From contig JAHLWT010000174.1 in NCBI GenBank assembly GCA_019057775.1, positions 22,162-86,161 on the forward strand: a stretch of DNA of 64,000 nucleotides. The letters run 5' to 3'. The translations under genes were made by a program, and so were the position numbers. This DNA comes from Promethearchaeota archaeon. GTDB taxonomy: Archaea; Asgardarchaeota; Lokiarchaeia; Sigynarchaeales; SOKP01. The notes below the pieces were generated by a model. It was not told the origin of the DNA. It saw only the letters and a list, made by a program, of their open reading frames with translations, and searched no databases. Shown here piece after piece: positions 1 to 64,000 of the stretch (the first letter of the stretch is position 1; each line of letters starts with the position of its first letter).

Positions 1-2
1 TA

Positions 3-1964
3 ATCCAGGATAAAATATTTCAATATATTAACAAGGCATTTTTAGATAATATCGGCTATACGTCTGAAGAAATTAAAAGTTGGAAATCGGACGAATTGTT
101 TGAAAAAATAGTACATCCAGATCAAAGGGAAGAAATGAGAGAAATTTCACAAAAAATTGAGTCCGGTAAAATCGAATTTGCTACCCGTAAAGAACTAAAG
201 ATGATTAGAAAAAATGGTGAAATTCGCTGGATAGATGTGTATGCAAGATCATTTATTTATCAAAACCGTCCCGCAGGGATGAATATTAGCATAGATATTA
301 CAGAACGAAAAAAAACCGAACAAAAATTAAGAGAATCCGAAGAAAAGTATCGCTCTTTATTCGAGAATTCTCCAATTGCTTTGATGGACCAAGACTTTTC
401 GGAGATCAAAATATATATCAATCATCTAAAAGCATCAGGAATTAATGATTTCAAAAAATATTTTGATGATAAACCTGACGAAGTTATAAAGTGTATGTCT
501 AAGGCTAAAATAGTTGATGTAAATAGGAAAGCTTTAGAAGTATATAAAGCTAACAGTAAAGAAGATTTCGTATTCAAAATGAATCAATTTAGTGAAGGTA
601 TAATCAATCAAATGACTGAAGAAGTATTTTTAGATAATAAAATGGAATTGCTATCATTAATAAATGGTAATACAATGTATGAGTCGGAAATTGTTACAAA
701 AACCTCCACAGGAGATACTATATCCTTATATGCAAAGACATCAATAGTACCAGGATTTGAAAACACATGGTCAAAAGCAATTGTATCTATTATAGATATC
801 ACAGATAGAAAGATCGCAGAACAGAGATTAAAGGAATCCGAAGAAAAGTTCAGAACAATTACAGAACAGTCATTTATCGGGGTTTTAATAGAACAAGATT
901 TTGATATACTGTATGTTAATCAACGATTTTCTACGATAATTGGATATAGCACGGAAGAATTATTAAAATGGAAGCTGACTGATTTCTACAACATCTTGCA
1001 TCCTGAGGATGTAGACAAGTTCAGAGAACTCATTGATAAAAAGACAAAGGGATTAACTGATAAAATTACAAATTTTCAGTCTAGATTATTTAAAAAAACC
1101 GGGGAAGTCATATGGGTAGAGCTTTTTTCAAGAGAATTCAAGTACCAAGATAGATCTGCTAATTTAGCCTTTGTCATGGATATCACAGATATAAAAGAAG
1201 CAGAAGAAGTCATTAGAAAAGAGAACAAAAAACTTTTAGAACTTGATAACTTGAGAAAAGAACTAATAACTCGGATATCACATGAGTTAAGGACTCCTTT
1301 AACCTCTATATATGGTGCTTCTCAAATATTACTACAATCAAATAAAAAGGATGTTATAGAAAAAATATGGCCTTATATCGAAATTACTCATCGGGGCTCC
1401 ATACGTCTTAAAGAACTTATAGATAATTTATTAGATGCATCCAGATTAGACAATAAGAAATTTGAACTCAGATTATCAAATGAAAATCTTAATTCCCTCA
1501 TTAATGATTGTATTAAGGAATTACATTATCTGGCTGACAATAGACAATTAATCATCAATGTTGATCTGCCTGTGAATGTATCTTTTAAATTAGACAAGCA
1601 TAGGTTTGAACAAGTTTTAATTAATATCCTCTCTAACGCAATAAAAAACACTCCTCCACATGGACAAATCTTTGTAATTTTAAATGAAACTCAGGATCAA
1701 ATTGAAGTTATTATTAAGGATACTGGAGTAGGGTTAACCGAAGATGAAAAAACGAAAATTTTTCAAAAATTTGGCAAAATTGAGAGATATGGAATGGATT
1801 TGGATGTAGACATTGAAGGTGCAGGACTAGGACTTTACATCTCAAACGAGATTGTTAAATTACATGGAGGGGAAATTCTTGTTGAATCTGAAGGAAGAAA
1901 TAAAGGTTGCACTTTTATCATAAGATTATATAAATTATTAGATAAATTAGAAAAACCAGATTAA
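3..1964 (+). CDS. PAS-domain sensor histidine kinase (5' end cut by window edge)
   Basis: The reading frame is open from base 3, so the gene begins upstream; the first NTG (TTG at 96) lies inside a PAS domain and is not a start. The visible part holds a partial PAS domain, two further PAS domains each closing on an ITDRK-type linker, then a HisKA helix with the phospho-acceptor motif ISHELRTPLTSIYGASQ, and a HATPase with N box (NILSNAIKNTPP), G1 box (DTGVGLTEDE) and G2 box (GAGLGLYISNEIVKLHGG). No membrane segment is visible, so it is probably a soluble kinase sensing ligand or redox state through PAS. The next gene, 23 bases downstream, is a lone receiver and its likely phosphorylation partner. 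It is closely related to the kinase at 12414-13553. Confidence 0.93.
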   Translation: MQDKIFQYINKAFLDNIGYTSEEIKSWKSDELFEKIVHPDQREEMREISQKIESGKIEFATRKELKMIRKNGEIRWIDVYARSFIYQNRPAGMNISIDITERKKTEQKLRESEEKYRSLFENSPIALMDQDFSEIKIYINHLKASGINDFKKYFDDKPDEVIKCMSKAKIVDVNRKALEVYKANSKEDFVFKMNQFSEGIINQMTEEVFLDNKMELLSLINGNTMYESEIVTKTSTGDTISLYAKTSIVPGFENTWSKAIVSIIDITDRKIAEQRLKESEEKFRTITEQSFIGVLIEQDFDILYVNQRFSTIIGYSTEELLKWKLTDFYNILHPEDVDKFRELIDKKTKGLTDKITNFQSRLFKKTGEVIWVELFSREFKYQDRSANLAFVMDITDIKEAEEVIRKENKKLLELDNLRKELITRISHELRTPLTSIYGASQILLQSNKKDVIEKIWPYIEITHRGSIRLKELIDNLLDASRLDNKKFELRLSNENLNSLINDCIKELHYLADNRQLIINVDLPVNVSFKLDKHRFEQVLINILSNAIKNTPPHGQIFVILNETQDQIEVIIKDTGVGLTEDEKTKIFQKFGKIERYGMDLDVDIEGAGLGLYISNEIVKLHGGEILVESEGRNKGCTFIIRLYKLLDKLEKPD

Positions 1965-1987
1965 ATGCTGTTGATGATGGTGAAATT

Positions 1988-2371
1988 ATGAATAAAACAT
2001 ATAACAAAATAGATTTTCTACTTATTGAAGATGATCTTGATACTATTAATCTTCTACAAACTTATTTTAAAGCCAAAGGATTTACTTGTGAAAGTGCAAC
2101 AAGTGTTAAGCAAGGACTGAACGTTCTAAAAAATATTATCCCCTCAGTAATATTATTAGACATTTTATTACCTGATAGAAAAGGTTATGAAATTATCAAA
2201 TCAGTTAAATTAAATCAAGCTTTTAGCGATGTGCTAATTTATTTTCTAACAGCGATTCCCATGACTGAAGCTATTAAGAAAAAGGAAGAGTTAGGTGCCA
2301 ATGGAGTTATTGAAAAACCCTTTAAACTAGAAGAGTTTGATATCATATTTGAAAAATTAAAAAACAAATAG
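1988..2371 (+). CDS. Single-domain response regulator (CheY-like receiver)
   Basis: A 127-residue protein that is only a receiver domain: acidic pocket IEDD at about residues 13-16, phospho-acceptor Asp58 in LLDILLPD, Thr in FLTAIP and the conserved Lys in EKPF. There is no output domain, so it would act through protein contacts or phosphotransfer. It lies 23 bases after the PAS kinase stop, consistent with co-transcription. The receiver closely resembles the C-terminal half of the protein at 11536-12378, so the kinase/receiver pair here and the pair at 11.5-13.5 kb probably arose by duplication. Confidence 0.92.
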   Translation: MNKTYNKIDFLLIEDDLDTINLLQTYFKAKGFTCESATSVKQGLNVLKNIIPSVILLDILLPDRKGYEIIKSVKLNQAFSDVLIYFLTAIPMTEAIKKKEELGANGVIEKPFKLEEFDIIFEKLKNK

Positions 2372-3145
2372 AGTAATATCTAAAAACACAACTATCGCTT
2401 TAGATCATAAAAATCAATTTTCAAAAAAAAAAATTAGAATAAAGTTAAAAGTATAAAAAAAAAGAAAAGATTCTTAGAAAGTCTTGCAGGTCGTTAAAAG
2501 TAATTGTTTTCTTATAGATCTTCAACTAAATAACCTAAATTTAATTTAAAATTTTGCAATCCTCAAAAATGATTGGGATAGTTATAATCAATTTGGGTAT
2601 CAGTATCCATAAAACAAAATAAATCTTGAATTTGTTTGATGATATTTGTAAAAATTCTCATTAAGATTACTGAATTTTAAAGAAAACCGTGAAGAAGCAA
2701 GAGAAATTTTAGAAGTTATAAAATTTTAAGAGGGAGCTCAAGAAATTATTGATGATATTGATAAATTCGATCTTGATTCAGTTTAATGCAATTAATTTCT
2801 CTCTATATGTTTTTGTATTGATAAACACTTAAATAAGAATTGAAAATAAAATAACACTAATGAGATGTAAACAAAAGTGGTAATGAGTTTGAAATATAAA
2901 GATATTCAATCAAAAATTTATAGGATTTCGAAACTAAAAGAGCCTAAGAAAGCTCTTCAAGAGATTATTGACCTATATAAAAAGATGTCAAAACTTAAAA
3001 TCCATTTGAGAAAACGAGGGAATTTCTATTACTCTTATGAAATGTAAGCATTCTTCGATAAAGAAGTTAAATTTTGAATTAAATAAAGATAAAATTAGGT
3101 AGTTAACTATTGAAGAATTATTAGATCTCCTGGAGCAACATTAAA
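2372..3145. other. Decayed stretch with remnants of small coding sequences
   Basis: No intact gene of ordinary size is present. Three short in-frame fragments read like protein: about 2652-2786 (FKENREEAREILEVIKF, a stop, then EGAQEIIDDIDKFDLDSV); an ATG-led 54-codon frame at 2883-3047; and a tail at 3104-3145 reading LTIEELLDLLEQH. Stops between them suggest an old gene or genes of the small helical type common in this genome that have degraded. The first 250 bases after the receiver gene are AT-rich with poly-A runs, and I see nothing else there. Confidence 0.4.
2883..3047 (+). CDS. Possible 54-residue protein or gene remnant
   Basis: An ATG-started 54-codon frame giving a very basic, helical peptide (starts MSLKYKDIQSKIYRISKL, ends NFYYSYEM). 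No family is recognised. It sits in the decayed stretch between the receiver and the first winged-helix gene and has no convincing ribosome-binding site, so it may be the front of a degraded gene whose tail survives at 3104-3145. Confidence 0.25.
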   Translation: MSLKYKDIQSKIYRISKLKEPKKALQEIIDLYKKMSKLKIHLRKRGNFYYSYEM

Positions 3146-3430
3146 ATGAAAACATGTGAACAACTAACGGGTTTAGAAAAATCTGTTTTATTAATTTGGG
3201 GAAAGAAACTGGATTATAGCACAACTGCTCATTATCCAGATAATAGAATTTGGAAAAAACTTAAAAATAGTCTTCCTGGAATTCGTGATAAAGATTTAAG
3301 GAGAATAAACAAAACTCTAAAAACTAGTGGTTTTATTCTCAAACAACCTACAGGGGGAGAAACAACTTATAAGTTAAGTCCTGAAGGGTTAAGATGCTGT
3401 AATATCATTAGAGATGAAAATGTAATATAA
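3146..3430 (+). CDS. Small winged-helix DNA-binding protein
   Basis: A 94-residue protein. The layout of helices with a final TYKLSPEGLRCC strand/turn is typical of a compact winged helix: GIRDKDLRRINKTLKTSGFILKQ would carry the recognition helix and TGGETTYKLSPEG the wing hairpin. There is no ligand domain. Such small winged-helix proteins serve as local transcription regulators in Asgard genomes. It is followed by another small winged-helix gene at 3606 with its own promoter. The family assignment rests on pattern only; no target can be inferred. Confidence 0.6.
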   Translation: MKTCEQLTGLEKSVLLIWGKKLDYSTTAHYPDNRIWKKLKNSLPGIRDKDLRRINKTLKTSGFILKQPTGGETTYKLSPEGLRCCNIIRDENVI

Positions 3431-3485
3431 AGAGGAGATTAATATTTTATTTATGAATAAAACCATACAATATATTTTTTATCGG

Positions 3486-3500
3486 AGAACATTTATATAT
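3486..3500 (+). promoter_or_regulatory. TATA-box promoter for the winged-helix gene at 3606
   Basis: The sequence GAGAACATTTATATATGA reads as a BRE-like purine stretch followed by an archaeal TATA element (TTTATATA). Transcription would start about 25 bases downstream, leaving a leader of roughly 85-95 bases. The leader ends in a strong GGAGGAGG ribosome-binding site just before the ATG at 3606. Confidence 0.5.
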
Positions 3501-3605
3501 GAAATTTGTTGTATCTATAAATGTAGATTAAAAAATAACATTAATGTCAAAAGTGTCATAAATTTAAAATGTCAATTAAAGTTAGGTGTGGAGGAGGATT
3601 AAAAA

Positions 3606-3887
3606 ATGGCTATGTTAAAAATTGCAAATCAAGTGAGGAGGAAAAAAGCTCAGGATAATAAATGGTTCTTATATGAGTTTATCGATAAAAATCCTGGTCT
3701 AACAGTTTACGAGATGAGCAAAATAATTAATTGGGGAATTGGCAAATTAAATCATTATGTACAGAAACTAGTAAAAGATGAAATGATCCATAATTCTGAT
3801 AAAGTTGTTAATGGTAGAAATCAGAAAAGATATACTGGTAAAACTGTAAAAGAATTTATTAACTGGGATGAATTTAACAAAAAATAA
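3606..3887 (+). CDS. Small winged-helix (MarR-like) transcription regulator
   Basis: A 93-residue protein. WFLYEFIDKNPGLTVYEMSKIINWGIGKLNHYVQKLVKDEMI is a classic winged-helix core (first helix, turn helix and recognition helix), followed by a wing with NGRNQKRYTG. The start is fixed by a near-perfect GGAGGAGG Shine-Dalgarno at 3590-3597, one of the strongest in the window, with a TATA box at about 3490. This suggests high or dedicated expression. A T-rich tract follows the stop. It may autoregulate; the target is unknown. Confidence 0.75.
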   Translation: MAMLKIANQVRRKKAQDNKWFLYEFIDKNPGLTVYEMSKIINWGIGKLNHYVQKLVKDEMIHNSDKVVNGRNQKRYTGKTVKEFINWDEFNKK

Positions 3888-3888
3888 T

Positions 3889-3911
3889 ACTTTTTTTTAA
3901 TTTTTTTATTC
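3889..3911 (+). terminator. T-rich transcription terminator
   Basis: Two T runs (eight, then seven) lie within 25 bases of the stop of the winged-helix gene, the form expected for archaeal U-tract termination. They also face the convergent LRR gene. Confidence 0.45.
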
Positions 3912-3981
3912 TTATTAAATAATTTAAACTCGTAATTATTTGATGAATGTTGAATTTTATCAAAATATTTGAGTTGAGCTC

Positions 3982-5400
3982 TTAATCTTCTTTATATAAT
4001 TCTTTTACCATTATCATTGAGTCTTCAGGGTAATTATATTTAATAAGCATATTCTGATTGTCTTTAAGAGGTTTTAATAATTTACGAAGAATTGCCAAAT
4101 TCTTATTTTCTACCCTTATTAATTTTAGAGCTTCCGCTTTACGCATAGATTGTGGAATTTCTGCTAAATTATTCCATGAAATATCAAATTCCTCTAAAGA
4201 TGATAAAGATCCAAATCTTGATGGAAGTTCTCTGATAAGATTATCACTTAAGTTTAGATATTTAAGAAATTTTAAATTACATATGGAGTCAGGAAGTACT
4301 TTTAAATCATTCTCACTTAGATTCAAATATTCTAATGATTGCAGGTTTCCGATAAAATCAGGTAACCGTTGAATTTTATTATTCGATAAATTTAATTTCT
4401 TTAATTTCTTAAGATTTAAAACTGACTTTGGGATTGAATTTATTTGATTACTGGCAAGATTTAATTCCAACAATGATTCTATATGATTTATTGGTTCTGG
4501 GATGTATACCGAAAATTTATTAGAATGTAAATCTAATTTTTTTAGTGATTTAAATTCTCTAAAATGATAAGGTAATGAACTTAGATCTTCTTGAATAGAT
4601 AATTCTTTTAATGAACTTTGGTTTATTATTGATTTTAAAACTTCTTCAATACTTTTATTTCTAAAAAGTTCATTTAAATGAAGTTTTGATATTTTATTAT
4701 CATGCTGAAGTGTTGTTTGCAATATTCTAATCAAAATAATCAAATTTTCATCTTTTTCATAATAGTTCCTAATATGGTTTTTGAACCAATGTTTCTTAAT
4801 TGCTTTGTCTTCAAGAACTTTCTCGATATTCAGCGTAAATCCATCGAATTCATTAATTGAATTATATTTAAGCTTATTCTCTTCTACTTTAACTTGAAAT
4901 TGATATTCTATCTGATCTAACATTATTTCTGTGATATATTCAAAAGATTCATCGAAACCCTCATCTGTATTAGAAGCAGAACTATAAATGATTTGAGGAA
5001 GCTCATTGAAAGTAATTTCATAGAACAATTTGAGAATGTTGGTAATACTCTTTAAGAAAGAGTTCAAATCAAAAGCATAATAACCGTCTATTATACCATA
5101 AAAGAGATCTTGATATCTACTAAAAACCTTTGTAAATAAATGAGTCATTTTTATTTTTTTAAAAGCAGTTAAATAATCTTCAATTGATATTTTGATACTC
5201 TTCAAAATATAAAATAATTCCCTTATATTCTGAGAGTTTGACACTTGATTAAACGTCAAAATTTTTTCAAGAAATTTTATTGTTCTTTCAATTTTTTCTG
5301 GTCTTAAGGAAGGTAGTAAAAGTTGTAGCTGTTTAATTATTTCTAATTCAAAAACTTCTTTGCCTAACTTGTTGAAATCATTAAAATTGAATTCTACCAT
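3982..5400 (-). CDS. Leucine-rich-repeat protein
   Basis: 472 residues, no signal peptide or membrane segment. The N-terminal ~250 residues are helical and unrecognised. From about residue 255 to 430 there are at least seven LRRs of about 23 residues with the consensus LxxLxxLdLSxNxLxxLPxxI (for example LKKLNLSNNKIQRLPDFIG and LEYLNLSENDLKVLPDSIC), the plant/bacterial 'LP' type, capped by a short tail. LRR domains bind proteins, so it is presumably a cytosolic interaction or sensor protein. LRR proteins of this form are frequent in Lokiarchaeia. Its stop faces the winged-helix gene and the unknown gene upstream is 70 bases away on the same strand. Confidence 0.85.
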   Translation of the reverse strand: MVEFNFNDFNKLGKEVFELEIIKQLQLLLPSLRPEKIERTIKFLEKILTFNQVSNSQNIRELFYILKSIKISIEDYLTAFKKIKMTHLFTKVFSRYQDLFYGIIDGYYAFDLNSFLKSITNILKLFYEITFNELPQIIYSSASNTDEGFDESFEYITEIMLDQIEYQFQVKVEENKLKYNSINEFDGFTLNIEKVLEDKAIKKHWFKNHIRNYYEKDENLIILIRILQTTLQHDNKISKLHLNELFRNKSIEEVLKSIINQSSLKELSIQEDLSSLPYHFREFKSLKKLDLHSNKFSVYIPEPINHIESLLELNLASNQINSIPKSVLNLKKLKKLNLSNNKIQRLPDFIGNLQSLEYLNLSENDLKVLPDSICNLKFLKYLNLSDNLIRELPSRFGSLSSLEEFDISWNNLAEIPQSMRKAEALKLIRVENKNLAILRKLLKPLKDNQNMLIKYNYPEDSMIMVKELYKED

Positions 5401-5470
5401 TTTTCAAAAATTTATGTCTTATTATTAAAAATAAAGACAATTAACCCTAATAAATGATATATCTATAGAG

Positions 5471-5932
5471 TCATTGAAACTCTTTATTTATTTTTACATT
5501 ACAGCTTCCTAAACTATCTTTATAAAAGATAAATTTTAACTCGTCCTTACCACTAGTCTCAATTTTATTCACCATTTCAAAATAAGCTTCAAATTCTTTT
5601 AGGTACTCAGGCTTATAATACTCGTAAAAAGTGAGATCTTGTATTATTATGAAATAATCATCAATTAGATCTTTTAATTTGATTTTATTTTTATAAATGA
5701 GAGCATTAATATAATCATAATTCTCCACCTTTTTCATCCAATTACCCTTAATCACCCACTCATGCTCATATAATCTCTCAGTAGTCTTGTCTGGAACCTT
5801 GTAAAGTCGAAACTTATCAAGTTTAAATAAACCGTATTCTAAATGTTTAGGGCATCCGATCCCTTCAATAATATCTTCTAAAGCTGCTCCTTTTTTAAGA
5901 GCTAAAATTAATGTTGTGTCTACACTTTCCAT
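5471..5932 (-). CDS. Conserved-looking hypothetical protein
   Basis: 153 residues. No family recognised. The protein is soluble, rich in charged and aromatic residues (a YDYINALIYKNKIKLKDLIDDYFIIIQDLTFYEYYKPEY region), without cysteine clusters or membrane segments; the alternating pattern looks alpha/beta. It lies upstream of the LRR gene on the same strand (70-base gap) and may be co-transcribed with it. Coding potential is supported by length, codon use and an ATG start after an AT-rich promoter region. Confidence 0.6.
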   Translation of the reverse strand: MESVDTTLILALKKGAALEDIIEGIGCPKHLEYGLFKLDKFRLYKVPDKTTERLYEHEWVIKGNWMKKVENYDYINALIYKNKIKLKDLIDDYFIIIQDLTFYEYYKPEYLKEFEAYFEMVNKIETSGKDELKFIFYKDSLGSCNVKINKEFQ

Positions 5933-6236
5933 TATAATTATGAGAACAGATTGCTATTTACAAATTCCTAATAAATTAGACTTTTTTATATTAATTGCAT
6001 CCATTCGCATATTTAAATCATTATCGTCTCGACACTTAGTGATTTTAGTGTAATTGATTCGGGTTATCTGGTATCACATTTTTTGATTTCGATAAATTTT
6101 CTACTCTTCTTTTGAGTGCCACATATAAAACCTTTTTAAAGTAATATTACCTTTGTATATTGTTATTTTATAGAATATTTTCATATATAATTCTCAAAAT
6201 AAAGAGAGAAAGTATACAAAAAGGTTGAAAATTAAA

Positions 6237-6671
6237 ATGGTAGACGACTCATTATTAAAAAAAATGAAAGCTGCTCAAGATGCAGGGGCAGCAAGTGCAT
6301 CAGCTGACGATATGCTAATGGTTTTCGATTTCATCAAACAAATCTCCACAGAGAATGAAGACCTTAAAGAAGAACTCGAGGATATGGATATTGCAATACA
6401 GATGATCATAACTGACGCAGATAAGAAGAATTGGCTCACTGTAAAGGAAGGAGCTTTAGATTTTGGCGAAGGAGATGTTGAGAACCCATCATTCACAATG
6501 TCCTCGACGCTGGAGGTTGGAGCAGGTATTCTTATGGGAGAGGTAGATGCAACTTCGGCATATATGGCGGGAGATATCACAGTTGAAGGAAACCTTCAAG
6601 ACGCGATGGCATTTCAAGAAATTATAGAGCTCGCACTCGAAGCCTACGAAGATTTAGTTGAAGATCTTTAA
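6237..6671 (+). CDS. SCP2 sterol-carrier-like protein
   Basis: 144 residues from ATG 6237; an in-frame TTG four codons earlier is possible but less likely. The second half shows the SCP-2 pattern: hydrophobic strands (FTMSSTLEVGAGILMGEVDATSAYMAGDITVEG) and a closing helix NLQDAMAFQEIIELALEAY, the family's typical end. SCP2 domains bind lipids or hydrophobic ligands in a cytosolic tunnel. The N-terminal 70 residues form an acidic helical extension. It stands alone, with a T-rich terminator after it. The fold call is good; the ligand is unknown. G+C is higher than in neighbours, perhaps reflecting high expression. Confidence 0.75.
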   Translation: MVDDSLLKKMKAAQDAGAASASADDMLMVFDFIKQISTENEDLKEELEDMDIAIQMIITDADKKNWLTVKEGALDFGEGDVENPSFTMSSTLEVGAGILMGEVDATSAYMAGDITVEGNLQDAMAFQEIIELALEAYEDLVEDL

Positions 6672-6994
6672 GCCTACGACAAGTTAATAATCGAAATCAC
6701 CTTTAACGAATCTCGTTTTTTTTTTATTTATTTCTTTATAATCACATTTTTTATTTAGTTCCTTTTGAATTTTAGATGTTTCTCTAAATAATTCATATTT
6801 AGTCGTAAACAGTTATAGTAAATGATTAAAAAAGTTAACAAATCTTGACACTGTATCACTTCTGTAATATTTGTGTTTATTATTCTCATTTAGAAAATTT
6901 CCATAAATAAAGCATAAAATTAAATCTTTGTAATTTTATAATTTGAATAGAGTTATTACCGACAAATTTCACTAATAGGTGTTCCACAATAAAT
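6672..6994. other. Intergenic region with a T-run terminator
   Basis: About 320 bases without a gene. An 11-T run at 6715-6725 just after the SCP2 gene is a probable terminator. The rest is AT-rich; the last ~100 bases should hold the promoter of the gene at 6995. Nothing else is visible. Confidence 0.5.
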
Positions 6995-7630
6995 ATGGTT
7001 TTAGAAAGTTTATATAATGCGACTGATAATTTAATAAACCAACAGTTCTATAAAGAGGGACGAGATATAATTATTGGTAGAACACCTGAGGTTTCTTTAA
7101 AAATTAGTAATTCGGGGCAAATTGTACGGAAATTCAAAGATATATTTAATGAAAATTTGCACTTATTTTTAGATGGTGAATATTTGAAATTCCTTAACCT
7201 TTTCAAGAAGATAAAAGGGATGGATGAAAATTATATCCAAGAAATCAATTTAGATTTAGAGCTCAAATTCGAGAATTTGAAGAGTGCAAACGCTGAAAAT
7301 ATCAATACTGTTATAATATACTCACTGGTTTTAAATTCTCTTATTTCGAGTATACGAGATCTCAATTTTGAGGAAGTTATTAAGGAGATAAAGAGGCGTA
7401 TAAAGAATAAAATAACGATTCCCGACTCTAGAATTCAACACGAATTAGATAAAATGTTTATGAGAAATGACGATAACGTTTCAATTTTGTATAATATCTC
7501 TTATCTAGACACACTTGCAGAGTCATTTAATTATAAGAAAGTCGCAAAAGTGTGTAAAATTCAGATCTCTCGGTATGTAAACCGTATTGTAAATAATGTT
7601 GTTAACTCGCATAATAAGAACAAGGGTTAG
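6995..7630 (+). CDS. Hypothetical helical protein
   Basis: 211 residues, not recognised. It is predicted almost wholly helical, with no membrane segment, no Cys cluster and no nucleotide-binding loop. The end is basic (CKIQISRYVNRIVNNVVNSHNKNKG). It converges on the amidohydrolase gene at 7646 with only 15 bases between stops, so it is a single-gene unit. No function can be assigned. Confidence 0.6.
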   Translation: MVLESLYNATDNLINQQFYKEGRDIIIGRTPEVSLKISNSGQIVRKFKDIFNENLHLFLDGEYLKFLNLFKKIKGMDENYIQEINLDLELKFENLKSANAENINTVIIYSLVLNSLISSIRDLNFEEVIKEIKRRIKNKITIPDSRIQHELDKMFMRNDDNVSILYNISYLDTLAESFNYKKVAKVCKIQISRYVNRIVNNVVNSHNKNKG

Positions 7631-7645
7631 CTCAGTAATCTCTTT

Positions 7646-8404
7646 TTAATATTTTAAGTTTTCATGTAGAATTACCTCAGTAAGAGCATTTATAACTGTA
7701 TTTTTTAAATCTTTATCGAATAATCTTATTCTATCTGAGAACTCAATTTGAATTGCTTGGCTATTTGGGATTTTGGAAGCACCATACTGTTGGGTTATGA
7801 ATCCTCCAGTTAAGACATATTCACTTCTTCTAGGATGTCCTGGGGCTATTGAAATGTCTAATTCAAGAAATTTTTTTATGATCATACCCCTTAAGTTATT
7901 TTGCCACTCTTTTTTTGGAATGGTTTGAGGAAAAAAGGAATCTAAATTATTCGTTCCTAAAATCAATTCTACATCTCTGAAACCTTGGGGGCGTTGATTC
8001 TTTTCAAAACCATGAATATCTATTAATAAAGAGTAATTAAATAATTTGATATTTTCTAAAATTTGCGAATTTATTTTGTCATGATAGAACCGGTATATTT
8101 CCCTTCCTAAGAGTGAATCTGGATTATAAGCTTCGCTCTCTTTTCTGTTTAAATCAATCCTGCTTCGTGGAACTTTGGAGAAGAAATATGACGGTTTCCG
8201 TTCGATAGAGGTTTTAATTCGAGATATATTCTTTACTGAGGAAATAAGATCTCGAGCCAATTCTATAGTACGCTTATCAATACCCTGAATCCCATTTTTT
8301 CTTTTTGATATGCCTTCACATTCAAGTGTTCCCCCATGTGGAACTGAAATTATTAATGGAAATGTCCCTTTTTCGAATTCTATGAAATTTCTATATGAAA
8401 TCAT
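7646..8404 (-). CDS. N-formylglutamate amidohydrolase-family protein
   Basis: 252 residues. The N-terminal FPLIISVPHGGTLE matches the SxPHGG metal/substrate motif of the N-formylglutamate amidohydrolase family. Later parts fit too: RSRIDLNRKESEAYNP (family DLNR), LLIDIHGFEK (the D-x-H metal ligands), and a C-terminal IQIEFSDRIRL resembling the family's conserved QxE strand. The reaction would be hydrolytic removal of an N-formyl or N-acyl group; the true archaeal substrate is uncertain. The gene ends against the hypothetical gene at 6995 and is followed upstream by a membrane protein on the same strand, 28 bases away. Confidence 0.8.
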   Translation of the reverse strand: MISYRNFIEFEKGTFPLIISVPHGGTLECEGISKRKNGIQGIDKRTIELARDLISSVKNISRIKTSIERKPSYFFSKVPRSRIDLNRKESEAYNPDSLLGREIYRFYHDKINSQILENIKLFNYSLLIDIHGFEKNQRPQGFRDVELILGTNNLDSFFPQTIPKKEWQNNLRGMIIKKFLELDISIAPGHPRRSEYVLTGGFITQQYGASKIPNSQAIQIEFSDRIRLFDKDLKNTVINALTEVILHENLKY

Positions 8405-8432
8405 GAAAAAAGAATGTGTTATTGATTGAAAT

Positions 8433-8888
8433 TTAAAATTTTAATTCTGTGTATATTATAAAGAAGAGAATGAATGATAGAGAACAAAGGAGGTAGAACC
8501 AAGGAAATTCACATTTTTTTACCTTGTAGTACATAAGGTAAGCAAACCCGCAGCAAATCAAAGCTCCTAAACCACCTAAAATGATATCAAAAATAGCGTT
8601 AACTACACTATCTTGGCGATTCGCATATTTCATGCCCCACTGATACAGAAGCGTATTCTCAATAATTTCCCAAAATATTGCAAAGATGAGTGTTCCAATA
8701 AAAAATGCTAACCAATGCGTATTTTTTACTTTAAAGTTGTTAGGGTCGAAAAAATTTCTAATTGTTGATATAATAGATAATAAGGCAAAAACGACAATTC
8801 CCATGCAGATATGACCAAAGCTGAAATAATCTAGTAATGATCTCCCTACTTCGCTTAGATCTACTGCCCAAAACCAGTTAAAAAACAT
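8433..8888 (-). CDS. Four-TM membrane protein (YjdF/DUF2238-like)
   Basis: 151 residues with four hydrophobic helices. The motif FWEIIENTLLYQWG followed by DSVVNAIFDIILGGLGAL resembles the YjdF/DUF2238 and VanZ-like small membrane families, where an acidic helix (WE..E) precedes an N-x-x-x-D-x-x-x-G-x-x-G helix. Function is unknown in those families. It lies upstream of the amidohydrolase on the same strand and could share a transcript. The family call is moderate; the topology call is strong. Confidence 0.65.
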   Translation of the reverse strand: MFFNWFWAVDLSEVGRSLLDYFSFGHICMGIVVFALLSIISTIRNFFDPNNFKVKNTHWLAFFIGTLIFAIFWEIIENTLLYQWGMKYANRQDSVVNAIFDIILGGLGALICCGFAYLMYYKVKKCEFPWFYLLCSLSFILFFIIYTELKF

Positions 8889-9006
8889 TTTTCTCTCAAT
8901 TTTATTTTTTAATATGACTATAATATTGAATTATAAATTTAATTTAGAGATCATTTTAATTATATATTAGCATATCTTCGATATTAGCGTATTTCTGTGG
9001 TAGAAT

Positions 9007-10299
9007 TTGAAAAAAAAAATAGCGTTTGTTGTCTATTATCATAAACTAAATTTTTACAGCTTAAATGCTCTAGTAGGTGCTTTAGAAACACAAGTGGAGC
9101 TAAACGATTTAAGTATATACTTTTTAAAAAAGGAGTCTCTCCTAGTACAAAAATTAGGGGATATTATTCCACAATACGAAATAATTATTGTAGGGATTTC
9201 CTTTTTCACAACTCAGCTTTTTGAGATCCGCGGTTTGATGTTTAACTTAAGAAGTAAATTCCAGAACAAATGTATTTTTATAGCGGGAGGTCCTCATCCA
9301 ACTGGAGATCCTTTAAGAACACTTAAGATGGGGTTTGATCTGGTTGTAGTCGGTGAAGGGGAAGCAACATTAATTGAATTAATTAGCAAAATAGATTCCG
9401 ACGATAAATATGAAGATATAAAGGGAGTTGCCTACTTTAACGAATTAGATGAATATGTTTATACTGGGAAGCGAGAACCCATCAATTTAGATGAATTCCC
9501 TCCCTTCCCCTTAAGAAATACACGATTTGGTGCTATAGAAATAACTCGAGGTTGTCCATATATCTGCTACTTCTGTCAAACCCCTTATATCTCTGGTACT
9601 TTACCACGGCATAGAAATATTGAAGTAATAGGTAAATATGTGAGAGAATTAAAGAATTTTTATGGAGATCAAACAGATATTAGGTTTATAACACCGAATT
9701 CTTTTGGATATGGTTCCCATGATGGAAAAAAACTTAATCTAGAAAAAATAGAAGAATTACTTTCTAACACAAGAAAGATTATTGGTAAAAAAGGCAAGAT
9801 CTTTTTTGGTACATTTCCTTCAGAAGTACGACCTGAGCATGTTTCTCAAGAGACATTAAATCTTATTTTAAAATATGCCAATAATGATAATATTACAATT
9901 GGAGCTCAATCAGGAAGTCAAAAAATATTGGATATATGCCATAGAGGCCATACAATTGAAGATGTACGCAATGCCGTGGAACTAACCTTAAATTCAAATC
10001 TTAAAATTAATGTAGATTTTATCTTTGGACTTCCTAATGAAATAGAAGAAGATATTAACTTATCCTTAAACCTAATGAAGGAATTAGTTGAAAAAGGTGC
10101 AAGAATTCATCTTCACTCTTTTATTCCTTTACCTCAAACTCCTTTTGCTAAAATTCCCATCTCTCGAATAAATCCGTTATATATAAAAGAAACTAAGAAG
10201 TTAATATCAAAGGGATTAGCTTTTGGTTATTGGAAAAAGCAAGAGAGACTCGCGATTAAAATCTCTCGATATCTGAGAGAAGATTATAAAATTAAGTAA
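9007..10299 (+). CDS. B12-binding-type radical SAM protein (MJ1487-like)
   Basis: 430 residues. Residues 1-150 form a Rossmann-like B12-binding domain (IIPQYEIIIVGISFFTTQLFE, GGPHPTGDP, VGEGEATLIELI). The radical SAM core follows with the cluster motif C-x3-C-x2-C in TRGCPYICYFCQTPYI at about residue 180, then IRFITPNSFGYGS and a strand rich in QSGS. The whole pattern matches the archaeal MJ1487-type family. It would be a [4Fe-4S]/SAM enzyme, perhaps a methyltransferase or methylthio-transferase; no substrate is known. No ATG exists before the B12 domain, so a TTG at 9007 must start it. It converges on the MutY gene with one base between stops. Confidence 0.85.
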   Translation: MKKKIAFVVYYHKLNFYSLNALVGALETQVELNDLSIYFLKKESLLVQKLGDIIPQYEIIIVGISFFTTQLFEIRGLMFNLRSKFQNKCIFIAGGPHPTGDPLRTLKMGFDLVVVGEGEATLIELISKIDSDDKYEDIKGVAYFNELDEYVYTGKREPINLDEFPPFPLRNTRFGAIEITRGCPYICYFCQTPYISGTLPRHRNIEVIGKYVRELKNFYGDQTDIRFITPNSFGYGSHDGKKLNLEKIEELLSNTRKIIGKKGKIFFGTFPSEVRPEHVSQETLNLILKYANNDNITIGAQSGSQKILDICHRGHTIEDVRNAVELTLNSNLKINVDFIFGLPNEIEEDINLSLNLMKELVEKGARIHLHSFIPLPQTPFAKIPISRINPLYIKETKKLISKGLAFGYWKKQERLAIKISRYLREDYKIK

Positions 10300-10300
10300 T

Positions 10301-11160
10301 TTATTGTTTTAAGATTCTCACTGCTGTTCCCTTTCTCTCAATAAATCCTTCTTTTTCAAGTTGATCAAGGATCTCTCTCAGCTTTTGGTTAGTAATCTTT
10401 TTTAATGTTTTCATTAACTCTGCATCCTTAAGTATATTTTTCTCTATTAAATTTTTTAAAATTAAGCCTTGAATTTGCCTATTTGATCCTTTAAAAGGAG
10501 ATTGTTTTCGGTAGTGAGAACTTCTTTTATTTAAATCAGGATACTTTTTTTTGAGCATAACACCATAATCCATTAAGGCATAGTACCATTCACGTGGATT
10601 CTTTTTGTCAACAGTTTCTTGAACCAATGGTAATATTTCCTTATCGGAAACATTTTTCTTTTTATGATTATGAAAAAAGAAATAGATGTAAACTATTCTT
10701 ATATTAGTTTCTATAAAGATTGTTGGTTTGTTGAACGCAAATGCGACTATCGAAGATGCTGTATTATGACCAATTTGTGGAAATGATTTCAATTCTTCGA
10801 TTGATTCAGGTAATTTTCCATTATAATTATTGATTATCATTTCAGCTATTTTCTTCAATGCGACGGCTCTCCTGTTATATCCTAACCCTTGCCATTCTTT
10901 TAATATATCTTCAAGTGAAGCTTTTGATAATGTTTGAAAGTCCGGAAATTTTCTAATAAAATTCATGAACTTTTCTGAAACTCTGTAAGCTGAGTTTGTT
11001 GAAGCATAATTTCAGATACTAAAATCTTATAGGGGGTGACACTTGTTCTGAACGGGAAGGTTCTACCATGTTTCATAAAATAGGTACGAATATTATCTTG
11101 AAACGTCCTTGGCACTTCAGGAGTTAATCCAGATTTATTATAAATAGTATAAAAATCAGA
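10301..11160 (-). pseudogene. MutY-like A/G-specific DNA glycosylase, interrupted by a frameshift
   Basis: The 221-codon frame at 10301-10966 encodes the HhH-GPD part of a MutY-type glycosylase: FPQIGHNTASSIVAFAF (HhH) and FIETNIRIVYIYFFF, then YYALMDYGVMLKKK. The ATG at 10966 is internal. Upstream on the same strand, a second frame (about 10990-11160) encodes the missing N-terminus: HGRTFPFRTSVTPYKILV followed by SEIMLQQTQ. Between QQTQ and YRVSEKFMNF one base is missing near 10990, so the two halves join only after a +1 correction. The family's final C-terminal NUDIX-like and Fe-S parts are absent; instead there is a winged-helix-like tail. No clear NTG start precedes the N-terminal part except a GTG at 11115. 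Either a real pseudogene or a sequence error. Confidence 0.82.
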
Positions 11161-11535
11161 AATAAGGATTTCTGTGCACCTAATTCTCTTGTAAAATCTT
11201 TTAAATAATATAAAAAAGGAAATTAATTATCTGTTTTAATTGTTTTGAAAGACTTCAAACTATGTATTAGCCCTAACCCTTAAAAATGCTTCACTTTTGC
11301 ACAAATCTGTTTATTCGGAATTCGGATTCAATTTTTCTTTCTCTAAATTTATACAGGATTTCTTAATATTCAGTTAGATTTGTTATATTAAATTTCAAAA
11401 ATATAAAAGAATTAATATAATATATAAAAAAGATAAAAAGATTAATTAAATAGTATATAAAACTAATAAGAAAATTTATTAAAATTATCAATTTATCCTT
11501 GATTTTTTTAAATAATTTGTAATTATTATAACTGG
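11161..11535. other. AT-rich intergenic region
   Basis: About 370 bases, more than 80% A+T in its second half (11380-11530). It must hold divergent promoters for the MutY remnant and the receiver gene at 11536, but no single TATA box stands out from the background. A 62-codon frame on the minus strand here is low-complexity Ile/Phe/Tyr and is not credible. Confidence 0.4.
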
Positions 11536-12378
11536 GTGGTCTCAATCTCAAACAATCTGAATAAAAAAATTATGGAAGAATATGAGAAGGAAACAGGTAA
11601 AAAAGCCATTTGGCGAGATAGGGTAACTGAAAGTTTTAAAAAATGGCAAAAAGGGGAAAAAATTTATGAAAAAAATAAAGAAAGAGTTATGATTTTAGTT
11701 TCAGACGAAATTAAAAAGAAATGGCAATATTTTATTAAAGAAAATGAGATACCCACATTATCAAAGCTCATAAGAAAAGGAGTGAATTTTTTTATAGAAT
11801 TTACTGAAGAATCGCGTTCATTAAAGTCAGCATCCCAAATCTCGCATGAATTGAAAGAAGCATTAACTATAATTAAAGGATATTCACATATTTTGTTTGA
11901 AAACTATAAAGATAAACTGGATTGGGATATTATATTAAAACTAAAAACAATTTACGACCAAAGTATAATTTTAGAAAATAAAATAATAAATAACTTGGAA
12001 AAACCAAGTGCTAAGGATTTGAAATATGACATTTTAATAATTGAAGATGATCCCCTCACAATTGACCTACTATTTGATTTCTTTCAAAGCAAAGGTTTCT
12101 CATGTAAACATACAACATCAGCTTCAGAAGCTTTGGAAGAAATGCAAAGAGGCACTCCAAAATTAATTTTACTAGATATAATCTTACCAGACATTAACGG
12201 TTATGAGATTTGTAAAAAAATCAAGTCTAATTCAAACTTTAAAAAGATTCCAATTTATTACATAACGGCTTTACCTGGTTCTGAAGTTATTGATAAAATA
12301 GAGGAAACAGGCGCAGATGGATATTTTCTAAAACCATTTAATTTTTCGCAATTTGAAGCTCTCTTCGAGTTTCTATAA
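11536..12378 (+). CDS. Response regulator with N-terminal degenerate HisKA-like region
   Basis: 280 residues. The first 100 are basic and helical (YEKETGKKAIWRDRVTESF, then a ribbon-helix-like VMILVSDEIKKKWQYF). Residues ~103-125 (SQISHELKEALTIIKGYSHI) mimic the HisKA phospho-acceptor helix, including ISHEL, but the usual RTPL is KEAL. A receiver domain fills residues ~163-280: IIEDDP, phospho-acceptor Asp in LLDIILPDING, Thr in YITALP, Lys in LKPF. The start is GTG 11536; ATG 11572 is the alternative. It converges with the PAS kinase at 12414 (35-base gap), and its receiver resembles the protein at 1988. Confidence 0.85.
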   Translation: MVSISNNLNKKIMEEYEKETGKKAIWRDRVTESFKKWQKGEKIYEKNKERVMILVSDEIKKKWQYFIKENEIPTLSKLIRKGVNFFIEFTEESRSLKSASQISHELKEALTIIKGYSHILFENYKDKLDWDIILKLKTIYDQSIILENKIINNLEKPSAKDLKYDILIIEDDPLTIDLLFDFFQSKGFSCKHTTSASEALEEMQRGTPKLILLDIILPDINGYEICKKIKSNSNFKKIPIYYITALPGSEVIDKIEETGADGYFLKPFNFSQFEALFEFL

Positions 12379-12413
12379 ATAATAATTAAATTATGAGATC
12401 ATAAAACTACAAT

Positions 12414-13553
12414 TTAAAGAATCCTGAAGAGCCTAACTTTGAATTCAGATCCTTTATTTCTACCTTCAGATTTAACAAAAATTTGACCTCCATGAAGTTT
12501 TACTATTTCTTTCGAAATATATAATCCAAGTCCAGAGCCTTCAGTAACAACACCTAATGATTTTCCATAATGCTCTATTTTTCCGAACTTTTTAAATAGC
12601 TTTTTCTTTTCCTCTTCTATTAAGCCAATACCAGTGTCCTTTATAGAAAGATCAACAAACTCACCAAAATCTTTCAATTTAATAAATACTTTCCCCCCCT
12701 TTGGAGTATATTTTATTGCATTTGAAAGTAAATTAATGATAACTTGCTCAATTCTAATTCTATCTAATTCTATGTAAATGTCGCTTTTAAAATCTATGAT
12801 TAAAAGAAGGTTCCGTTCATTTGCTAGATGGATCATATCTTTCACGCATTCCTTTACAATATCCACAATATTTTCCTTTTGAATTTTTAATTTCATCTGA
12901 TTACTATCAATTCGTGATGTATCGACGATATCGGAAACAAGGTCCTTCAACCTTACTCCCCCCCTCCTTATAATTTCAACGTATTTATAAAGTTCAGCAT
13001 CAAATTTTTTTTCAAGGTATTCAAAAATTCTCTGTGAAGCACCAACTATAGCATTTAATGGAGTCTTTAACTCATGTGAGATTCTAATTATTAGATCAGT
13101 TTTTATTTGATTAAGTTCTGATAATTTATTAACCCTTTGAATTATGAGATTCTCAGCTTCATTTTTTTCAGTAATATCAATGATGGTTCCTTGCTCTCCA
13201 TCTTCTCCTTTAGATTTATCATATATTTTTTGGATCGTTTCTAAAACCCAGTGAATTTTTCCTCGTTTATCTTTTATCCGATATTCTCTTTGCGTGGATT
13301 TTTGAGATGAATTTTTAAATTTTTCAATCATCTTTTGAACTTTTGCTATATCATCTTTATGGATAAGTTGATTCCATTTAATTCGTTCAGATGTAAAATC
13401 AGTTTCAATATAACCAGTTATTTTTTCAACAGAACCTTGAAAAAATGCAACTGAAAAATCATGATATCTTCTAAAAGCAATACCGTGAAAGTTTTCTATA
13501 AAGGCGCGATATCTTTCTTCAGATTCTATTAATTTTTGTTCAGCATTTTGCAT
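12414..13553 (-). CDS. PAS sensor histidine kinase
   Basis: 379 residues, soluble. One PAS domain with PAC (about 1-130: LIESEERYRAFIENFHGIAF ... GTIIDITEKNEAE), HisKA with phospho-acceptor motif IRISHELKTPLNAIVGASQ, then HATPase with N box NLLSNAIKYTPKGG, G1 DTGIGLIEEEKKKLF and G2 GSGLGLYISKEIVKLHGG. All catalytic motifs are intact. The convergent receiver protein ends 35 bases away and may be its substrate. The C-terminal half is closely similar to the kinase at the window start. Confidence 0.93.
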   Translation of the reverse strand: MQNAEQKLIESEERYRAFIENFHGIAFRRYHDFSVAFFQGSVEKITGYIETDFTSERIKWNQLIHKDDIAKVQKMIEKFKNSSQKSTQREYRIKDKRGKIHWVLETIQKIYDKSKGEDGEQGTIIDITEKNEAENLIIQRVNKLSELNQIKTDLIIRISHELKTPLNAIVGASQRIFEYLEKKFDAELYKYVEIIRRGGVRLKDLVSDIVDTSRIDSNQMKLKIQKENIVDIVKECVKDMIHLANERNLLLIIDFKSDIYIELDRIRIEQVIINLLSNAIKYTPKGGKVFIKLKDFGEFVDLSIKDTGIGLIEEEKKKLFKKFGKIEHYGKSLGVVTEGSGLGLYISKEIVKLHGGQIFVKSEGRNKGSEFKVRLFRIL

Positions 13554-13750
13554 AATATTTAAAGGTCAATAGTTCTATAATTTGATTCTCCAATGTGAAA
13601 CTAGTAGTATTTAATTGAAAATAGTAGTCCGATTAATTAATCAGTTTTATTAATTTATAATTTTGGAAATAGATAACGTTCAAATAAAATTCTATATATT
13701 TTTAATACAAATCTTTAACGCAAAATTGACTTTTTCGAGAAGATCTTTTT

Positions 13751-14374
13751 ATGTATATATTATTCTTTCTTTGTATATTTGGAATAACTTGTTTAATGCC
13801 AATCTATTTTTTCTCAGTTGAACACCAAAAACTTCAAGAAAAATATGGTAAAGAAAAAGGTCTCAAAATTGCTATGATCTTTGGGTTAATATCTGGTTGG
13901 GGGTTCTTTCTATTTCTATTTGGACTATGGATTTCACCTCAACCTACATTTGAAATCAAATTTTTCCGATTAAATTTACATTTATTTTCAATTTTTAATT
14001 ACTCCATTAATTTAATCCAACTTCTGATATCAATTCCTCTCATCTCTATAGGCGCTTGGTTTGGTATAATAGGTGTAAAAGAAATCACACTTAAAGTAGC
14101 TGAAACTCATAGGCCTGAAAAAATCATTAGTTCTGGGATCTACACAAGAATAAGGCATCCTCAATATTTAGGAGCAATTGTATCTCATATAGGAATTTCA
14201 GTTTTACTCTCATCTCTATTCTCATTAATCTCGAGTCCTTTAATAATGCTACTAATATATTTTATGTCTTTGAAAGAAGAAAAAGAACTTGTAAAAGAAT
14301 TTGGAAAGGAGTATGAGATTTATAAGAAAAAAGTTCCAATGTTTTGCCCGAAGTTAAGAAGTACAAAAATTTAG
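13751..14374 (+). CDS. Isoprenylcysteine carboxyl methyltransferase (ICMT/PEMT)-like membrane protein
   Basis: 207 residues with about five TM helices. The C-terminal half has the ICMT/PEMT signature: ISSGIYTRIRHPQYLGAIVS (G-x-Y-x-x-x-R-H-P-x-Y-x-G), a hydrophobic helix pair, and EEKELVKEFGKEYEIYKKKV near the end (E-E ... F-G-x-x-Y-x-x-Y). These enzymes transfer a methyl group from SAM at the membrane, to prenyl-cysteine in eukaryotes and to various lipids or small molecules in prokaryotes. The substrate here is unknown. Starts on ATG 13751 and is monocistronic. Confidence 0.85.
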   Translation: MYILFFLCIFGITCLMPIYFFSVEHQKLQEKYGKEKGLKIAMIFGLISGWGFFLFLFGLWISPQPTFEIKFFRLNLHLFSIFNYSINLIQLLISIPLISIGAWFGIIGVKEITLKVAETHRPEKIISSGIYTRIRHPQYLGAIVSHIGISVLLSSLFSLISSPLIMLLIYFMSLKEEKELVKEFGKEYEIYKKKVPMFCPKLRSTKI

Positions 14375-14502
14375 ATATGATTTACTAAGATTTATCAATT
14401 TAATTAGTAAATGTTAATAGAAATACATAAAAAATAATAGTAAATATTTAAATTCCTTTTATATTTTATATTTTTATAAAAATAGATTTTCTAAGATTTT
14501 CC

Positions 14503-14841
14503 ATGGCACAAGACAAAGTCGATATATCAGATTTAGAGGCTTTTATAAACGGTTTAAAAGATTCCATTGATACTTTAGGAAGTTTAGATCCAACTAAAGC
14601 TAGAGGTTTTCAAGCGCAAATCGCAAAAGCAATTTCTGATTTACGGTTAAAAAGATCTGCAAAAATAGAGCCGATCCCCAAACATATTGGCCACTTCTCT
14701 GAAGATGACTTAAAAAAAATGTTATTAAATGAATTAGAAACATTAAAAGAACATTTAAACTCTTCTGATTATAATCGGAGGAGAAAATTTGAATTAGTTA
14801 TGAAAATAACTCGTTTGAGAGATCAAATTAATCATATGTAA
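14503..14841 (+). CDS. Hypothetical helical protein
   Basis: 112 residues, all helical, basic, without recognised domain: ISDLEAFINGLKDSIDTLG at the front and FELVMKITRLRDQINHM at the end. Its stop lies 46 bases before the TatD-type DNase gene on the same strand, and a TATA-like TATATTTTATATTTT tract lies at 14460-14475, so the two could share a transcript. No function assigned. Confidence 0.6.
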   Translation: MAQDKVDISDLEAFINGLKDSIDTLGSLDPTKARGFQAQIAKAISDLRLKRSAKIEPIPKHIGHFSEDDLKKMLLNELETLKEHLNSSDYNRRRKFELVMKITRLRDQINHM

Positions 14842-14887
14842 CCTACTTATTTTGAACTGTTCATTATTTAATGACAGGGTTTAAAAA

Positions 14888-15646
14888 ATGTTAATCGATG
14901 TCCATTGTCATGCTAACCTTTATTTAAATTTAGAGGATATCATTAAAGAAGCTAAAAGTGTTGGAGTTGAAAAAATAATTGCCGTTGGGATGAGTGTTAT
15001 CAGCTTAGAAAGGATATTAGAAATATCTAAACATTATGAATCAATATATCCTGCTTTGGGCATTCATCCAGAAGAGGTGAGAATGAATAAAGATATTGAA
15101 GGTCAACTAGATTCCTTGATTGAAAAAATTAAAAAAAATAAAGAATTGCTATGTGCGATTGGTGAAATTGGATTAGATCATCATTTTATAAAAGAAAAAG
15201 AACTTTATCCCCTGCAAAGAAAAATCTTCGAGAAGTTGTTGGTAGTTGCTCAGGAGTTAGAATTATCAGTAAATTTACATACCAAAGGAGCTGAAAAATT
15301 AGTGTTTGATATTCTTCCATCATATAACATCCCAAATATTAACATTCACTGGTATTCTGGTCCTGAAGATCTCTTAAAACTAGGAATTGATCGAGGCTAT
15401 TATTTTTCGATAACTCCTGCAATAATGTATTCTCCAGCAGTTAAAAAAACCGCAGAAAAGGTTAATAAAAACCATATCTTACTTGAAAGTGATGGACCAG
15501 TCAAATATTCAGGCAAAATTGGGGCTCCAGAAATGTTAAGAGAAGTTTTAAATAATGTTTCGAAAGTAAAGGGTATCCCTTCTGAAGAGTTGGAAACCAT
15601 TATCTACAAAAACACCCAACGCATCTTCCCAAAAGTTTTTCAGTAG
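14888..15646 (+). CDS. TatD-family metal-dependent hydrolase/DNase
   Basis: 252 residues, a complete TatD: metal ligands HxH in LIDVHCHANLYL (residues ~3-9), ALGIHPEEV, the Glu in IGEIGLDHHF, LHTKGA, NIHWYSG and the late Asp in LLESDGP. The family has 3'-5' exonuclease activity on DNA and acts in the cytosol. The C-terminal part of the barrel is present, so it is full length. It converges with the thymidylate synthase-like gene (10 bases between stops). Confidence 0.92.
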   Translation: MLIDVHCHANLYLNLEDIIKEAKSVGVEKIIAVGMSVISLERILEISKHYESIYPALGIHPEEVRMNKDIEGQLDSLIEKIKKNKELLCAIGEIGLDHHFIKEKELYPLQRKIFEKLLVVAQELELSVNLHTKGAEKLVFDILPSYNIPNINIHWYSGPEDLLKLGIDRGYYFSITPAIMYSPAVKKTAEKVNKNHILLESDGPVKYSGKIGAPEMLREVLNNVSKVKGIPSEELETIIYKNTQRIFPKVFQ

Positions 15647-15656
15647 GACTACAGTA

Positions 15657-16664
15657 TTATTCAATTAAATCTTTAATCTCTGGAGGAAATTCTTCTCCCT
15701 TATTTTTCATTCGCAGGAGCATGTCTTTAACTTCTGAGATAGTATTTCCATAGATATGGAGAGAATTACTAAAATCTAAGTAATGTCCCATCTCAACTCT
15801 TAATTGATCAGCAACGTACTTTTGAATCCTAACCATCCCATTTACATTAGCCTCCCATGCTCTAAATAAATCTCGGCTTCTCCATGTAGTTTGCATGATT
15901 AACTTCCCCTCTTTTATACGCATATAAATTCGTTGCAAACAGGGAGGATCTAGATGATAAGGATCCACTAAAGGTCTCCATGTAATTGCCTGTGCTCGCC
16001 GACTATATGGTTTCTCTTTCAATTTCTGTATTATATCTTCAATTTGGTTAATTCTTGGAAAATTTAAAATACCTATTGGTATTGTATCTGTTCCTAATTT
16101 ATCTGAAATTTTTTTATCTAATTCAAATTCTACTCCTTCTTTTAGTTTCCATATAACTGTATCTTCTGTTGTTCTTAGTTTTTCAGCTTGAATTAATTTC
16201 TGATGCTTTTTGACAATTTCACTATCCACAAATTTTACATCATAATATTTATGAATTGTGTCTTCGAGAGCAAAGGGAGTATAATTGAAAACTCTATCAT
16301 GATATGAATATGGAAAACTTACTCCAGACTCATGTATGAAATGATCATTTACTCCATCTAAAATCTCTTCAATATACCCACTCTGGATTGATCCTATTAA
16401 ATACGTATCTGCCATGCAACCATAAATCTTATAAGAATTACCGTACTTAGATTTAATTTTTAAGATTTTATCATTTCGCATTATAGGACTACTTAATGGT
16501 TCTTTGACCTCTATTAAAACTGTAGCATCTTTAGATTTAGAAGGGTGATCTTCGGGTTTATCATATTCCGTTTTAATATCGTCACCATTGTATAATACTT
16601 GGCCAACAGCAGATAACCAAGCATCTCGAATATTGTTTTTTGAAATAAAAAAGACTTTAGCCAT
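15657..16664 (-). CDS. Thymidylate synthase (ThyA)-like protein
   Basis: 335 residues. The C-terminal ~150 residues carry the ThyA features: SRRAQAITWRP (phosphate Arg region), the nucleophile Cys in DPPCLQRIYMRI, TWRSRDLFRAWEANVNG (R-S-x-D and the Asn of the dUMP site) and YLDFSNSLHIYGN (H-x-Y). The N-terminal half is diverged, as in archaeal-type ThyA. It would methylate or hydroxymethylate a pyrimidine nucleotide; thymidylate synthesis is the likely role, and no other ThyA or ThyX is in the window. Convergent with tatD. Confidence 0.82.
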   Translation of the reverse strand: MAKVFFISKNNIRDAWLSAVGQVLYNGDDIKTEYDKPEDHPSKSKDATVLIEVKEPLSSPIMRNDKILKIKSKYGNSYKIYGCMADTYLIGSIQSGYIEEILDGVNDHFIHESGVSFPYSYHDRVFNYTPFALEDTIHKYYDVKFVDSEIVKKHQKLIQAEKLRTTEDTVIWKLKEGVEFELDKKISDKLGTDTIPIGILNFPRINQIEDIIQKLKEKPYSRRAQAITWRPLVDPYHLDPPCLQRIYMRIKEGKLIMQTTWRSRDLFRAWEANVNGMVRIQKYVADQLRVEMGHYLDFSNSLHIYGNTISEVKDMLLRMKNKGEEFPPEIKDLIE

Positions 16665-16956
16665 TTTTGAACAATTTGAAAAGATAATTTCGATATATTT
16701 TGATATGGATATTTACAATTTACATTATTAGAATATAATTGTTAAAATCTTAATAAAATTCTATTGAGGTCATCAAATTTTTAATACACCTCAATCAGTT
16801 TATTATAGTTGCTGATAGTTTTAGATTTTCATAACATTTATAAAACCAAAATTTTCATTATATTACTATAAGATTGTATTAGTACTTTACAAGAATTCAA
16901 TTCAAAGAAAAACTCAATTGATAAAAAAGAATTTAAAAAGTATAGGTTGAAATAGA

Positions 16957-17160
16957 ATGGGTGACGATAAGGAAAAAAAGAAAAAAAGTAAATTTGGAAA
17001 GAAATTCAAGAAAGGTTTTGCTAAAGGTTTAGGAAAACTAGTGGAAGGAGTTACAGGCTCAGAAGCAGCAGGAAAAGGAGTCAAGAAAGCTGTAAAATCT
17101 GGAAGCTTGAAGAAAGGGATTAAAAAAGGAATGAAAGAAGCTAAAGAAGACGACGATTGA
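16957..17160 (+). CDS. Small lysine-rich protein A
   Basis: 67 residues, about one third lysine, with Gly/Ala-rich repeats of the form KKGxxKG (KKFKKGFAKGLGKLVEG, GKGVKKAVKSGSLKKGIKKG) and acidic ends. An amphipathic, basic helical protein, perhaps nucleic-acid or membrane binding. A paralogue of similar style follows at 17342. AT-rich promoter region with TATA-like elements upstream (16850-16880). No known family. Confidence 0.7.
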   Translation: MGDDKEKKKKSKFGKKFKKGFAKGLGKLVEGVTGSEAAGKGVKKAVKSGSLKKGIKKGMKEAKEDDD

Positions 17161-17341
17161 TTTAATTTTCAATATTGATTATTATTTATTCTTTTGCAAA
17201 AAACATCTCCGAAAGTAGATTACGATCAACTCTTCCGTTAACAAAATTTTCCTTTTTCTCTATATAAAAGCTTATAAAACTTAGTATCATATAAAATTAT
17301 GAATATAATTTATTACACAAAAAATTATAGTGGGAACTGAA

Positions 17342-17509
17342 ATGGGATTTAAGGATAAGTTAAAAAAAGCTGCTAAAGGAAAAGTTGAAGAACTAAAGGA
17401 AAATAAAGAACTTGGAGAAAAAGCTGAAAAAGTTGCTAAAAAGGGAATAAAAAAGGGAGCTAAAGAACTTAAGAAGAGAAAGGATAAAAAGGAAGAGGAA
17501 GCCGAATAA
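17342..17509 (+). CDS. Small lysine-rich protein B
   Basis: 55 residues, ATG 17342 to TAA 17509. It starts MGFKDKLKKAAKGKVEELKE and ends KKRKDKKEEEAE. Composition and the pattern MGxKxKxKKxxK...EKxAKKGIKKGAKEL match the 67-residue protein 180 bases upstream, so the two are tandem paralogues. The sequence before the ATG (TAGTGGGAACTGAA) holds a weak purine-rich site. A 75-codon frame on the opposite strand is just its shadow (low-complexity Ser/Phe). Confidence 0.7.
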   Translation: MGFKDKLKKAAKGKVEELKENKELGEKAEKVAKKGIKKGAKELKKRKDKKEEEAE

Positions 17510-17623
17510 ATCAATTAGAACATTATTTTTTTATTTATACTTATTTTTATTAGCGTCAAATTTTTAACAGTGAAATTATATTAAATTTATAGAAAATATA
17601 AATTAAAGAGTTTTTATTTAAAA

Positions 17624-17914
17624 ATGAAACTAAATCTCGAATTTTCTCCACCTTTTAATGAAGTAACTAAAAATCTGTTTGAGACACTTGAATTTGAAAA
17701 AGAACTGACTTTGTATGAATTCATAGATTTTCTTGGGAAAAAGTTTGGAAATAAAATTAGTGATTTAATCTGGGAAAAAGGAGAGAAGGGAAAATTCAAT
17801 AAATTACTTTCTATTGTGATAAATGGAAGAAGTTATCGTCACGATAAATTTTTAGAAACTCTTTTAAAAGATGGAGACCAAATCGTCTTTATTTATATTT
17901 ACTTCGGGGGTTGA
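17624..17914 (+). CDS. MoaD/ThiS-type ubiquitin-like protein ending in Gly-Gly
   Basis: 96 residues with a beta-grasp pattern: LNLEFSPPFNEVT (strand 1), a helix FIDFLGKKFG, LLSIVINGRSYR (the family's 'vlVNG' strand), LLKDGDQIVFIYIYFGG at the end (family 'LkdGDeVailpp..GG'). The exposed C-terminal Gly-Gly is the site activated by an E1-like enzyme in MoaD, ThiS, Urm1 and archaeal SAMPs. It could donate sulfur for molybdopterin or tRNA thiolation, or be conjugated to proteins. No E1, MoaE or JAMM protease is nearby. It converges with the membrane gene at 17920 with five bases between stops. Confidence 0.8.
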   Translation: MKLNLEFSPPFNEVTKNLFETLEFEKELTLYEFIDFLGKKFGNKISDLIWEKGEKGKFNKLLSIVINGRSYRHDKFLETLLKDGDQIVFIYIYFGG

Positions 17915-17919
17915 TCTTC

Positions 17920-18963
17920 CTAAAATAGGAAAACAATCCACATCCCAAATCCAGTTAAGATAGGATTTAAAATATTATCCGTAATATTCTTTGCATAAAA
18001 ATCGACTAATAAAAACAGAACAGTTGCACTAATACTCATGAAAATTATTTTTTCAAAACTTATTGCCATCCATCTATGAAATAATAAGGAAGTTATTAGA
18101 ACTATTATAAATGTGGTTAAACCACCTGCAATAAAACCCTCTATTGTTTTATTTGAATTTTTTCTAAGGCTGTGTTTACCATACTTCTTTCCAATTAGAC
18201 ATGCTGCTGCATCTGCTCCAGTAGTTATTAAAGCAACAGAAGCGAGGATAGGGAAGGGAGCAAAAAGAAATGGTGTTAATGCAAGAACTAATGGTGTTGA
18301 AGCTACAAAAGTATTCAACTCACTTTGTTTCATAGCCCTAAACCATTTTTGTGCCCATTTAGGAACCAAATAATATTTATTTAACCGGGCAAGATCACCT
18401 ATTTGAAACATAATAACAAAACCATAACCCACAGTAATAATCAAACTATAAGAAAAACTATAGAGATCTAAACCCCACTGTATTAAAATCCCTGTATCAT
18501 TTAGAATAATCCCTATTATCCAAAATGTAAAAATTATAATAGGGGCAATTAAATGTAAAAACTTTCTTCCAAATTCGCTACTTAAATCATCGACCCAATT
18601 TTCGCTAAAATCGGCACAAAATTTGTCATAATCTCTCGCTGCCATAATTTCTGGATTTTTTTTGGATAAAATAGCGTTGTATGCTAACATCAAACTCCAT
18701 ATGCTCATTTCAATTAATAATAATATGGAAGTAAACAGCCATAAGTAATTTAATGAACGAGAACTCAAATTGGGTGAATGGAAACTGTACATAAAAGGAA
18801 ATAATATACCTGCTAATAAAAACAATGACGCAATTAATAACTCATTTGTGAACAGATGTGCTTGAATTTTTGATTCTCTATTTTTAATTGTATATAATAA
18901 CATTACGATAAAATAACCAATTAAAATCAAGCTTGTTGGCAAAAAGAGCATATTGCTAACCAT
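17920..18963 (-). CDS. Polytopic dolichol/phytol kinase-like protein (CDP-diglyceride synthase-like fold) A
   Basis: 347 residues, about nine TM helices. The loop ITTGADAAACLIGKKYGKHS followed by NSNKTIEGFIAGG is the signature of the dolichol kinase/phytol kinase/phosphatidate cytidylyltransferase group (G-D-x-x-A-x-x-x-G-x-x-x-G-k ... n-K-T-x-E-G). The first part also has GRKFLHLIAPIIIF, the 'RK..H' motif of phytol/dolichol kinases. It probably phosphorylates or activates a polyprenol or lipid with CTP at the membrane. The upstream gene (18992) is a same-strand paralogue 28 bases away, which suggests a tandem duplication. Confidence 0.82.
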   Translation of the reverse strand: MVSNMLFLPTSLILIGYFIVMLLYTIKNRESKIQAHLFTNELLIASLFLLAGILFPFMYSFHSPNLSSRSLNYLWLFTSILLLIEMSIWSLMLAYNAILSKKNPEIMAARDYDKFCADFSENWVDDLSSEFGRKFLHLIAPIIIFTFWIIGIILNDTGILIQWGLDLYSFSYSLIITVGYGFVIMFQIGDLARLNKYYLVPKWAQKWFRAMKQSELNTFVASTPLVLALTPFLFAPFPILASVALITTGADAAACLIGKKYGKHSLRKNSNKTIEGFIAGGLTTFIIVLITSLLFHRWMAISFEKIIFMSISATVLFLLVDFYAKNITDNILNPILTGFGMWIVFLF

Positions 18964-18991
18964 AAAAGGTGAATAATTTAAAAATTTTTTT

Positions 18992-20110
18992 CTAAAACCA
19001 TCCTACAATAATAGAAGCATAATTGAGATTGAAAAGAAATCTAATCACCACATAAGCCAAACTACATGCAATAGGAATTAGTAGATTGTCTGATATCTTT
19101 AAAGGTTTACTAGTAAAAATATCACATGCTAAAAATATAATGGTAAAAATGAATGACCATAAAATTCCTACAAAAAAGATACATATCCAAAAGGTAATTA
19201 ACACACCTGCGACGGTTCCCTCCCAAGTTTTATTTTTATTCCATGAGATATGAATTTTACCAAACCTTATTCCAATTTGACTTGTTGAGAGATCGCTAAT
19301 AGAACTAATTCCTAAAATTGCCAAAAAGATCATTGGTGGGCAAATAAAACTGGCAAACAGTTGCCCTATAGCAAAATATAGATAAGTCCCATAACTTTTT
19401 TTTTCCTCTGAAGTAAGATATAATTTAGGAAAAATATTAAATAAAAAAGAGAAATGTTTAGACTTTCGGGTGAATTCATTAGCGAGTGTAAACAAACAGA
19501 AAATATAGAATAAGAAAAATAAAAGGTAATAAAACCATCCAAATGAAAAAAGAACTTCGCTTATAGAATTCGGCTCATTTAATAGGTTAATATAGATTAA
19601 AAACATATTATTCTCCTCAGGAATCATTCCTGCTGAAGACCCAGCGAAATATAATACTAGAGATAATCCAATACTCCACGCAATTAGAAGAAAAATAAAA
19701 AGTATAACATGGTTTAATTTTCGAAGAACATCCTTTTTGGACTTACTCCATTTTTCAACCTTATTTTCCAATTTATTTACAAATTTAGAAATCTTTTGCT
19801 TAGTATTTTCTTTAACCGAGCGAGATAATCCCGTTGAAGATAAAACTAGTAATCCAACAATAACTAATGGTGAACCCAATACTAAAAGCCATAATGGAAC
19901 AAAAAACAAACGTAATTCTTCATCCTGATTCATTATTAATAACAAAAAGGAAATATGAAAGAAAATAAATATCAATGAACTGATTCCAAGATAATTGTTT
20001 AGAGTATCAGGTTTATAAGAAAAACGCACGTAAAAAAAAGTCAACAAAAAAAAGGATAATAGAAGTAATATGAACCAGAAGTAAAAGTAATCCATATAAT
20101 TTTTGACCAA
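18992..20110 (-). CDS. Polytopic dolichol/phytol kinase-like protein B
   Basis: 372 residues, nine to ten TM helices. It shares with the downstream gene the motifs DVLRKLNHVILFIF (RK..H) and GISSISDLSTSQIGIRFGK followed by NKNKTWEGTVAGV, the nucleotide-binding signature of the dolichol kinase/CDP-diglyceride synthase group. The position of the first Asp (ISD) is shifted against copy A, so the two may use different lipids. Order of genes: this one first, copy A second, same strand, 28-base gap. Exact substrate not predictable. Confidence 0.8.
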   Translation of the reverse strand: MVKNYMDYFYFWFILLLLSFFLLTFFYVRFSYKPDTLNNYLGISSLIFIFFHISFLLLIMNQDEELRLFFVPLWLLVLGSPLVIVGLLVLSSTGLSRSVKENTKQKISKFVNKLENKVEKWSKSKKDVLRKLNHVILFIFLLIAWSIGLSLVLYFAGSSAGMIPEENNMFLIYINLLNEPNSISEVLFSFGWFYYLLFFLFYIFCLFTLANEFTRKSKHFSFLFNIFPKLYLTSEEKKSYGTYLYFAIGQLFASFICPPMIFLAILGISSISDLSTSQIGIRFGKIHISWNKNKTWEGTVAGVLITFWICIFFVGILWSFIFTIIFLACDIFTSKPLKISDNLLIPIACSLAYVVIRFLFNLNYASIIVGWF

Positions 20111-20259
20111 TTAATTATTATCTATTCTTTATTTGGTTGTAATCATTAAATAAGTATATACTTTTTATTAATTTATAATTGTTAAATTTAAGAAAAAATC
20201 TATTTAATAATCAAATTCTCAACATATAAATCTCAACACAATACCCAGGAATATCGATT

Positions 20260-20865
20260 TTGACAAAAATTATATTAGCTTCGAAATCATTTGACCGTAG
20301 AGAATTATTCAAACGTCTTGGGATTCCTTTTGGGACACTTATTACTGATATTAATGAAGAAAAATATAAAATGAATATCACAAACCCTCTTAAGTTAGTA
20401 AAAGAATTGGCTAAAGCAAAAGCCTTACACGCTAAAGAAATTCAGTTAAAAAAGAATGAGGATGCGATCATTATTGCAGCAGATACAATCATCGAGTTCA
20501 ATGGGGAAATTATTGGTAAAGCTAATGATGAAAATGAGGCATTTGAAATCCTCAAAAAATTATCTGGAAATGTACATAACCTCATTACCGGAATTGCAAT
20601 TTGTCAGACAAATGATCCCAAAGTATTTATCGATTCAGATATAACAACTGTAGAATTCCTTAAGCTTTCTAATGAGGAAATCTGGAAATATATTAAAACT
20701 AAGGAATGGGATGGACGAGCAGGAGCTTATTCAATAAGAGATAAAGCAAGCTTATTCATACATAGAATTTGTGGCTCCTCATCGAATGTAATTGGCTTAC
20801 CTATGCACAAATTATATTGTATCTTGAAAAACGAATTCGGGTTTGATTTACTTCAGTTAAATTGA
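20260..20865 (+). CDS. Maf-like nucleotide pyrophosphatase
   Basis: 201 residues, complete Maf: ASKSFDRRELFKRLG (family A-S-x-S-x-R-x-x-L-L), AADTIIEFNGEIIGKA with the catalytic Asp, then LSGNVHNLITGIAI, and WDGRAGAYSIRDKASLFIHR plus SSNVIGLPMHKL. These enzymes hydrolyse non-canonical or modified nucleoside triphosphates in the cytosol (house-cleaning). No ATG lies near; TTG at 20260 is the start and gives the correct N-terminus (family M-x-x-I-x-L-A-S). Confidence 0.9.
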   Translation: MTKIILASKSFDRRELFKRLGIPFGTLITDINEEKYKMNITNPLKLVKELAKAKALHAKEIQLKKNEDAIIIAADTIIEFNGEIIGKANDENEAFEILKKLSGNVHNLITGIAICQTNDPKVFIDSDITTVEFLKLSNEEIWKYIKTKEWDGRAGAYSIRDKASLFIHRICGSSSNVIGLPMHKLYCILKNEFGFDLLQLN

Positions 20866-20917
20866 GCAGAGCATCCAATTCTGAGATTTTTTTAAGTTTA
20901 AAATCACAATTTTCAGC

Positions 20918-21133
20918 TTATCTATCTGAAAGACCTTTCCAAATCTGTAGATCTTTATAAAACTTTAAAAATTTTTCAAACCTTGAAATAAGATTATCAT
21001 AATATTCTTGATCGGCATATCTCCTTTGAGATAAATCTCTAGCAAGGGTAATCCCGTTTTTATACCGTGTTATTTTTTCATCGATCACATCTCCCTTTTG
21101 TTTATGTTTATTCTTAAAACAAAAAAATATCAC
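20918..21133 (-). CDS. Small hypothetical protein
   Basis: 71 codons at most. The likely protein core is DEKITRYKNGITLARDLSQR followed by a helix YYDNLISRFEKFLKFYKDL. The first 15 residues (phenylalanine-lysine-rich) may not be coding; a GTG 15 codons in, behind an AAGGGAG site, could be the real start. It lies 37 bases after the DUF1028 gene on the same strand, so may be the operon's second gene. Not recognised. Confidence 0.4.
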   Translation of the reverse strand: MIFFCFKNKHKQKGDVIDEKITRYKNGITLARDLSQRRYADQEYYDNLISRFEKFLKFYKDLQIWKGLSDR

Positions 21134-21170
21134 GGTATTATCTTTTTGAAAATTTCGATTTTACGGTTTT

Positions 21171-22115
21171 TTACGTCAAAGATAATACTCTATCTAATTC
21201 CTCTTTTGATAAATTTAATATTTCTGAATCAGGAAGTCTTTCCGTTAGTATACGCCAATTATTATCTTTCCTGAAGACATTTGCAAATAAAACTAAAGCT
21301 TCCTCCAATTTATTATTATTTGCCAATGAAATTGCCGTCCAGTACTTCATTTCAAGATTTTCTGGAAACATTTTTTGTGAAATCTCATATTCTTCAAGTG
21401 CTTTAATAGTATCCCCTTTTTCTATTGCAAGATCACCATTATTCATATGTTCATATGCACGAAATACTTTAAGCAATCTGTCTAATTCTTTTAATGGATC
21501 TTGATGATCTTCTATTCTTAACTCAATAAGAGGATCATCCCATTTATTTTCTATCTGTTTACCTGCTACTATCAACAGAACTGCAGATTGTTTTCCTCTA
21601 ATATCTCCTCCTACTTTTTCTGCTGCTTCTAATGTTTTAACTATACGCTCTGGTAACGGTAGATTTTCATGCTCTTTATAAGCACTTGCCATCGTGCCCC
21701 ACACTTCTTCAGATAGCATCATATTTGCTTGTACAGAAAATTGATCTCCAACGATATGGCCCGCTTGTTTAATACATTTTATTCCCGTATGAGTAGCCAC
21801 TCTCCCATTAACATCAAGAATAGAAACTTGACGTACTTCTTTTCCATCATCCTCTGAAAGTAAAATATCTAATGCTTCTTGAGGTGATTTGCCTTGCTTT
21901 AGAAATTCAAGTCCTCTTAATCCATACGATTTATTGACAAGAGCTTGAGTTGCAACTACACCAACACCAGATTCTCCCCATGAAACAATGCTCCCTACCG
22001 AAAACCAATGACTTTGGACTCCAACTCCCATTTCTCCAGTTTTAGGATCACGAGCTACGATTGAATATGTGTGTACAATTGGTTTCTTATAAGGCTTGTT
22101 TTTTTTTATAGTCAT
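21171..22115 (-). CDS. DUF1028 (Ntn-hydrolase-like) protein with TPR-like tail
   Basis: 314 residues. Residues ~12-230 are a full DUF1028: YSIVARDPKTGEMGVGVQSH, VSWGESGVGVVATQALVN, LLSEDDGKEVRQVSILD, GHIVGDQFSVQANML-type motif and GGDIRGKQSAVLLIVAG. The family has an Ntn-hydrolase-like fold of unknown substrate. From about 230 a helical pair (AIEKGDTIKALEEYEISQKM, YWTAISLANNNKLEEALVLF) looks like two TPRs, as in several DUF1028 proteins. The window gives no pathway clue. The start is ATG 22115. Confidence 0.88.
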   Translation of the reverse strand: MTIKKNKPYKKPIVHTYSIVARDPKTGEMGVGVQSHWFSVGSIVSWGESGVGVVATQALVNKSYGLRGLEFLKQGKSPQEALDILLSEDDGKEVRQVSILDVNGRVATHTGIKCIKQAGHIVGDQFSVQANMMLSEEVWGTMASAYKEHENLPLPERIVKTLEAAEKVGGDIRGKQSAVLLIVAGKQIENKWDDPLIELRIEDHQDPLKELDRLLKVFRAYEHMNNGDLAIEKGDTIKALEEYEISQKMFPENLEMKYWTAISLANNNKLEEALVLFANVFRKDNNWRILTERLPDSEILNLSKEELDRVLSLT

Positions 22116-22267
22116 ATTTAATACTTTGAATTAAATGCTAAATAAAGTTTTATTACAGTTGATTCTCTCTAAAATTCAGATTTTATGATTTCTTATAGAA
22201 AAAATTAAAAGCTTCTTTATAATTTAAAATCTAATTAAAATTATTATTTCTAAGGAGAATTAAAAAG

Positions 22268-22606
22268 ATGGCAAAAAAATACAAAAATCAAGCATTGATG
22301 AAATTTTTAACTATTGTTGGTGCTTTAGTAGGCTTAGCATACTTAATTATAAGACTTATTCCGGATATTGGAAATCAATACCAACTTTTACCAATTGATG
22401 TAGGTCTTCATATTGTTGTTAATTTTATCATTGGATTAGTAGTTGTAGTACTAACTTTGTTAGTTGGATTAAGGCCAAACGATCCAATTCCATTTCATTG
22501 GTTGGTTCTTTTTATCTTTGCGATACTGTTAGTAGTATTTGTTGATATTTTAGCTGGAATATTATTAGTTATCGCATTTTTGATTGGTCTTATTGAAGAT
22601 CTATAA
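22268..22606 (+). CDS. Small three-TM membrane protein
   Basis: 112 residues with three strongly hydrophobic helices (about 14-32, 46-70, 78-108) and a basic N-terminus (MAKKYKNQALMKF), so the start should be inside the cell. A good AAGGAG site lies 9 bases before ATG 22268 and a TATA-like element about 60 bases upstream. Followed by T-rich terminator sequence. No family recognised. Confidence 0.65.
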   Translation: MAKKYKNQALMKFLTIVGALVGLAYLIIRLIPDIGNQYQLLPIDVGLHIVVNFIIGLVVVVLTLLVGLRPNDPIPFHWLVLFIFAILLVVFVDILAGILLVIAFLIGLIEDL

Positions 22607-22624
22607 TGATTAATGTGTGACCTT

Positions 22625-22650
22625 AATATTTTTTAATTTTTTTTTTGTTT
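22625..22650 (+). terminator. T-rich terminator
   Basis: T runs of six and ten within 25 bases after the small membrane-protein gene, and shared with the convergent ATP-grasp gene that ends at 22657. Confidence 0.4.
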
Positions 22651-22656
22651 GAAAAA

Positions 22657-23535
22657 TTAAGATGTTGCATTTTCTAAAAAATAGTTAACAATTTCTCCAG
22701 CTATATTTAATTTTGAAACTTTTTGGAGAGCAGTAAATCCTGGAATAGAATTTACTTCCAAAACAAGAAGACCATCTTTACTCTCAACGATGTCAACACC
22801 AGCAATCTCAGTTCTTGTTATTCTAGCAGCTTTTACTGCTAATTTTTCAAGCTCATCAGTGATTTTTATTGGTTCGGGTTTAGCACCAAAATTGATATTT
22901 GTTTTCCAATGATCACCTATCCTATACATCCCAGCGATAGCTTTATCACCAAGTACTAAAATCCTTATATCCCGATTATTATGTTCTATAAATTCTTGTA
23001 AATAAAAAACCTGATTCAGTTTACTAAGAGAATATATCACATTTTCTGCAAAGCCTTTGTCATTTAATCTTGTAATACCAACTCCTTTTGAACCAAATAG
23101 AGGTTTAATAACACAATCATTCCCCAATTCTTCATAGGCTTCTAATGCTCTATTAGGATCTTCGCAGATTATAGTTTTGGGTGTTGGAATCTTAGCATTA
23201 TCTAAAAATACAGATGTCAGAAACTTATCACTTGCAATCTCTAAAGACTCTCTCGAATTAATTAATTTTACACCACATTCTTCAATTGCTCTTAAAATAT
23301 CAAGGCGAAAAAAGATTTTTTGGGTTTCAGCTGCTCCAAATCCTCTTACCAAAGCTGCTTTTGGTTCAAGTTTTTCAAATATATTTTTAAACTTAGTATT
23401 GAAAGAAATGTTTACTTTCATTGTTGAGGGAATAAAGTATTGGACGTTATATTTACGATTTTCAAATTCTTTAGCCAAACTCTGTACTTCTGGATCCGAA
23501 GGATTTGGTGTAATAAGCATCGACTGCATTTTCAT
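22657..23535 (-). CDS. RimK-family ATP-grasp ligase (MptN/CofF/LysX-like)
   Basis: 292 residues. After an N-terminal pre-ATP-grasp domain, the ATP-grasp core shows CVIKPLFGSKGVGITRL (glycine-rich loop), QEFIEHNNRDIRILVLGDKA, AARITRTEIAGVDIVESKDG and the metal-binding LVLEVNSIPGFTALQKVS (E-x-N). This is the RimK-like group that adds glutamate to proteins or cofactors: MptN adds Glu to tetrahydromethanopterin/sarcinapterin, CofF to F420, LysX to the lysine carrier. No LysW-type carrier is nearby, so a cofactor glutamylase is most likely, but this is inference. The start is ATG 23535 or ATG 23529 (second codon set). Confidence 0.85.
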   Translation of the reverse strand: MKMQSMLITPNPSDPEVQSLAKEFENRKYNVQYFIPSTMKVNISFNTKFKNIFEKLEPKAALVRGFGAAETQKIFFRLDILRAIEECGVKLINSRESLEIASDKFLTSVFLDNAKIPTPKTIICEDPNRALEAYEELGNDCVIKPLFGSKGVGITRLNDKGFAENVIYSLSKLNQVFYLQEFIEHNNRDIRILVLGDKAIAGMYRIGDHWKTNINFGAKPEPIKITDELEKLAVKAARITRTEIAGVDIVESKDGLLVLEVNSIPGFTALQKVSKLNIAGEIVNYFLENATS

Positions 23536-23609
23536 TCTCCTTAAAAAAAATTACTTAATTAATCTATAGCACTAATTTTTAAATAAATTTAAGTTCTTAT
23601 AAATTATAT

Positions 23610-24236
23610 ATGAATTCAATGGATCTTGAAGATAATGGAAATGAAATAGAGAGATTATCACATATACTAAGTAAAATTCAAAACCTCTACTACAAAAAAA
23701 AAGAACAACTCGAAGAATTACAAGTGGAGATAAATGAATTACGAGATATTGTAAATTTCTTAAATACTCTTATAACAAATAAATCATTTCAGAGTGCCGA
23801 TGAATTTTACTCAAAATCGCTAGTTAAAAGAGATGATGCATCCATTGAAGAAAACTATTTTGTTGAAGATATTCCTAAAGAGAAAGTTGAAGGAACAAAT
23901 ATTAAAAGAAAGATATTCTCTAAAAATAAAGAAATTGAAGAAAATCTATTATGTGTCTTGAATTTTTTCGATCTCAATAGAGTAGAGATAAAATTCCTTG
24001 ACCCTGTTCAAAGATCGATAAAAGAGACTTCTGAAGATTTTTTACGTCTTTTTATTAGGGGGGCACTAATTAAAATCAAGGAAAAAAATCCAGAAATGAG
24101 TTTAAAGTATGATTACTATAAGGAAACTGATTTAATCGAACTTATACATATTACTAATTTAACTTCTATAGATGATTATGATATAATTACATCGAAAATC
24201 AGAGAACTCTTGGCTGAAGAAATTTCTTCAGACTAA
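23610..24236 (+). CDS. Coiled-coil hypothetical protein
   Basis: 208 residues. Residues ~10-55 form a long heptad coiled coil (NLYYKKKEQLEELQVEINEL). A charged linker (about 60-110) leads to a C-terminal alpha/beta domain (VEIKFLDPVQRSIKETSEDF, LIRGALIKIKEKNPEMSLKY). The C-terminal domain has the look of a small scaffold or longin-like fold but no confident match. Divergent from the ATP-grasp gene with a short shared promoter region. No function assigned. Confidence 0.6.
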   Translation: MNSMDLEDNGNEIERLSHILSKIQNLYYKKKEQLEELQVEINELRDIVNFLNTLITNKSFQSADEFYSKSLVKRDDASIEENYFVEDIPKEKVEGTNIKRKIFSKNKEIEENLLCVLNFFDLNRVEIKFLDPVQRSIKETSEDFLRLFIRGALIKIKEKNPEMSLKYDYYKETDLIELIHITNLTSIDDYDIITSKIRELLAEEISSD

Positions 24237-24438
24237 TAAAAATACTTTATAATCAAGCTATGATACTTCGATTCCAGATTTGGAATAACTTGAAATTCAT
24301 TAATTAAAGTTATCGTCATCATATACAAAAAATTATATTGAGATAATATATTGTTTAATTAAACTAAATTAGCAAAAATTAATTATTCAAGAAATTCTTA
24401 TTAACTTTAACGAAATTATCTAAAGGAGCGAATTAATC

Positions 24439-25266
24439 ATGGCTAAAAAGAAGAAATGGCTGAAAAAATCGATTTTGCAAATGCCGATTGTGCATTCTAA
24501 ATTTCATGATACTAAACTTGAGAGTGTATTAATTAAAAAATCATTAGAATTTTTAACAGGTGAAAAAGCAGACGCACCCTCTTTCTTATTTCTTTCAGGA
24601 GCTTTTTTTGATGTAAAATCCTTTGCTTATTCTGGATTAAGAGCTTGGAAGGGTGCTGTAAAACCTTCTGAATCTAATGGTGGTAGACGACCTGTCTTAG
24701 AGGCTACTTTTGCATCATTATCTGTGTATTTAAGCTCACTTTTATCTCTTCAGGCAGATTTTTATTTTGCGTACGATGAAATTAAAGATATCTTATTGGA
24801 AAAAAAAAGAGAGGATCTCTGGGCGATAGTTTCAGAAAAATTACCTTTTATTTCTGTACCTCCAAAGGAAATGTATGGCTCTCAAGTATCTCCAATTTCT
24901 CCTTACTTTGTTATTAAACAAGACGAGGATCTTACATTAGGAGAGATTTATCCCTCAGCATATTTATCTCAAGTTATTAAAAATATTAAAACCCGATTCT
25001 TCATATTTTACCAATACCAGGGATATTCTGCTTTTGGATTTTTTAATTCATTACCTGATCTTTCAAAGCTTGGATTTGAGGAGAAAGTAAGAGATTTTGA
25101 AGATGATCCGACTTCAGAGAATTTAATAAAGTATTCAAAAAACGCGAAAAACGTAAAGGAAGTTTTAATAGCGCTTATTAATGCTCATAATAATGCTTTC
25201 CTCGAACAATTTTTAATTCCTGATTATGAATTATTACTTAATAAATTATTAGAGGGGGAGACATAG
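24439..25266 (+). CDS. Hypothetical protein upstream of a small GTPase
   Basis: 275 residues, unrecognised. Basic N-terminus (MAKKKKWLKKSI), then mixed alpha/beta segments with aromatic stretches (ADAPSFLFLSGAFFDVKSFAYSG, FFIFYQYQGYSAFGFF). No membrane helix, no catalytic motif. An AAAGGAG site precedes ATG 24439. The GTPase gene starts four bases after its stop, so the two are almost certainly co-translated and may act as GTPase plus effector or regulator. Confidence 0.7.
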   Translation: MAKKKKWLKKSILQMPIVHSKFHDTKLESVLIKKSLEFLTGEKADAPSFLFLSGAFFDVKSFAYSGLRAWKGAVKPSESNGGRRPVLEATFASLSVYLSSLLSLQADFYFAYDEIKDILLEKKREDLWAIVSEKLPFISVPPKEMYGSQVSPISPYFVIKQDEDLTLGEIYPSAYLSQVIKNIKTRFFIFYQYQGYSAFGFFNSLPDLSKLGFEEKVRDFEDDPTSENLIKYSKNAKNVKEVLIALINAHNNAFLEQFLIPDYELLLNKLLEGET

Positions 25267-25270
25267 AAAA

Positions 25271-25906
25271 ATGGTTAATATTGGCCTTTTGGGTGATATT
25301 AGTGTTGGAAAAACTAGCCTCCTTCGCCTCTTCGTCAGGTATTTGAAAAAAGGAGATATTGAGAAAGTCAAAGGTGGTAAAAAGTGTTCAGTTGTAAAAG
25401 CTGACTTTTCGGGAGAGGCTACTGTCCCAGGAGGGGAAAAGGAGGATGTTCTTAATGAAAAAGAAACTAAGACAATCCATCCTAACCGAATTGTTTTTAG
25501 AGAAGATGCTAGCAACAAAGCTCACACGATCTTCGCACCTGGTGGAGATAGAGCGCGTGCCGTCGTGAAAATGGGCATAATAACAATATCCCGTATTGCT
25601 ACGCAAATAGTTGCCATCTTTTCATGCGATAGAGATTTAGATTCTCAGTTCGAATTTTTTAACGATGTACGATTTTTCCCAGATAAGATTTTTGTATGTA
25701 TAAATAAGGTCGATTTAATTGAAGGAGATATAGAGAAAAATCTGGAAGAAATGAAAAAGAAAATTACTGATTTTTTTAGCAAGAGAAAGATTGAGATGGT
25801 TGACTTCTATATTACTTGTGGTGAAACTATTGAAGGTTTTGAGGATATAGAGATGTATAATAACCGAGTTGCGGAAATGCTTTTAGAAATTACTACAAAA
25901 AATTAA
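25271..25906 (+). CDS. Small GTPase-like protein (Ras/Arf-superfamily-like)
   Basis: 211 residues. P-loop GDISVGKTS at residues 8-16; a long switch-like insert (about 25-80); a G3-like position FAPGGDRARAVVKMG where the family DxPG becomes APGG; G4 NKVDL at about 147; and a G5-like CGETIEGF near 180. This matches archaeal ATP/GTP-binding proteins related to small GTPases, but with a changed G3. The usual Gln/Asp of G3 is missing, so GTP hydrolysis may need a partner. It follows the unknown gene at 24439 by four bases, the same transcriptional unit. Confidence 0.8.
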   Translation: MVNIGLLGDISVGKTSLLRLFVRYLKKGDIEKVKGGKKCSVVKADFSGEATVPGGEKEDVLNEKETKTIHPNRIVFREDASNKAHTIFAPGGDRARAVVKMGIITISRIATQIVAIFSCDRDLDSQFEFFNDVRFFPDKIFVCINKVDLIEGDIEKNLEEMKKKITDFFSKRKIEMVDFYITCGETIEGFEDIEMYNNRVAEMLLEITTKN

Positions 25907-26074
25907 TCTTTTTAAAAATATATTTTTCATATATTGCCTTTTTAAAATTTCTATAAATTTATTCTATATAGCCAATTATTCGATATTTTTTCGAAATTCA
26001 TACAACGATTAAAGGAGAGATGACCTTTTGAAGGAAGAAATTGATAATATTGTATATTATAGCTTAAAGCAAAT

Positions 26075-26602
26075 TTAATGAATTAATTTTTTTTTAACTT
26101 TTAACGCAATTTTCATAAACAATTTTTCTAAATCAAGTAGATAACCTATTAATGGAGTTAAGTGCACTTGATTTAAACTCGAATCAACATTCAAAAATCC
26201 CATTTTTTCCAATTCTTTTAAATCTTGTAATATTCCTTTTTTTTTTCTCAATTCCTTTATTTTTTGGATATTTCCTACTCCAGAATTATTAATGCAACAA
26301 ATTAAAGTACAAAACATTGATGCTGCTAATCTAGGTTTCCCATCGAATATATTTGCTGAAATTATATCTGAAGAATTAAAATTAAACGAAAGATACCAAT
26401 GAGAATTCAATGGATTAAATCTAATTTGAAGCCCTAATGGTTCTAAATAATTGGATAGATGTTTAATTAGGTTTTGGAAATAAATTGATTTATTCTTGTC
26501 TTTTACATTTAGAGCATCAAGTATATCTTTTTCAGTGGCCCCTATCTGATATAAATTTATCTTTTTACTTAACAAATTCATTAAAACTGTCAATTCATTC
26601 AT
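26075..26602 (-). CDS. Kite-type winged-helix subunit (ScpB-like) of the SMC complex
   Basis: 175 residues, fourth in a minus-strand operon with SMC and kleisin. It has two winged-helix-like halves: IGATEKDILDALNVKDKNKS ... LSNYLEPLGLQIRFNPLNSHWYLSF (the ScpB 'L-x-x-Y-x-x-x-x-G-x-x-x-x-x-x-x-g-x-x-x-L' pattern) and a second with ILQDLKELEKMGFLNVD. Length and order (last, after kleisin) fit ScpB/kite, though similarity is weak. Kite dimers bind the kleisin linker. The gap to the kleisin stop is 15 bases. Confidence 0.65.
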   Translation of the reverse strand: MNELTVLMNLLSKKINLYQIGATEKDILDALNVKDKNKSIYFQNLIKHLSNYLEPLGLQIRFNPLNSHWYLSFNFNSSDIISANIFDGKPRLAASMFCTLICCINNSGVGNIQKIKELRKKKGILQDLKELEKMGFLNVDSSLNQVHLTPLIGYLLDLEKLFMKIALKVKKKLIH

Positions 26603-26617
26603 ATTTTTCTCCTCACA

Positions 26618-27265
26618 TTATAAATACAAAAATCCTGTTTCCTTTTGATATTGCACTTTACCTAGTTGAAGAAGGTGTAAAAGATACACAAAATTTTTAA
26701 AAAGTTTTACTTGAGACTTCTCTTCAATAAAAATTTCATCATAAGAACATGGAAGTTTATCTTTTATAGAATTAAAAAATAGCATCATCTTTTCTGTAAA
26801 TTTATGAGTTGGAATTTCTAGTAAGAAATTATCTTTAAAATCTATTTTATCTACATGCTCTATTATATAAGTTTCTCCTTTCCTCTTGTCCAATTTTTCT
26901 TTAGAAGATTCAAGAAAGTCCAATGAAAGTGTGTTAATAGTAAAAGGCTCTCTCCAACACTCTTCAAAAAGTTGGTAAATTTCTGAATCTTCTGGTTTAG
27001 AATTTAAATAATTCAAAAAGACTTTATCATTATCCAAACTACTGAGTAAGAGTTTTAGTTCTTCGAATTTCTGATTAAGAAGTTGGAAAATTTTCTCATA
27101 AGTAATAGAATATTTACTAAGGTTATGGATATTGAGAGTATCCTTTAATTCTGTAAAGATAAATGCTAATTCTACATCTAATAAAGAAATTTCTCCTGAG
27201 TATACCTTGTTTTTAATACTTTCAATCTTTTTAGTAATTTCCGTTGAATAATCTAAGTGCTCCAT
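26618..27265 (-). CDS. Kleisin-like subunit (ScpA-like) of the SMC complex
   Basis: 215 residues. N-terminal helices (about 5-70) fit the SMC-neck-binding domain; the centre is acidic and poorly conserved; the last ~40 residues (QVKLFKNFVYLLHLLQLGKVQYQKETGFLYL region) match the C-terminal winged helix of ScpA/Rad21 (V-x-x-F-x-x-L-L-x-L-x-x-x-g-k-v-x-x-x-Q-x-x-x-F-x-x-I), which docks on an SMC head. It lies between SMC (7 bases upstream) and the kite gene (15 bases downstream). Assignment by motif plus operon position. Confidence 0.7.
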   Translation of the reverse strand: MEHLDYSTEITKKIESIKNKVYSGEISLLDVELAFIFTELKDTLNIHNLSKYSITYEKIFQLLNQKFEELKLLLSSLDNDKVFLNYLNSKPEDSEIYQLFEECWREPFTINTLSLDFLESSKEKLDKRKGETYIIEHVDKIDFKDNFLLEIPTHKFTEKMMLFFNSIKDKLPCSYDEIFIEEKSQVKLFKNFVYLLHLLQLGKVQYQKETGFLYL

Positions 27266-27272
27266 TTTCTAT

Positions 27273-30200
27273 CTATATCTTATTTTTTTTAATTATTTTT
27301 GGCTTAAAAATTGAAGAAATTTCATTTTTTCCAACTCTAGCAACACCTATTAATTTTTCTGCAAGTAAAAATAACGAATTTGAAGATTTAGGTAAAAACA
27401 TGAACAATTGTATTGGATTTTTCTCAAGTGTCGATTTAATTAACTGATATGCCACTTCGGAATTCTTTTCATCAAGGAACATTCCTGCCTCGTCAAACAT
27501 ACACAAGGGAGATGGATTAATTTCTTGAAGAGATAAAATTAAACAGATTGAGATTAAAGAAACTTGACCTCCGCTGAGGGCTGTAAAGGATTTCAATTGT
27601 TCTTTTGAGGTAGCCGCTTTGATATTAACTCCCAGCTCTTTAAAATTTCCCGTTAAATTAAGAGAACAATATGATTTAACTTGAGAATCTTTGAATTTTT
27701 GATTAACATTAGTTTGAAGGTTTTTAAGTACAGCGCTAAATTTTTGATAGTAAGTAGCTTCCATTTTTTTTTCCGTTATTGCAGCTGCATTTATATCTTT
27801 CTCCAAATCATTTTGATTTGTAGTAATTTTTTTTAATGATGCTAAGATCTGATCTCTTTCAATTAGAAGTGAATCATCAACGTCTAAATATTGGAGTAAT
27901 TTTTTATCTAATTCAAAAATATCGGTTTGAATTACTTGAATAGGACGTAGTGGAAATTCATGTTTTGTTATTAACGGGCCAATCTCTGTATTGATCCTCT
28001 TTAAATCAATTTTCTTTTGTGTAAGATCTTGGTTATATGAATTTATTTTAATGTTTTCTTGTTCTAGATTCAATGTAATTTGAATATTCTCTCTCTCTAA
28101 TTCCTGTTTTTCACCTTGGAATTTGGTAATAGTCTCATTTAAAACTACAACTTGCTTTTTTACTACTCCTTGCTCGTCCTCAACATTCTCTAATTGTCTA
28201 TAAATGTCAAAAGCTGTACTATCTGCTTTATGAAATGCCTTTTTCTTTGTATCATACTCTTGTTTCCAAGTATTTTGGTCTAATGTATACGTATTTATTT
28301 TTTCGGTCACTTCTTTTAAAAAATCTGTGCTCTCATTTGACTTCAAATCCCACTTCTTCTTTTCTTCATTGAGAGATACTAATTCCTTAGGAATTTCTAT
28401 GATTCTGTCATTCCACTTGAAAAATTCAGGATCAGTTTGTGTTTTCAAATTTTTAATTTGCTGTTCTATAGATTTTACTTCAGTCTTAATAAGCGTATTA
28501 TTATTTTCTATATCATGCATTTTGTCATATAATTGATTTTTCTTAGCTGTTATCCTTTGTCTTTGATTAAAATTATAAAGAAGATCGCTAAAAGACTCTT
28601 TTCTTTTAAAATAATCTTTCTGTAGATTATCGAGGTTAGACTGTTCTACTTTTAACTCTAAAATTCTTTCATTTAAAGAATTTATATCAAACTCTAATAC
28701 TCTTGATTGTTCTTTTTGTGTGCCAGCACTTAACAAACCTTTCATTCTTTTCAAATATGGTGTTTCAAATACATATCTATAAGAAACTATTTGCTCTCCT
28801 TTTAATGTGACACATTTTCCCTTGAAATCCGTTGAGTCATATAGTTCCCTTCCTGAACGGTAATCTTTAACAACCAGACAATTTTTTACTATTGAATAAA
28901 TTACTTTCTTAATTGCAATATCGTCATCAATAATTTTGATTAATTCTGCTAAATATCCTAATACCCCGTTAGCAGATAGTTTAACCATTGGTCTAATGTT
29001 CAGTTTCTTTGGAAGATATATGTTACAATATGCTCTAAATTTTTCTTTAAGCCTTTTTAATAAGTTTAGAGTATCCCAATCGTTTGCTACAAAACTATAA
29101 AGTAATTTCTCACCCAGGACTGATTCTATAGCGTAGCTAAGTTTATCATCATACTTTAAATAATCAATGAGAGGTCCTTTTACTTTTAAACCTCTTTTAT
29201 TAATTTCTTCCTTAAGAATGGTAATATTTGAGGGAAGAATTACACGACGTTCTCTCAATGAAGCTTGTAAGACTTTTAATTTATGCAATTTCTTTGATTT
29301 TTCAATTTCTAATTTCTGTTTTTCTAAATCTTTATCATATAACTTTAAAGATAATTCACTGAGATTTCTATCAAGTTCTTTTAACAGATTTTTTGATGGA
29401 TTTTCTAAAAACCATTTGTTTTTTTCTAACTTATGATCTATATCTTTAAAGCTTTGAAAAAGTTGATTAATCTCGCTGTTCATATCCTGAATTGTTTTTT
29501 CATTTTCTTGAATTAATGCCTGTTTTCTCTTCTTTTCTGAAATTAGTTTATTGTACTCCTCTAAAATAAGACTATTCTGTTTGATCTTTTTTATTAATTG
29601 GTGTTGTTCTTTTATTAATTTATCAATACTGATTTCAACCTTTTTACTCTCCTGCTTAATTCCTTTCAATTCATTATCTAAAGTCTCCTGTTGTTTCCGA
29701 TAATTATTGATTTTTTTTTCAATTTCTTCAATTTTCACAGATAAGACATCTATCTCTTGTTTTGCAACTATTTTGTCATTTTGCCAACCCTGAATTTTTG
29801 TGATTAAGTCCTTTTTTTTATAATTGAGTTCACCAATTTTTTCTGATAGTTTGTTAATGGTTCTATTTTTTTTTGAAATTTTGTCTATTAAAACGAGAAT
29901 ATTCGCATCAAAGAATTCTTTCTTTTTTTTAATCCTTTTAGCATTATTCTTAAGATGTTTAAGGATCTCTTCAATATTTCTAATCTCTTTATCCAATTTA
30001 TCTCTATTTGCCCATAATAATTCATCAGTAAATTTCTTCTTAATTTTTAGAAGCTCATTCTTTCTTTTAAGGCGTTCTAATTTAGGATTTAAGAGGTTTA
30101 AGCTAATATTCATAGTGTTTTTCCTAGTTTTTAATGATTGGAGATCATTATTTAGAGTTTCAACACTATTCTTTTGTTGTAGTATTTCTTCCCTCAAGTC

Positions 30201-30746
30201 TTTCAACCCAATTCCCTCTTCTAAAAAAGAACATAACTCAGATGGCTTCAAATTTTTAATAGCATCAATTTTTCCTTGGCTTACAAAAGCAAATTGATTA
30301 TCAGGATTAATATTTAGATCTGCTATTAACCTTTGAATTTCATGTACTTGAGATTTTTTAAAATCTTTATCACCAATTCTTTGTATATTATAATAAGGAG
30401 ATTGACCTCTAATAACATGTCTTCTTATTTTTATTATTTCTGCTCCATTTTGTATGTGAATTTCAACCATAGCATGATTTTGGTCATTTCTTATGAAATC
30501 AGACCATTTTTTATAACGATCATCTCTAGCGTTGCTTCCTAATACAAATTTAATCGCTTGAAAAATCGAAGTTTTTCCACTCCAATTAGGGCCAACTATT
30601 ATTACAAATTTAGCCTTCCCAAAATCAACCTCGTCTTTCTGGAATGATAAAAAATTTTCTAAAATGACTTTCCTGATATACACTCTTCCATTCTCCAATG
30701 AATCTTTTTCATTTTTATTAATATTTGAGCGTGTTCTGGAAGACAA
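27273..30746 (-). CDS. SMC-family ATPase
   Basis: 1157 residues. N-terminal head with Walker A GPNWSGKTS at 52-60 (family GPNGSGKS; Trp replaces Gly) followed by IFQAIKFVLGSNARDD. Two long coiled-coil arms (about 180-510 and 680-1000) surround a hinge (about 520-665: KGPLIDYLKYDDKLSYAIES). C-terminal head: signature LSGGQ at ~1057-1061, Walker B PSPLCMFDEAGMFLD. All ATPase motifs are present, so it should close around DNA. The stretch after the first head, NINPDNQFAFVSQGKIDAIK, and KWSDFIRNDQNHAMVEI, look more like SMC5/6 than bacterial SMC. It is preceded 22 bases upstream by a degenerate AAA+ gene and followed by kleisin and kite genes: one operon. Confidence 0.93.
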   Translation of the reverse strand: MSSRTRSNINKNEKDSLENGRVYIRKVILENFLSFQKDEVDFGKAKFVIIVGPNWSGKTSIFQAIKFVLGSNARDDRYKKWSDFIRNDQNHAMVEIHIQNGAEIIKIRRHVIRGQSPYYNIQRIGDKDFKKSQVHEIQRLIADLNINPDNQFAFVSQGKIDAIKNLKPSELCSFLEEGIGLKDLREEILQQKNSVETLNNDLQSLKTRKNTMNISLNLLNPKLERLKRKNELLKIKKKFTDELLWANRDKLDKEIRNIEEILKHLKNNAKRIKKKKEFFDANILVLIDKISKKNRTINKLSEKIGELNYKKKDLITKIQGWQNDKIVAKQEIDVLSVKIEEIEKKINNYRKQQETLDNELKGIKQESKKVEISIDKLIKEQHQLIKKIKQNSLILEEYNKLISEKKRKQALIQENEKTIQDMNSEINQLFQSFKDIDHKLEKNKWFLENPSKNLLKELDRNLSELSLKLYDKDLEKQKLEIEKSKKLHKLKVLQASLRERRVILPSNITILKEEINKRGLKVKGPLIDYLKYDDKLSYAIESVLGEKLLYSFVANDWDTLNLLKRLKEKFRAYCNIYLPKKLNIRPMVKLSANGVLGYLAELIKIIDDDIAIKKVIYSIVKNCLVVKDYRSGRELYDSTDFKGKCVTLKGEQIVSYRYVFETPYLKRMKGLLSAGTQKEQSRVLEFDINSLNERILELKVEQSNLDNLQKDYFKRKESFSDLLYNFNQRQRITAKKNQLYDKMHDIENNNTLIKTEVKSIEQQIKNLKTQTDPEFFKWNDRIIEIPKELVSLNEEKKKWDLKSNESTDFLKEVTEKINTYTLDQNTWKQEYDTKKKAFHKADSTAFDIYRQLENVEDEQGVVKKQVVVLNETITKFQGEKQELERENIQITLNLEQENIKINSYNQDLTQKKIDLKRINTEIGPLITKHEFPLRPIQVIQTDIFELDKKLLQYLDVDDSLLIERDQILASLKKITTNQNDLEKDINAAAITEKKMEATYYQKFSAVLKNLQTNVNQKFKDSQVKSYCSLNLTGNFKELGVNIKAATSKEQLKSFTALSGGQVSLISICLILSLQEINPSPLCMFDEAGMFLDEKNSEVAYQLIKSTLEKNPIQLFMFLPKSSNSLFLLAEKLIGVARVGKNEISSIFKPKIIKKNKI

Positions 30747-30768
30747 ATTTCACCATCTCCTAGTTTAA

Positions 30769-32019
30769 TTATTTACCAAATGCTTGTTTAATAAGATCTA
30801 CTCTTTTCTTCGCCTTTTCTAAATTAATTTGTGCTAAAGCCGGAGTATCGTTTAATACAAACGGATATTTTGCGAGAACTTTCCTGTCGTTTTCTTCTAA
30901 TGGTTCCTTCTTATTCAATTTATCAATAATAAGTAAGAGCTCATTATAATTCATACTTGCGGCATTTTCATACAACTGATTTAACATAAAATCAGAGATT
31001 CGGGATTCTCGAATATCATCAACAAAACCGCCAATATCCTTTATCTTTTCAATTTTATCAGAGATCTGAATTGAGTCTATCTGCTTTTCATGTGAAATAT
31101 TATCATTTATCTCTGATTCAGATAGTGGTTGAGAATGAGATGTACTAATATTTGGAATATATTCTCCAGATAGAATCAAATTTATCAGAATATCTGTAAT
31201 TTCATTACTTGTTTCGTTCAATTCCGAGTTTATAAAATGCTTAAAAATCCCAACTTTTAATAGTTGCTTTATATCTTTTACTTCCCATTTTTTAGTATAA
31301 TTAGTAATCATGTTAATATCAAATACAATTTTTGGATCCCTCTCCAAAAAATCTCTTAATATAGTTTCACGTTCGATTTTATCAAGAATCGGAATCTTAA
31401 TAAAAAGATCAAATTCGTTATAAATTTTGTGTGAAATAGCCTTCACATCTTCAAGGTCGTGGGTTATCCATACTAGTACTAAATTTAAATCAATAAATTT
31501 AATATGTGTATTGTTAACTTGTTGGATGGAAACATATTCCTCTAATAAATTATTGATTTCAAATTTCTGCTTATAATCTGGTCTTTGGTCAATTAACAAT
31601 ATTCTTTTTTGACTCGTTATGTCAGAAGAGCTTTCGACATCATCACCGCTATTATCACTTTCTTTAATTCTTCTAAAACCTTTTATTATTGATGGGAAAC
31701 TCTTAACGAAATCATCAGGTGTTTTAAAAATCTCTTTATCGTTTAATTCAATTAAATCTAAATAGTAATTTTTGGTGATGAGTTTGATATATTCTATAAC
31801 ATCTGTACCGGGATTAATATTAACCAAAATTGCTCCACTTGGCTTTAAATACTTTTCGAATAAAGTATCTTCATGATTTGATAATATCATCTTAAGATAA
31901 TTTATAACCTCATTATATTTATCCCGATAGAAAATATCCTCTTTATTTATGTTAATTTCTGAAGGTTTAATTACTTGAAAATACTTCGAAAATTCTGGAA
32001 CATCGTTTAAATCTTTCAT
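30769..32019 (-). CDS. Degenerate AAA+-like protein, first gene of the SMC operon
   Basis: 416 residues. The centre looks like an AAA+ domain that has lost its catalytic residues: LKPSGAILVNINPGTDVIEYIKLI replaces GxILVxGPPGTGKT (no Lys/Thr), QKRILLIDQRPDY replaces Walker B (hhhhDE becomes IDQR), and LNLVLVWITHDLEDVKAI gives a sensor-1 strand followed by the lid helix pattern IKIPILDKIERETILRDFL. A helical C-terminal tail follows an acidic linker. It probably does not hydrolyse ATP and may load or regulate the SMC complex. First gene of the operon with SMC, kleisin and kite. Probable TATA element at 32080-32092. Confidence 0.7.
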   Translation of the reverse strand: MKDLNDVPEFSKYFQVIKPSEININKEDIFYRDKYNEVINYLKMILSNHEDTLFEKYLKPSGAILVNINPGTDVIEYIKLITKNYYLDLIELNDKEIFKTPDDFVKSFPSIIKGFRRIKESDNSGDDVESSSDITSQKRILLIDQRPDYKQKFEINNLLEEYVSIQQVNNTHIKFIDLNLVLVWITHDLEDVKAISHKIYNEFDLFIKIPILDKIERETILRDFLERDPKIVFDINMITNYTKKWEVKDIKQLLKVGIFKHFINSELNETSNEITDILINLILSGEYIPNISTSHSQPLSESEINDNISHEKQIDSIQISDKIEKIKDIGGFVDDIRESRISDFMLNQLYENAASMNYNELLLIIDKLNKKEPLEENDRKVLAKYPFVLNDTPALAQINLEKAKKRVDLIKQAFGK

Positions 32020-32077
32020 AGTAAATTTTCCTTAAATCTTGGATGTTGTTTATGAACATTATTTACATGACAATTGA

Positions 32078-32094
32078 CAAATATATATTTAGCG
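32078..32094 (-). promoter_or_regulatory. Probable TATA promoter of the SMC operon
   Basis: On the minus strand the sequence GCTAAATATATATTTGTC forms a long TATA element about 60 bases before the ATG at 32019, the right distance for a short 5' leader. The region is otherwise AT-rich, so this is a moderate call. Confidence 0.4.
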
Positions 32095-32243
32095 GTACTA
32101 AAATTTAGCGACAATGAGATCTCCGACTAAATTAATAAAGTTTATATTATGGTATTTTAGGAAAAGCACTTAATTTATTAATCTGAAGACTAAGACAAAT
32201 TATTATATTTAGAAGGTGAATAAAAAAAAAAAAAAAATTATAA

Positions 32244-32532
32244 TTACTTTTGTTCCCAAGGCATACAGAAATATCCTTTCTCTAATTCATATTTTGGGAA
32301 TAGTCCACAACCGAAACAGCTGCATCCCTTATTTTCTATTTGATCTCGAGGTTTCTGTGATTGACCTCTTGAACAAAACAGAGCATGAGGTTCAAACTCA
32401 TTGAGCTGATTGGGTTTGAATGAGGGGCATGGCCCACAAAATTATATAGGCATATTAGATAAGTCTAATATCCATTCTACACTCATTCATTGACGCTTCA
32501 TCATCAGGTACTGGTATAGGCATATTTCTCAT
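32244..32532 (-). pseudogene. DUF2769 cysteine-rich protein gene disrupted by a 37-bp insertion
   Basis: The N-terminal part (from ATG 32532: MRNMPIPVPDDEASMNECR) and a C-terminal part ending at 32244 (CGPCPSFKPNQLNE, FCSRGQS, NKGCSCFGCGLFPKY) together match DUF2769, a small Cys-rich likely metal- or Fe-S-binding family. Between the Cys-Arg codons TGT AGA and TGT GGG lie exactly 37 extra bases. Removing them rejoins C-R-C-G-P-C-P in frame. With them, the gene has a stop and a +1 shift. The insert contains a hairpin (see repeat at 32453-32472). Not transcribed as an intact protein. Confidence 0.72.
32453..32472. repeat. Perfect 8-bp inverted repeat inside the 37-bp insertion
   Basis: Arms ATATTAGA and TCTAATAT separated by four bases (TAAG). 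It lies inside the 37-bp segment that interrupts the DUF2769 gene and would fold into a hairpin in DNA or RNA. Confidence 0.75.
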
Positions 32533-32632
32533 TACAATTTGTATATAAAAATAATGAAAATAAGATTCGTTTTAAACTTAATATTTATGGATTATTTAAA
32601 GAATACTTATAAACGGTTTTAGCAAATATAAG

Positions 32633-32692
32633 GAAGGGATAGAAAGCTTATAGATTATTAATTCAGAACTTTTTCCATTTTATTCAAACTTT
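32633..32692. repeat. 60-bp direct repeat, left copy (DR-A)
   Basis: Identical over 60 bases to 36665-36724 (offset 4032); one mismatch extends it to 69 bases (32624-32692 and 36656-36724). The right copy includes the last codons and stop of the arsR gene; this left copy is that gene tail without a gene. The pair brackets the TIR-receptor gene. Confidence 0.95.
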
Positions 32693-32727
32693 AGATTTAT
32701 GTGTTATATATATTATTTATAAAAAGT

Positions 32728-35700
32728 TTAACTTCTTAAAATTTCATTGTAAAGATTTTGGATGAAATCCTCAAAATTGTTCTTATCAAATTTAACATTT
32801 AACAGAGGAGTCAACAGTGTAGGAATGAAGCTGTCCTCTTCATAGACGGGGATGATTTTCTTTAAACCTTTCTTTCTCAACTGAAATGCTGCTTTCCACT
32901 CGTCTTCTACAGAATGGGATTTTATTGAATTTTCTGTGCAAAAAAGGATAAATATGTTACTTAAATTTAACGTCCTTTCCATGTAATCAACTATGTCTTC
33001 CCCACTATCTACTTCCCAGTAAAAAATTTTATTAATTTCTGGATTATTCTCCAAACTTTTAGAGATTTCTGAGATGTTAAAATGCTTTGTATCTAATGTC
33101 GAGTAACTCAAAAATATATTGATTTCCTTTTTGAAATATTTTGTAATTGCAAAAATATAGGCAGGATATTTGGCGTATTCTCTCATATTTACTTTTTTTT
33201 GATATAGCTTATTTTTAAACACTTTTAGGTTTTCAAACGGCTCTTCAATATTTTGGATTAATGAGAATGTATTTGAGAAGATATTATCCCAGTTATTCTT
33301 TTCTGAAATAACTGAAAAATAATGACTAAATTCAAGAAAATCAACACCATCTAAAGACAATTTTCGATTTTTAAGTAATTTGGTTTTCACATTGGGTTCA
33401 ATAGTGCTTCTAATGAATGGTGGAATTCCTTTTTCCCACCAGTCATCTTTATAATTGTCTTTCAACCTGCTTCTGATAAATACATGGAGTTTTTGTTCAA
33501 ATTCCTCTATATCATACTTTGCCTTCAACTCATTTGCTTTTATATCCCTTCTTTGGTTATATCGCCTTTTAATTACAATACTTCCAATAATACTAACAGT
33601 TCCAGCTATTATTCCAATAATTATCAAAATTAATAGTTCAAAACTGAAGCCATCTGTCCCTCCTCCTTCAACAGCAATAATTTGCATCTGAATCTGTTCA
33701 TTATTATCATCAGACCAAAATACTCTATATGAACCGTCTTTAGAACTATAAGTTTCGTTAATTAAACTATCCGGATCAATAGATATCGTCAAAGCATAAA
33801 CTCCTGGAATAGTAATTTCAGAACAATCGTAAACAATATGTTTTACTTGGTCAACATTTAGATTAAATGGCTCAATAGTGTTGTTGTATAGAGTTAAGTC
33901 CAATGCTTCACATCGTATAATTACAATAATACCATTAGCGTCCCATATTCCATCGTTTATGATTGTAAAATCTAAAACGAAAGGTTGACCTTCAAAAACA
34001 TCACTTACTGTAAAATTTAAAACATTCAAATTTGGCATTGGATACCAAAGCGCGTCATTCGGATTAGTTCCTAAATTAAATTCAACACCATCATCATACG
34101 AATCGCTATCAGTATCAGAATTTGTTGCATTAGTGATATAGCCATCTAGACCAAACGTAAGTTCTTCACCATCTAATACATTATCGTTATCACTATCCGG
34201 ATCGAGGGGATTTGTATTATGATTATACTCATCTCCATCTTTAAGACCATCGCTATCGGTATCAGCTATTGTGGCATTCGTAATATAACCTAACACTCCG
34301 GAAATTTCATCTCCATCTAATAATGAATCATTATCAGTATCGGGATCAAGAGGATTCGTATTATAATTATATTCGTAATTGTCTCTTAAGTTATCGTAAT
34401 CCGTATCTGGGTTAGTTGCATTCGTAATATATCCTAAAGTTCCTAATATCTCATCTCCATCTAATAATGTATCTCCATCTGTATCAGGTTCAAGGGGATT
34501 AGTGTTATTACCATATTCGAAATCATCCCTAAGCCCATCATAATCAGTATCCGGATTAGAAGCATTAGTAACAAAGCCAGAAATTCCTAATATCTCGTTG
34601 ATGTCCCATATAGTATCAAAATCTGTATCAGGTTCAAGCGGATTAGTAAAGTTTCCATATTCGAAATCATCTCGGAGACCATCATAATCCGTATCGGGAT
34701 TTGATGCATTAGTGATAAACCCAAGAGTACCTAAAATCTCGTCTGTATCCCAAATAGTATCGAAATCTGTATCAGGTTCAAGGGGATTAGTGTTATTACC
34801 ATATTCGAAATCATCCCTAAGCCCATCATAGTCAGTATCCGGATTAGAAGCATTAGTAACGAACCCAGAAAATCCTAATATCTCGTTGATGTCCCATATA
34901 GTATCAAAATCTGTATCAGGTTCAAGAGGATTAGTAAAGTTTCCATATTCGAAATCATCCCTAAGCCCATCATAGTCTGTATCGGGATTTGATGCATTAG
35001 TGAGATAACCCCATGTTCCCTTGATTTCATCCCCATCAAGTAATAGATCATTATCCGTGTCTGAATCAATTGGATTAGTGTTATTACCATATTCATGATC
35101 GTCCCGAAGATTATCATAATCTGTATCGGAATTTGTAGCATTGGTAATATAACCTAATATCCCTTCAATTTCGTAATAATCACTTATTAGATCATAATCC
35201 GTATCATTATTCCAAGGATTTGTTCCATTTACCCATTCCCAATAATCTGTTATATTATCATATTCTGAATCTGGAGTCGTAACATTTGTTCGATAACCAT
35301 CTTTACCTAATGTATATTCTTCAAAATTTTGTAAACCGTCTCCATCACTATCTAAATTTGGAGAATAAACGAGTGGTTTCGTATCATTAGAGTTTGCACT
35401 GCCTGGAATTGTATATTTTGAATCATAAATTCCATCTTTTGGATTAATATCACTACCTGAAAAACCAACCCAATAATTTCCTGCAAAACTATCATCCCAA
35501 TTATTGTTAGTTCCATCGTCACGAGCAACAAAACCAATATAATTGCAAAAAACTCTATTGAACTTGTAGCCGGTGAATATATTGATTGAATATGGTCCTG
35601 GTGGTAAAATTTTATTGAGAATTATTGAATTCCCATGACCTTGAATAGTTATCCCTGCCACTTCGGATATTTCATTCCCTATAATGGTGTTATTATTCCC

Positions 35701-36288
35701 TCCCCATAAAAGAATACCCTCTGATAAAACAGTTATAACATTCTTGAAAACTGTATTATTATGACTACTTTTAAGGGTAATTCCAGTATTAGGGCCGATA
35801 GTCATTTCATTTTCTGAAATATTGTTAAAACGGGAATTTTCCACAAATATATGCCAGCCAAATGAGTTTAAGCTGTTATTAAAGATCAATCCATTGGAAA
35901 CATTAAACAATTCTATTCCTAAACAATCAGGCCAATAGCTCCCTGAATGATATATCGTACAATTTTTAATAATAAAAAAAACATTCGTGTTTTCAATTGA
36001 TATTCCAGTTTCATATTGATCAACAACATCTATATCTAAATCTTCTATCACATATGGATCGGTATAATTCCCAAAACCCGTACAGTTACCATCATTTTTA
36101 AAGGCAACCCACCCTTGATTACCATCTATATGAATTGGATTGGATGATTTTGAGCCTCTTAAATTCCTATACTCTATATCATCTATTTCAATCGTATCAT
36201 TTACACTATTATTTGTAGCTAATATGATTAAGGTGAAAATAATAAGGGAACATAACAAGGCAATTTTTTTTTTTTTTAAAATAATCAT
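32728..36288 (-). CDS. Large membrane receptor: beta-helix, TSP3 repeats, TM, HEPN-like and TIR domains
   Basis: 1186 residues. An N-terminal signal/anchor helix (8-24: LLCSLIIFTLIILAT) leads to a NosD-like right-handed beta-helix (about 60-300: many N-N-T/I rungs). Nine 48-residue thrombospondin type-3-like, Ca-binding repeats follow (about 313-750, DTDxDxxxDxxE). Then a CARDB-like beta domain (755-860), one TM helix (about 884-906) and a basic stop. Inside: a Swt1-type HEPN-like region (about 925-1045: FEQKLHVFIRSRLKDNYKDD, WWEKGIPPFI) and a C-terminal TIR domain (1054-1182: EINIFLSYSTLDTKHF, FYWEVDSGEDIVDYMERTL, KKIIPVYEED). This is a Toll-like topology: exterior sensor, interior TIR. Monocistronic, bounded by 60-bp direct repeats. 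Confidence 0.9.
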   Translation of the reverse strand: MIILKKKKIALLCSLIIFTLIILATNNSVNDTIEIDDIEYRNLRGSKSSNPIHIDGNQGWVAFKNDGNCTGFGNYTDPYVIEDLDIDVVDQYETGISIENTNVFFIIKNCTIYHSGSYWPDCLGIELFNVSNGLIFNNSLNSFGWHIFVENSRFNNISENEMTIGPNTGITLKSSHNNTVFKNVITVLSEGILLWGGNNNTIIGNEISEVAGITIQGHGNSIILNKILPPGPYSINIFTGYKFNRVFCNYIGFVARDDGTNNNWDDSFAGNYWVGFSGSDINPKDGIYDSKYTIPGSANSNDTKPLVYSPNLDSDGDGLQNFEEYTLGKDGYRTNVTTPDSEYDNITDYWEWVNGTNPWNNDTDYDLISDYYEIEGILGYITNATNSDTDYDNLRDDHEYGNNTNPIDSDTDNDLLLDGDEIKGTWGYLTNASNPDTDYDGLRDDFEYGNFTNPLEPDTDFDTIWDINEILGFSGFVTNASNPDTDYDGLRDDFEYGNNTNPLEPDTDFDTIWDTDEILGTLGFITNASNPDTDYDGLRDDFEYGNFTNPLEPDTDFDTIWDINEILGISGFVTNASNPDTDYDGLRDDFEYGNNTNPLEPDTDGDTLLDGDEILGTLGYITNATNPDTDYDNLRDNYEYNYNTNPLDPDTDNDSLLDGDEISGVLGYITNATIADTDSDGLKDGDEYNHNTNPLDPDSDNDNVLDGEELTFGLDGYITNATNSDTDSDSYDDGVEFNLGTNPNDALWYPMPNLNVLNFTVSDVFEGQPFVLDFTIINDGIWDANGIIVIIRCEALDLTLYNNTIEPFNLNVDQVKHIVYDCSEITIPGVYALTISIDPDSLINETYSSKDGSYRVFWSDDNNEQIQMQIIAVEGGGTDGFSFELLILIIIGIIAGTVSIIGSIVIKRRYNQRRDIKANELKAKYDIEEFEQKLHVFIRSRLKDNYKDDWWEKGIPPFIRSTIEPNVKTKLLKNRKLSLDGVDFLEFSHYFSVISEKNNWDNIFSNTFSLIQNIEEPFENLKVFKNKLYQKKVNMREYAKYPAYIFAITKYFKKEINIFLSYSTLDTKHFNISEISKSLENNPEINKIFYWEVDSGEDIVDYMERTLNLSNIFILFCTENSIKSHSVEDEWKAAFQLRKKGLKKIIPVYEEDSFIPTLLTPLLNVKFDKNNFEDFIQNLYNEILRS
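34052..35352 (-). repeat. Nine tandem 144-bp units (TSP3-like) within the receptor gene
   Basis: Each unit encodes 48 residues with DTDxDxxxDxxE and a second D-x-D-x-D Ca loop (DTDYDGLRDDFEYG). The DNA offset between neighbouring units is exactly 144 bases. Units 3-6 alternate NFT/NNT glycosylation-like motifs, so the blocks 34487-34774 and 34775-35062 are nearly identical 288-bp copies, a recent duplication or gene conversion. Confidence 0.9.
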
Positions 36289-36664
36289 AATAAAAGGTTA
36301 ATTATGTCTCGTTGGTAATATTTCTTTGATTACAAAGTTAGTTCTTCGCTATTAAATTTAAATTTTACCTAAAACCATAGAATAATATTAATCTGAAATA
36401 AAATCCTCAAAATCATGCGAATATATTTCTATATGATTAATTATATCCAGTAAAATTCCCATAGACACTTCAGTTATAATCTCCAAGTTTATATACCTAT
36501 TTGTTAAACCTTGTGGGTTTTCACCTACCCAGAAAATTATTAAAAGCTGAAATTGAGAATGGCCTTCAAAACAAGAAAAAATCGTACTTTCATGAGGAAG
36601 ACAATGATAGTAAAGTTACTTTGCAACTCAATTTCGATGTCAATAAAGTATAGAAAAATATAAT
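36289..36664. other. Intergenic region between the receptor gene and the direct repeat
   Basis: About 375 bases. The first 80 should carry the receptor promoter. A fragment at about 36577-36651 reads SYFHEEDNDSKVTLQLNFDV in one frame, with no start and a stop after, a possible gene remnant. A 34-codon ATG frame (36562-36666) in another frame is not credible. Nothing else is visible. Confidence 0.35.
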
Positions 36665-36724
36665 GAAGGGATAGAAAGCTTATAGATTATTAATTCAGAA
36701 CTTTTTCCATTTTATTCAAACTTT
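36665..36724. repeat. 60-bp direct repeat, right copy (DR-B), overlapping the 3' end of arsR
   Basis: Identical to 32633-32692. On the minus strand it begins with the last codons AAG TTT GAA TAA (K-F-E-stop) of the ArsR gene and runs 47 bases past the stop. This is the arrangement of an integration site at a gene's 3' end, with the gene kept intact. Confidence 0.95.
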
Positions 36725-37065
36725 TTTATCACTTGGTAATGGATAAATTTTCCACTCTTTACTCCAGCTATCAATCCCGCCTGTTCTAATATCTTAACGT
36801 GATGAGAAATGGTTGGTTGAGTTGATGTTAAAATGGTAGACAATTCACAGATACACATTTCTTTCTTTTGAATTAAGTTATAAATTAAATATCTTGTCTC
36901 ATGACCAAGGGCTTTATGATAAATGACTTTTTCTTTAAAATCTTCTTTAGATAAAATCTCATCTCTATTTTTTTCTAAGTTTTTAATATATTCATTAACA
37001 TCTATGTTTAATCCAATGCACTCAATTAACGCTTTGATATCCTCTTTATTTCCACCATTGATCAT
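36712..37065 (-). CDS. arsR: ArsR-family arsenic-responsive repressor
   Basis: 117 residues, one winged helix: HKALGHETRYLIYNLIQKKE, then MCICELSTILTSTQPTISHHVKILEQAGLIAGVKSGKFIHYQV. The Cys pair C-x-C in KEMCICELS is the metal/arsenite site of ArsR (family E-L-C-V-C-D-L). The gene is divergent from the ACR3 gene with a 112-base intergenic space containing a palindrome, its likely operator. The last codons form one end of the 60-bp repeat. Symbol given because of family plus neighbour. Confidence 0.88.
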   Translation of the reverse strand: MINGGNKEDIKALIECIGLNIDVNEYIKNLEKNRDEILSKEDFKEKVIYHKALGHETRYLIYNLIQKKEMCICELSTILTSTQPTISHHVKILEQAGLIAGVKSGKFIHYQVIKKFE

Positions 37066-37102
37066 TCTAAATCACAACACTATGTTAATTAGTATATATC
37101 AT

Positions 37103-37126
37103 ATAGATAAATTTAAATTTGTCTAT
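37103..37126. promoter_or_regulatory. 24-bp near-perfect palindrome between arsR and acr3, probable ArsR operator
   Basis: Arms ATAGATAAATTT and AAATTTGTCTAT, one mismatch. It lies midway in the 112-base divergent region and overlaps the expected promoter elements (TATATATCATAT at about 37092-37103). Twofold symmetry and position fit a dimeric winged-helix repressor. Confidence 0.6.
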
Positions 37127-37177
37127 TTATTAGCGTAACTAACTTTTATTAAAATTATTTACACATCTTGATGTTAA

Positions 37178-38227
37178 ATGAGTGAAGAAGAAGGTAGAAC
37201 AGTTAGTTTTTTCGAAAGATATCTTACCGTGTGGGTTGCACTCTGTATTGGAATTGGTATTTTTCTTTCACAAGTTATTCCAAAAATAGGTGAAGCTATT
37301 AATTCTTTACAGATCGGGGGGATCTCAATACCTATTGGTATTTGCCTATTTTTAATGATGTACCCTGCAATGCTAAACTTACAAGCTTCAGAGTTGAAAA
37401 AATTGGGGAAAAATCCTAAACCAATTATTTTAACAATTGTATCAAATTGGCTTGTTGCACCGTTTGTTGGTTTACTTATGGCAAGGATATTTTTACAAGG
37501 TTATGAACAATTAATAATTGCGATTATCCTTCTAAGTTCCAGCCCTTGTACTGCTATGGTTCTAGTCTGGGGTTGGATGGCGAAAGGAAATCAAGAGCAA
37601 AACGTAATTAATACTAGTCTAAATACAATAACTATTATAATCGGTTATGCTCCTTTAGTTACATTATTAACTGGCATCCAGAATATACCAATTGATTGGA
37701 TTCTTTTGTTGATATCGGTATTGATTTTTATTGGAGTCCCCTTGTTATTAGGGATATTTAGTAAAAGGTTGATTGTAGCTTCTAAAGGAGAAGATTGGTT
37801 CAATAATACATATCGCCCAATTGTTGGAAAAATTTCTATTATTGCACTTTTAACAACATTAGTGGTTCTTTTTTCTTTAAGCGGAGATGTTCTTATAAAT
37901 AACCCCGATTTGTTATTATTAATTTCTATTCCAATTCTACTAGGATTTGTAATTGTAGTTGGATATAATATTCTAATTACAAAATTATTTAAACTGAAGT
38001 ATGAAGAGGCAGTAATTACGGTAATCATCGGTTCCTCAAGTCATTTTGAAATCGCTATAGCAACTGCTGTTGCAATGTTTGGAATAGGGTCTATAGCAGC
38101 TTTAGGTACTACGATGGGTCTTTTCTGGGAAGTTCCAATCATGTTATCAATCGTATATTTAGGACGATACCTTAAAAAACATGGTTTTTGGAAATCAGAC
38201 GAAGTTGAACCGACAATTGTCGAGTAA
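37178..38227 (+). CDS. acr3: ACR3-type arsenite efflux permease
   Basis: 349 residues, about ten TM helices, in the BART superfamily. Typical ACR3 parts: FFERYLTVWVALCIGIG at the start, FLMMYPAMLNLQ, and LLSSSPCTAMVLVWGWMAKGN with the conserved Cys in TM4 that binds As(III). It exports arsenite across the membrane. The divergent ArsR gene and following Cys-rich proteins make an ars cluster. Start is ATG 37178. Full length for the family (about 350). Confidence 0.93.
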   Translation: MSEEEGRTVSFFERYLTVWVALCIGIGIFLSQVIPKIGEAINSLQIGGISIPIGICLFLMMYPAMLNLQASELKKLGKNPKPIILTIVSNWLVAPFVGLLMARIFLQGYEQLIIAIILLSSSPCTAMVLVWGWMAKGNQEQNVINTSLNTITIIIGYAPLVTLLTGIQNIPIDWILLLISVLIFIGVPLLLGIFSKRLIVASKGEDWFNNTYRPIVGKISIIALLTTLVVLFSLSGDVLINNPDLLLLISIPILLGFVIVVGYNILITKLFKLKYEEAVITVIIGSSSHFEIAIATAVAMFGIGSIAALGTTMGLFWEVPIMLSIVYLGRYLKKHGFWKSDEVEPTIVE

Positions 38228-38303
38228 CCATGATTAGTTAACTCCGCAAAAATTATATTGTAAATATGCTATATAATAATTACACAAATGGTATTATGAA
38301 ACA

Positions 38304-38522
38304 ATGACAGAAGAAGAAATGAACAGAGAAATCGAAAGAATCATGAATGAAATTCGTGAATCACCTGATTATTTAGGACATTCTTGTAGTGCTAATGGTG
38401 ATGCTCATTGCTCCCAAGAAAGATCTTGTAGCCCAGAGAATCCCAAACGCTTAAAAAAGGGAATTAATTGTGGGATTAAACCCCATTGTGAAAAAAATCA
38501 AACTACTAATGAAGGAAATTAA
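38304..38522 (+). CDS. Small cysteine-rich protein of the ars cluster
   Basis: 72 residues with six Cys and three His in the second half (LGHSCSANGDAHCSQERSCS, INCGIKPHCEK). The first 25 residues are an acidic helix (MTEEEMNREIERIMNEIRES). It looks like a small metal- or metalloid-binding protein. It is 76 bases after acr3 and 24 before the thioredoxin-like gene, so probably co-transcribed and acting in arsenic handling. No known family. Confidence 0.7.
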   Translation: MTEEEMNREIERIMNEIRESPDYLGHSCSANGDAHCSQERSCSPENPKRLKKGINCGIKPHCEKNQTTNEGN

Positions 38523-38546
38523 ATAAATAGTGAGAATTTTTTTAAA

Positions 38547-38825
38547 ATGAGTAAAGAAGATAATGGAAAGTTGAACGTAGATATTTATGTTCCTCTAGAT
38601 GCGTGTGCTTGTGAATGGGATAAATTCATGAATCGAATTTTTATGGTTTTAACTCCATATATCAAGTATATCAATCATGAGACAAAAAATATAAACTCTG
38701 ATGAAGCAAGACGTTTAAACATCCGTGGTAATTGTGTTGTAATTGATGGAGTAAAGAAGATTCCATCTTCGGTTCTGCTTAAAAGAGAATTACCAAAACT
38801 TCTTAAAACCAAAGGACTTATTTAG
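38547..38825 (+). CDS. Thioredoxin-like/ArsD-like protein
   Basis: 92 residues. The pattern VDIYVPLDACACEWDKF (strand, then C-x-C) and GNCVVIDGVKKIPSSVLLKRELPKLL (family 'v-P-t-v-v-I-d-G') fit a thioredoxin-fold protein of the ArsD or redox-active-disulfide group. It could pass As(III) to the transporter or reduce arsenate. It sits last in the ars cluster. Family call moderate. Confidence 0.6.
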   Translation: MSKEDNGKLNVDIYVPLDACACEWDKFMNRIFMVLTPYIKYINHETKNINSDEARRLNIRGNCVVIDGVKKIPSSVLLKRELPKLLKTKGLI

Positions 38826-38869
38826 ACTTTAGTATATTTTTAATAAAATTATTTTTATTATATTTTGAG

Positions 38870-39220
38870 GTGGTTTTAAAAATAAAAACAATAAAATTAA
38901 CTATTTTCGCCCCTGAAGGCCCACTCTCCAATGGTATTGATTATACTGTTAAGATTAAAGATGATGGGACAATTATTGACACTTTAGGCTTTCTTGATAA
39001 AGAAATTTACGAAAATCGTGAAAAATCGTTGTTTCCTTTATATAAAGGATTAATCCAGAGTTACTTACAGTTAATTTGGGATGCTGAAAACAATAAAATC
39101 TATGATGACTGTGCTGTAAACGCATATGGTCCAAATAGAGCGTTTATGCCTCTCATGGAAAATCCCGATTTTAACTTACATCCCGATAGCGAGATAACAA
39201 TAGCGGTTCATGCCGATTGA
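38870..39220 (+). CDS. Beta-grasp-like protein, tandem copy 1
   Basis: 116 residues from GTG 38870, which overlaps its own GAGGTGG site, so the true start is uncertain by a few codons. Pattern: KTIKLTIFAPEG (strand), IDYTVKIKDDGTIIDTLGFL (strand, helix), LQLIWDAENNKIYDDCAVN, FNLHPDSEITIAVHAD (family 'L-x-d-g-D-e-V-x-i'). This looks like MoaD/ubiquitin-type beta-grasp but without a terminal Gly-Gly. A close paralogue follows at 39368, and each is followed by a microprotein gene. Function unknown. Confidence 0.65.
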   Translation: MVLKIKTIKLTIFAPEGPLSNGIDYTVKIKDDGTIIDTLGFLDKEIYENREKSLFPLYKGLIQSYLQLIWDAENNKIYDDCAVNAYGPNRAFMPLMENPDFNLHPDSEITIAVHAD

Positions 39221-39232
39221 TGAGCAGAAGTC

Positions 39233-39331
39233 ATGAAAGAGAGATTAGAATTTGGTAAATTTAAAAGAATAATAATGAAAACATATGGAAAAGATCATGA
39301 AACTTTTGCTCATTATTTTAAGAAAAAATAA
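39233..39331 (+). CDS. Microprotein, tandem copy 1 (32 residues)
   Basis: ATG 39233 to TAA 39331: basic; ends YGKDHETFAHYFKKK. It aligns with the microprotein at 39746: R-L-x4-F-K-x2-I-x-M-K-x-x-G-K-D-x-E-x-F-x-H-Y-F-K-K-K. Conservation between two independent copies, each directly after a beta-grasp-like gene, supports a real small gene. It begins 13 bases after the first beta-grasp-like stop. Confidence 0.7.
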   Translation: MKERLEFGKFKRIIMKTYGKDHETFAHYFKKK

Positions 39332-39367
39332 AGATAAAGCAAATAACTCATGAAAGAGAATATATAG

Positions 39368-39736
39368 GTGAGGTTTCAAATTAAACAAATTACTTTTAAA
39401 ATTAGCCTAAATTTAAGCGGTTTATCAGAAGGCAAAACTTTTACTATAACAGTGAAAGATAATGCAACATTTCCTGAAGCTCTAGCAATGGTTGATAAAT
39501 ATATTGAAGATCATCCAGAAGAATCGATTTTTCCCATTTTTGAAGGATATATTCATAATTATCTTCAATTATTCTGGGATCCGAAGAACAATGAGATTTA
39601 TGACGATGTTGGTATATTTCCTTATGGTCCGGATGAAAACGGTTTATTAAGAAAATATATCCCTTTACGAGAAAACATAACTTTTAACTTGTATCCTAAT
39701 AGTGTTATTGATTTACAACCAGATTCAGGGTGTTGA
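39368..39736 (+). CDS. Beta-grasp-like protein, tandem copy 2
   Basis: 122 residues from GTG 39368. Parallel to the gene at 38870: KQITFKISLNLSGLSEGKTF, TITVKDNATFPEALAMVDKY, LQLFWDPKNNEIYDDVGIFPYG, FNLYPNSVIDLQPDSGC. Shared motifs (LQL-W-D-x-x-N-N-x-I-Y-D-D, G-P, F-N-L-x-P-x-S) show tandem duplication. Ends with Cys. Followed after nine bases by its microprotein. Function unknown. Confidence 0.65.
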   Translation: MRFQIKQITFKISLNLSGLSEGKTFTITVKDNATFPEALAMVDKYIEDHPEESIFPIFEGYIHNYLQLFWDPKNNEIYDDVGIFPYGPDENGLLRKYIPLRENITFNLYPNSVIDLQPDSGC

Positions 39737-39745
39737 TGAGAAAAA

Positions 39746-39856
39746 GTGAGAAATAGACTAGATATCAAGGCATTTAAGGAGCAAATACAAATGAAATTTG
39801 GAAAAGATTATGAATATTTCTCACATTATTTCAAAAAAAAATATAATAGTAAATGA
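39746..39856 (+). CDS. Microprotein, tandem copy 2 (36 residues)
   Basis: GTG 39746 to TGA 39856; ends FGKDYEYFSHYFKKKYNSK. Aligned with 39233-39331 the shared core is R-L ... F-K ... M-K-x-x-G-K-D-x-E-x-F-x-H-Y-F-K-K-K, a conservation that chance frames would not show. The AGGTG-like region before it (GATGAGAAAAAGTG) is only a weak ribosome site. Confidence 0.68.
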   Translation: MRNRLDIKAFKEQIQMKFGKDYEYFSHYFKKKYNSK

Positions 39857-39985
39857 ATGATATCTTTCAAAAAATATTAGTGAAATGATTGACAATGGGA
39901 TTGCCTCCTATTTTTTACTATTTTTGAAATAATAAACTTTAACTTATAATTCTTATTTGATAATTATATAAGTCTATAAATGTAG

Positions 39986-40102
39986 AGCCGTCATATCAGA
40001 GGAGTTACTGTTGACCAAGTTGCTGATGGTCCTTCATTAGAGATTGCAAATAATAGAATTATGCTTGAACCATATATAGGAAGAGGTGAAAGGTTTGCTT
40101 GA
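39986..40102 (+). pseudogene. Remnant of a gene end overlapping the ABC ATPase start
   Basis: Thirty-eight codons without a start: HIRGVTVDQVADGPSLEI, then ANNRIMLEPYIGRGERFA and a stop at 40100-40102. A TAG at 39983 precedes it. The text looks like the C-terminus of an enzyme or transport gene whose front is lost. It is fused in a different frame to the start of the ABC ATPase. Family not recognised. Confidence 0.4.
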
Positions 40103-40799
40103 ATTATCGAAAATTTATCATTATTATGGGAGCGCAAAAGTGCTCGCTGAACTTAATTTAAAAGTTGAGGAAAAAACTCTAGCTGCTGTTATTGGTCCAA
40201 ATGGAGTTGGAAAATCCACACTTCTTAGGCTAATATCTGGTTTAGAAGAGCCTGATAGAGGAAAAATAGAATTTTTAGGTGAAAGAATCGACGGCTTAAA
40301 AGCCCATAAAATCGCTAAAAAAGGAATTTCTCAATGCCCAGACCGTCGTAGATTATTTTACGATTTAAATGTTGAAGATAATATTAAGATGGGAGCATAT
40401 TTATTAAAAAACAAGCAAAAATATAAGGAGTTGAAAGATTTTGTTTATACGATTTTCCCTCGATTAAAAGAGAGGCGAAAACAACGAGCAGCAACGTTAA
40501 GTGGTGGCGAACAACAAATGCTTGCAATAGCACGTGCTTTAATGTCAAAACCTAAACTTCTCTTGTTGGACGAGCCTTCAGTAGGTTTAGCTCCAAAAGT
40601 TAAGAAAAGTATATTTGATGCAATTGAAAAAATAAAACAAGAAGGCACAACTACTTTGATAGTTGAACAGGATATAGCTTTAGCAATGAATGTTGCAGAT
40701 ATTATTCATGTGCTTGAAGAAGGAAAAATTGAAATAAGAGGAACAAAAGAAGAATTAGAAAAAGAACCACGAATAAGAAAGGTCTATTTAGGCATATAG
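40086..40799 (+). CDS. ABC transporter ATP-binding protein (LivF-like)
   Basis: 237 residues: Walker A GPNGVGKST at about 38-46, Q-loop SQCPDRRRLFYDLNV, signature LSGGEQQMLAIARALMSKP, Walker B LLLLDEPSVGLAP, H-loop replaced by VEQD as in the LivF group (branched-chain amino-acid importers). The GTG at 40086 and the TTG at 40095 are both possible starts; the latter gives MLELSKIYHYYG, usual for LivF, with GAGGTG at the right distance. No permease, LivG or binding protein is adjacent, so it is an orphan, possibly left from a lost operon. Confidence 0.85.
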   Translation: MKGLLELSKIYHYYGSAKVLAELNLKVEEKTLAAVIGPNGVGKSTLLRLISGLEEPDRGKIEFLGERIDGLKAHKIAKKGISQCPDRRRLFYDLNVEDNIKMGAYLLKNKQKYKELKDFVYTIFPRLKERRKQRAATLSGGEQQMLAIARALMSKPKLLLLDEPSVGLAPKVKKSIFDAIEKIKQEGTTTLIVEQDIALAMNVADIIHVLEEGKIEIRGTKEELEKEPRIRKVYLGI

Positions 40800-40942
40800 C
40801 TAATTTAAGCCCAATGAAGTTATTCAATTGATATAAATGCAAGATTGAAATTAGGAATTCTTCCACTATTATACTGTTTTTGAAATTAAACCTTATATAT
40901 TTTGCACGTATTCAATAGATATACTATAACATAGGAGTCAAA

Positions 40943-41917
40943 ATGGATATATTCACGCACTTATTGATGGGAACTTTAGCTTGTTTTATATTATTAGGAA
41001 AAGTTTGCCCTGAAGCCATTATCCTGCTATGGGTAATGTCTGTTTTTCCTGATCTTGATGTATTCCTTGAACCTTTACAGAAAATTCGGAAGATGTATTT
41101 CTTATCCCACAAAGCAGGTTCACACTCTTATATTATAGGATTAATTTTTACAGGGATTGTTAGTTTAATTATTACAATATTTAGACATTGTGCGTTTGTG
41201 GAGATATGGATTGCAGGATTCATTGGTTATTCTATTCATGTGTCTTTGGATTTCTTTACAGCGTCAAAAGTCCCAATTTTTTACCCCCTTTCAAAAAAAG
41301 AATTTAGGATTATTGCTGATAGAGCCATAAACCCATTTTTAGGACTTTTTTCGGGAATGAATCTCTTAGTTTTACTAATTTCTTATTATATTAAACCAGA
41401 TTATTACTATTTTATGAACCTAACTTCCTTTTATATATATGTATATTTAATTCTTTTTGGATTTCGCACTATCATAAGAATAATTGTTCAAATCAGATCA
41501 CCTGAAGGTTCTCATTATATACCAGGATTTATTCCAATATTTTATTTAATTCTTGAGAACAAAGAGTCTGAGAAAAGTTTTACATTTAGATTGTTTAAAC
41601 GCTCTATTTTTTCTACAAAAAAAAAAGAACTTTTATCCACACAAATTTTAAAAAATTCTAATGAGATGTTCTTCTTTGAAAAAACGATAGAAGTGAGCAG
41701 AGATTACAGATTTTTTCATAAATGGAACGCACTCTTCCCCTTTTTTAAAGAAAATGATGAATTAATCAATGTAATACTTATTCTAGCTGAGAGTTATTCC
41801 CGGATGTCATCTCATTTTCTCTCGGTAGTTTTTAACAAAGAAACAAAACAAGTAGTTTCTAAAAAAAATGGGTTTAGTCACCATAAAGAATGGAAGAAGA
41901 ATGAATTATTTGGTTAA
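40943..41917 (+). CDS. DUF457/YdjM-like membrane metal-dependent hydrolase
   Basis: 324 residues. The N-terminal 180 are a membrane domain with metal-ligand-like residues: MDIFTHLLMGTLACF (D-x-x-T-H), MSVFPDLDVFLEP (P-D-x-D), HKAGSHSYIIG (H-x-x-x-x-H-S), GYSIHVSLDFF (H-x-x-x-D), as in the YdjM/DUF457 family. The C-terminal 130 are cytosolic and not recognised. The HD gene starts five bases after its stop, so they are co-transcribed. Lipid or phosphate-ester hydrolysis is a plausible role; substrate unknown. Confidence 0.8.
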   Translation: MDIFTHLLMGTLACFILLGKVCPEAIILLWVMSVFPDLDVFLEPLQKIRKMYFLSHKAGSHSYIIGLIFTGIVSLIITIFRHCAFVEIWIAGFIGYSIHVSLDFFTASKVPIFYPLSKKEFRIIADRAINPFLGLFSGMNLLVLLISYYIKPDYYYFMNLTSFYIYVYLILFGFRTIIRIIVQIRSPEGSHYIPGFIPIFYLILENKESEKSFTFRLFKRSIFSTKKKELLSTQILKNSNEMFFFEKTIEVSRDYRFFHKWNALFPFFKENDELINVILILAESYSRMSSHFLSVVFNKETKQVVSKKNGFSHHKEWKKNELFG

Positions 41918-41922
41918 AGCTT

Positions 41923-42513
41923 ATGATTGAACAAGAAATGCTCTTGATTATCAAGCGATTCTCTAAAGATAATATGGGAGATGATGATATCCATGGGTTT
42001 TCTCACATGAAACGAGTTTTAAATTCATGTCTCTACATAGGAAAAGAATTAAAAGCTAATCTTCTCATACTTGAAATCTCTGCTTTACTTCACGATATCG
42101 GTAGAAAACATGAGAATAACGATATCAAGGGAAAAAATCATGCTGAACTTTCAGCAGGGATGGCCTTAAATTTTTTAAATTCAAGAGATTTTCAGCTTTC
42201 TCATGAGGAAATTGAAAATATAATTCACTCCATAAGATCACACTCTTTTTCAAATAATGTTCTCCCAAATACTCTAGAAGCTAAAATTTTATCTGATGCT
42301 GATAAATTAGATGCTCTTGGAGCTATAGGATTATTTAGAACTATAGGATTTGCAATCAAGAAAGGAGCTGGTCTTGAGAAAGTCATTTATCATTTAGAAA
42401 GAAAGATTATGAAATTAAAAGAACAAATGAATTTACTTATATCTAAGAAGATAGCTGAGGAAAGGCATCAAATTATCTTGGATTTTTATAATAATATTAG
42501 AAATGAGATGTAA
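41923..42513 (+). CDS. HD-domain phosphohydrolase
   Basis: 196 residues with an intact HD site: IHGFSHMKRVLNSC (H), ISALLHDIGRKH (H-D), HSIRSHSF, and ILSDADKLDALGAIG (D). The pattern is that of small HD hydrolases acting on nucleotides or phosphate esters. It starts five bases after the DUF457 gene. Ends in a helical tail (KLKEQMNLLISKKIAEERHQ). Substrate unknown. Confidence 0.9.
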   Translation: MIEQEMLLIIKRFSKDNMGDDDIHGFSHMKRVLNSCLYIGKELKANLLILEISALLHDIGRKHENNDIKGKNHAELSAGMALNFLNSRDFQLSHEEIENIIHSIRSHSFSNNVLPNTLEAKILSDADKLDALGAIGLFRTIGFAIKKGAGLEKVIYHLERKIMKLKEQMNLLISKKIAEERHQIILDFYNNIRNEM

Positions 42514-42576
42514 TCAACCGTGTTTATTCTCAATCTGTATACTCTAATTCAAAGTAAAAAAATTTAGATGAGTTTG

Positions 42577-43140
42577 TTAAAAATCATAATCGAGGGAAAA
42601 TGTCTTCTTTACCCAATTCTCAATATCATTCTGAGAGTCAGATAGAGGGGATGCTCCCTCATCGGCATTAAAAATTCTTTTCTTTTCCATTTCTTTAGAC
42701 AGATCCCTTTCTGAGATGATTTCTCCATCTTTCATTTGGATTTCAATGATTGTTTTATACGCCATTGGCCTTTGAAAACCCATATGTACATACATGGATT
42801 GTATAAAATCTTTTGCGAGGAGGAGTTTACCAGTAAAATTGTTCTTAAAATTCATCTCTTTATAAAGATATTTAAATAGATCATCCCCTCTTTGTGGTTC
42901 AATCCCGTTGATATTTGGAGGATTATCTACATTGACAAGCATTTCATTCAGAAATAGTTGACAGTTAATAAAACGATACTTTATTATATAACCTCGCCAA
43001 CACGCCGTGCAAGTAGAATGAGGGAGTATACCAAAATCCTCAGGCTTAAATAATCCTTGACCTTTTAATCCAACTATTGAAAACGATTGGTCGTCTAAAA
43101 CAATTTCATCTGGTATTTGTCCTGTCATTATAATTTCCAA
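42577..43140 (-). CDS. Conserved uncharacterised protein (CxxCW family)
   Basis: 187 residues: GQIPDEIVLDDQSFSIVG then GQGLFKPEDFGI, HSTCTACWRGYIIKYRF, and LFLNEMLVNVD. This 'QIPD ... GxGLFxPxxxG ... STACWRGY' arrangement is known from an uncharacterised family across prokaryotes. The N-terminal half should be a beta domain and the rest an acidic helical tail. Same strand as the regulator at 43171 (30-base gap). No function can be given. Confidence 0.7.
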   Translation of the reverse strand: MEIIMTGQIPDEIVLDDQSFSIVGLKGQGLFKPEDFGILPHSTCTACWRGYIIKYRFINCQLFLNEMLVNVDNPPNINGIEPQRGDDLFKYLYKEMNFKNNFTGKLLLAKDFIQSMYVHMGFQRPMAYKTIIEIQMKDGEIISERDLSKEMEKKRIFNADEGASPLSDSQNDIENWVKKTFSLDYDF

Positions 43141-43170
43141 TTTAAATTTTTTAATTTAATTATCTGCTTT

Positions 43171-44409
43171 TTAAAGTTTTAAAATAATAGATAGCAAAAT
43201 TGGAAACTGTTCTTCAGATCCCCACACAATATAAATTTTATTGTCAAGAGTTACTGCTACATGTCTCGCAGCGACAATCCACTTAGTCCCAACATTATTG
43301 CCTCTTTCTGTTCCCTCCTTAAATTTGAAATACATTGTCATACCTAAATAATCTTGGATCTTTGTGTTTATGATTTTAATATCAGCTAGATCGGGATTTG
43401 CGAATTCCTTTTTATCTAGATCTGGTTGTATAGGCTCCCTCATTTTCTCAGATGATAACTGTAAAGCAGCACGGATAATCACTTCTTCCTTCACTTCTTT
43501 ATTATATTCAAAAATTATAAGGCCACAATCTTTTTCTTCACTCAATATCCCGAGTGTGTTAAAATCAAATGATTCTTCACTAAAATGTTGAAGATCTTTA
43601 GTGATCTCTGAGACATCTATCCATCCATTCTCTAGGGTTTCTCCCATAATATAGCGAAAGCTCTTTAATATTTTTAATTCTTCTTCTTTTTGTTGAATTC
43701 TTTCATCTAATATATCGTTTAAGGACCTAGCGATAAAATCTTGAGCACTTTTTGGCATCAATGGTAATTTCAGTATCCAACTTTTACTTATTAAACGATC
43801 AATAATTCGATAAATAGTTGTTCTTTTTATAGAAAGGTCTTCATCCAATTGACCCACATTTGCTCCTTTTTTTCCCCTTTTTAATAAGGATAAATATACC
43901 TTAGCTTCTTCGATACTTAGTCCAAATTTTAGTAATCCCAACTCTTGTAAATTGTTTGTATCATCGAGTAATATTCTGGGAGTTGCCCATTTAAGTTGTT
44001 CTACTTTCCCTAATATAGTTTGTAAATTCATATATGGTTCTTTCGAGCTTAATTTCCCCAAAGTTCGAGAGGCTTCCATTAAATTGAGCATTATTAGACC
44101 ATCAGGTGCAATTTTATAAATTATCTTCCTCTCTTCATCTTTAAATCCGATTATTCCTCCTTCCTTATTTGGTGTTAAGGCTACTAATCGTTCAGGAGTG
44201 CTCTGTAGTATTACATATTTTAGACCTCCAATTGTGAGATTTTTTAGCTCATTTGCCTCCCAAACTGAATTTAACTCATCAAGATCGGGGCTTATATCCC
44301 AATTTTCTGTTGAATATACAATCTTCTTTTCCCCTTCAATTATTGCTGACGAAATTGTTTTGGATTCTGATTTTATTAATTTATTAAGAGCTTTTATAAC
44401 ATTTTCCAT
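43171..44409 (-). CDS. Roadblock-like N-terminal domain fused to TrmB-type winged helix
   Basis: 412 residues. The first ~115 look like a roadblock/LC7 or profilin-like sensor: SSAIIEGEKKIVYSTENWDI ... LTIGGLKYVILQSTPERLVAL ... EGGIIGF. Then LGLLKFGLSIEEAKVYLSLL followed by TIYRIIDRLISKSWILKLPL is a TrmB winged helix (about 170-235), and the C-terminal ~170 fit the TrmB effector region. A DNA-binding regulator with an unusual added interaction domain. It lies 62 bases from a small gene downstream of actin and has a shared strand, so may be linked to cytoskeletal or GTPase signals. Confidence 0.72.
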   Translation of the reverse strand: MENVIKALNKLIKSESKTISSAIIEGEKKIVYSTENWDISPDLDELNSVWEANELKNLTIGGLKYVILQSTPERLVALTPNKEGGIIGFKDEERKIIYKIAPDGLIMLNLMEASRTLGKLSSKEPYMNLQTILGKVEQLKWATPRILLDDTNNLQELGLLKFGLSIEEAKVYLSLLKRGKKGANVGQLDEDLSIKRTTIYRIIDRLISKSWILKLPLMPKSAQDFIARSLNDILDERIQQKEEELKILKSFRYIMGETLENGWIDVSEITKDLQHFSEESFDFNTLGILSEEKDCGLIIFEYNKEVKEEVIIRAALQLSSEKMREPIQPDLDKKEFANPDLADIKIINTKIQDYLGMTMYFKFKEGTERGNNVGTKWIVAARHVAVTLDNKIYIVWGSEEQFPILLSIILKL

Positions 44410-44471
44410 TTTGAAACATCCCTCAATTCTTTGTATTATATTTTAAAATTAAAAAAAAATATGTTTATTCT

Positions 44472-44678
44472 TTATTTTTCTCCAAATCTCTTCTTCAATT
44501 CATCCAAAACTCCCTTATAGTAGGTGTTTTCTCTATCTTGTTGATATTCTGTGAAATAATCTGGCATAATCAATTTTCGAGATTCCTTTTTTAACATTTC
44601 TTTCGACCAAAATATGCCGTCGTCTATGACAATGCAAGGAATTCCATCCAACACCTTAATTCTCACGTTTCTCATCAC
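44472..44678 (-). CDS. Small hypothetical protein downstream of actin
   Basis: 68 residues: MMRNVRIKVLDGIPCIVIDD at the front, then a helix to YKGVLDELKKRFGEK. Twenty-six bases after the actin stop and on the same strand, so probably in its transcript. No family recognised. A candidate actin partner only by position. Confidence 0.6.
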   Translation of the reverse strand: MMRNVRIKVLDGIPCIVIDDGIFWSKEMLKKESRKLIMPDYFTEYQQDRENTYYKGVLDELKKRFGEK

Positions 44679-44704
44679 TTTTTATAATATTTGAAAGAAG
44701 AATT

Positions 44705-45850
44705 TTAAAAGCATCGATGGATTACTTGAGGTCCCATCTCCCTATATTCACGACGAGTGACCCACATACGATGGAATGTCTTCAAAGAACTAAGAATAGA
44801 CCCTCCTATCCACACGGAGTACATACGCTCTGGAGGGGCTATGATCCTCACATCCATGGAATCTGGAACTTGTTCTTTTATTTCACGAGTTAACCGTTCC
44901 TTAACTCCTGGAAACATTGTGCTACCACCCGATAGAACAATGTTACTGTATAGATCTCTCCGTAAATCCACATCACATTCTGAAATTGCTCCAACTATGA
45001 CATCGTCTAAGGGGGCTAATTCTTTTCCTAATACAGAAGGATTGAAGAAACTCTCTGGAGCTAAAAACCTCTCGAGCCCAATAGTTATAGTCTCCCCGTC
45101 TGGTAGCATATAGCTCTTTTCCATCCCCGCTACTTTATTTGATAAGATTATTTCCTTCTCTGGATCAATTGCCACATAGCAAAGTTTTTCCTTAAGATCT
45201 CTCACTATTTCTTTCTCTGCTGAAGTAGTGAATGAATACCCATTCTGCCTTAATAGCCTTTGTAAATATGTTGTGACATCTCTTCCCGCAAGGTCTATTC
45301 TTTGTATAGCATGACTTAAAGCAAATCCTTCAAAAATCGGAACAATGTGAGATACACCATCACCAATGTCAATAACACAACCAGTTGTTCTACCAGAAGC
45401 ATACAATGACAGTACAGCTTGTGTAGCAATATATAAAGCGGGAACATTAAATGTTTCAAACATTATCTCCGCCATTTTTTCTCTATTCTTTCTTGGATTC
45501 AAGGGAGCTTCAGTTAAAAGTACGGGATACTCTGAAGGATCAACTCTGAGATCTGTATAGAATGTATAATGCCATATAAGTTCCATTGCTGGCCAATCTT
45601 CTACAACACCATGTTCAATTGGATAATTCAAATTCATAATCCCCTTGAGTCCCATTGCTTCCTCTCCTATATACCATTCTCGTGAATAATCCTTTACGTC
45701 AGGCATTATATTCCCATACTTTGGTTTTCCTATTACGGTAGGAAAAACAGAACGCGGTTGATCTTCTCCTGCAAAACCATTTTTAGAGATCCCCGTCCCA
45801 TTATCTATAACCAATGCTCTATTTTTTAAAAAATCCCCGTTGACTGAAAT
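44705..45850 (-). CDS. Actin (lokiactin-type)
   Basis: A full actin of about 381 residues: phosphate-1 loop [31 protein letters not shown], phosphate-2 loop [20 protein letters not shown], adenosine loop [18 protein letters not shown], subdomain parts [17 protein letters not shown], and the C-terminal VIHRCF (eukaryotic HRKCF). It should polymerise in the cytosol. The in-frame TTG at 45814 is too late: GDFLKNRA precedes ALVIDNGTG in frame, with no NTG before the upstream TGA. A strong GAGGTG at 45859-45864 is eight bases before an ATT at 45850, so ATT is the likely start. It precedes a small gene in the same strand. Confidence 0.96.
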
Positions 45851-45882
45851 TTTTTTACCACCTCATTTTTTTCATTTATTAT

Positions 45883-45920
45883 GTCACACAACCATGACAA
45901 GATTGTGCTATGATAGTGAC
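45883..45920. promoter_or_regulatory. Interrupted inverted repeat upstream of actin
   Basis: Outer arms GTCAC ... GTGAC and inner CACAA ... TTGTG around a central spacer, located 30-70 bases before the proposed actin start. It could be an operator or just a chance structure; the flanks are AT-rich. Confidence 0.35.
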
Positions 45921-45967
45921 AAAAAATCATTCATATTTAAAATTTTGTTTTTTTTCATTTGATAATT

Positions 45968-46057
45968 ATGAATACCGAAGATTTAGATATCGATGATGAT
46001 TGGATACGATGGATTGTAGAATATTATGGAATCATATATGAAAGTTTTTTAAGATAA
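45968..46057 (+). CDS. Possible 29-residue acidic peptide upstream of serA
   Basis: ATG 45968: MNTEDLDIDDDWIRWIVEYY ... YESFLR, stop TAA at 46055. In the same frame, after the stop, EYSFYEDFRKEP follows and then a second stop. It is probably a small gene or remnant; no ribosome-binding site is clear. Not recognised. Confidence 0.25.
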   Translation: MNTEDLDIDDDWIRWIVEYYGIIYESFLR

Positions 46058-46123
46058 GAATATTCTTTCTATGAAGATTTTAGAAAAGAACCTTAATAAA
46101 ATCATAGAAAATTAGTGAATGAC

Positions 46124-47728
46124 ATGGAATTAAAGAATTACAAAGTTTTGATTTCGGATGGTTTAGCTCAAGAAGGAGTTGAAATATTAAAGCGATTCAA
46201 AAATTTTTCTTTAACGATTAATGATAAAACAAGTAGAGAAGAACTTCTTGAAATTATAGAGCAATTCGATGGAATTATCGTTAGGAGCGCTACTAAACTC
46301 ACTCCAGATATAATTAGCGCGGGAAAAAAATTGAAAGTAATTGTGCGCGCGGGGACCGGTTTTGACAACATTAATATTGAAGAATGTAATAAACATGGAA
46401 TAGTTGTGTTAATAACTCCTTTAGGCAATACTAATGCAGTAGTTGAGCTAACAATTGCGCTCATGCTGAACTTTGCGCGAAATATTTATAAAGCGAACAC
46501 TTCTATGCGGGAAGGTAAATGGGATAAAAAATTCTTAAGAGGTTCTGAATTAAAAGGGAAAACCGTAGGAGTTATTGGATTAGGGAATATTGGAGCCGCT
46601 GTTGTAAAAAAATGTCAATCTTTTAACATGAATGTCGTGGCTTTCGATAGATTTGTTCCAAAGAAACGGGGTCAGGATTTAGGTGCTGAGTTATTAGATA
46701 ATTTTGACGATTTTTTAGCTCGATCAGATTATATAACGATTCACGTTCCTTTAACTGCCCAAACAAAAGATTTAATTAGCTATTCTGAGATTGAAAAAAT
46801 GAAATCTAACGCGATTATTGTTAATGTTGCCAGAGGAGGAGTGGTAAATGAACAAGCACTATACAACGCTCTAAAAAACAACAAAATTGGTGGAGCTTGT
46901 ATTGATGTTTTCTCTAAAGAACCAGTAGATCCTAAAGATGCACCTTTTATTGGATTAGATAATTGTATTACAACGCCTCATTTAGGGGCTAACACATTTG
47001 AGGCTCAAATTGAAGTAGCGAAATTAGCAGCGGAAAGAATTGTCCAAGCTCTTAATTCTAAAATATTCATAGATGCAGTTAATATTTCTTTCAACATGTC
47101 AGAAGAAATGGCTGATACATATAGGCCTTATATTGAATTAGGGGCTTCTTTAAGTAAATTCATTACACAGTTTAACCTTTCAAAAATAGTTAGAGTGAAA
47201 ATTAAGTATAAAGGAGAGATATTTACGAATTTTGAACCAATTAAAGCTGTGATATTGCAATCTCTTTTTGATGGTAGGTTAATTGATATTATAACATATA
47301 TTAATTTAGAAGAGATTTTAAAAGAAAATGACATTAAGATTATTGTAGAAAAATTCGAGAAGCCCATTAATTTTGAAAATTATATAAAAATTTACATCAG
47401 CACTGAAGATGGATCCTCAACTAAAATTGCGGGTACTGTTTTTTCAGATCGCCCAAAAATAGTCGAAATAAACGAATTTTTTTTTGATCTCGCCCCCACA
47501 AATTACATGCTCGTTCTTAAAAATAAAGATGTACCAGGAGTCATTGGAAGTATCGGAACATTCTTAGGAAATAAAGGGATTAATATAGCAGGCTTACAGT
47601 GTGGTCGAAAAAAAAAGGGAGACGTAGCCATTTCCATAGTTACCTTAGACGATATCGTATCCAAAGAAGATATCAACGAATTTAAAAAGTTTGATAATAT
47701 TATTGATGCTCATAGTATAATCCTCTAA
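46124..47728 (+). CDS. serA: D-3-phosphoglycerate dehydrogenase
   Basis: 534 residues from ATG 46124; a GTG nine bases earlier (46115) is possible. Domains: catalytic/NAD module (1-310) with TVGVIGLGNIGAAVVKKCQS (Rossmann), NVARGGVVNEQALYNALKN, and the catalytic His in TTPHLGANTFEAQ; then the intervening ASB domain and a C-terminal ACT domain (about 460-534: YMLVLKNKDVPGVIGSIGTF) for serine feedback. It oxidises 3-phosphoglycerate in serine biosynthesis. Long (type I) form, normal for archaea. No serB/C nearby. Confidence 0.95.
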   Translation: MELKNYKVLISDGLAQEGVEILKRFKNFSLTINDKTSREELLEIIEQFDGIIVRSATKLTPDIISAGKKLKVIVRAGTGFDNINIEECNKHGIVVLITPLGNTNAVVELTIALMLNFARNIYKANTSMREGKWDKKFLRGSELKGKTVGVIGLGNIGAAVVKKCQSFNMNVVAFDRFVPKKRGQDLGAELLDNFDDFLARSDYITIHVPLTAQTKDLISYSEIEKMKSNAIIVNVARGGVVNEQALYNALKNNKIGGACIDVFSKEPVDPKDAPFIGLDNCITTPHLGANTFEAQIEVAKLAAERIVQALNSKIFIDAVNISFNMSEEMADTYRPYIELGASLSKFITQFNLSKIVRVKIKYKGEIFTNFEPIKAVILQSLFDGRLIDIITYINLEEILKENDIKIIVEKFEKPINFENYIKIYISTEDGSSTKIAGTVFSDRPKIVEINEFFFDLAPTNYMLVLKNKDVPGVIGSIGTFLGNKGINIAGLQCGRKKKGDVAISIVTLDDIVSKEDINEFKKFDNIIDAHSIIL

Positions 47729-47797
47729 TTTCTGGCATTATATACCGCGTGAAACTCTTTTACGTATATGAGGACACACACTAGTGATACTAAAACA

Positions 47798-48862
47798 CTA
47801 TTTTTTTAGCATGGTAATCAACTTTTTAACTATTAAGTTCCCCATTTCTCTTGTAGTTAGCGTTTTAAAAGCTTTATCCCTAATATCTATGGTTCTTCCT
47901 TCGTTAAGAGCCTCTTCCACAGACTTATCAATTAAATTTCCAATTTCTGGGGAATTGAATGATTCCTGCATCATTAATTTTACACTTAAAATAGTACCTA
48001 TTGGATTTGCTATACCTTTTCCTGCAATATCTGGAGCAGATCCGTGAATTGGTTCATACATTGAAACTTTCCCGGGGTGAATATTTCCACTGGCAGCCAT
48101 TCCTAAACTACCAATAAGGAAGGCACCTTCGTCACTAATGATGTCACCGAACATATTCCCTGTAACAACAGTTTGGTAAGAATAAGGAGCACGAATAAGC
48201 CATTGGCAAAAACTATCAATATAAACATCCTCTTTCTTTAAATCAGGATAAGTATTTCCGATTTTGTGAAAGATTTTACGCCATAATTGACTTGGTTTTA
48301 ACACATTTGCTTTATCTACTGATGTAATTTTCTTATGTCCCTCTTTCTTCGCAAATTCATAAGCATATCGTATAATTCGTTCACAACCTTTTTTGGTGTA
48401 AAGCATTATACTTTGTGCTCTCTCCTCTGATATTTCTCCTATATCTTTATATAATCCTTCGGTATTTTCTCTTACAAAGGTGATATCAATGCCCTTCCCT
48501 ATAAATTCGTCTTTTAGTGGGCATCTATTTCGTAGAGTATCATATAACTTAATTGGTCTTAAATTCACAAATAAATCTAACTCCTGTCTTATCTTTAAGA
48601 TTGCTGATTCAGCAACTCCAGGTGGTAAGTCAGGAAGTCCAATAGCACCAAATAATAATGAATCAGAATTTTTAATAACCTCAAATGACTTCTCAGGAAG
48701 GTTACTCCCACATTTTTTCCATATTTTCCCTCCAGCGGGAGCGTCTTTAAATTCGAAATCGAATTCAGTGTACTCAGAAATAGTTTTTAATATCTTTAGC
48801 CCTTCTTCTACTACTTCTGGACCACATCCATCACCATGGGTGATTGCTATTGTTTTCTTCAT
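47798..48862 (-). CDS. leuB: 3-isopropylmalate dehydrogenase
   Basis: 354 residues, last gene of the leucine operon. Isocitrate/isopropylmalate dehydrogenase family: ITHGDGCGPEVVEEGLKIL at the start, DLFVNLRPIKLYDTLRNR, ITFVRENTEGLYKDIGE, DSFCQWLIRAPYSYQTVVT and NMFGDIISDEGAFLIGSLGM, then the NAD site EPIHGSAPDIAGKGIANPIG. It decarboxylates 3-isopropylmalate to 2-oxoisocaproate. ATG 48862 with an AGAGG site; 27 bases after leuD. The family includes homoisocitrate relatives, but the operon fits leucine. Confidence 0.9.
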   Translation of the reverse strand: MKKTIAITHGDGCGPEVVEEGLKILKTISEYTEFDFEFKDAPAGGKIWKKCGSNLPEKSFEVIKNSDSLLFGAIGLPDLPPGVAESAILKIRQELDLFVNLRPIKLYDTLRNRCPLKDEFIGKGIDITFVRENTEGLYKDIGEISEERAQSIMLYTKKGCERIIRYAYEFAKKEGHKKITSVDKANVLKPSQLWRKIFHKIGNTYPDLKKEDVYIDSFCQWLIRAPYSYQTVVTGNMFGDIISDEGAFLIGSLGMAASGNIHPGKVSMYEPIHGSAPDIAGKGIANPIGTILSVKLMMQESFNSPEIGNLIDKSVEEALNEGRTIDIRDKAFKTLTTREMGNLIVKKLITMLKK

Positions 48863-48889
48863 GTCAATTCCTCTTCAGAACTAATTAGT

Positions 48890-49408
48890 TTAAGATTTCA
48901 TTCCTGAATTTGCTATTTCTTCTTTAGCAAAATTTACCAGCCCTTTTAATTTAATTATTTTTTGTAGAAAGGCAGGAAATCTGGTAAAAGAATAAGATTG
49001 GTTAGAACTTATATTTCTTATAAGTCCTTTTTCAAAATCAATATCTAACTTATCTCCAATATTAAAAGCATCTAGATCAGGGAACAGGAGAATTGGAAGT
49101 CCAATATTAATCGCGTTTCTGAAAAAAATTCGTGCAAAACTGGGAGCGATAATTAATTCTATTCCCGAAGCTTTCAAAGCGATTGGTGCTTGTTCTCGAC
49201 TTGATCCACAACCAAAATTTGGACCCGCTACGAGGATTGTTGCTTGAAGTTCATTTTTATTTTGATGAAACTCAGGATCAAAATCTTCCATGCAATGTTT
49301 CGCTAAATATTGAGGATCCGAATTAACCAAGCATCGAGCAGGAATTATTAAATCAGTATCAATATTCTCTTGAGGATATTTAATTACTTTTCCTTGTATT
49401 ATTTTCAC
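48890..49408 (-). CDS. leuD: 3-isopropylmalate dehydratase small subunit
   Basis: 172 residues: GKVIKYPQENIDTDLIIPAR at the start, then DFDPEFHQNK, VAGPNFGCGSSREQAPIALK (family G-x-N-F-G-x-G-S-S-R-E), and FARIFFRNAINIGLPIL. This is the swivelling domain that pairs with LeuC. Starts on GTG 49408. 21 bases after leuC, same strand. Confidence 0.93.
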   Translation of the reverse strand: MKIIQGKVIKYPQENIDTDLIIPARCLVNSDPQYLAKHCMEDFDPEFHQNKNELQATILVAGPNFGCGSSREQAPIALKASGIELIIAPSFARIFFRNAINIGLPILLFPDLDAFNIGDKLDIDFEKGLIRNISSNQSYSFTRFPAFLQKIIKLKGLVNFAKEEIANSGMKS

Positions 49409-49429
49409 CTTTTGTATTATATTTTTTTC

Positions 49430-50704
49430 TCATATACTTTCTGGAGAGGTAATAAAACCTTTTAGAGCAGAAGACGCAGCAATTGCAGGATTTGATAAAT
49501 ATACTTCACTCTCCTTATGTCCCATCCTTCCCACGAAATTTCTGTTTGTTGTTGATATCGCTCTTTCACCAGGAGCAAGAACTCCCATATGTCCGCCTAA
49601 ACATGGGCCACAAGTAGGCGGAGATATAATCGCTTCTGCATGAAGAAAAATTTCGATTAATCCTTCCTTAAGGGCATGAAAGAGGATTTGAGGAGAACCT
49701 GGAATGATTATACATCTCACTCTAGGGTGGATCTTGTTATTTTTCATTATTCTTGCCGCAATCTGTAAATCTTCAAATCGTCCATTGGTACAAGAACCAA
49801 TTACCGCTTGGTCAATTTCAATATGTAAAGCATGTACTTCAGATATTGGTTTAGTATTGCTTGGTGAGTGCGGAAGAGCTATTTGAGGTTCAATTTGAGA
49901 ACAATCAATCTCAATGCTGTCATGATAAGTCGCATTATGATCATTTTCATAAGTTCTATAGTTTGAAATTCCTACATTTCTAAGATATTGTTCTGTAATC
50001 TTATCAGGAACAATGAAGCCTGTTTTTGCCCCTGCTTCGATTGCCATATTACACATAGTAAAACGGTTTGCCATAGATAAATTATCAATAATTTTTCCTG
50101 TAAACTCCATAACTTTATAGGTTGCACCATCAACACCAATTTGACCAATTGTATACAAAATTAAATCTTTACCTGAAACCCATTTATGCAACTGACCTGA
50201 GTATATGAATCTCATGGTTTCAGGTATTTGAAGCCAACATTTTCCAAGTGCCATTGCCACTCCTAAATCTGTCGAGCCAACACCAGTAGAGAAAGCTCCT
50301 ACTGCCCCATATGTACAAGTATGAGAATCGGCACCAATAATTACTTCACTCGGAGCTACTAAACCTTGTTCGGGAATAAGGCAATGTTCAATTCCTACCC
50401 TTCCCACCTCAAAATAGTGTGATATATGATACTTATTTGCAAATTCTCTCAAAATTTTACACTGTTTAGCCGAAGCAATATCCTTATTTGGGGTAAAATG
50501 ATCTGGAGTCAGTATTACTTTTTTTGAATCAAAAATACTTCTTTTGGTTCCTTCAATAATTTTTTCGAAAACTTCTATAGCTTTTGGTGCAGTTATGTCA
50601 TTAGCTAAGCATCTATCAATATTCACTAAAACAAAATCCCCAGCAGAGACATCCTTTTGATCGCAATGATCTCTTATGATTTTTTCCGCAATTGTTAAAT
50701 CCAT
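49430..50704 (-). CDS. leuC: 3-isopropylmalate dehydratase large subunit
   Basis: 424 residues from ATG 50704 (MDLTIAEKIIRDHCDQKDV, the usual LeuC start); the frame stays open to a TTG at 50734. It contains the [4Fe-4S] ligands in QAVIGSCTNGRFEDLQIAAR and SPPTCGPCLGGHMGVLAPGE (C and C-x-x-C), HTCTYGAVGAFSTGVGSTD, and FVGRMGHKESEVYLSNP at the end. With LeuD it isomerises 2-isopropylmalate to 3-isopropylmalate. Thirty-four bases after leuA. Confidence 0.94.
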   Translation of the reverse strand: MDLTIAEKIIRDHCDQKDVSAGDFVLVNIDRCLANDITAPKAIEVFEKIIEGTKRSIFDSKKVILTPDHFTPNKDIASAKQCKILREFANKYHISHYFEVGRVGIEHCLIPEQGLVAPSEVIIGADSHTCTYGAVGAFSTGVGSTDLGVAMALGKCWLQIPETMRFIYSGQLHKWVSGKDLILYTIGQIGVDGATYKVMEFTGKIIDNLSMANRFTMCNMAIEAGAKTGFIVPDKITEQYLRNVGISNYRTYENDHNATYHDSIEIDCSQIEPQIALPHSPSNTKPISEVHALHIEIDQAVIGSCTNGRFEDLQIAARIMKNNKIHPRVRCIIIPGSPQILFHALKEGLIEIFLHAEAIISPPTCGPCLGGHMGVLAPGERAISTTNRNFVGRMGHKESEVYLSNPAIAASSALKGFITSPESI

Positions 50705-50738
50705 AATTTTTAATATTTCATTTTTTCTTAACAATTAA

Positions 50739-52361
50739 TCATTTTAATAAAAGGCTTTTTTTCTTAACAATTAGATTTAGTCCTTTTATGAGAGATAAAA
50801 CAGAGCTCATAACGATGTCTTCATGAATCGCACTAGCTTTAACTACAATATTGCTTTCAAGATCCATGATTTCAAGTGTAACATGACCTAAAGCTTCTGT
50901 TCCACCAGTTATTGCATCAATTTGGAAATTTAAAAGTTTAATTTTGCTCATTGGTTCAAAACATTTTACAATTGCTTTACAAGATGCATCTACCGGACCT
51001 ACTCCTGTTGCTGATGCTAGTTTTTCTATAAAATTTCCATTATCTTTTATTTTTAATCGGACTGTTGATGTAGGTGTAATTGATCCAGTTAAAACAGTTA
51101 ATTCCTCAAGCTCTACATACTGTTCTTCTTTTGGTAATTCACCCAAAACATCTTTTAAAATAGCTAAGAAATCCTCTTCGGAAACCTCATGACCTTTATC
51201 ACCAAACCTCTTTATAGCCTTCATTATTTTCATAAATTGTTCATCAGTAGGGCTTAATCCTAAATCATTAATTTTAGCCCTAAGAGCGTGGGCTCCTGTG
51301 TGTTTTCCAAGTTTTATTGACTGTCTGATAATTGCTTCCACATCGTCAGAACGGCGAATTCCTATTAATTCGGGTGTGATGGGTTCATAAGTGCGTGCAT
51401 GCTTAATCATCGCATGAGCATGAATACCTGATTCATGAGCAAATGCATTCTGACCTATAAGGGGTGAGAGTCGTCCGATTTTAATTTTTCCGCCACAATA
51501 ACTTTCAACTAGTTTAGCTGTAGGAAATATTTTTTTGGTCTTAATATTCATATGTATTTGATATAACGCATAAATAGACATAGCTGTTTCTTCAAAGGAT
51601 GCATTACCTGCCCGTTCCCCCAAACCTAAAATTGTTGTTTGAGCTTCTGAAGCACCATTTTCAAAACCAGCAAGTGTATTTGCAACAGCTAAACCAAAAT
51701 CATTATGACAATGGACAGCTATGCGTATATTCTTGGGCAATGTTTCATAATTCTTTTGTATAATATGTCCAAAACCTATTGGAGAAATTGTTCCTACAGT
51801 ATCAGGTATATTTATTCGAGTAGCTCCACTTTCGACAGCAGTCAGGTTAGCTTTAATTAAAAAACCTAAATCTGACCGAGTTGCATCCTCAGCTGAAAAT
51901 AGTATTGTAGAATAATGTTCTTTAGCATAAGATACCATCTCTGTTATTGTTTCTATCACCTCGTCTTTAGTTAACTGGAGTTTTTCTCTCATATGGAGGT
52001 CTGAGGTTGCAAGGAATAAATGTATACTATCCATGTCGGCCTCTATTACCTTATCTATATCGATTTTCTTTGTTCTAGCTAATCCAATCACTTCAGAATC
52101 TAAACCCATTTTTGCTATGTCTCTACAAGCTTCAAAATCACCTTGAGAAATTACAGGAAAACCTGCTTCTATAATGTCAATTCCTAATTCATTAAGAGCT
52201 TGAGCAATAGATAACTTTTCTTCATGGGTAAAACTAATACCTGGAGTTTGTTCTCCATCACGGAGTGTTGTATCAAAAAAATATGCTCTCTCAGGAAGGA
52301 CAAGTGATCCTCTGATTTTTTCCATTATATCGGAAACGACGATATCGTTTTTTCTATTCAT
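50739..52361 (-). CDS. leuA: 2-isopropylmalate synthase
   Basis: 540 residues. FDTTLRDGEQTPGISFTHEE (family start with the metal Asp), then AVHCHNDFGLAVANTLAGFE with HxH and NASFEETAMS; the alpha-isopropylmalate synthase catalytic barrel covers about 1-380. The C-terminal part (about 410-540: YVELEELTVLTGSI ... VGPVDASCKAIVKCF) is the LeuA dimer/regulatory domain for leucine feedback. First gene of leuACDB. It is preceded by a Leu-rich leader peptide and hairpins. AAAAGG at 52370-52375, eight bases before ATG 52361, is the ribosome site. Confidence 0.94.
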   Translation of the reverse strand: MNRKNDIVVSDIMEKIRGSLVLPERAYFFDTTLRDGEQTPGISFTHEEKLSIAQALNELGIDIIEAGFPVISQGDFEACRDIAKMGLDSEVIGLARTKKIDIDKVIEADMDSIHLFLATSDLHMREKLQLTKDEVIETITEMVSYAKEHYSTILFSAEDATRSDLGFLIKANLTAVESGATRINIPDTVGTISPIGFGHIIQKNYETLPKNIRIAVHCHNDFGLAVANTLAGFENGASEAQTTILGLGERAGNASFEETAMSIYALYQIHMNIKTKKIFPTAKLVESYCGGKIKIGRLSPLIGQNAFAHESGIHAHAMIKHARTYEPITPELIGIRRSDDVEAIIRQSIKLGKHTGAHALRAKINDLGLSPTDEQFMKIMKAIKRFGDKGHEVSEEDFLAILKDVLGELPKEEQYVELEELTVLTGSITPTSTVRLKIKDNGNFIEKLASATGVGPVDASCKAIVKCFEPMSKIKLLNFQIDAITGGTEALGHVTLEIMDLESNIVVKASAIHEDIVMSSVLSLIKGLNLIVKKKSLLLK

Positions 52362-52397
52362 CTTTTTAACCTTTTACGAATTTATTTAAAATATATA

Positions 52398-52445
52398 GCC
52401 CTTCCACTTTCAAAAGGAAAATACTCTCCTAGAAAGAAAGAGGGC
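52398..52445 (-). promoter_or_regulatory. Stem-loop between Leu leader and leuA (possible attenuator)
   Basis: On the transcript, 52445-52432 (GCCCUCUUUCUUUC) pairs with 52411-52398 (GAAAGUGGAAGGGC): 14 positions with 10 Watson-Crick pairs, two G-U and two mismatches, and a 20-base loop. The loop contains CCUUUU, complementary to the leuA ribosome site AAAAGG. A competing pairing uses leader bases 52493-52482 with 52434-52425 (UUCUAGGAGA). It lies directly after the leader stop. Confidence 0.55.
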
Positions 52446-52448
52446 ACT

Positions 52449-52550
52449 CTATAATAATAAGAGTAATAATAATCTCTTCAATTCTAAAGGAGATACGAAT
52501 CTCAAACTTATTTTATAATTAGGAATAAGTAAACTCTGAGTATCCTTCAT
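52449..52550 (-). CDS. Leucine leader peptide upstream of leuA (leuL-like)
   Basis: A 33-codon ATG-to-TAG frame with 12 leucines: MKDTQSLLIPNYKISLRFVS, then PLELKR and seven consecutive Leu codons (TTA TTA TTA CTC TTA TTA TTA) and TAG. An AAAAGGAT ribosome site is eight bases before its ATG and a TATA element at 52603-52610 is in place for a short transcript leader. The leuA start is 87 bases after its stop. The pattern is that of bacterial leuL, where scarce Leu-tRNA stalls the ribosome on the Leu run; that this occurs here is inference. It is absent from usual annotation because of its size. Confidence 0.75.
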   Translation of the reverse strand: MKDTQSLLIPNYKISLRFVSPLELKRLLLLLLL

Positions 52551-52594
52551 TCTTTGTAATCCTTTTAGAATTGTTAATTATAAAAAGTAGATTG

Positions 52595-52619
52595 CTTATA
52601 AACTTATAAATGTTTCTTT
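52595..52619 (-). promoter_or_regulatory. Promoter of the leu leader and leuACDB
   Basis: Minus strand: AAAGAAACA (BRE-like) then TTTATAAG twice (52610-52603 and 52602-52595). A start about 25 bases further gives a transcript beginning near 52575, followed by the leader's ribosome site at 52559-52566 and ATG at 52550. Confidence 0.55.
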
Positions 52620-52622
52620 GAC

Positions 52623-52816
52623 TTAATTGCCACTTTGTAAAAAAATTTGAAAGAATCTCTTATAACCAACAGTGAAAATTGTTTCATCCAATTTTATAAG
52701 TCTCCTTCCAGCTATATCAGAAAGCATTCCAACAACAGCTCTAGACGTTCCATCATTGTCAATTTCATTTAATGGTTCTCTAATAATTATTTGGCAATTT
52801 GTTCTAAGATAAATAA
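52623..52816 (-). pseudogene. Short unrecognised frame overlapping the UvrA end
   Basis: In a frame shifted from uvrA, codons from about 52816 to TAA at 52623 read: YLRTNCQIIIREPLNEIDND, GTSRAVVGMLSDIAGRRLIK and FTVGYKRFFQIFLQSGN. No NTG start is present inside it. It looks protein-like and could be a remnant gene or the tail of a former longer frame. Family not recognised. Confidence 0.35.
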
Positions 52817-55308
52817 GGACCTGTTTTAGAAATGATAATTTCTCTTATCTCCTCTGGAGTACCTTTTGCAATCACTTCACCGCCTTTAGGACCACCTTCA
52901 GGTCCTAATTCAATAATGTAATCAGTAAAGGATAGAATGTCAGGGTCATGCTCTATAATAATCACACTATTTCCTTCTTGGATTAATTGTTCTAATAGTT
53001 CCATTAATTTCCTGACATCATAAAAAGATAATCCAATCGTAGGTTCATCTAAAATATAAAGAGATTTTGATTTTCGAGCACGTCCCAGTTCTTTTGCGAG
53101 CTTTATTCGTTGTGCTTCTCCTCCACTGAGGGTAGGAGCTGGTTGACCTAAGGTGATATATCCCATTCCTATTTCTTCAAGAATTTTAAGAATTTTGACA
53201 ATACTCGGTTGTGATTTAAATAAATCTAGCGCCTCGGAAACAGTTAGGTTTAACACATCTGCGATTGTTTTTCCTTTATGTTTTATTTCTAAAATTTCTG
53301 GTTTATATCTCTGGCCTTTACATTCTTTGCATGGTATTGTTATTGCACTTAAGAATGATACTTGAATATCCTTTATTCCATCTCCTTTACAAATTGGACA
53401 CCTACCTCTATCCGAATTGAAAGAAAAGTGCCCCGCTGCGAATTTCTTTTTTTTGGCTTCGGGGAGTTTGGCAAAGACGTTTCTTATTTTATCCCAAATG
53501 CCAATATATGAGATTGGCATAGATCTTCTTGTCCTCCCTATAGGTCTTTGATTCACAACAATAACCTCATCAATATTTTCCCAACCATGTATGGATCCAG
53601 TAAATTCTAAAAGATCCTCTCCATTCCCAATTTCCTCCTCAGATTCTTGAGTTGTTTTACCTTTTTTTACGGCTTCCCGCGTAAAATGCGGTTTTAGTAA
53701 TGGAACGAGTGTATCCTGAATTAATGAACTCTTACCTGAACCGGACACCCCACATATGCCAACCATCATTCCTAATGGGATTTTAACTGAGATATTCTTG
53801 AGATTGTTAGTGCTAACATTCCTGATTGATAGATATTTAGTATCTTTATTGATTTTTCTACGGTCTTTTAATGATTTCTCTGGCAATGCTATTTTTCCGG
53901 CCATAAATTGACCCGTATGTGAATCTTTAACTTTCATGATATCTTCAAGTTTACCATGAAATACTATCTCCCCTCCTTTAGTACCAGCATCTGGGCCAAT
54001 ATCAATGATCTCATCCGCTATTTCTATAAACCGTTTATCATGTTCAACAACAATTACAGTATTACCTTGTTCTTTTAGTTTAATCAGTAGTTGAATCAAA
54101 GATTCTTTCTCTTTTTCGTGTAAACTCATACTTGGTTCATCAAGAATATATATGAGAGAATCGATCCCTGCATCTAAATGCGTCATAAGTGCTAATCTTT
54201 GCTGTTCTCCGCCACTAAGAGTGGGAAGAGTTCGATTGAGATGCATGTAAGATAACCCAACGTTTACCATATTTTGGAGGCGTTTGAGAATTTTATCAAT
54301 CAATGCTTTCCCTTGCTCCGTCCTTATTTCTTTAGCACTCAGATTTTCTATGAACTCAATTACATCATCTATTACCATCATAGCTAATTCTCCAATATGT
54401 TTTCCTGCGATTTTTATATCTCTTGCTTGATCATTAATTCTAAATCCTTGGCATTCATCGCATTTCTGTATAGTCATATAATTCTTGGTTATTTTATTTC
54501 TCCGATATGTACTTACGCTAGTATTCATGGCTCTCTCTAGGTGAGGGATAATCCCTTCATATACTCTTTGTTTCATAACTCCTGAGAAATTTTTAGACTC
54601 CATTCTAAATGGTAATTTTTTTCCTCCACTTCCGTTGAGATATACATTTCGAAACTTTTCTGGTAAGTCTTTATAGGGTGTATTTATATCAAAATCATAA
54701 AAATCCCCCAATTGTTCAACCCATCTAGTTTGATCAGCAAAACACGCAGATCCGGCCTTAGTTATCTCGACTAGGTTTCTATTATAGTCTTGTACTATTT
54801 TGTCTTCGGTGAAATGCATTGTATACCCCCTCCCTTTACACTCTAAACACATTCCTGAAGGCTCATTGAAAGAGAAATGTTTAATCTCCACACGATCTCT
54901 AACCAAACCACACAATTCACATTCTAAGTTCTCATCTACTGGGATCTTACAAATAGGACACATTAATTCACCTTCAATGGCATATAACATTCTAAGTAAG
55001 TTGTAAATTATTGTCTTAGTACCGATAGTTGATCTAGGATTGAATACTCTCGTGGTCCTCTGTTCTACTGCTACGGTTGGACTTAAGCCTTCAATTAAAT
55101 CGAACGGTTTTTCATCTTCTAATTTAGGGGGAAACCCAATTGCTTGTAGATATCGATTCATCCCTTCATCAAATATGATATCAAATGCTAGACTTGATTT
55201 ACCTGAACCTGATACACCAGTTATTAATGTTATTTTTTTTTTAGGGATCCTAACATTTATGTTTTTCAAATTATGAATCCTTGCCCCAACAATTTTAATT
55301 TCCTCCAT
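52804..55308 (-). CDS. UvrA-like ABC ATPase lacking the UvrB-binding domain
   Basis: 834 residues (UvrA is usually 930-950). Two ABC modules: Walker A GVSGSGKSSLAFD at 31-43 and GVSGSGKSSLIQD in the second half; signatures LSGGEQQRLALMTHL and LSGGEAQRIKLAKEL; Walker B YILDEPSMSLHE and YILDEPTIGLSF. The zinc parts remain (CPICKIPVDENLECELCG, GMCLECKGRG, RCPICKGDG, PCKECKGQR). Between the first zinc pairs only about 30 residues remain, so the ~120-residue UvrB-binding domain is missing. This is the class II/III type of UvrA, of unclear role (DNA binding, drug resistance). No uvrB/C nearby. Confidence 0.9.
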   Translation of the reverse strand: MEEIKIVGARIHNLKNINVRIPKKKITLITGVSGSGKSSLAFDIIFDEGMNRYLQAIGFPPKLEDEKPFDLIEGLSPTVAVEQRTTRVFNPRSTIGTKTIIYNLLRMLYAIEGELMCPICKIPVDENLECELCGLVRDRVEIKHFSFNEPSGMCLECKGRGYTMHFTEDKIVQDYNRNLVEITKAGSACFADQTRWVEQLGDFYDFDINTPYKDLPEKFRNVYLNGSGGKKLPFRMESKNFSGVMKQRVYEGIIPHLERAMNTSVSTYRRNKITKNYMTIQKCDECQGFRINDQARDIKIAGKHIGELAMMVIDDVIEFIENLSAKEIRTEQGKALIDKILKRLQNMVNVGLSYMHLNRTLPTLSGGEQQRLALMTHLDAGIDSLIYILDEPSMSLHEKEKESLIQLLIKLKEQGNTVIVVEHDKRFIEIADEIIDIGPDAGTKGGEIVFHGKLEDIMKVKDSHTGQFMAGKIALPEKSLKDRRKINKDTKYLSIRNVSTNNLKNISVKIPLGMMVGICGVSGSGKSSLIQDTLVPLLKPHFTREAVKKGKTTQESEEEIGNGEDLLEFTGSIHGWENIDEVIVVNQRPIGRTRRSMPISYIGIWDKIRNVFAKLPEAKKKKFAAGHFSFNSDRGRCPICKGDGIKDIQVSFLSAITIPCKECKGQRYKPEILEIKHKGKTIADVLNLTVSEALDLFKSQPSIVKILKILEEIGMGYITLGQPAPTLSGGEAQRIKLAKELGRARKSKSLYILDEPTIGLSFYDVRKLMELLEQLIQEGNSVIIIEHDPDILSFTDYIIELGPEGGPKGGEVIAKGTPEEIREIIISKTGPYLS

Positions 55309-55322
55309 TTTTTTTCCTCTCT

Positions 55323-55757
55323 CTATTTCTTATTTGGATTTAGTTTATTACCACAATCATAGCATTCCGCATCGTGAACGCAAATTTCGCCCTCACATTG
55401 AGGGCATGTGTAGAGCTTCTTTTGCTCTCGAAGCCATTTTTCGACTCCGATTTCTTCAATTCTTTTTAGGTTATTAATCATATTCACAGAATACTTTTCT
55501 TGATAGTGGGTATCTATTTTTTGTAGCTTTTGACAAGGAAATTTTTCACACTCATAACAAAATTCATATTCATTTTTTCTTAGTGCTGGACAATCTCTCC
55601 TTATGAAAGCACAATTTTTATTTCGAATTCTACAACCTTTACAACCTATTTTGTACCCCCTTTTCTCCAATAAATCTTTTTTCCAGAGAAGGTACTGCCG
55701 ACAGGCACCGCAATATATGCCACATGGTGCCGCTAAATTCTTATCCACTTTTTTCAC
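55323..55757 (-). CDS. DUF3795 cysteine-rich protein
   Basis: 144 residues with 16 Cys: NLAAPCGIYCGACRQYL, KIGCKGCRIRNKNCAFIRRDCPA, FCYECEKFPCQKL. This is the DUF3795 arrangement, likely Fe-S or zinc binding. A second, C-terminal zinc ribbon follows (YTCPQCEGEICVHDAECYDCGNKL region), not always present in the family. Three bases separate it from the BtrH-like gene on the same strand. Function unknown. Confidence 0.85.
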   Translation of the reverse strand: MKKVDKNLAAPCGIYCGACRQYLLWKKDLLEKRGYKIGCKGCRIRNKNCAFIRRDCPALRKNEYEFCYECEKFPCQKLQKIDTHYQEKYSVNMINNLKRIEEIGVEKWLREQKKLYTCPQCEGEICVHDAECYDCGNKLNPNKK

Positions 55758-55760
55758 CTT

Positions 55761-56900
55761 CTAAATTTTTATTTTTGAAAGTCTTTTAAATAAGTCCTCT
55801 TCCTTGGAGAGGATGTGTAACGCATTTTCATGAAGATCTTTCAAATCTACGTGGTTTAAGCAATCATCTTTATGTTCATTTGCAGCTTTTAACAAAGAAT
55901 CAGCAATTTCTGTGAAACTATGAGCTGAGTCTTCTACAATCGGAATGCATTCCTCTATAATTTTAAATTCTTCTGCATTCCATTGTCTTGACCCAACCTT
56001 TAGCTCAGGTAAGATGAGTAATTCTTCAAGAAAGCCTTGATATAAATTCCTAAAAGCCCCACCTCCCGTCCCCCAAGTTTCAATATATCCATGAATTAAC
56101 TCAAACATTATCCGAGCAGTCGATACTTCCTTTCCTGTAGCATCTTTCGCCTTTCCTTCTAAGACATCCTTCCACTCAAGAATGGAATTGGCGAATTGCT
56201 TTAATCCCTGAATCCCTAAGCTACTTACCGAGGGTCTTAGCATGTTATTTACCACTTCTTTAATAGCAAGCTTGACTCCTGCAGCTAATGGCGGACGCTT
56301 TCCATCTGAACGTCTCATCATTGAGTATTGAGCGTTATTTGGCCACATGAATTTAGGACCATGTTTAGAGCTACGACATTTTTTAAGAAGATCTATGGGG
56401 ACTTCTTGAAATCCTTCAAAATCCGAGTCTCCAACATAAGCTATAGCTCTTTCTTCATCATATCCAGCAAGGGTTATCGCGTGACCTCCGAAATGAATTT
56501 CCCCTTCCGCTTCGAAATATGATAAATACCCTAAATCAACCTTGAGGATTAATGGAACATTTTGGTTTAGCAATTTTTTTGACTCTTCCCACGCCTTATC
56601 TGCACTAGTAAATGACTGCTTCCTTAGAGAAATCCCAAGTAATCGGCAAGCTAATGAATTTGGTTCTATAGTTCCTTGCTTCCCTCCTAAAAAAAAGGGA
56701 ATGTCTGATTCGGGAATGAAAGAGACCTTATTTGTAGTGTCAAAAAATCCAAATCCCATTGTGGCATCAAGCCCAAAGACCATTGCTTCTGACATGGGAA
56801 ATCCATAAAATTCGAACATGTCTCTCATTGATGATGATTCACAGTGATGTCCTACCTTATGCTCAAAATTATTAATTTTATGCCTTAAGACCAGCTTCAC
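55761..56900 (-). CDS. BtrH N-terminal-domain/DUF4872 protein
   Basis: 379 residues. The N-terminal ~190 match the BtrH-like (papain-like-fold) domain: KVGHHCESSSMRDMFEFYGF with the Cys, FGLDATMGFGFF, LILKVDLGYLSYF, HFGGHAITLAGYDE with the His, VGDSDFEGFQEVP. The C-terminal part is DUF4872-like. BtrH transfers an acyl group from an acyl carrier protein in butirosin synthesis; in archaea the substrate is unknown. The start overlaps the PadR regulator end by 23 bases, so the two are translationally coupled. Confidence 0.85.
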   Translation of the reverse strand: MKLVLRHKINNFEHKVGHHCESSSMRDMFEFYGFPMSEAMVFGLDATMGFGFFDTTNKVSFIPESDIPFFLGGKQGTIEPNSLACRLLGISLRKQSFTSADKAWEESKKLLNQNVPLILKVDLGYLSYFEAEGEIHFGGHAITLAGYDEERAIAYVGDSDFEGFQEVPIDLLKKCRSSKHGPKFMWPNNAQYSMMRRSDGKRPPLAAGVKLAIKEVVNNMLRPSVSSLGIQGLKQFANSILEWKDVLEGKAKDATGKEVSTARIMFELIHGYIETWGTGGGAFRNLYQGFLEELLILPELKVGSRQWNAEEFKIIEECIPIVEDSAHSFTEIADSLLKAANEHKDDCLNHVDLKDLHENALHILSKEEDLFKRLSKIKI

Positions 56901-57450
56901 CTTTCCCCTCTTTTATTTCTTCTAATACCCATTCTAAGAATTCAATATCCGTTTCCAAAATTTTAATTGGATGCAAAAAGAGTCCCCTAACATTTAAAGG
57001 CATTCTAGAGTTTTCAATTAACATTTGTTCTAACTCTTTTTTATTCTTTTGAATTTTGTTTAATGAATTAGTAATTGCTTCAATTTGTTCTTCTTGAGAC
57101 AGTACGGGAAGCATAGAAAACGCCATATAAAAATCTTGGTCGTTCTTACCTACAAAATCATTAAGAATTCTATATATCTGGTTTTTAAGAACAATCTCTC
57201 CTTTAGGTGTGATTTGATACATTTTCACCATTCTATTATCTTCCTCTTCCACCCATGAGTCAACTAAGTCTTTTTCTTTTAAATTCTTCAAGACACCATA
57301 AATTGAGGATTTACCGATAGCTGTCCATTCTCTCATTCCTCTTTTCTCAATTCTTTCATCAACATCCTTTCCATGACATGGATGTTCTGCGACTAAACCT
57401 AGAACCGCAAAAGCGACATGACTTAATCCAAAGTTTTCTTCATCTGACAT
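56878..57450 (-). CDS. PadR-family transcription regulator
   Basis: 190 residues. The winged helix is typical: LSHVAFAVLGLVAEHPCHGK, KSSIYGVLKNLKEKDLVDSW and KMYQITPKGEIVLKNQI. The C-terminal helices form the PadR dimerisation domain. It overlaps the start of the BtrH-like gene by 23 bases and probably controls this unit (PadR, BtrH-like, DUF3795, perhaps uvrA-like). The start is ATG 57450. Confidence 0.9.
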   Translation of the reverse strand: MSDEENFGLSHVAFAVLGLVAEHPCHGKDVDERIEKRGMREWTAIGKSSIYGVLKNLKEKDLVDSWVEEEDNRMVKMYQITPKGEIVLKNQIYRILNDFVGKNDQDFYMAFSMLPVLSQEEQIEAITNSLNKIQKNKKELEQMLIENSRMPLNVRGLFLHPIKILETDIEFLEWVLEEIKEGKGEAGLKA

Positions 57451-57619
57451 TTTCCTTAGTTTTTGTTTTATAAATAATTTGATTATGTAATAAGACCATT
57501 ATGATACAAGAATGATATGAATATAGAATTTATAAATCTTTTGATCTTTATTATTAAATTTATAGAATAGAAGATAATTGATCTTATAACTTACAATATC
57601 AAAAACGAGACATATTAAA

Positions 57620-58075
57620 ATGGTTGATTTATATGGATGGATATTTTTCATCTCGGGAGTTATTTTTTTCATTTCAATTATAGGTGTATTCATTTCTGTT
57701 GCCAGAGAAAAAGAAAAATACTTGAGGGGCATTGGGATAATAATGACTTCATTAATAATTCCTTTAGTTATTGTTTTCATAGATTACTTAGTGATAGGAC
57801 AAGAATTAATGAGATATATTTATATTGTTATAATTATCGCTTATCTCATTGTTGAGTTATTATTGGATTTCATTTTAAAGATTGAATTTAGAGATAAAAC
57901 ACGTACTCATGTACCCTATATTATTTTGGAATATACGGCGTGTTTTGCTTTTATATTCAATACTATTAAGATTGATGAAATACTGGGATGGGTTGTCTCA
58001 ATATGTTTCTGGGTGATGCTTGCCACGTTAATTTACCTTATAATCACAAAAAAGAAAAAAGAAAAGAAACTATAA
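57620..58075 (+). CDS. Five-TM membrane protein
   Basis: 151 residues with five hydrophobic helices (about 5-28, 40-60, 67-88, 102-118, 120-142) and a basic C-terminus KKKKEKKL, so the end is inside. No family recognised. Its last codons and stop (58048-58075) are repeated 1036 bases later beyond the broken phosphoesterase gene. Starts on ATG 57620 in a divergent promoter region shared with the PadR gene. Confidence 0.7.
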   Translation: MVDLYGWIFFISGVIFFISIIGVFISVAREKEKYLRGIGIIMTSLIIPLVIVFIDYLVIGQELMRYIYIVIIIAYLIVELLLDFILKIEFRDKTRTHVPYIILEYTACFAFIFNTIKIDEILGWVVSICFWVMLATLIYLIITKKKKEKKL

Positions 58076-58097
58076 TTCAAGGAATTGAAATTTTAAT
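58048..58097. repeat. 50-bp imperfect direct repeat, copy 1 (3' end of the membrane-protein gene)
   Basis: Matches 59084-59133 at 47 of 50 positions (offset 1036). It comprises the last codons (K-rich), the stop TAA and 22 bases beyond. The first 27 bases are A-rich low complexity, but identity continues past them. Confidence 0.8.
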
Positions 58098-58224
58098 TAA
58101 TAAATCTTTTTAATAATAATTGAAGAAACAGGAGATCCTTTAACATTATGGAATTAAGGAAACCAATGAATAATGATGAAATCAGGAGATTGTTTAGTTA
58201 GTTATGAACAAGTACAGGGAGATT

Positions 58225-58975
58225 TCAAAATATTTCTATTTTAAATCTGTCAATTTCTTTTTCATCAATATCTTTTACTAAAACACTTATATTTGTTAGC
58301 TCAATGGAAATCACTAAATAATGGTATTTCGTCTCATGCTTTATTAATTGAATTCTATAATTCTTTAATTCTGTTAAAGGAGCACCACCTCCAGCAGATA
58401 CTATATAAGTTATTCCATTTTCATGCAATCGTTCATAATTATGATAATGAGAACTGATGAATAATTTTACATTAAATTCTTTAAATAATGGTTCTAATTG
58501 TTCTATTAAATGTTTCCTTACACCACCATTAGCACCACTATAAAGGGGTTTATGAGCAAAAATAATTTTCCGTTTATAATCATGATGATTTTTTAAATCT
58601 CCCAATAACCATTCATATTGTTTTTTATCTAGGATTCCACTATTATCATCGAGTATTACCAAATGAGCAAATCCATAATTAATTGAATAATAAGTATGCT
58701 TTAAGTTAAAAAATTTTCTAAAAAAAAGTTTGTTATCATGATTTCCTCTATGTATAAAAGAATGGAACTTGAATATTTACGTACTCTAAATCTCTAAAAT
58801 AAGATTTCCAAGCCAAACTCCATAAAACTATGTCTCCAACATGCAAAATAAAATCCTTCTGTTCTTTTTGAATCTTTTTTAGTAATTTCCTATGGATTTG
58901 ATTTTTCTTAAAACCTGTATTTCGATTATCGCTATACACAATAAATTTCTTACTTTCTGGTTTTATGGTGAACAT
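58225..58975 (-). pseudogene. Calcineurin-like metallophosphoesterase, split by a +1 frameshift
   Basis: Two minus-strand frames make one enzyme. The first (58975-58748) has FIVYSDNRNTGFKKNQIHRK (D-x-N/R) and ILHVGDIV (GD), and ends at FFYT. The second resumes with GNHDNKLFFRKFFNLKHTYY (the GNHD motif) in a frame that runs into VILDDNSG and on to 58225, with the family's second half: IIFAHKPLYSG and SSHYHNYERL. Between ACA (58751-58753) and GGA (58744-58746) are four bases instead of three. With one base removed the reading is complete. The metal residues are conserved, so inactivation (if real) is recent. Flanked by direct repeats. Confidence 0.85.
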
Positions 58976-59083
58976 TGTTAATCTAGATTTGAAGCTCGAT
59001 TTAATAAAATTTTTCCTTGTTTGATAAATCTATATTTATTAGAAAATAAATTAGATTTGATGATTATTGTGTTAAAATTTAAT

Positions 59084-59133
59084 AAAAAAGAAAAAAGAAA
59101 AGAAACTATAAATCAAAGAATTGAAATTATAAT
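59084..59133. repeat. 50-bp imperfect direct repeat, copy 2
   Basis: Copy of 58048-58097 (47 of 50 identical), containing the tail of the membrane-protein gene but no gene. It brackets the broken phosphoesterase gene with copy 1 and runs up to 20 bases before the polyamine synthase ATG. Confidence 0.8.
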
Positions 59134-59151
59134 AGTTCAAACAATGAGATA

Positions 59152-60576
59152 ATGGTTGAAGATGTAGAAGAAATACTCACATTAGTTGCTGAAAAAGCAC
59201 AGCTATCTGAGGGCATCGAAGGTGTTCGTTCGATCTTATTAATAATGTATCGTTTTCCTTCACTTAAAAATAAAATAGTATCTCAAAAAACAGGAATTGC
59301 TATTCCTGCTCTTGCTGCTGTGAGAAGTGAATTGGTAAAAGCCGGAATTATAGAGAAAAGGAATTTACTTGGTGAAAAAGGAAGAGAATGGGTAAGATCA
59401 AAGTTAAATCTACGCTTTGAGTATGATCCAGTCCCTGGAAACTTTGACAGTATCATACGAGAATTACCTGAAGAATTTTATTATTTAAATGATATAAAGA
59501 GTTATCTCGATAATCGACCATCACCAGAATTTGCTCTTGATCAATCTCATGCAGACTTCTCAACAGTATTAAAAAAGACACTGTATTTAGTAAAAAAAGG
59601 AGACATTGAGGGAAGGCGAATTATTTTTTTAGGCGATGATGATTTTATTTCATTGGCGGTAGGATTGACAAAATTAGCAAATGAAATCACAGTCGTGGAT
59701 ATAGACGATAGAGTTTTAAATTTTCTTTCAAATACCGCAAGGAAACTATCTTTAAAGAATTTTAATGTTCTACATCATGATTTAAGAGAACCTATCCCTA
59801 AAAATGTCGTTAATAAATATGATATAGCTGTAATGGATCCACCCTATACTAATGAGGGTTTACGATTATTCTTAAAAAGAGCAAAACAAGTATTAAAATC
59901 AACTATTATTGTGGATGGTAGAAGCTATCCCATAATTGGAAAGAAATCTATTCTCAGTTTTGGGAATAAACCTCCAAATGAAATGCAAAAGCTGCAGTTA
60001 TCAATATTGGATCATGGATTTATAATTAATGAGATGTTACCTGATTTTAATCACTATGAGGGAGCAAGTATAATTGGTAAATTTAGTCACCTCTACTATT
60101 TACAATCAGTAATAAATCCCACCAGTATGTACAATTTTAGCCTTATTTCACATCCTATTTACACTTCAGAAGTGAAGTCTAAAATTAAGTCTCCATTTCT
60201 TCCTATTGGATACCACTTTATAGGTGAAATGCGTTTTATAAACCAAGAAATTCTTTTAGATAATGAAAAAATACAAAAAATATTTTTAGATTCTCTTATA
60301 TCTGCAGATTTAACGATTCTCGATATATATCATCATAATTACCAACCGTATGGATACAGTGCCATTGCAATATTGAAAACAAGTCATGCTGCGATTCATA
60401 CATGGCCAGAACACGGATATCTTAGTATTGATATTTTTATATGTGATGAAAAGTCTAAAGGATTGAAAGTTATCGAATTCCTAAAAAATAAATTTGAACC
60501 AGAAAAATCCGAATTCTTCTATCTAGAACGTGGAAATGAATCTATGTTGCGATATGAACCAATTGAAGTAAATTAA
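59152..60576 (+). CDS. Branched-chain polyamine synthase (BpsA) fused to S-adenosylmethionine decarboxylase
   Basis: 474 residues. The first ~335 are BpsA: winged helix (KNKIVSQKTGIAIPALAAVR), QSHADFSTVLKKTLYLVKKG, SAM-fold EGRRIIFLGDDDFISLAVGL, and the catalytic DPPYTNEGLRLFLKRAKQ. From about 340 follows a complete prokaryotic AdoMet decarboxylase: IGYHFIGEMRF, HHNYQPYGYSAIAILKTSHA then AIHTWPEHGYLSIDIFICDE. The pyruvoyl Ser sits in TSH (family ESH). So the decarboxylase supplies decarboxylated SAM to the aminopropyltransferase on the same chain. Branched polyamines are typical of thermophiles. ATG 59152. Confidence 0.9.
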   Translation: MVEDVEEILTLVAEKAQLSEGIEGVRSILLIMYRFPSLKNKIVSQKTGIAIPALAAVRSELVKAGIIEKRNLLGEKGREWVRSKLNLRFEYDPVPGNFDSIIRELPEEFYYLNDIKSYLDNRPSPEFALDQSHADFSTVLKKTLYLVKKGDIEGRRIIFLGDDDFISLAVGLTKLANEITVVDIDDRVLNFLSNTARKLSLKNFNVLHHDLREPIPKNVVNKYDIAVMDPPYTNEGLRLFLKRAKQVLKSTIIVDGRSYPIIGKKSILSFGNKPPNEMQKLQLSILDHGFIINEMLPDFNHYEGASIIGKFSHLYYLQSVINPTSMYNFSLISHPIYTSEVKSKIKSPFLPIGYHFIGEMRFINQEILLDNEKIQKIFLDSLISADLTILDIYHHNYQPYGYSAIAILKTSHAAIHTWPEHGYLSIDIFICDEKSKGLKVIEFLKNKFEPEKSEFFYLERGNESMLRYEPIEVN

Positions 60577-60689
60577 AACATTATTCAATTCAAAATGTAA
60601 AGGAGTTTTATATTCTCTCTGTATTATCATCCTTTTTAATTGAAACTGTAAATTTAACATTTAATTTCTTTAAAATTTAAAGGAAGTAT

Positions 60690-61388
60690 ATGAACGAATT
60701 ATTGAACTCACACTCCAGTCATATTGGGACGTTACGAGAAAGTTCGCTACATGCCACATTAAAGCAATGGTATAAAGAACCAGGAGACAAACTTGAAGAA
60801 CCCTTTGAAAATTATTTAATAGATATTATACGTAATGATCTTTTAATTGAAATCCAAACTAAAAATTTCTCTAGTATTAAAAAAAAGCTTGAAAATCTCA
60901 TTTCATATACTAAAGTTCTTTTAGTGCATCCCATTATAAAGGATAAATGGATTATTAGTCAGGATTTATTAGACTTTAATAGAATTCGAAAAAGGCTCTC
61001 TCCAAAACATTGTTCATTTGTAGATATTTTTGAAGAATTAATTAGGATTCCTTATCTAATTTCTAATTCAAATCTCATAATCGAGGTTTTGTTAGTTCAA
61101 ATAGAAGAAATTCGGATAAATGATGGAAGAGGAAGTTGGAGAAGAAGTGGTTGGAGCATTTACGACAAGAAATTAGTAGGGATATTAGGTAAAATGCAGT
61201 TTTGTAATCCTAAGGATTTTCTAAGGTTAATACCAAAAAGTTTGGAAACACCATTTACTAATTCTGATTTAGCATATTCACTCAAAAGACCATTAAGATT
61301 AGCTCGAAAAATGAGTTATTGTTTAAGGAAAATGGAATTAATTAGAGTTATTGGTAAAAAGGGAAAAGAATTTCTTTTCGATTTTTAA
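60690..61388 (+). CDS. PD-(D/E)XK-like conserved protein
   Basis: 232 residues. GTLRESSLHATLKQWYKEPG, then FENYLIDIIRNDLLIEIQTK (D ... E-x-Q, nuclease-like), SSIKKKLENLI and LVHPIIKDKWII. The C-terminal half carries GRGSWRRSGWSIYDKKLVGI and a winged-helix-like end. This arrangement is known from an uncharacterised family in bacteria and archaea; the D...ExQ pattern resembles the PD-(D/E)XK nuclease core. An AAAGGAAG site lies before ATG 60690. Function unknown. Confidence 0.72.
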   Translation: MNELLNSHSSHIGTLRESSLHATLKQWYKEPGDKLEEPFENYLIDIIRNDLLIEIQTKNFSSIKKKLENLISYTKVLLVHPIIKDKWIISQDLLDFNRIRKRLSPKHCSFVDIFEELIRIPYLISNSNLIIEVLLVQIEEIRINDGRGSWRRSGWSIYDKKLVGILGKMQFCNPKDFLRLIPKSLETPFTNSDLAYSLKRPLRLARKMSYCLRKMELIRVIGKKGKEFLFDF

Positions 61389-61529
61389 AATTCTAAACTG
61401 TTTTTAAAGTGTAATTATGTCAAGAAATATCGAAATTATTACAAAAATCACTTCTAATATAATTTGAAGAATAAGATTGATAAGAAAGTATTATTTATAT
61501 TACCAAAATCAATGTAGAGAGGATTTATC

Positions 61530-62123
61530 ATCGTTATTAAAAATACTAAAACTCAAGTATTAGGTATTGTAGGTTCCCCACGGATAGGTGGCAACACAGA
61601 AATTTTGGTAGATGAGGTTTTGGTTGGTGCTAAAGAAGCAGGTGCCTTGATTGAAAAAATTATATTAAATAAACTAACCATTAATCCTTGTCAAGCATGT
61701 AATAGTTGCTATAAAACGGGAGATTGTATGCATGATGATGATATGTCAACCTTATTAGATAAGATGGAAAAAAGTAATGTATGGATTTTAGGAACACCCA
61801 TATATTGGTGGGGCCCTACAGCGCAATTTAAGGCATTCTTAGATAGGTGGTACCACCCTAAACACAAAGAATTCAAAGGAAAGAGCATTATTCTAGTTAT
61901 TCCATTAGGTGGAGGGCATGAAAGATATGCCCGACACACAGTTGGCATGCTTACTGATGTTTTAGATTACTTAAGTATGGAATTATTTACGACTATACTC
62001 GCACCTAGTATGAATGAGCGAGGTGCAGTCCGTAAAAGAGTTAGGTTATTGGAAAGAGCTCGTGATACTGGTCGAGAAGTTGTTAAATCTAAATATCAAA
62101 TTAATCATAAGGATATTACTTAA
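61530..62123 (+). CDS. NADPH-dependent FMN reductase-like (iron-sulfur) flavoprotein
   Basis: About 198 residues. GIVGSPRIGGNTEILVDEVL is the FMN phosphate loop, NPCQACNSCYKTGDCMHDDD a Cys-rich motif as in iron-sulfur flavoproteins, and ILGTPIYWWGPTAQFKAFLD the second flavin loop. The first NTG in frame, a TTG at 61605, would cut off the phosphate loop. In-frame before it there are only ATC (61527, 61530) and ATT (61536) after a TAG at 61515, and AGAGGA at 61518-61523 is at the right distance from ATC 61530. So a non-NTG start is likely, or a base is wrong. Electron transfer or quinone reduction, cytosolic. Confidence 0.85.
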   Translation: MVIKNTKTQVLGIVGSPRIGGNTEILVDEVLVGAKEAGALIEKIILNKLTINPCQACNSCYKTGDCMHDDDMSTLLDKMEKSNVWILGTPIYWWGPTAQFKAFLDRWYHPKHKEFKGKSIILVIPLGGGHERYARHTVGMLTDVLDYLSMELFTTILAPSMNERGAVRKRVRLLERARDTGREVVKSKYQINHKDIT

Positions 62124-62134
62124 TAAAGATTTAG

Positions 62135-62263
62135 ATGAAATCTCTGGAAAAAATTTTAGAGTTTGTTAAGAGAGCAGGTTGTTTTGACATCCGATTGAAA
62201 TGTGGTGGGTGGGGAAAAATCGTAATGGAGCTTAAAGTAGTTGATAGAAATAAAATAAATTGA
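62135..62263 (+). CDS. Possible 42-residue protein
   Basis: ATG 62135 to TGA 62263: MKSLEKILEFVKRAGCFDIR, LKCGGWGKIVMELKVVDRNK. No family and no clear ribosome-binding site; it starts 11 bases after the flavoprotein stop, so could be a second gene of the unit. Confidence 0.35.
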   Translation: MKSLEKILEFVKRAGCFDIRLKCGGWGKIVMELKVVDRNKIN

Positions 62264-62466
62264 GAAAATTAAAATCCATTCAATTCTGTTTTTTTCATAT
62301 TTCTTATCCTTTTTCTAATTTCTATACTTTAAGGAATGTAAAAAATAAAACCCTACTACTTATTTTTGAAATGCGTATTAAACGAATGGAAAAACCTTTT
62401 CTCAATAAGTTAAAATTCTAAAACTCATTTTACAATCCATCATAAGTATCAAATAACAAGATTCAA

Positions 62467-63885
62467 ATGTCCTCAGGAAAAACCGTAAAGGTTGAAAAGT
62501 CATTCAACCGGTTATTATGGCCCTTATATTTATTAAATGGATTCCAAAGCATAGCATATGGCGCCATGATAATACTAGTAGTTCCCCTTGCTCTAATTAT
62601 TTGGCCAAATGATCCGGCAGATATTCATGCTTTGGAAATGGGAATCTTGTATACCTCCTTATCATGGTCATCTGCGTTTGCAGGATTGTATTTTGGTCGG
62701 CTTATTGATAAATATTCACGTAAAAAAATTATTATTATAATTTCTATTTTTAGAGGTATTTCAATGTTTTTGTTAGGGTTCGCCGTAAGAGGAGGTGAAT
62801 TCAATACTTGGCTGTATTTTTTTGTTTTTATAGCGATTTTTGGCTTTTTTGCAGGAGGTTCATGGCCAGCTGTAAATTCATTATCTAATGATATTGTTGC
62901 CCGAGATCGCCGTTCTCGGTTTTTCGGGGTTTATCAAATAGTCCTTAATACAACTAATATCATTGGTTGGCTAATAGCAACATTTTTAGTACAAAATGGC
63001 TTTTGGAGAGAATTTTTTTGGGGTATCGGAGCGTTAATTCTTCTCGCAGGTTTAATTTTTGCAATTCAAAATGAAGAACCAAAAAGAGGTGCTCAACAAG
63101 AGGAGTTGTCAACCATTCTCCGAAATAATAATATTGAATATAATTTTCAAATAAATAGAGAAATGATGCGGAAAACAATGTTAAGTAAAACTAATGTTGT
63201 AGCTCTGGTTGAAGGAATCTTTACTTGTATTCTCATGAGTAGCCTGAACTTTTTAATTTTAAATTATGTTCAGAATCCTCCATATAACTTAGCCCCGTTT
63301 TCTATAGGTATTTTTATGGTTATTTTTGGTTTAACAGGTGGGTTGGTTGGACAAATCTTTTTATCTAGAGTTAGTGATAAGATAGCTGCTAAGAATCCAG
63401 TAAGAAGATTACCAATCATTGTTATTGCTATAATAGGAGGTTTAGTCACTTTTGCTCTTTTCTTTTTTCTTCCTTGGATCCCATTGACTGTTGATCAAGG
63501 TAAGAATATAACTTATCTTATGTCACTCCCTTCGATGTGGATGTTAGGGGCTCTATTTTTTACTTCAAGATCAATTTTTTCTCTCTATGTTGTAAATCAG
63601 AGCCCAGTGATACAACAAATTAATTTACCAGAAGCCCAAGGTCAAATAGTTTCATGGAATCAATTTTTAGAGCAGTTTGGGAGAGGAATAGGACCTTTAT
63701 TATGTGGAATTTTGCTAGCTTTTACAAATACAAATTATCAAATAACTGTAATGATTGTAGTACTGTGTATTATCCCCGGCGTTATCTTATGGCTTCTCGC
63801 AATGAATTGGTTTTCGAATGATATGGATAATATTAAGACAATTTTAGCTAAAAGGGCAGAGATCCTAAATTCTAAAAAAAATTGA
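62467..63885 (+). CDS. Major facilitator superfamily transporter
   Basis: 472 residues, twelve TM helices. The loop between TM2 and TM3 reads GLYFGRLIDKYSRKKIIII (family G-x-x-x-D-r-x-g-R-r-k), and RDRRSRFFGVYQIVLNTTNI lies after TM4; a longer central cytosolic loop (about 200-245) divides the two halves. No substrate motif is recognisable, so drug or metabolite efflux is one option. The start is ATG 62467. Confidence 0.9.
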   Translation: MSSGKTVKVEKSFNRLLWPLYLLNGFQSIAYGAMIILVVPLALIIWPNDPADIHALEMGILYTSLSWSSAFAGLYFGRLIDKYSRKKIIIIISIFRGISMFLLGFAVRGGEFNTWLYFFVFIAIFGFFAGGSWPAVNSLSNDIVARDRRSRFFGVYQIVLNTTNIIGWLIATFLVQNGFWREFFWGIGALILLAGLIFAIQNEEPKRGAQQEELSTILRNNNIEYNFQINREMMRKTMLSKTNVVALVEGIFTCILMSSLNFLILNYVQNPPYNLAPFSIGIFMVIFGLTGGLVGQIFLSRVSDKIAAKNPVRRLPIIVIAIIGGLVTFALFFFLPWIPLTVDQGKNITYLMSLPSMWMLGALFFTSRSIFSLYVVNQSPVIQQINLPEAQGQIVSWNQFLEQFGRGIGPLLCGILLAFTNTNYQITVMIVVLCIIPGVILWLLAMNWFSNDMDNIKTILAKRAEILNSKKN

Positions 63886-64000
63886 AGCTTAAACTGAGGG
63901 TATTTTAAGATTTAAATAATGAATACAAAATTAAAAATCTTTAAAATATCAACGACAAAATTCTCATCTATATCACCTTAAAATTTGTCGGATTAATCAT
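63886..64000. other. Window end, no feature seen
   Basis: AT-rich non-coding sequence after the MFS gene. No terminator or promoter stands out. Confidence 0.4.

Follow-up and report, generated by a model that had tools for sequence, protein, structure and literature searches.

In bacteria, the regulation of amino acid genes by leader peptides is textbook knowledge, and leuL, trpL and pheM stand for the ribosome-mediated attenuation of amino acid operons that works through them; in control of the tna kind, it is Rho that the stalled ribosome keeps off. Archaea, to our knowledge, use FttA/aCPSF1 and not Rho. Bacterial attenuators, among them those of Actinobacteria described in PMC1262725, combine a short ORF, cognate codons, an own ribosome site and surrounding RNA hairpins, and occur before biosynthetic operons as well as tRNA synthetase genes, all of which is also seen in the leaders reported here. 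The same source describes the Actinobacterial LEU element, in which a uORF with a Leu run and a conserved RNA structure precede leuA, and where the Leu run pairs with the leuA Shine–Dalgarno (SD) box and a pseudoknot is formed. When codons were mutated in the leaders of Streptomyces ilvB and leuA, the outcome was not the one that classical attenuation predicts; for this reason, protein binding was proposed for the LEU element (PMC1262725), and the result cautions against taking a Leu run by itself as proof. Rho-dependent control was suggested for those cys leaders that lack terminators (PMC1262725).

On the archaeal side, FttA/aCPSF1 termination at U-tracts is described, in the part of PMC8716108 consulted, for transcript ends and not for regulated leaders, and short ORFs (15–31 aa, 16 cases) were reported from 5' UTRs of Haloferax volcanii (PMC4983044), similar in that respect to the leaders presented here but, unlike them, with neither cognate codons nor attenuation named in the available part of that paper. 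Among the open-access literature matches listed, judged by title and the start of the abstract, there was no description of archaeal amino acid leader peptides: a Methanothermobacter valine paper touches, in the excerpt seen, on IlvBCD attenuation only in general terms, citing Corynebacterium (PMC13158618), PMC6393860 uses “leader peptide” for secreted peptides, and attenuation and riboswitches did not come up in a term search of the accessible text of a 2026 Asgard review (PMC12993045).

Against this background, comparison of Lokiarchaeal genomes brings out a conserved short ORF before leuA, its Leu run, a hairpin behind its stop codon (hairpin B) and cognate leaders before some other genes. 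These comparisons give strong support to the reading that, in an Asgard archaeon, a leader with Leu codons 5' of leuA would sense the leucine supply. The locus differs from bacterial attenuators in being archaeal, in having its cognate codons at the very end of the frame, where they adjoin a hairpin located at the stop or behind it, and in that neither a hairpin-plus-U-run terminator nor a competing antiterminator helix was found at leuA. As both an intrinsic terminator and an antiterminator were looked for and neither was found, the leuA leader is not filed here in the terminator-based attenuation class. Closer to control of the tna kind would be a ribosome stall beside the stop codon, for which alternative RNA structures are unnecessary.

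The leader ORF and the leu operon behind it

The window (the whole stretch of 64,000 nucleotides analyzed here) carries the following features, listed in the direction of transcription, all of them on the minus strand:

52597..52610, minus: candidate promoter, TATA-like TTTATAA / TATAA, about 47–60 nt 5' of the leader ATG (by sequence)
52560..52572, minus: predicted 5' arm of the leader hairpin, identical with the leader SD region, AATTCTAAAAGGA (paired with 52480–52491 in the free fold)
52559..52566, minus: leader ribosome-binding site, AAAAGGAT (read from the sequence)
52449..52550, minus: leader ORF, 33 codons, MKDTQSLLIPNYKISLRFVSPLELKRLLLLLLL and stop (read from the sequence; counterpart in 33 clear and 1 weak of 35 orthologous loci)
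52480..52491, minus: predicted 3' arm of the leader hairpin, inside the leader frame and immediately ahead of its Leu codons, TCCTTTAGAATT (free fold, swap test, clade folds)
52452..52472, minus: terminal run, TTA TTA TTA CTC TTA TTA TTA, then TAG (read from the sequence; position-wise conservation)
52398..52445, minus: hairpin B, starting 3 nt behind the leader stop, with two U4 tracts (52421–52418 and 52415–52412) (shuffle and swap tests)
52370..52375, minus: leuA ribosome-binding site AAAAGG, with hairpin B ending 22 nt before it (read from the sequence)
50739..52361, minus: leuA, 2-isopropylmalate synthase, 540 aa, ATG start (homologues so named, with Pfam PF00682/PF08502)
49430..50734, minus: leuC-like ORF, 434 aa, next after leuA in the operon (named by reading the translation)
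48890..49408, minus: leuD-like ORF, 172 aa (named by reading the translation)
47798..48862, minus: leuB-like ORF, 354 aa (named by reading the translation)

An earlier, sequence-only reading of this DNA had pointed to a frame of 33 codons with 12 Leu and seven Leu codons before TAG, and its coordinates hold; the strand, which it had left unstated, is the minus one, as translation of 52550–52449 gives 12 Leu among the 33 residues and the plus strand at 52449–52550 is full of stops. Reading the minus strand also turned up the ribosome site, the upstream TATA and the 87-nt distance from the leader stop to the leuA start that had been claimed, while the statement that no longer run could fit into so short a frame is not exact. 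The TTTATAA at 52610–52604 lies 54–60 nt 5' of the leader ATG, and a comparable one was noticed by eye 5' of the leaders in L001, L015, L016 and L020. A search of all 64,000 nt found no tRNA genes, and no Rfam family reached its gathering score anywhere in the window, on which basis a T-box or a known riboswitch is rejected for it.

Elsewhere in the window, the minus strand encodes an actin-like protein (44705–45814, 369 aa, by reading the translation), such as an Asgard archaeon would be expected to have, and a secreted-looking protein of 1186 aa (32728–36288), in which tandem Asp/Asn-rich repeats and a membrane span were noticed by eye and the C-terminal part of which resembles, also by eye, a TIR-like domain.

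Conservation of the leader and the question of chance

The genomes compared are draft MAGs, and the evidence throughout is comparative. A LeuA scan yielded 26 loci, all in Lokiarchaeota or Lokiarchaeia MAGs, and in every one of the 26, as in the window, a short ORF ends in a Leu run or has one close to its end (for L019, the upstream DNA comprises 130 nt only). The search was then widened to 227 genomes of the phylum, at least 133 of which have LeuA-family matches at E 1e-60 or better. Among the matches listed, Asgard LeuA orthologues of 65–87% identity with upstream DNA number 35 (a truncated orthologue, G115, being left out of the count), of which 33 have a clear leader, one a weak leader ending in LHLLLRYL (G157, L087) and one none (G118, L090). 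By the filter, no leader precedes any of the 36 homologues below 65% identity that were fetched (L091–L126, a part of the many such homologues among the matches listed, with several start codons uncertain); the filter hits L104 and L120 were dismissed as chance, as were hits generally if the run was not terminal, lay far off or was absent in kin. The leader thus seems to mark, as far as tested, the Lokiarchaeia and close kin (G114, G117).

From the leader stop to the gene start, the distance over the window and 34 further leaders is 87–101 nt in 31 of these 35 and 107–132 nt in L004, L012, L017 and L026, the gene start of the last not being certain. Counted back from the stop, Leu occupies codon -1 in 31 of 35 leaders, codon -2 in 32, codons -3 and -4 in 34 each and codon -5 in 30. 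Between leaders paired within a clade, the last five codons show 37 synonymous versus 27 nonsynonymous changes and the fourteen upstream codons 44 versus 372, the latter figure being inflated by indels, since the comparison was anchored at the stop and ungapped. The earlier proposal to align the region upstream of leuA in related Asgard genomes is thus borne out in 33 clear cases and 1 weak one of 35, where the Leu run is kept and the rest of the frame drifts. A side observation over the 35 loci concerns the choice of codon: of the 266 Leu codons within the last ten leader positions, 188 are TTA, versus 496 of 1142 in the leuA genes; a preference for one tRNA-Leu, or else for low structure, may lie behind this.

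That AT-rich DNA simply yields TTA repeats, which the TTA share speaks for, is an explanation that we consider hardly credible, given that the leader is kept in 33 of 35 orthologues and that the run holds other Leu codons too (CTC, CTT, CTA, TTG). A search for in-frame Leu codons directly before a stop, on both strands of the window and the 26 related loci (362,635 bases), found 38 terminal runs of at least four: all 12 runs of six or more belong to leuA leaders, those of five do so in 5 of 8 cases (the other three ending frames of 3, 5 and 8 codons), and those of four in 4 of 18, with 14 elsewhere. As no equal run is present elsewhere in these bases, the earlier judgement that chance is unlikely proves sound, and simple composition as the origin of the Leu run is rejected on conservation and run search together.

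Cognate leaders before other amino acid genes

Leaders whose codons match the gene that follows were also found before leuS, ileS and trp genes, and they lend the strongest support to the reading of these ORFs as amino-acid-sensing leaders, by comparison of sequences. In the leuS set (27 genomes, with seven LeuRS genes above the family cut-off, one of them also checked against NCBIfam), all seven genes have a leader (L273–L279) with three to six Leu at its end, in one case closed by a Ser; the four-Leu filter flagged one of these, and the six others, which end in three Leu, were recognised by their reading frames. Second LeuRS-like genes have such a leader in 1 of 18 cases (L316, ending in VLLLLL and the stop). 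One type of IleRS gene is preceded by a leader with an Ile run in 6 of 6 cases (L329–L333, L336), with the endings STIIII, TSIIIIR, SQIIIS and SDIIIR before the stop, and the other type in none of the 13 testable genes (14 loci, one with 45 nt upstream), two far-off filter hits there being dismissed. A CACATCC stretch was seen to recur in the hairpin loop of the ileS leaders.

The trp set comprises 11 Lokiarchaeal genomes with trpE, few and related in sequence; one of them, G125, has no LeuA orthologue among the matches listed and was placed in the group by its TrpE and its leader. In nine of the 11, a short ORF with three or four terminal Trp codons stands before the first trp gene: a WFWAWRWHA-like leader before trpE in five (L178, L179, L183, L184, L237), WFWFWHWHA before a trpA-like gene (L240) and an FRWQWLWRA-like leader before a trpD-like gene in three (L241, L242, L244). 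The other two (L243, L247) have weaker leaders with two Trp codons and the common ending LGWQMPWRY. Other Asgard trpE loci that were fetched show no Trp motif (L217–L239 except L237; in G118 the contig ends too early). Frames with three Trp near the end arise by chance about once per 60 kb in this set, so it is position, motif and recurrence that carry the Trp case and not the number of Trp alone; a WxWxWxW DNA pattern, searched in 227 genomes, matched in 194 and is hence uninformative. Tails inside trpA (L182/L186) and L252 were filter hits dismissed as chance.

No leader was accepted before acetolactate synthase (30 loci out of more than 100 rows), hisG (21 loci, two with less than 50 nt of upstream DNA), ilvC (10 of 35 rows), pheA/PDT (18 loci), trpS (27 loci) or valS (22 loci, of which two have at most 60 nt upstream), and the system is therefore selective. 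Dismissed as chance were acetolactate synthase triple-residue hits such as L040, L041 and L054, L142 and L153 from the hisG/ilvC/trp scans, L267, L334, L335, L369, L385, L386, L391, L396, L397 and L404, as well as short frames before the window genes at 37178, 46115 and 61605.

RNA structure around the leaders

Hairpin B is predicted in all 34 leuA leaders folded, its outer stem starting 0–5 nt past the stop and closing at 48–60 nt, and the two U4 tracts of the window's copy read UUUUCCUUUU. Compared with dinucleotide shuffles, it reaches a mean z of -3.5, and 29 of the 34 leaders fall into the best 5%, as against z -0.05 (5 of 33 in the best 5%) for an upstream control and z 0.19 (1 of 34) for the stretch behind it. 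Its own arms also beat arms swapped between species (z 2.0; 25 of 33 leaders in the best decile), and its sequence varies widely between clades. Support for pairing of the leader SD with the segment just before the run is moderate in the same species-swap test (z 1.1; best decile 13 of 33), followed by a small inner stem (z 0.8; 10 of 33) and by two overlapping leader segments (z 0.7), and none of the remaining pairs among the 36 region pairs tested on 33 leaders exceeds 0.4. When four clade alignments were folded, hairpin B came out in all four, the inner stem in three and the outer leader (SD) helix in two; both-sided changes affect 6 of 53, 8 of 33, 9 of 31 and 2 of 34 predicted pairs, and the covariation term is favourable in two of the folds (-1.35, -0.33) and unfavourable in two (+4.12, +1.2). 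RNAalifold on the full alignment of 33 leaders returned zero pairs, which we attribute to the alignment being non-structural.

No hairpin with a U-run that would make a terminator at leuA was found in the window, and hairpin B is not a bacterial terminator; U-runs of at least 5 are present in 11 of 35 leuA spacers, at varied places. Species-swap and crossing-helix tests at leuA gave neither a competing (antiterminator) helix nor a pseudoknot. Pairing of the hairpin loop with downstream sequence (z -0.25; best decile 1 of 33) and of the Leu run with the leuA SD (z -0.21; 2 of 33, no better than swapped pairs) was likewise not found at leuA, in which respect the locus is unlike the Actinobacterial LEU element, and on these two values identity with that element is rejected. 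With a simulated ribosome, the mean accessibility of the leuA start over 34 leaders is 0.58 in the free RNA, 0.61 and 0.63 with the ribosome stalled and 0.65 with it at the stop, the shifts being inconsistent, so these models do not support a consistent sequestration of the leuA start across leaders; for the window itself, the simulated values are 0.40, 0.49 and 0.42, and 0.86.

Behind the leuS leader stop, a hairpin with a U-rich loop is followed by a second helix, which joins that loop to a downstream GAAAAAG-like stretch and crosses the first. The second keeps pairing across species (z 1.45, 8 sequences), and the first, nearly invariant in sequence, has no support by the swap test (z 0.23); from these models, a pseudoknot or a switch seems possible. 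Nine trp leaders have, by eye, a small hairpin across the stop codon (CACG/CGUG in the WFWAWRWHA-like and WFWFWHWHA kinds, CGCG/CGCG in the FRWQWLWRA-like kind), which reaches only z 0.49 in the swap test. U6–U9 at 91–106 nt past the stop is seen in 4 of 6 ileS and 5 of 11 trp leaders. The leuS (8) and ileS (6) tests rest on few, related sequences.

Proposed mechanism and competing explanations

The leader is very probably the sensor in a ribosome-mediated attenuation for leucine, operating in archaea. Leader translation, stalling, the direction of control and the output step would, we infer, be arranged as follows. A ribosome would read the 33-codon leader while the transcript is being made; with charged tRNA-Leu scarce, it would stall in the terminal Leu codons, directly against hairpin B, and would overlap and open the foot of that hairpin, so that leuACDB is expressed, while with plentiful leucine it would pass and leave at the stop, hairpin B would form and expression would fall. 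Pairing of the leader SD with the pre-run segment perhaps keeps later ribosomes off, so that each transcript would be tested once. In bacteria, the stretch of mRNA occupied by a ribosome reaches about 12 nt beyond the codon being decoded (PMC4833913), from which it would follow that a ribosome waiting near the stop covers the hairpin foot and that free passage lets the hairpin form. Of the leuL-type attenuation that the sequence-only reading had invoked, the conserved cognate Leu run stands, as do leaders with matching codons elsewhere, but the terminator and antiterminator are absent at leuA, where the codons abut hairpin B instead.

Attenuation by ribosome stalling is likely, and termination as its output has no better than an even chance; transcription termination by FttA/aCPSF1 at U-tracts is what we would put at about that level, and a block of leuA translation well below it. 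Two U4 tracts were the least that aCPSF1 bound well in Methanococcus, a Lokiarchaeal aCPSF1 homologue also works with U-tracts (both PMC8716108), and ribosome and aCPSF1 were proposed to be mutually exclusive at Spt4/5 (PMC8116511). When U4 tracts in the first 60 nt and at 60–130 nt past the stop were counted against mononucleotide shuffles, the first 60 nt held 2.50 vs 1.02 for leuS, 1.91 vs 1.00 for trp, 1.50 vs 0.93 for ileS and 0.91 vs 0.62 for leuA, and at 60–130 nt the excess is absent for trp, small for leuS and 1.83 vs 1.10 for ileS. The enrichment behind the leuS and trp leaders is akin to the system of PMC8716108, and the signal at leuA is weak, with 8 of 34 leuA spacers lacking any U4 tract; a role of FttA/aCPSF1 in these leaders is thus a guess. 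Tentatively, and with more doubt than confidence, one could picture a Lokiarchaeal attenuation regulon (leuA, leuS, ileS, trp) built on an FttA/aCPSF1 terminator in place of Rho or of hairpin terminators as in bacteria, in which a stalled ribosome would block the stop-side hairpin and, in the leuS version, would free U-tracts for hiding in the crossing helix, so that the factor could not bind and transcription would continue. Points against the attenuation reading are that neither a competing helix nor a U-run terminator was found at leuA, that the accessibility of its start is inconsistent, that some leuA spacers (8 of 34) lack a U4 tract, that the alignment of all 33 leaders yielded no pairs and two of the four clade folds an unfavourable covariation term, that support for the leader SD helix is moderate, that one orthologue (G118, L090) and several amino acid genes are without a leader, and that SD sequences are rare in Lokiarchaea according to the 2026 review (PMC12993045).

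The same structures might serve translational control, with a stalled ribosome or hairpin B altering the access of ribosomes to the leuA start and transcription unaffected. The end of hairpin B 22 nt before the leuA SD and the lack of a U-run behind it, both in the window, would fit this, as would the distance from leader to gene, which is fairly constant (87–101 nt for 31 of the 35 leaders), and the simulation for the window, where a ribosome placed at the stop frees the leuA start (0.40 to 0.86); over the 34 leaders, however, that accessibility shifts inconsistently, the species-swap test upholds no helix that the leuA SD might form with hairpin B, with the loop of B or with the leader, and once an mRNA is complete the leader SD helix would stand in the way of sensing more than once, which together leave this explanation possible and somewhat doubtful. 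Improbable, in our estimate, is termination-reinitiation, by which leader translation would bring ribosomes across hairpin B to leuA and slow Leu decoding would lower or delay their delivery: bacterial leader genes were proposed to raise translation in this manner (PMC4833913), and hairpin B would shorten the effective distance, but the signal in that source is an excess of leader genes 10–11 bp before the gene, against at least 87 nt here, and stalling would lower leuA expression at leucine shortage, the wrong sign for a biosynthetic gene.

The remaining explanations would do without sensing by the ribosome. Were the hairpin a protein-binding site or a riboswitch-like element and the Leu run incidental, as the protein binding proposed for the LEU element before leuA might invite one to think (PMC1262725), one would have to reconcile this with cognate codons that recur in four gene contexts, a hairpin B that differs widely in sequence between clades and the empty Rfam search of the window, and we regard it as quite improbable. 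The hydrophobic C-terminus could suggest that the product is not a sensor but a functional Leu-rich microprotein, e.g., a toxin or membrane peptide, a reading to which we give very little chance: apart from the run, the peptide is unconserved (the 44 synonymous versus 372 other codon differences), its conserved part of about four to seven Leu is too short for a membrane span and the other leaders carry Ile or Trp to match their gene, and on these three grounds the membrane microprotein is rejected.

Biological meaning

Taken as attenuation by a stalling ribosome, the leaders suggest that Lokiarchaea may sense amino acid shortage as many bacteria do. A conserved Lokiarchaeal set of this kind would mean that the coupling of transcription and translation serves regulation in the archaeal group nearest to eukaryotes, and the reading yields specific tests at the level of single codons. 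If it is true, a mechanism thought to be bacterial either arose again or was shared, and premature termination in archaea can be gated by the ribosome.
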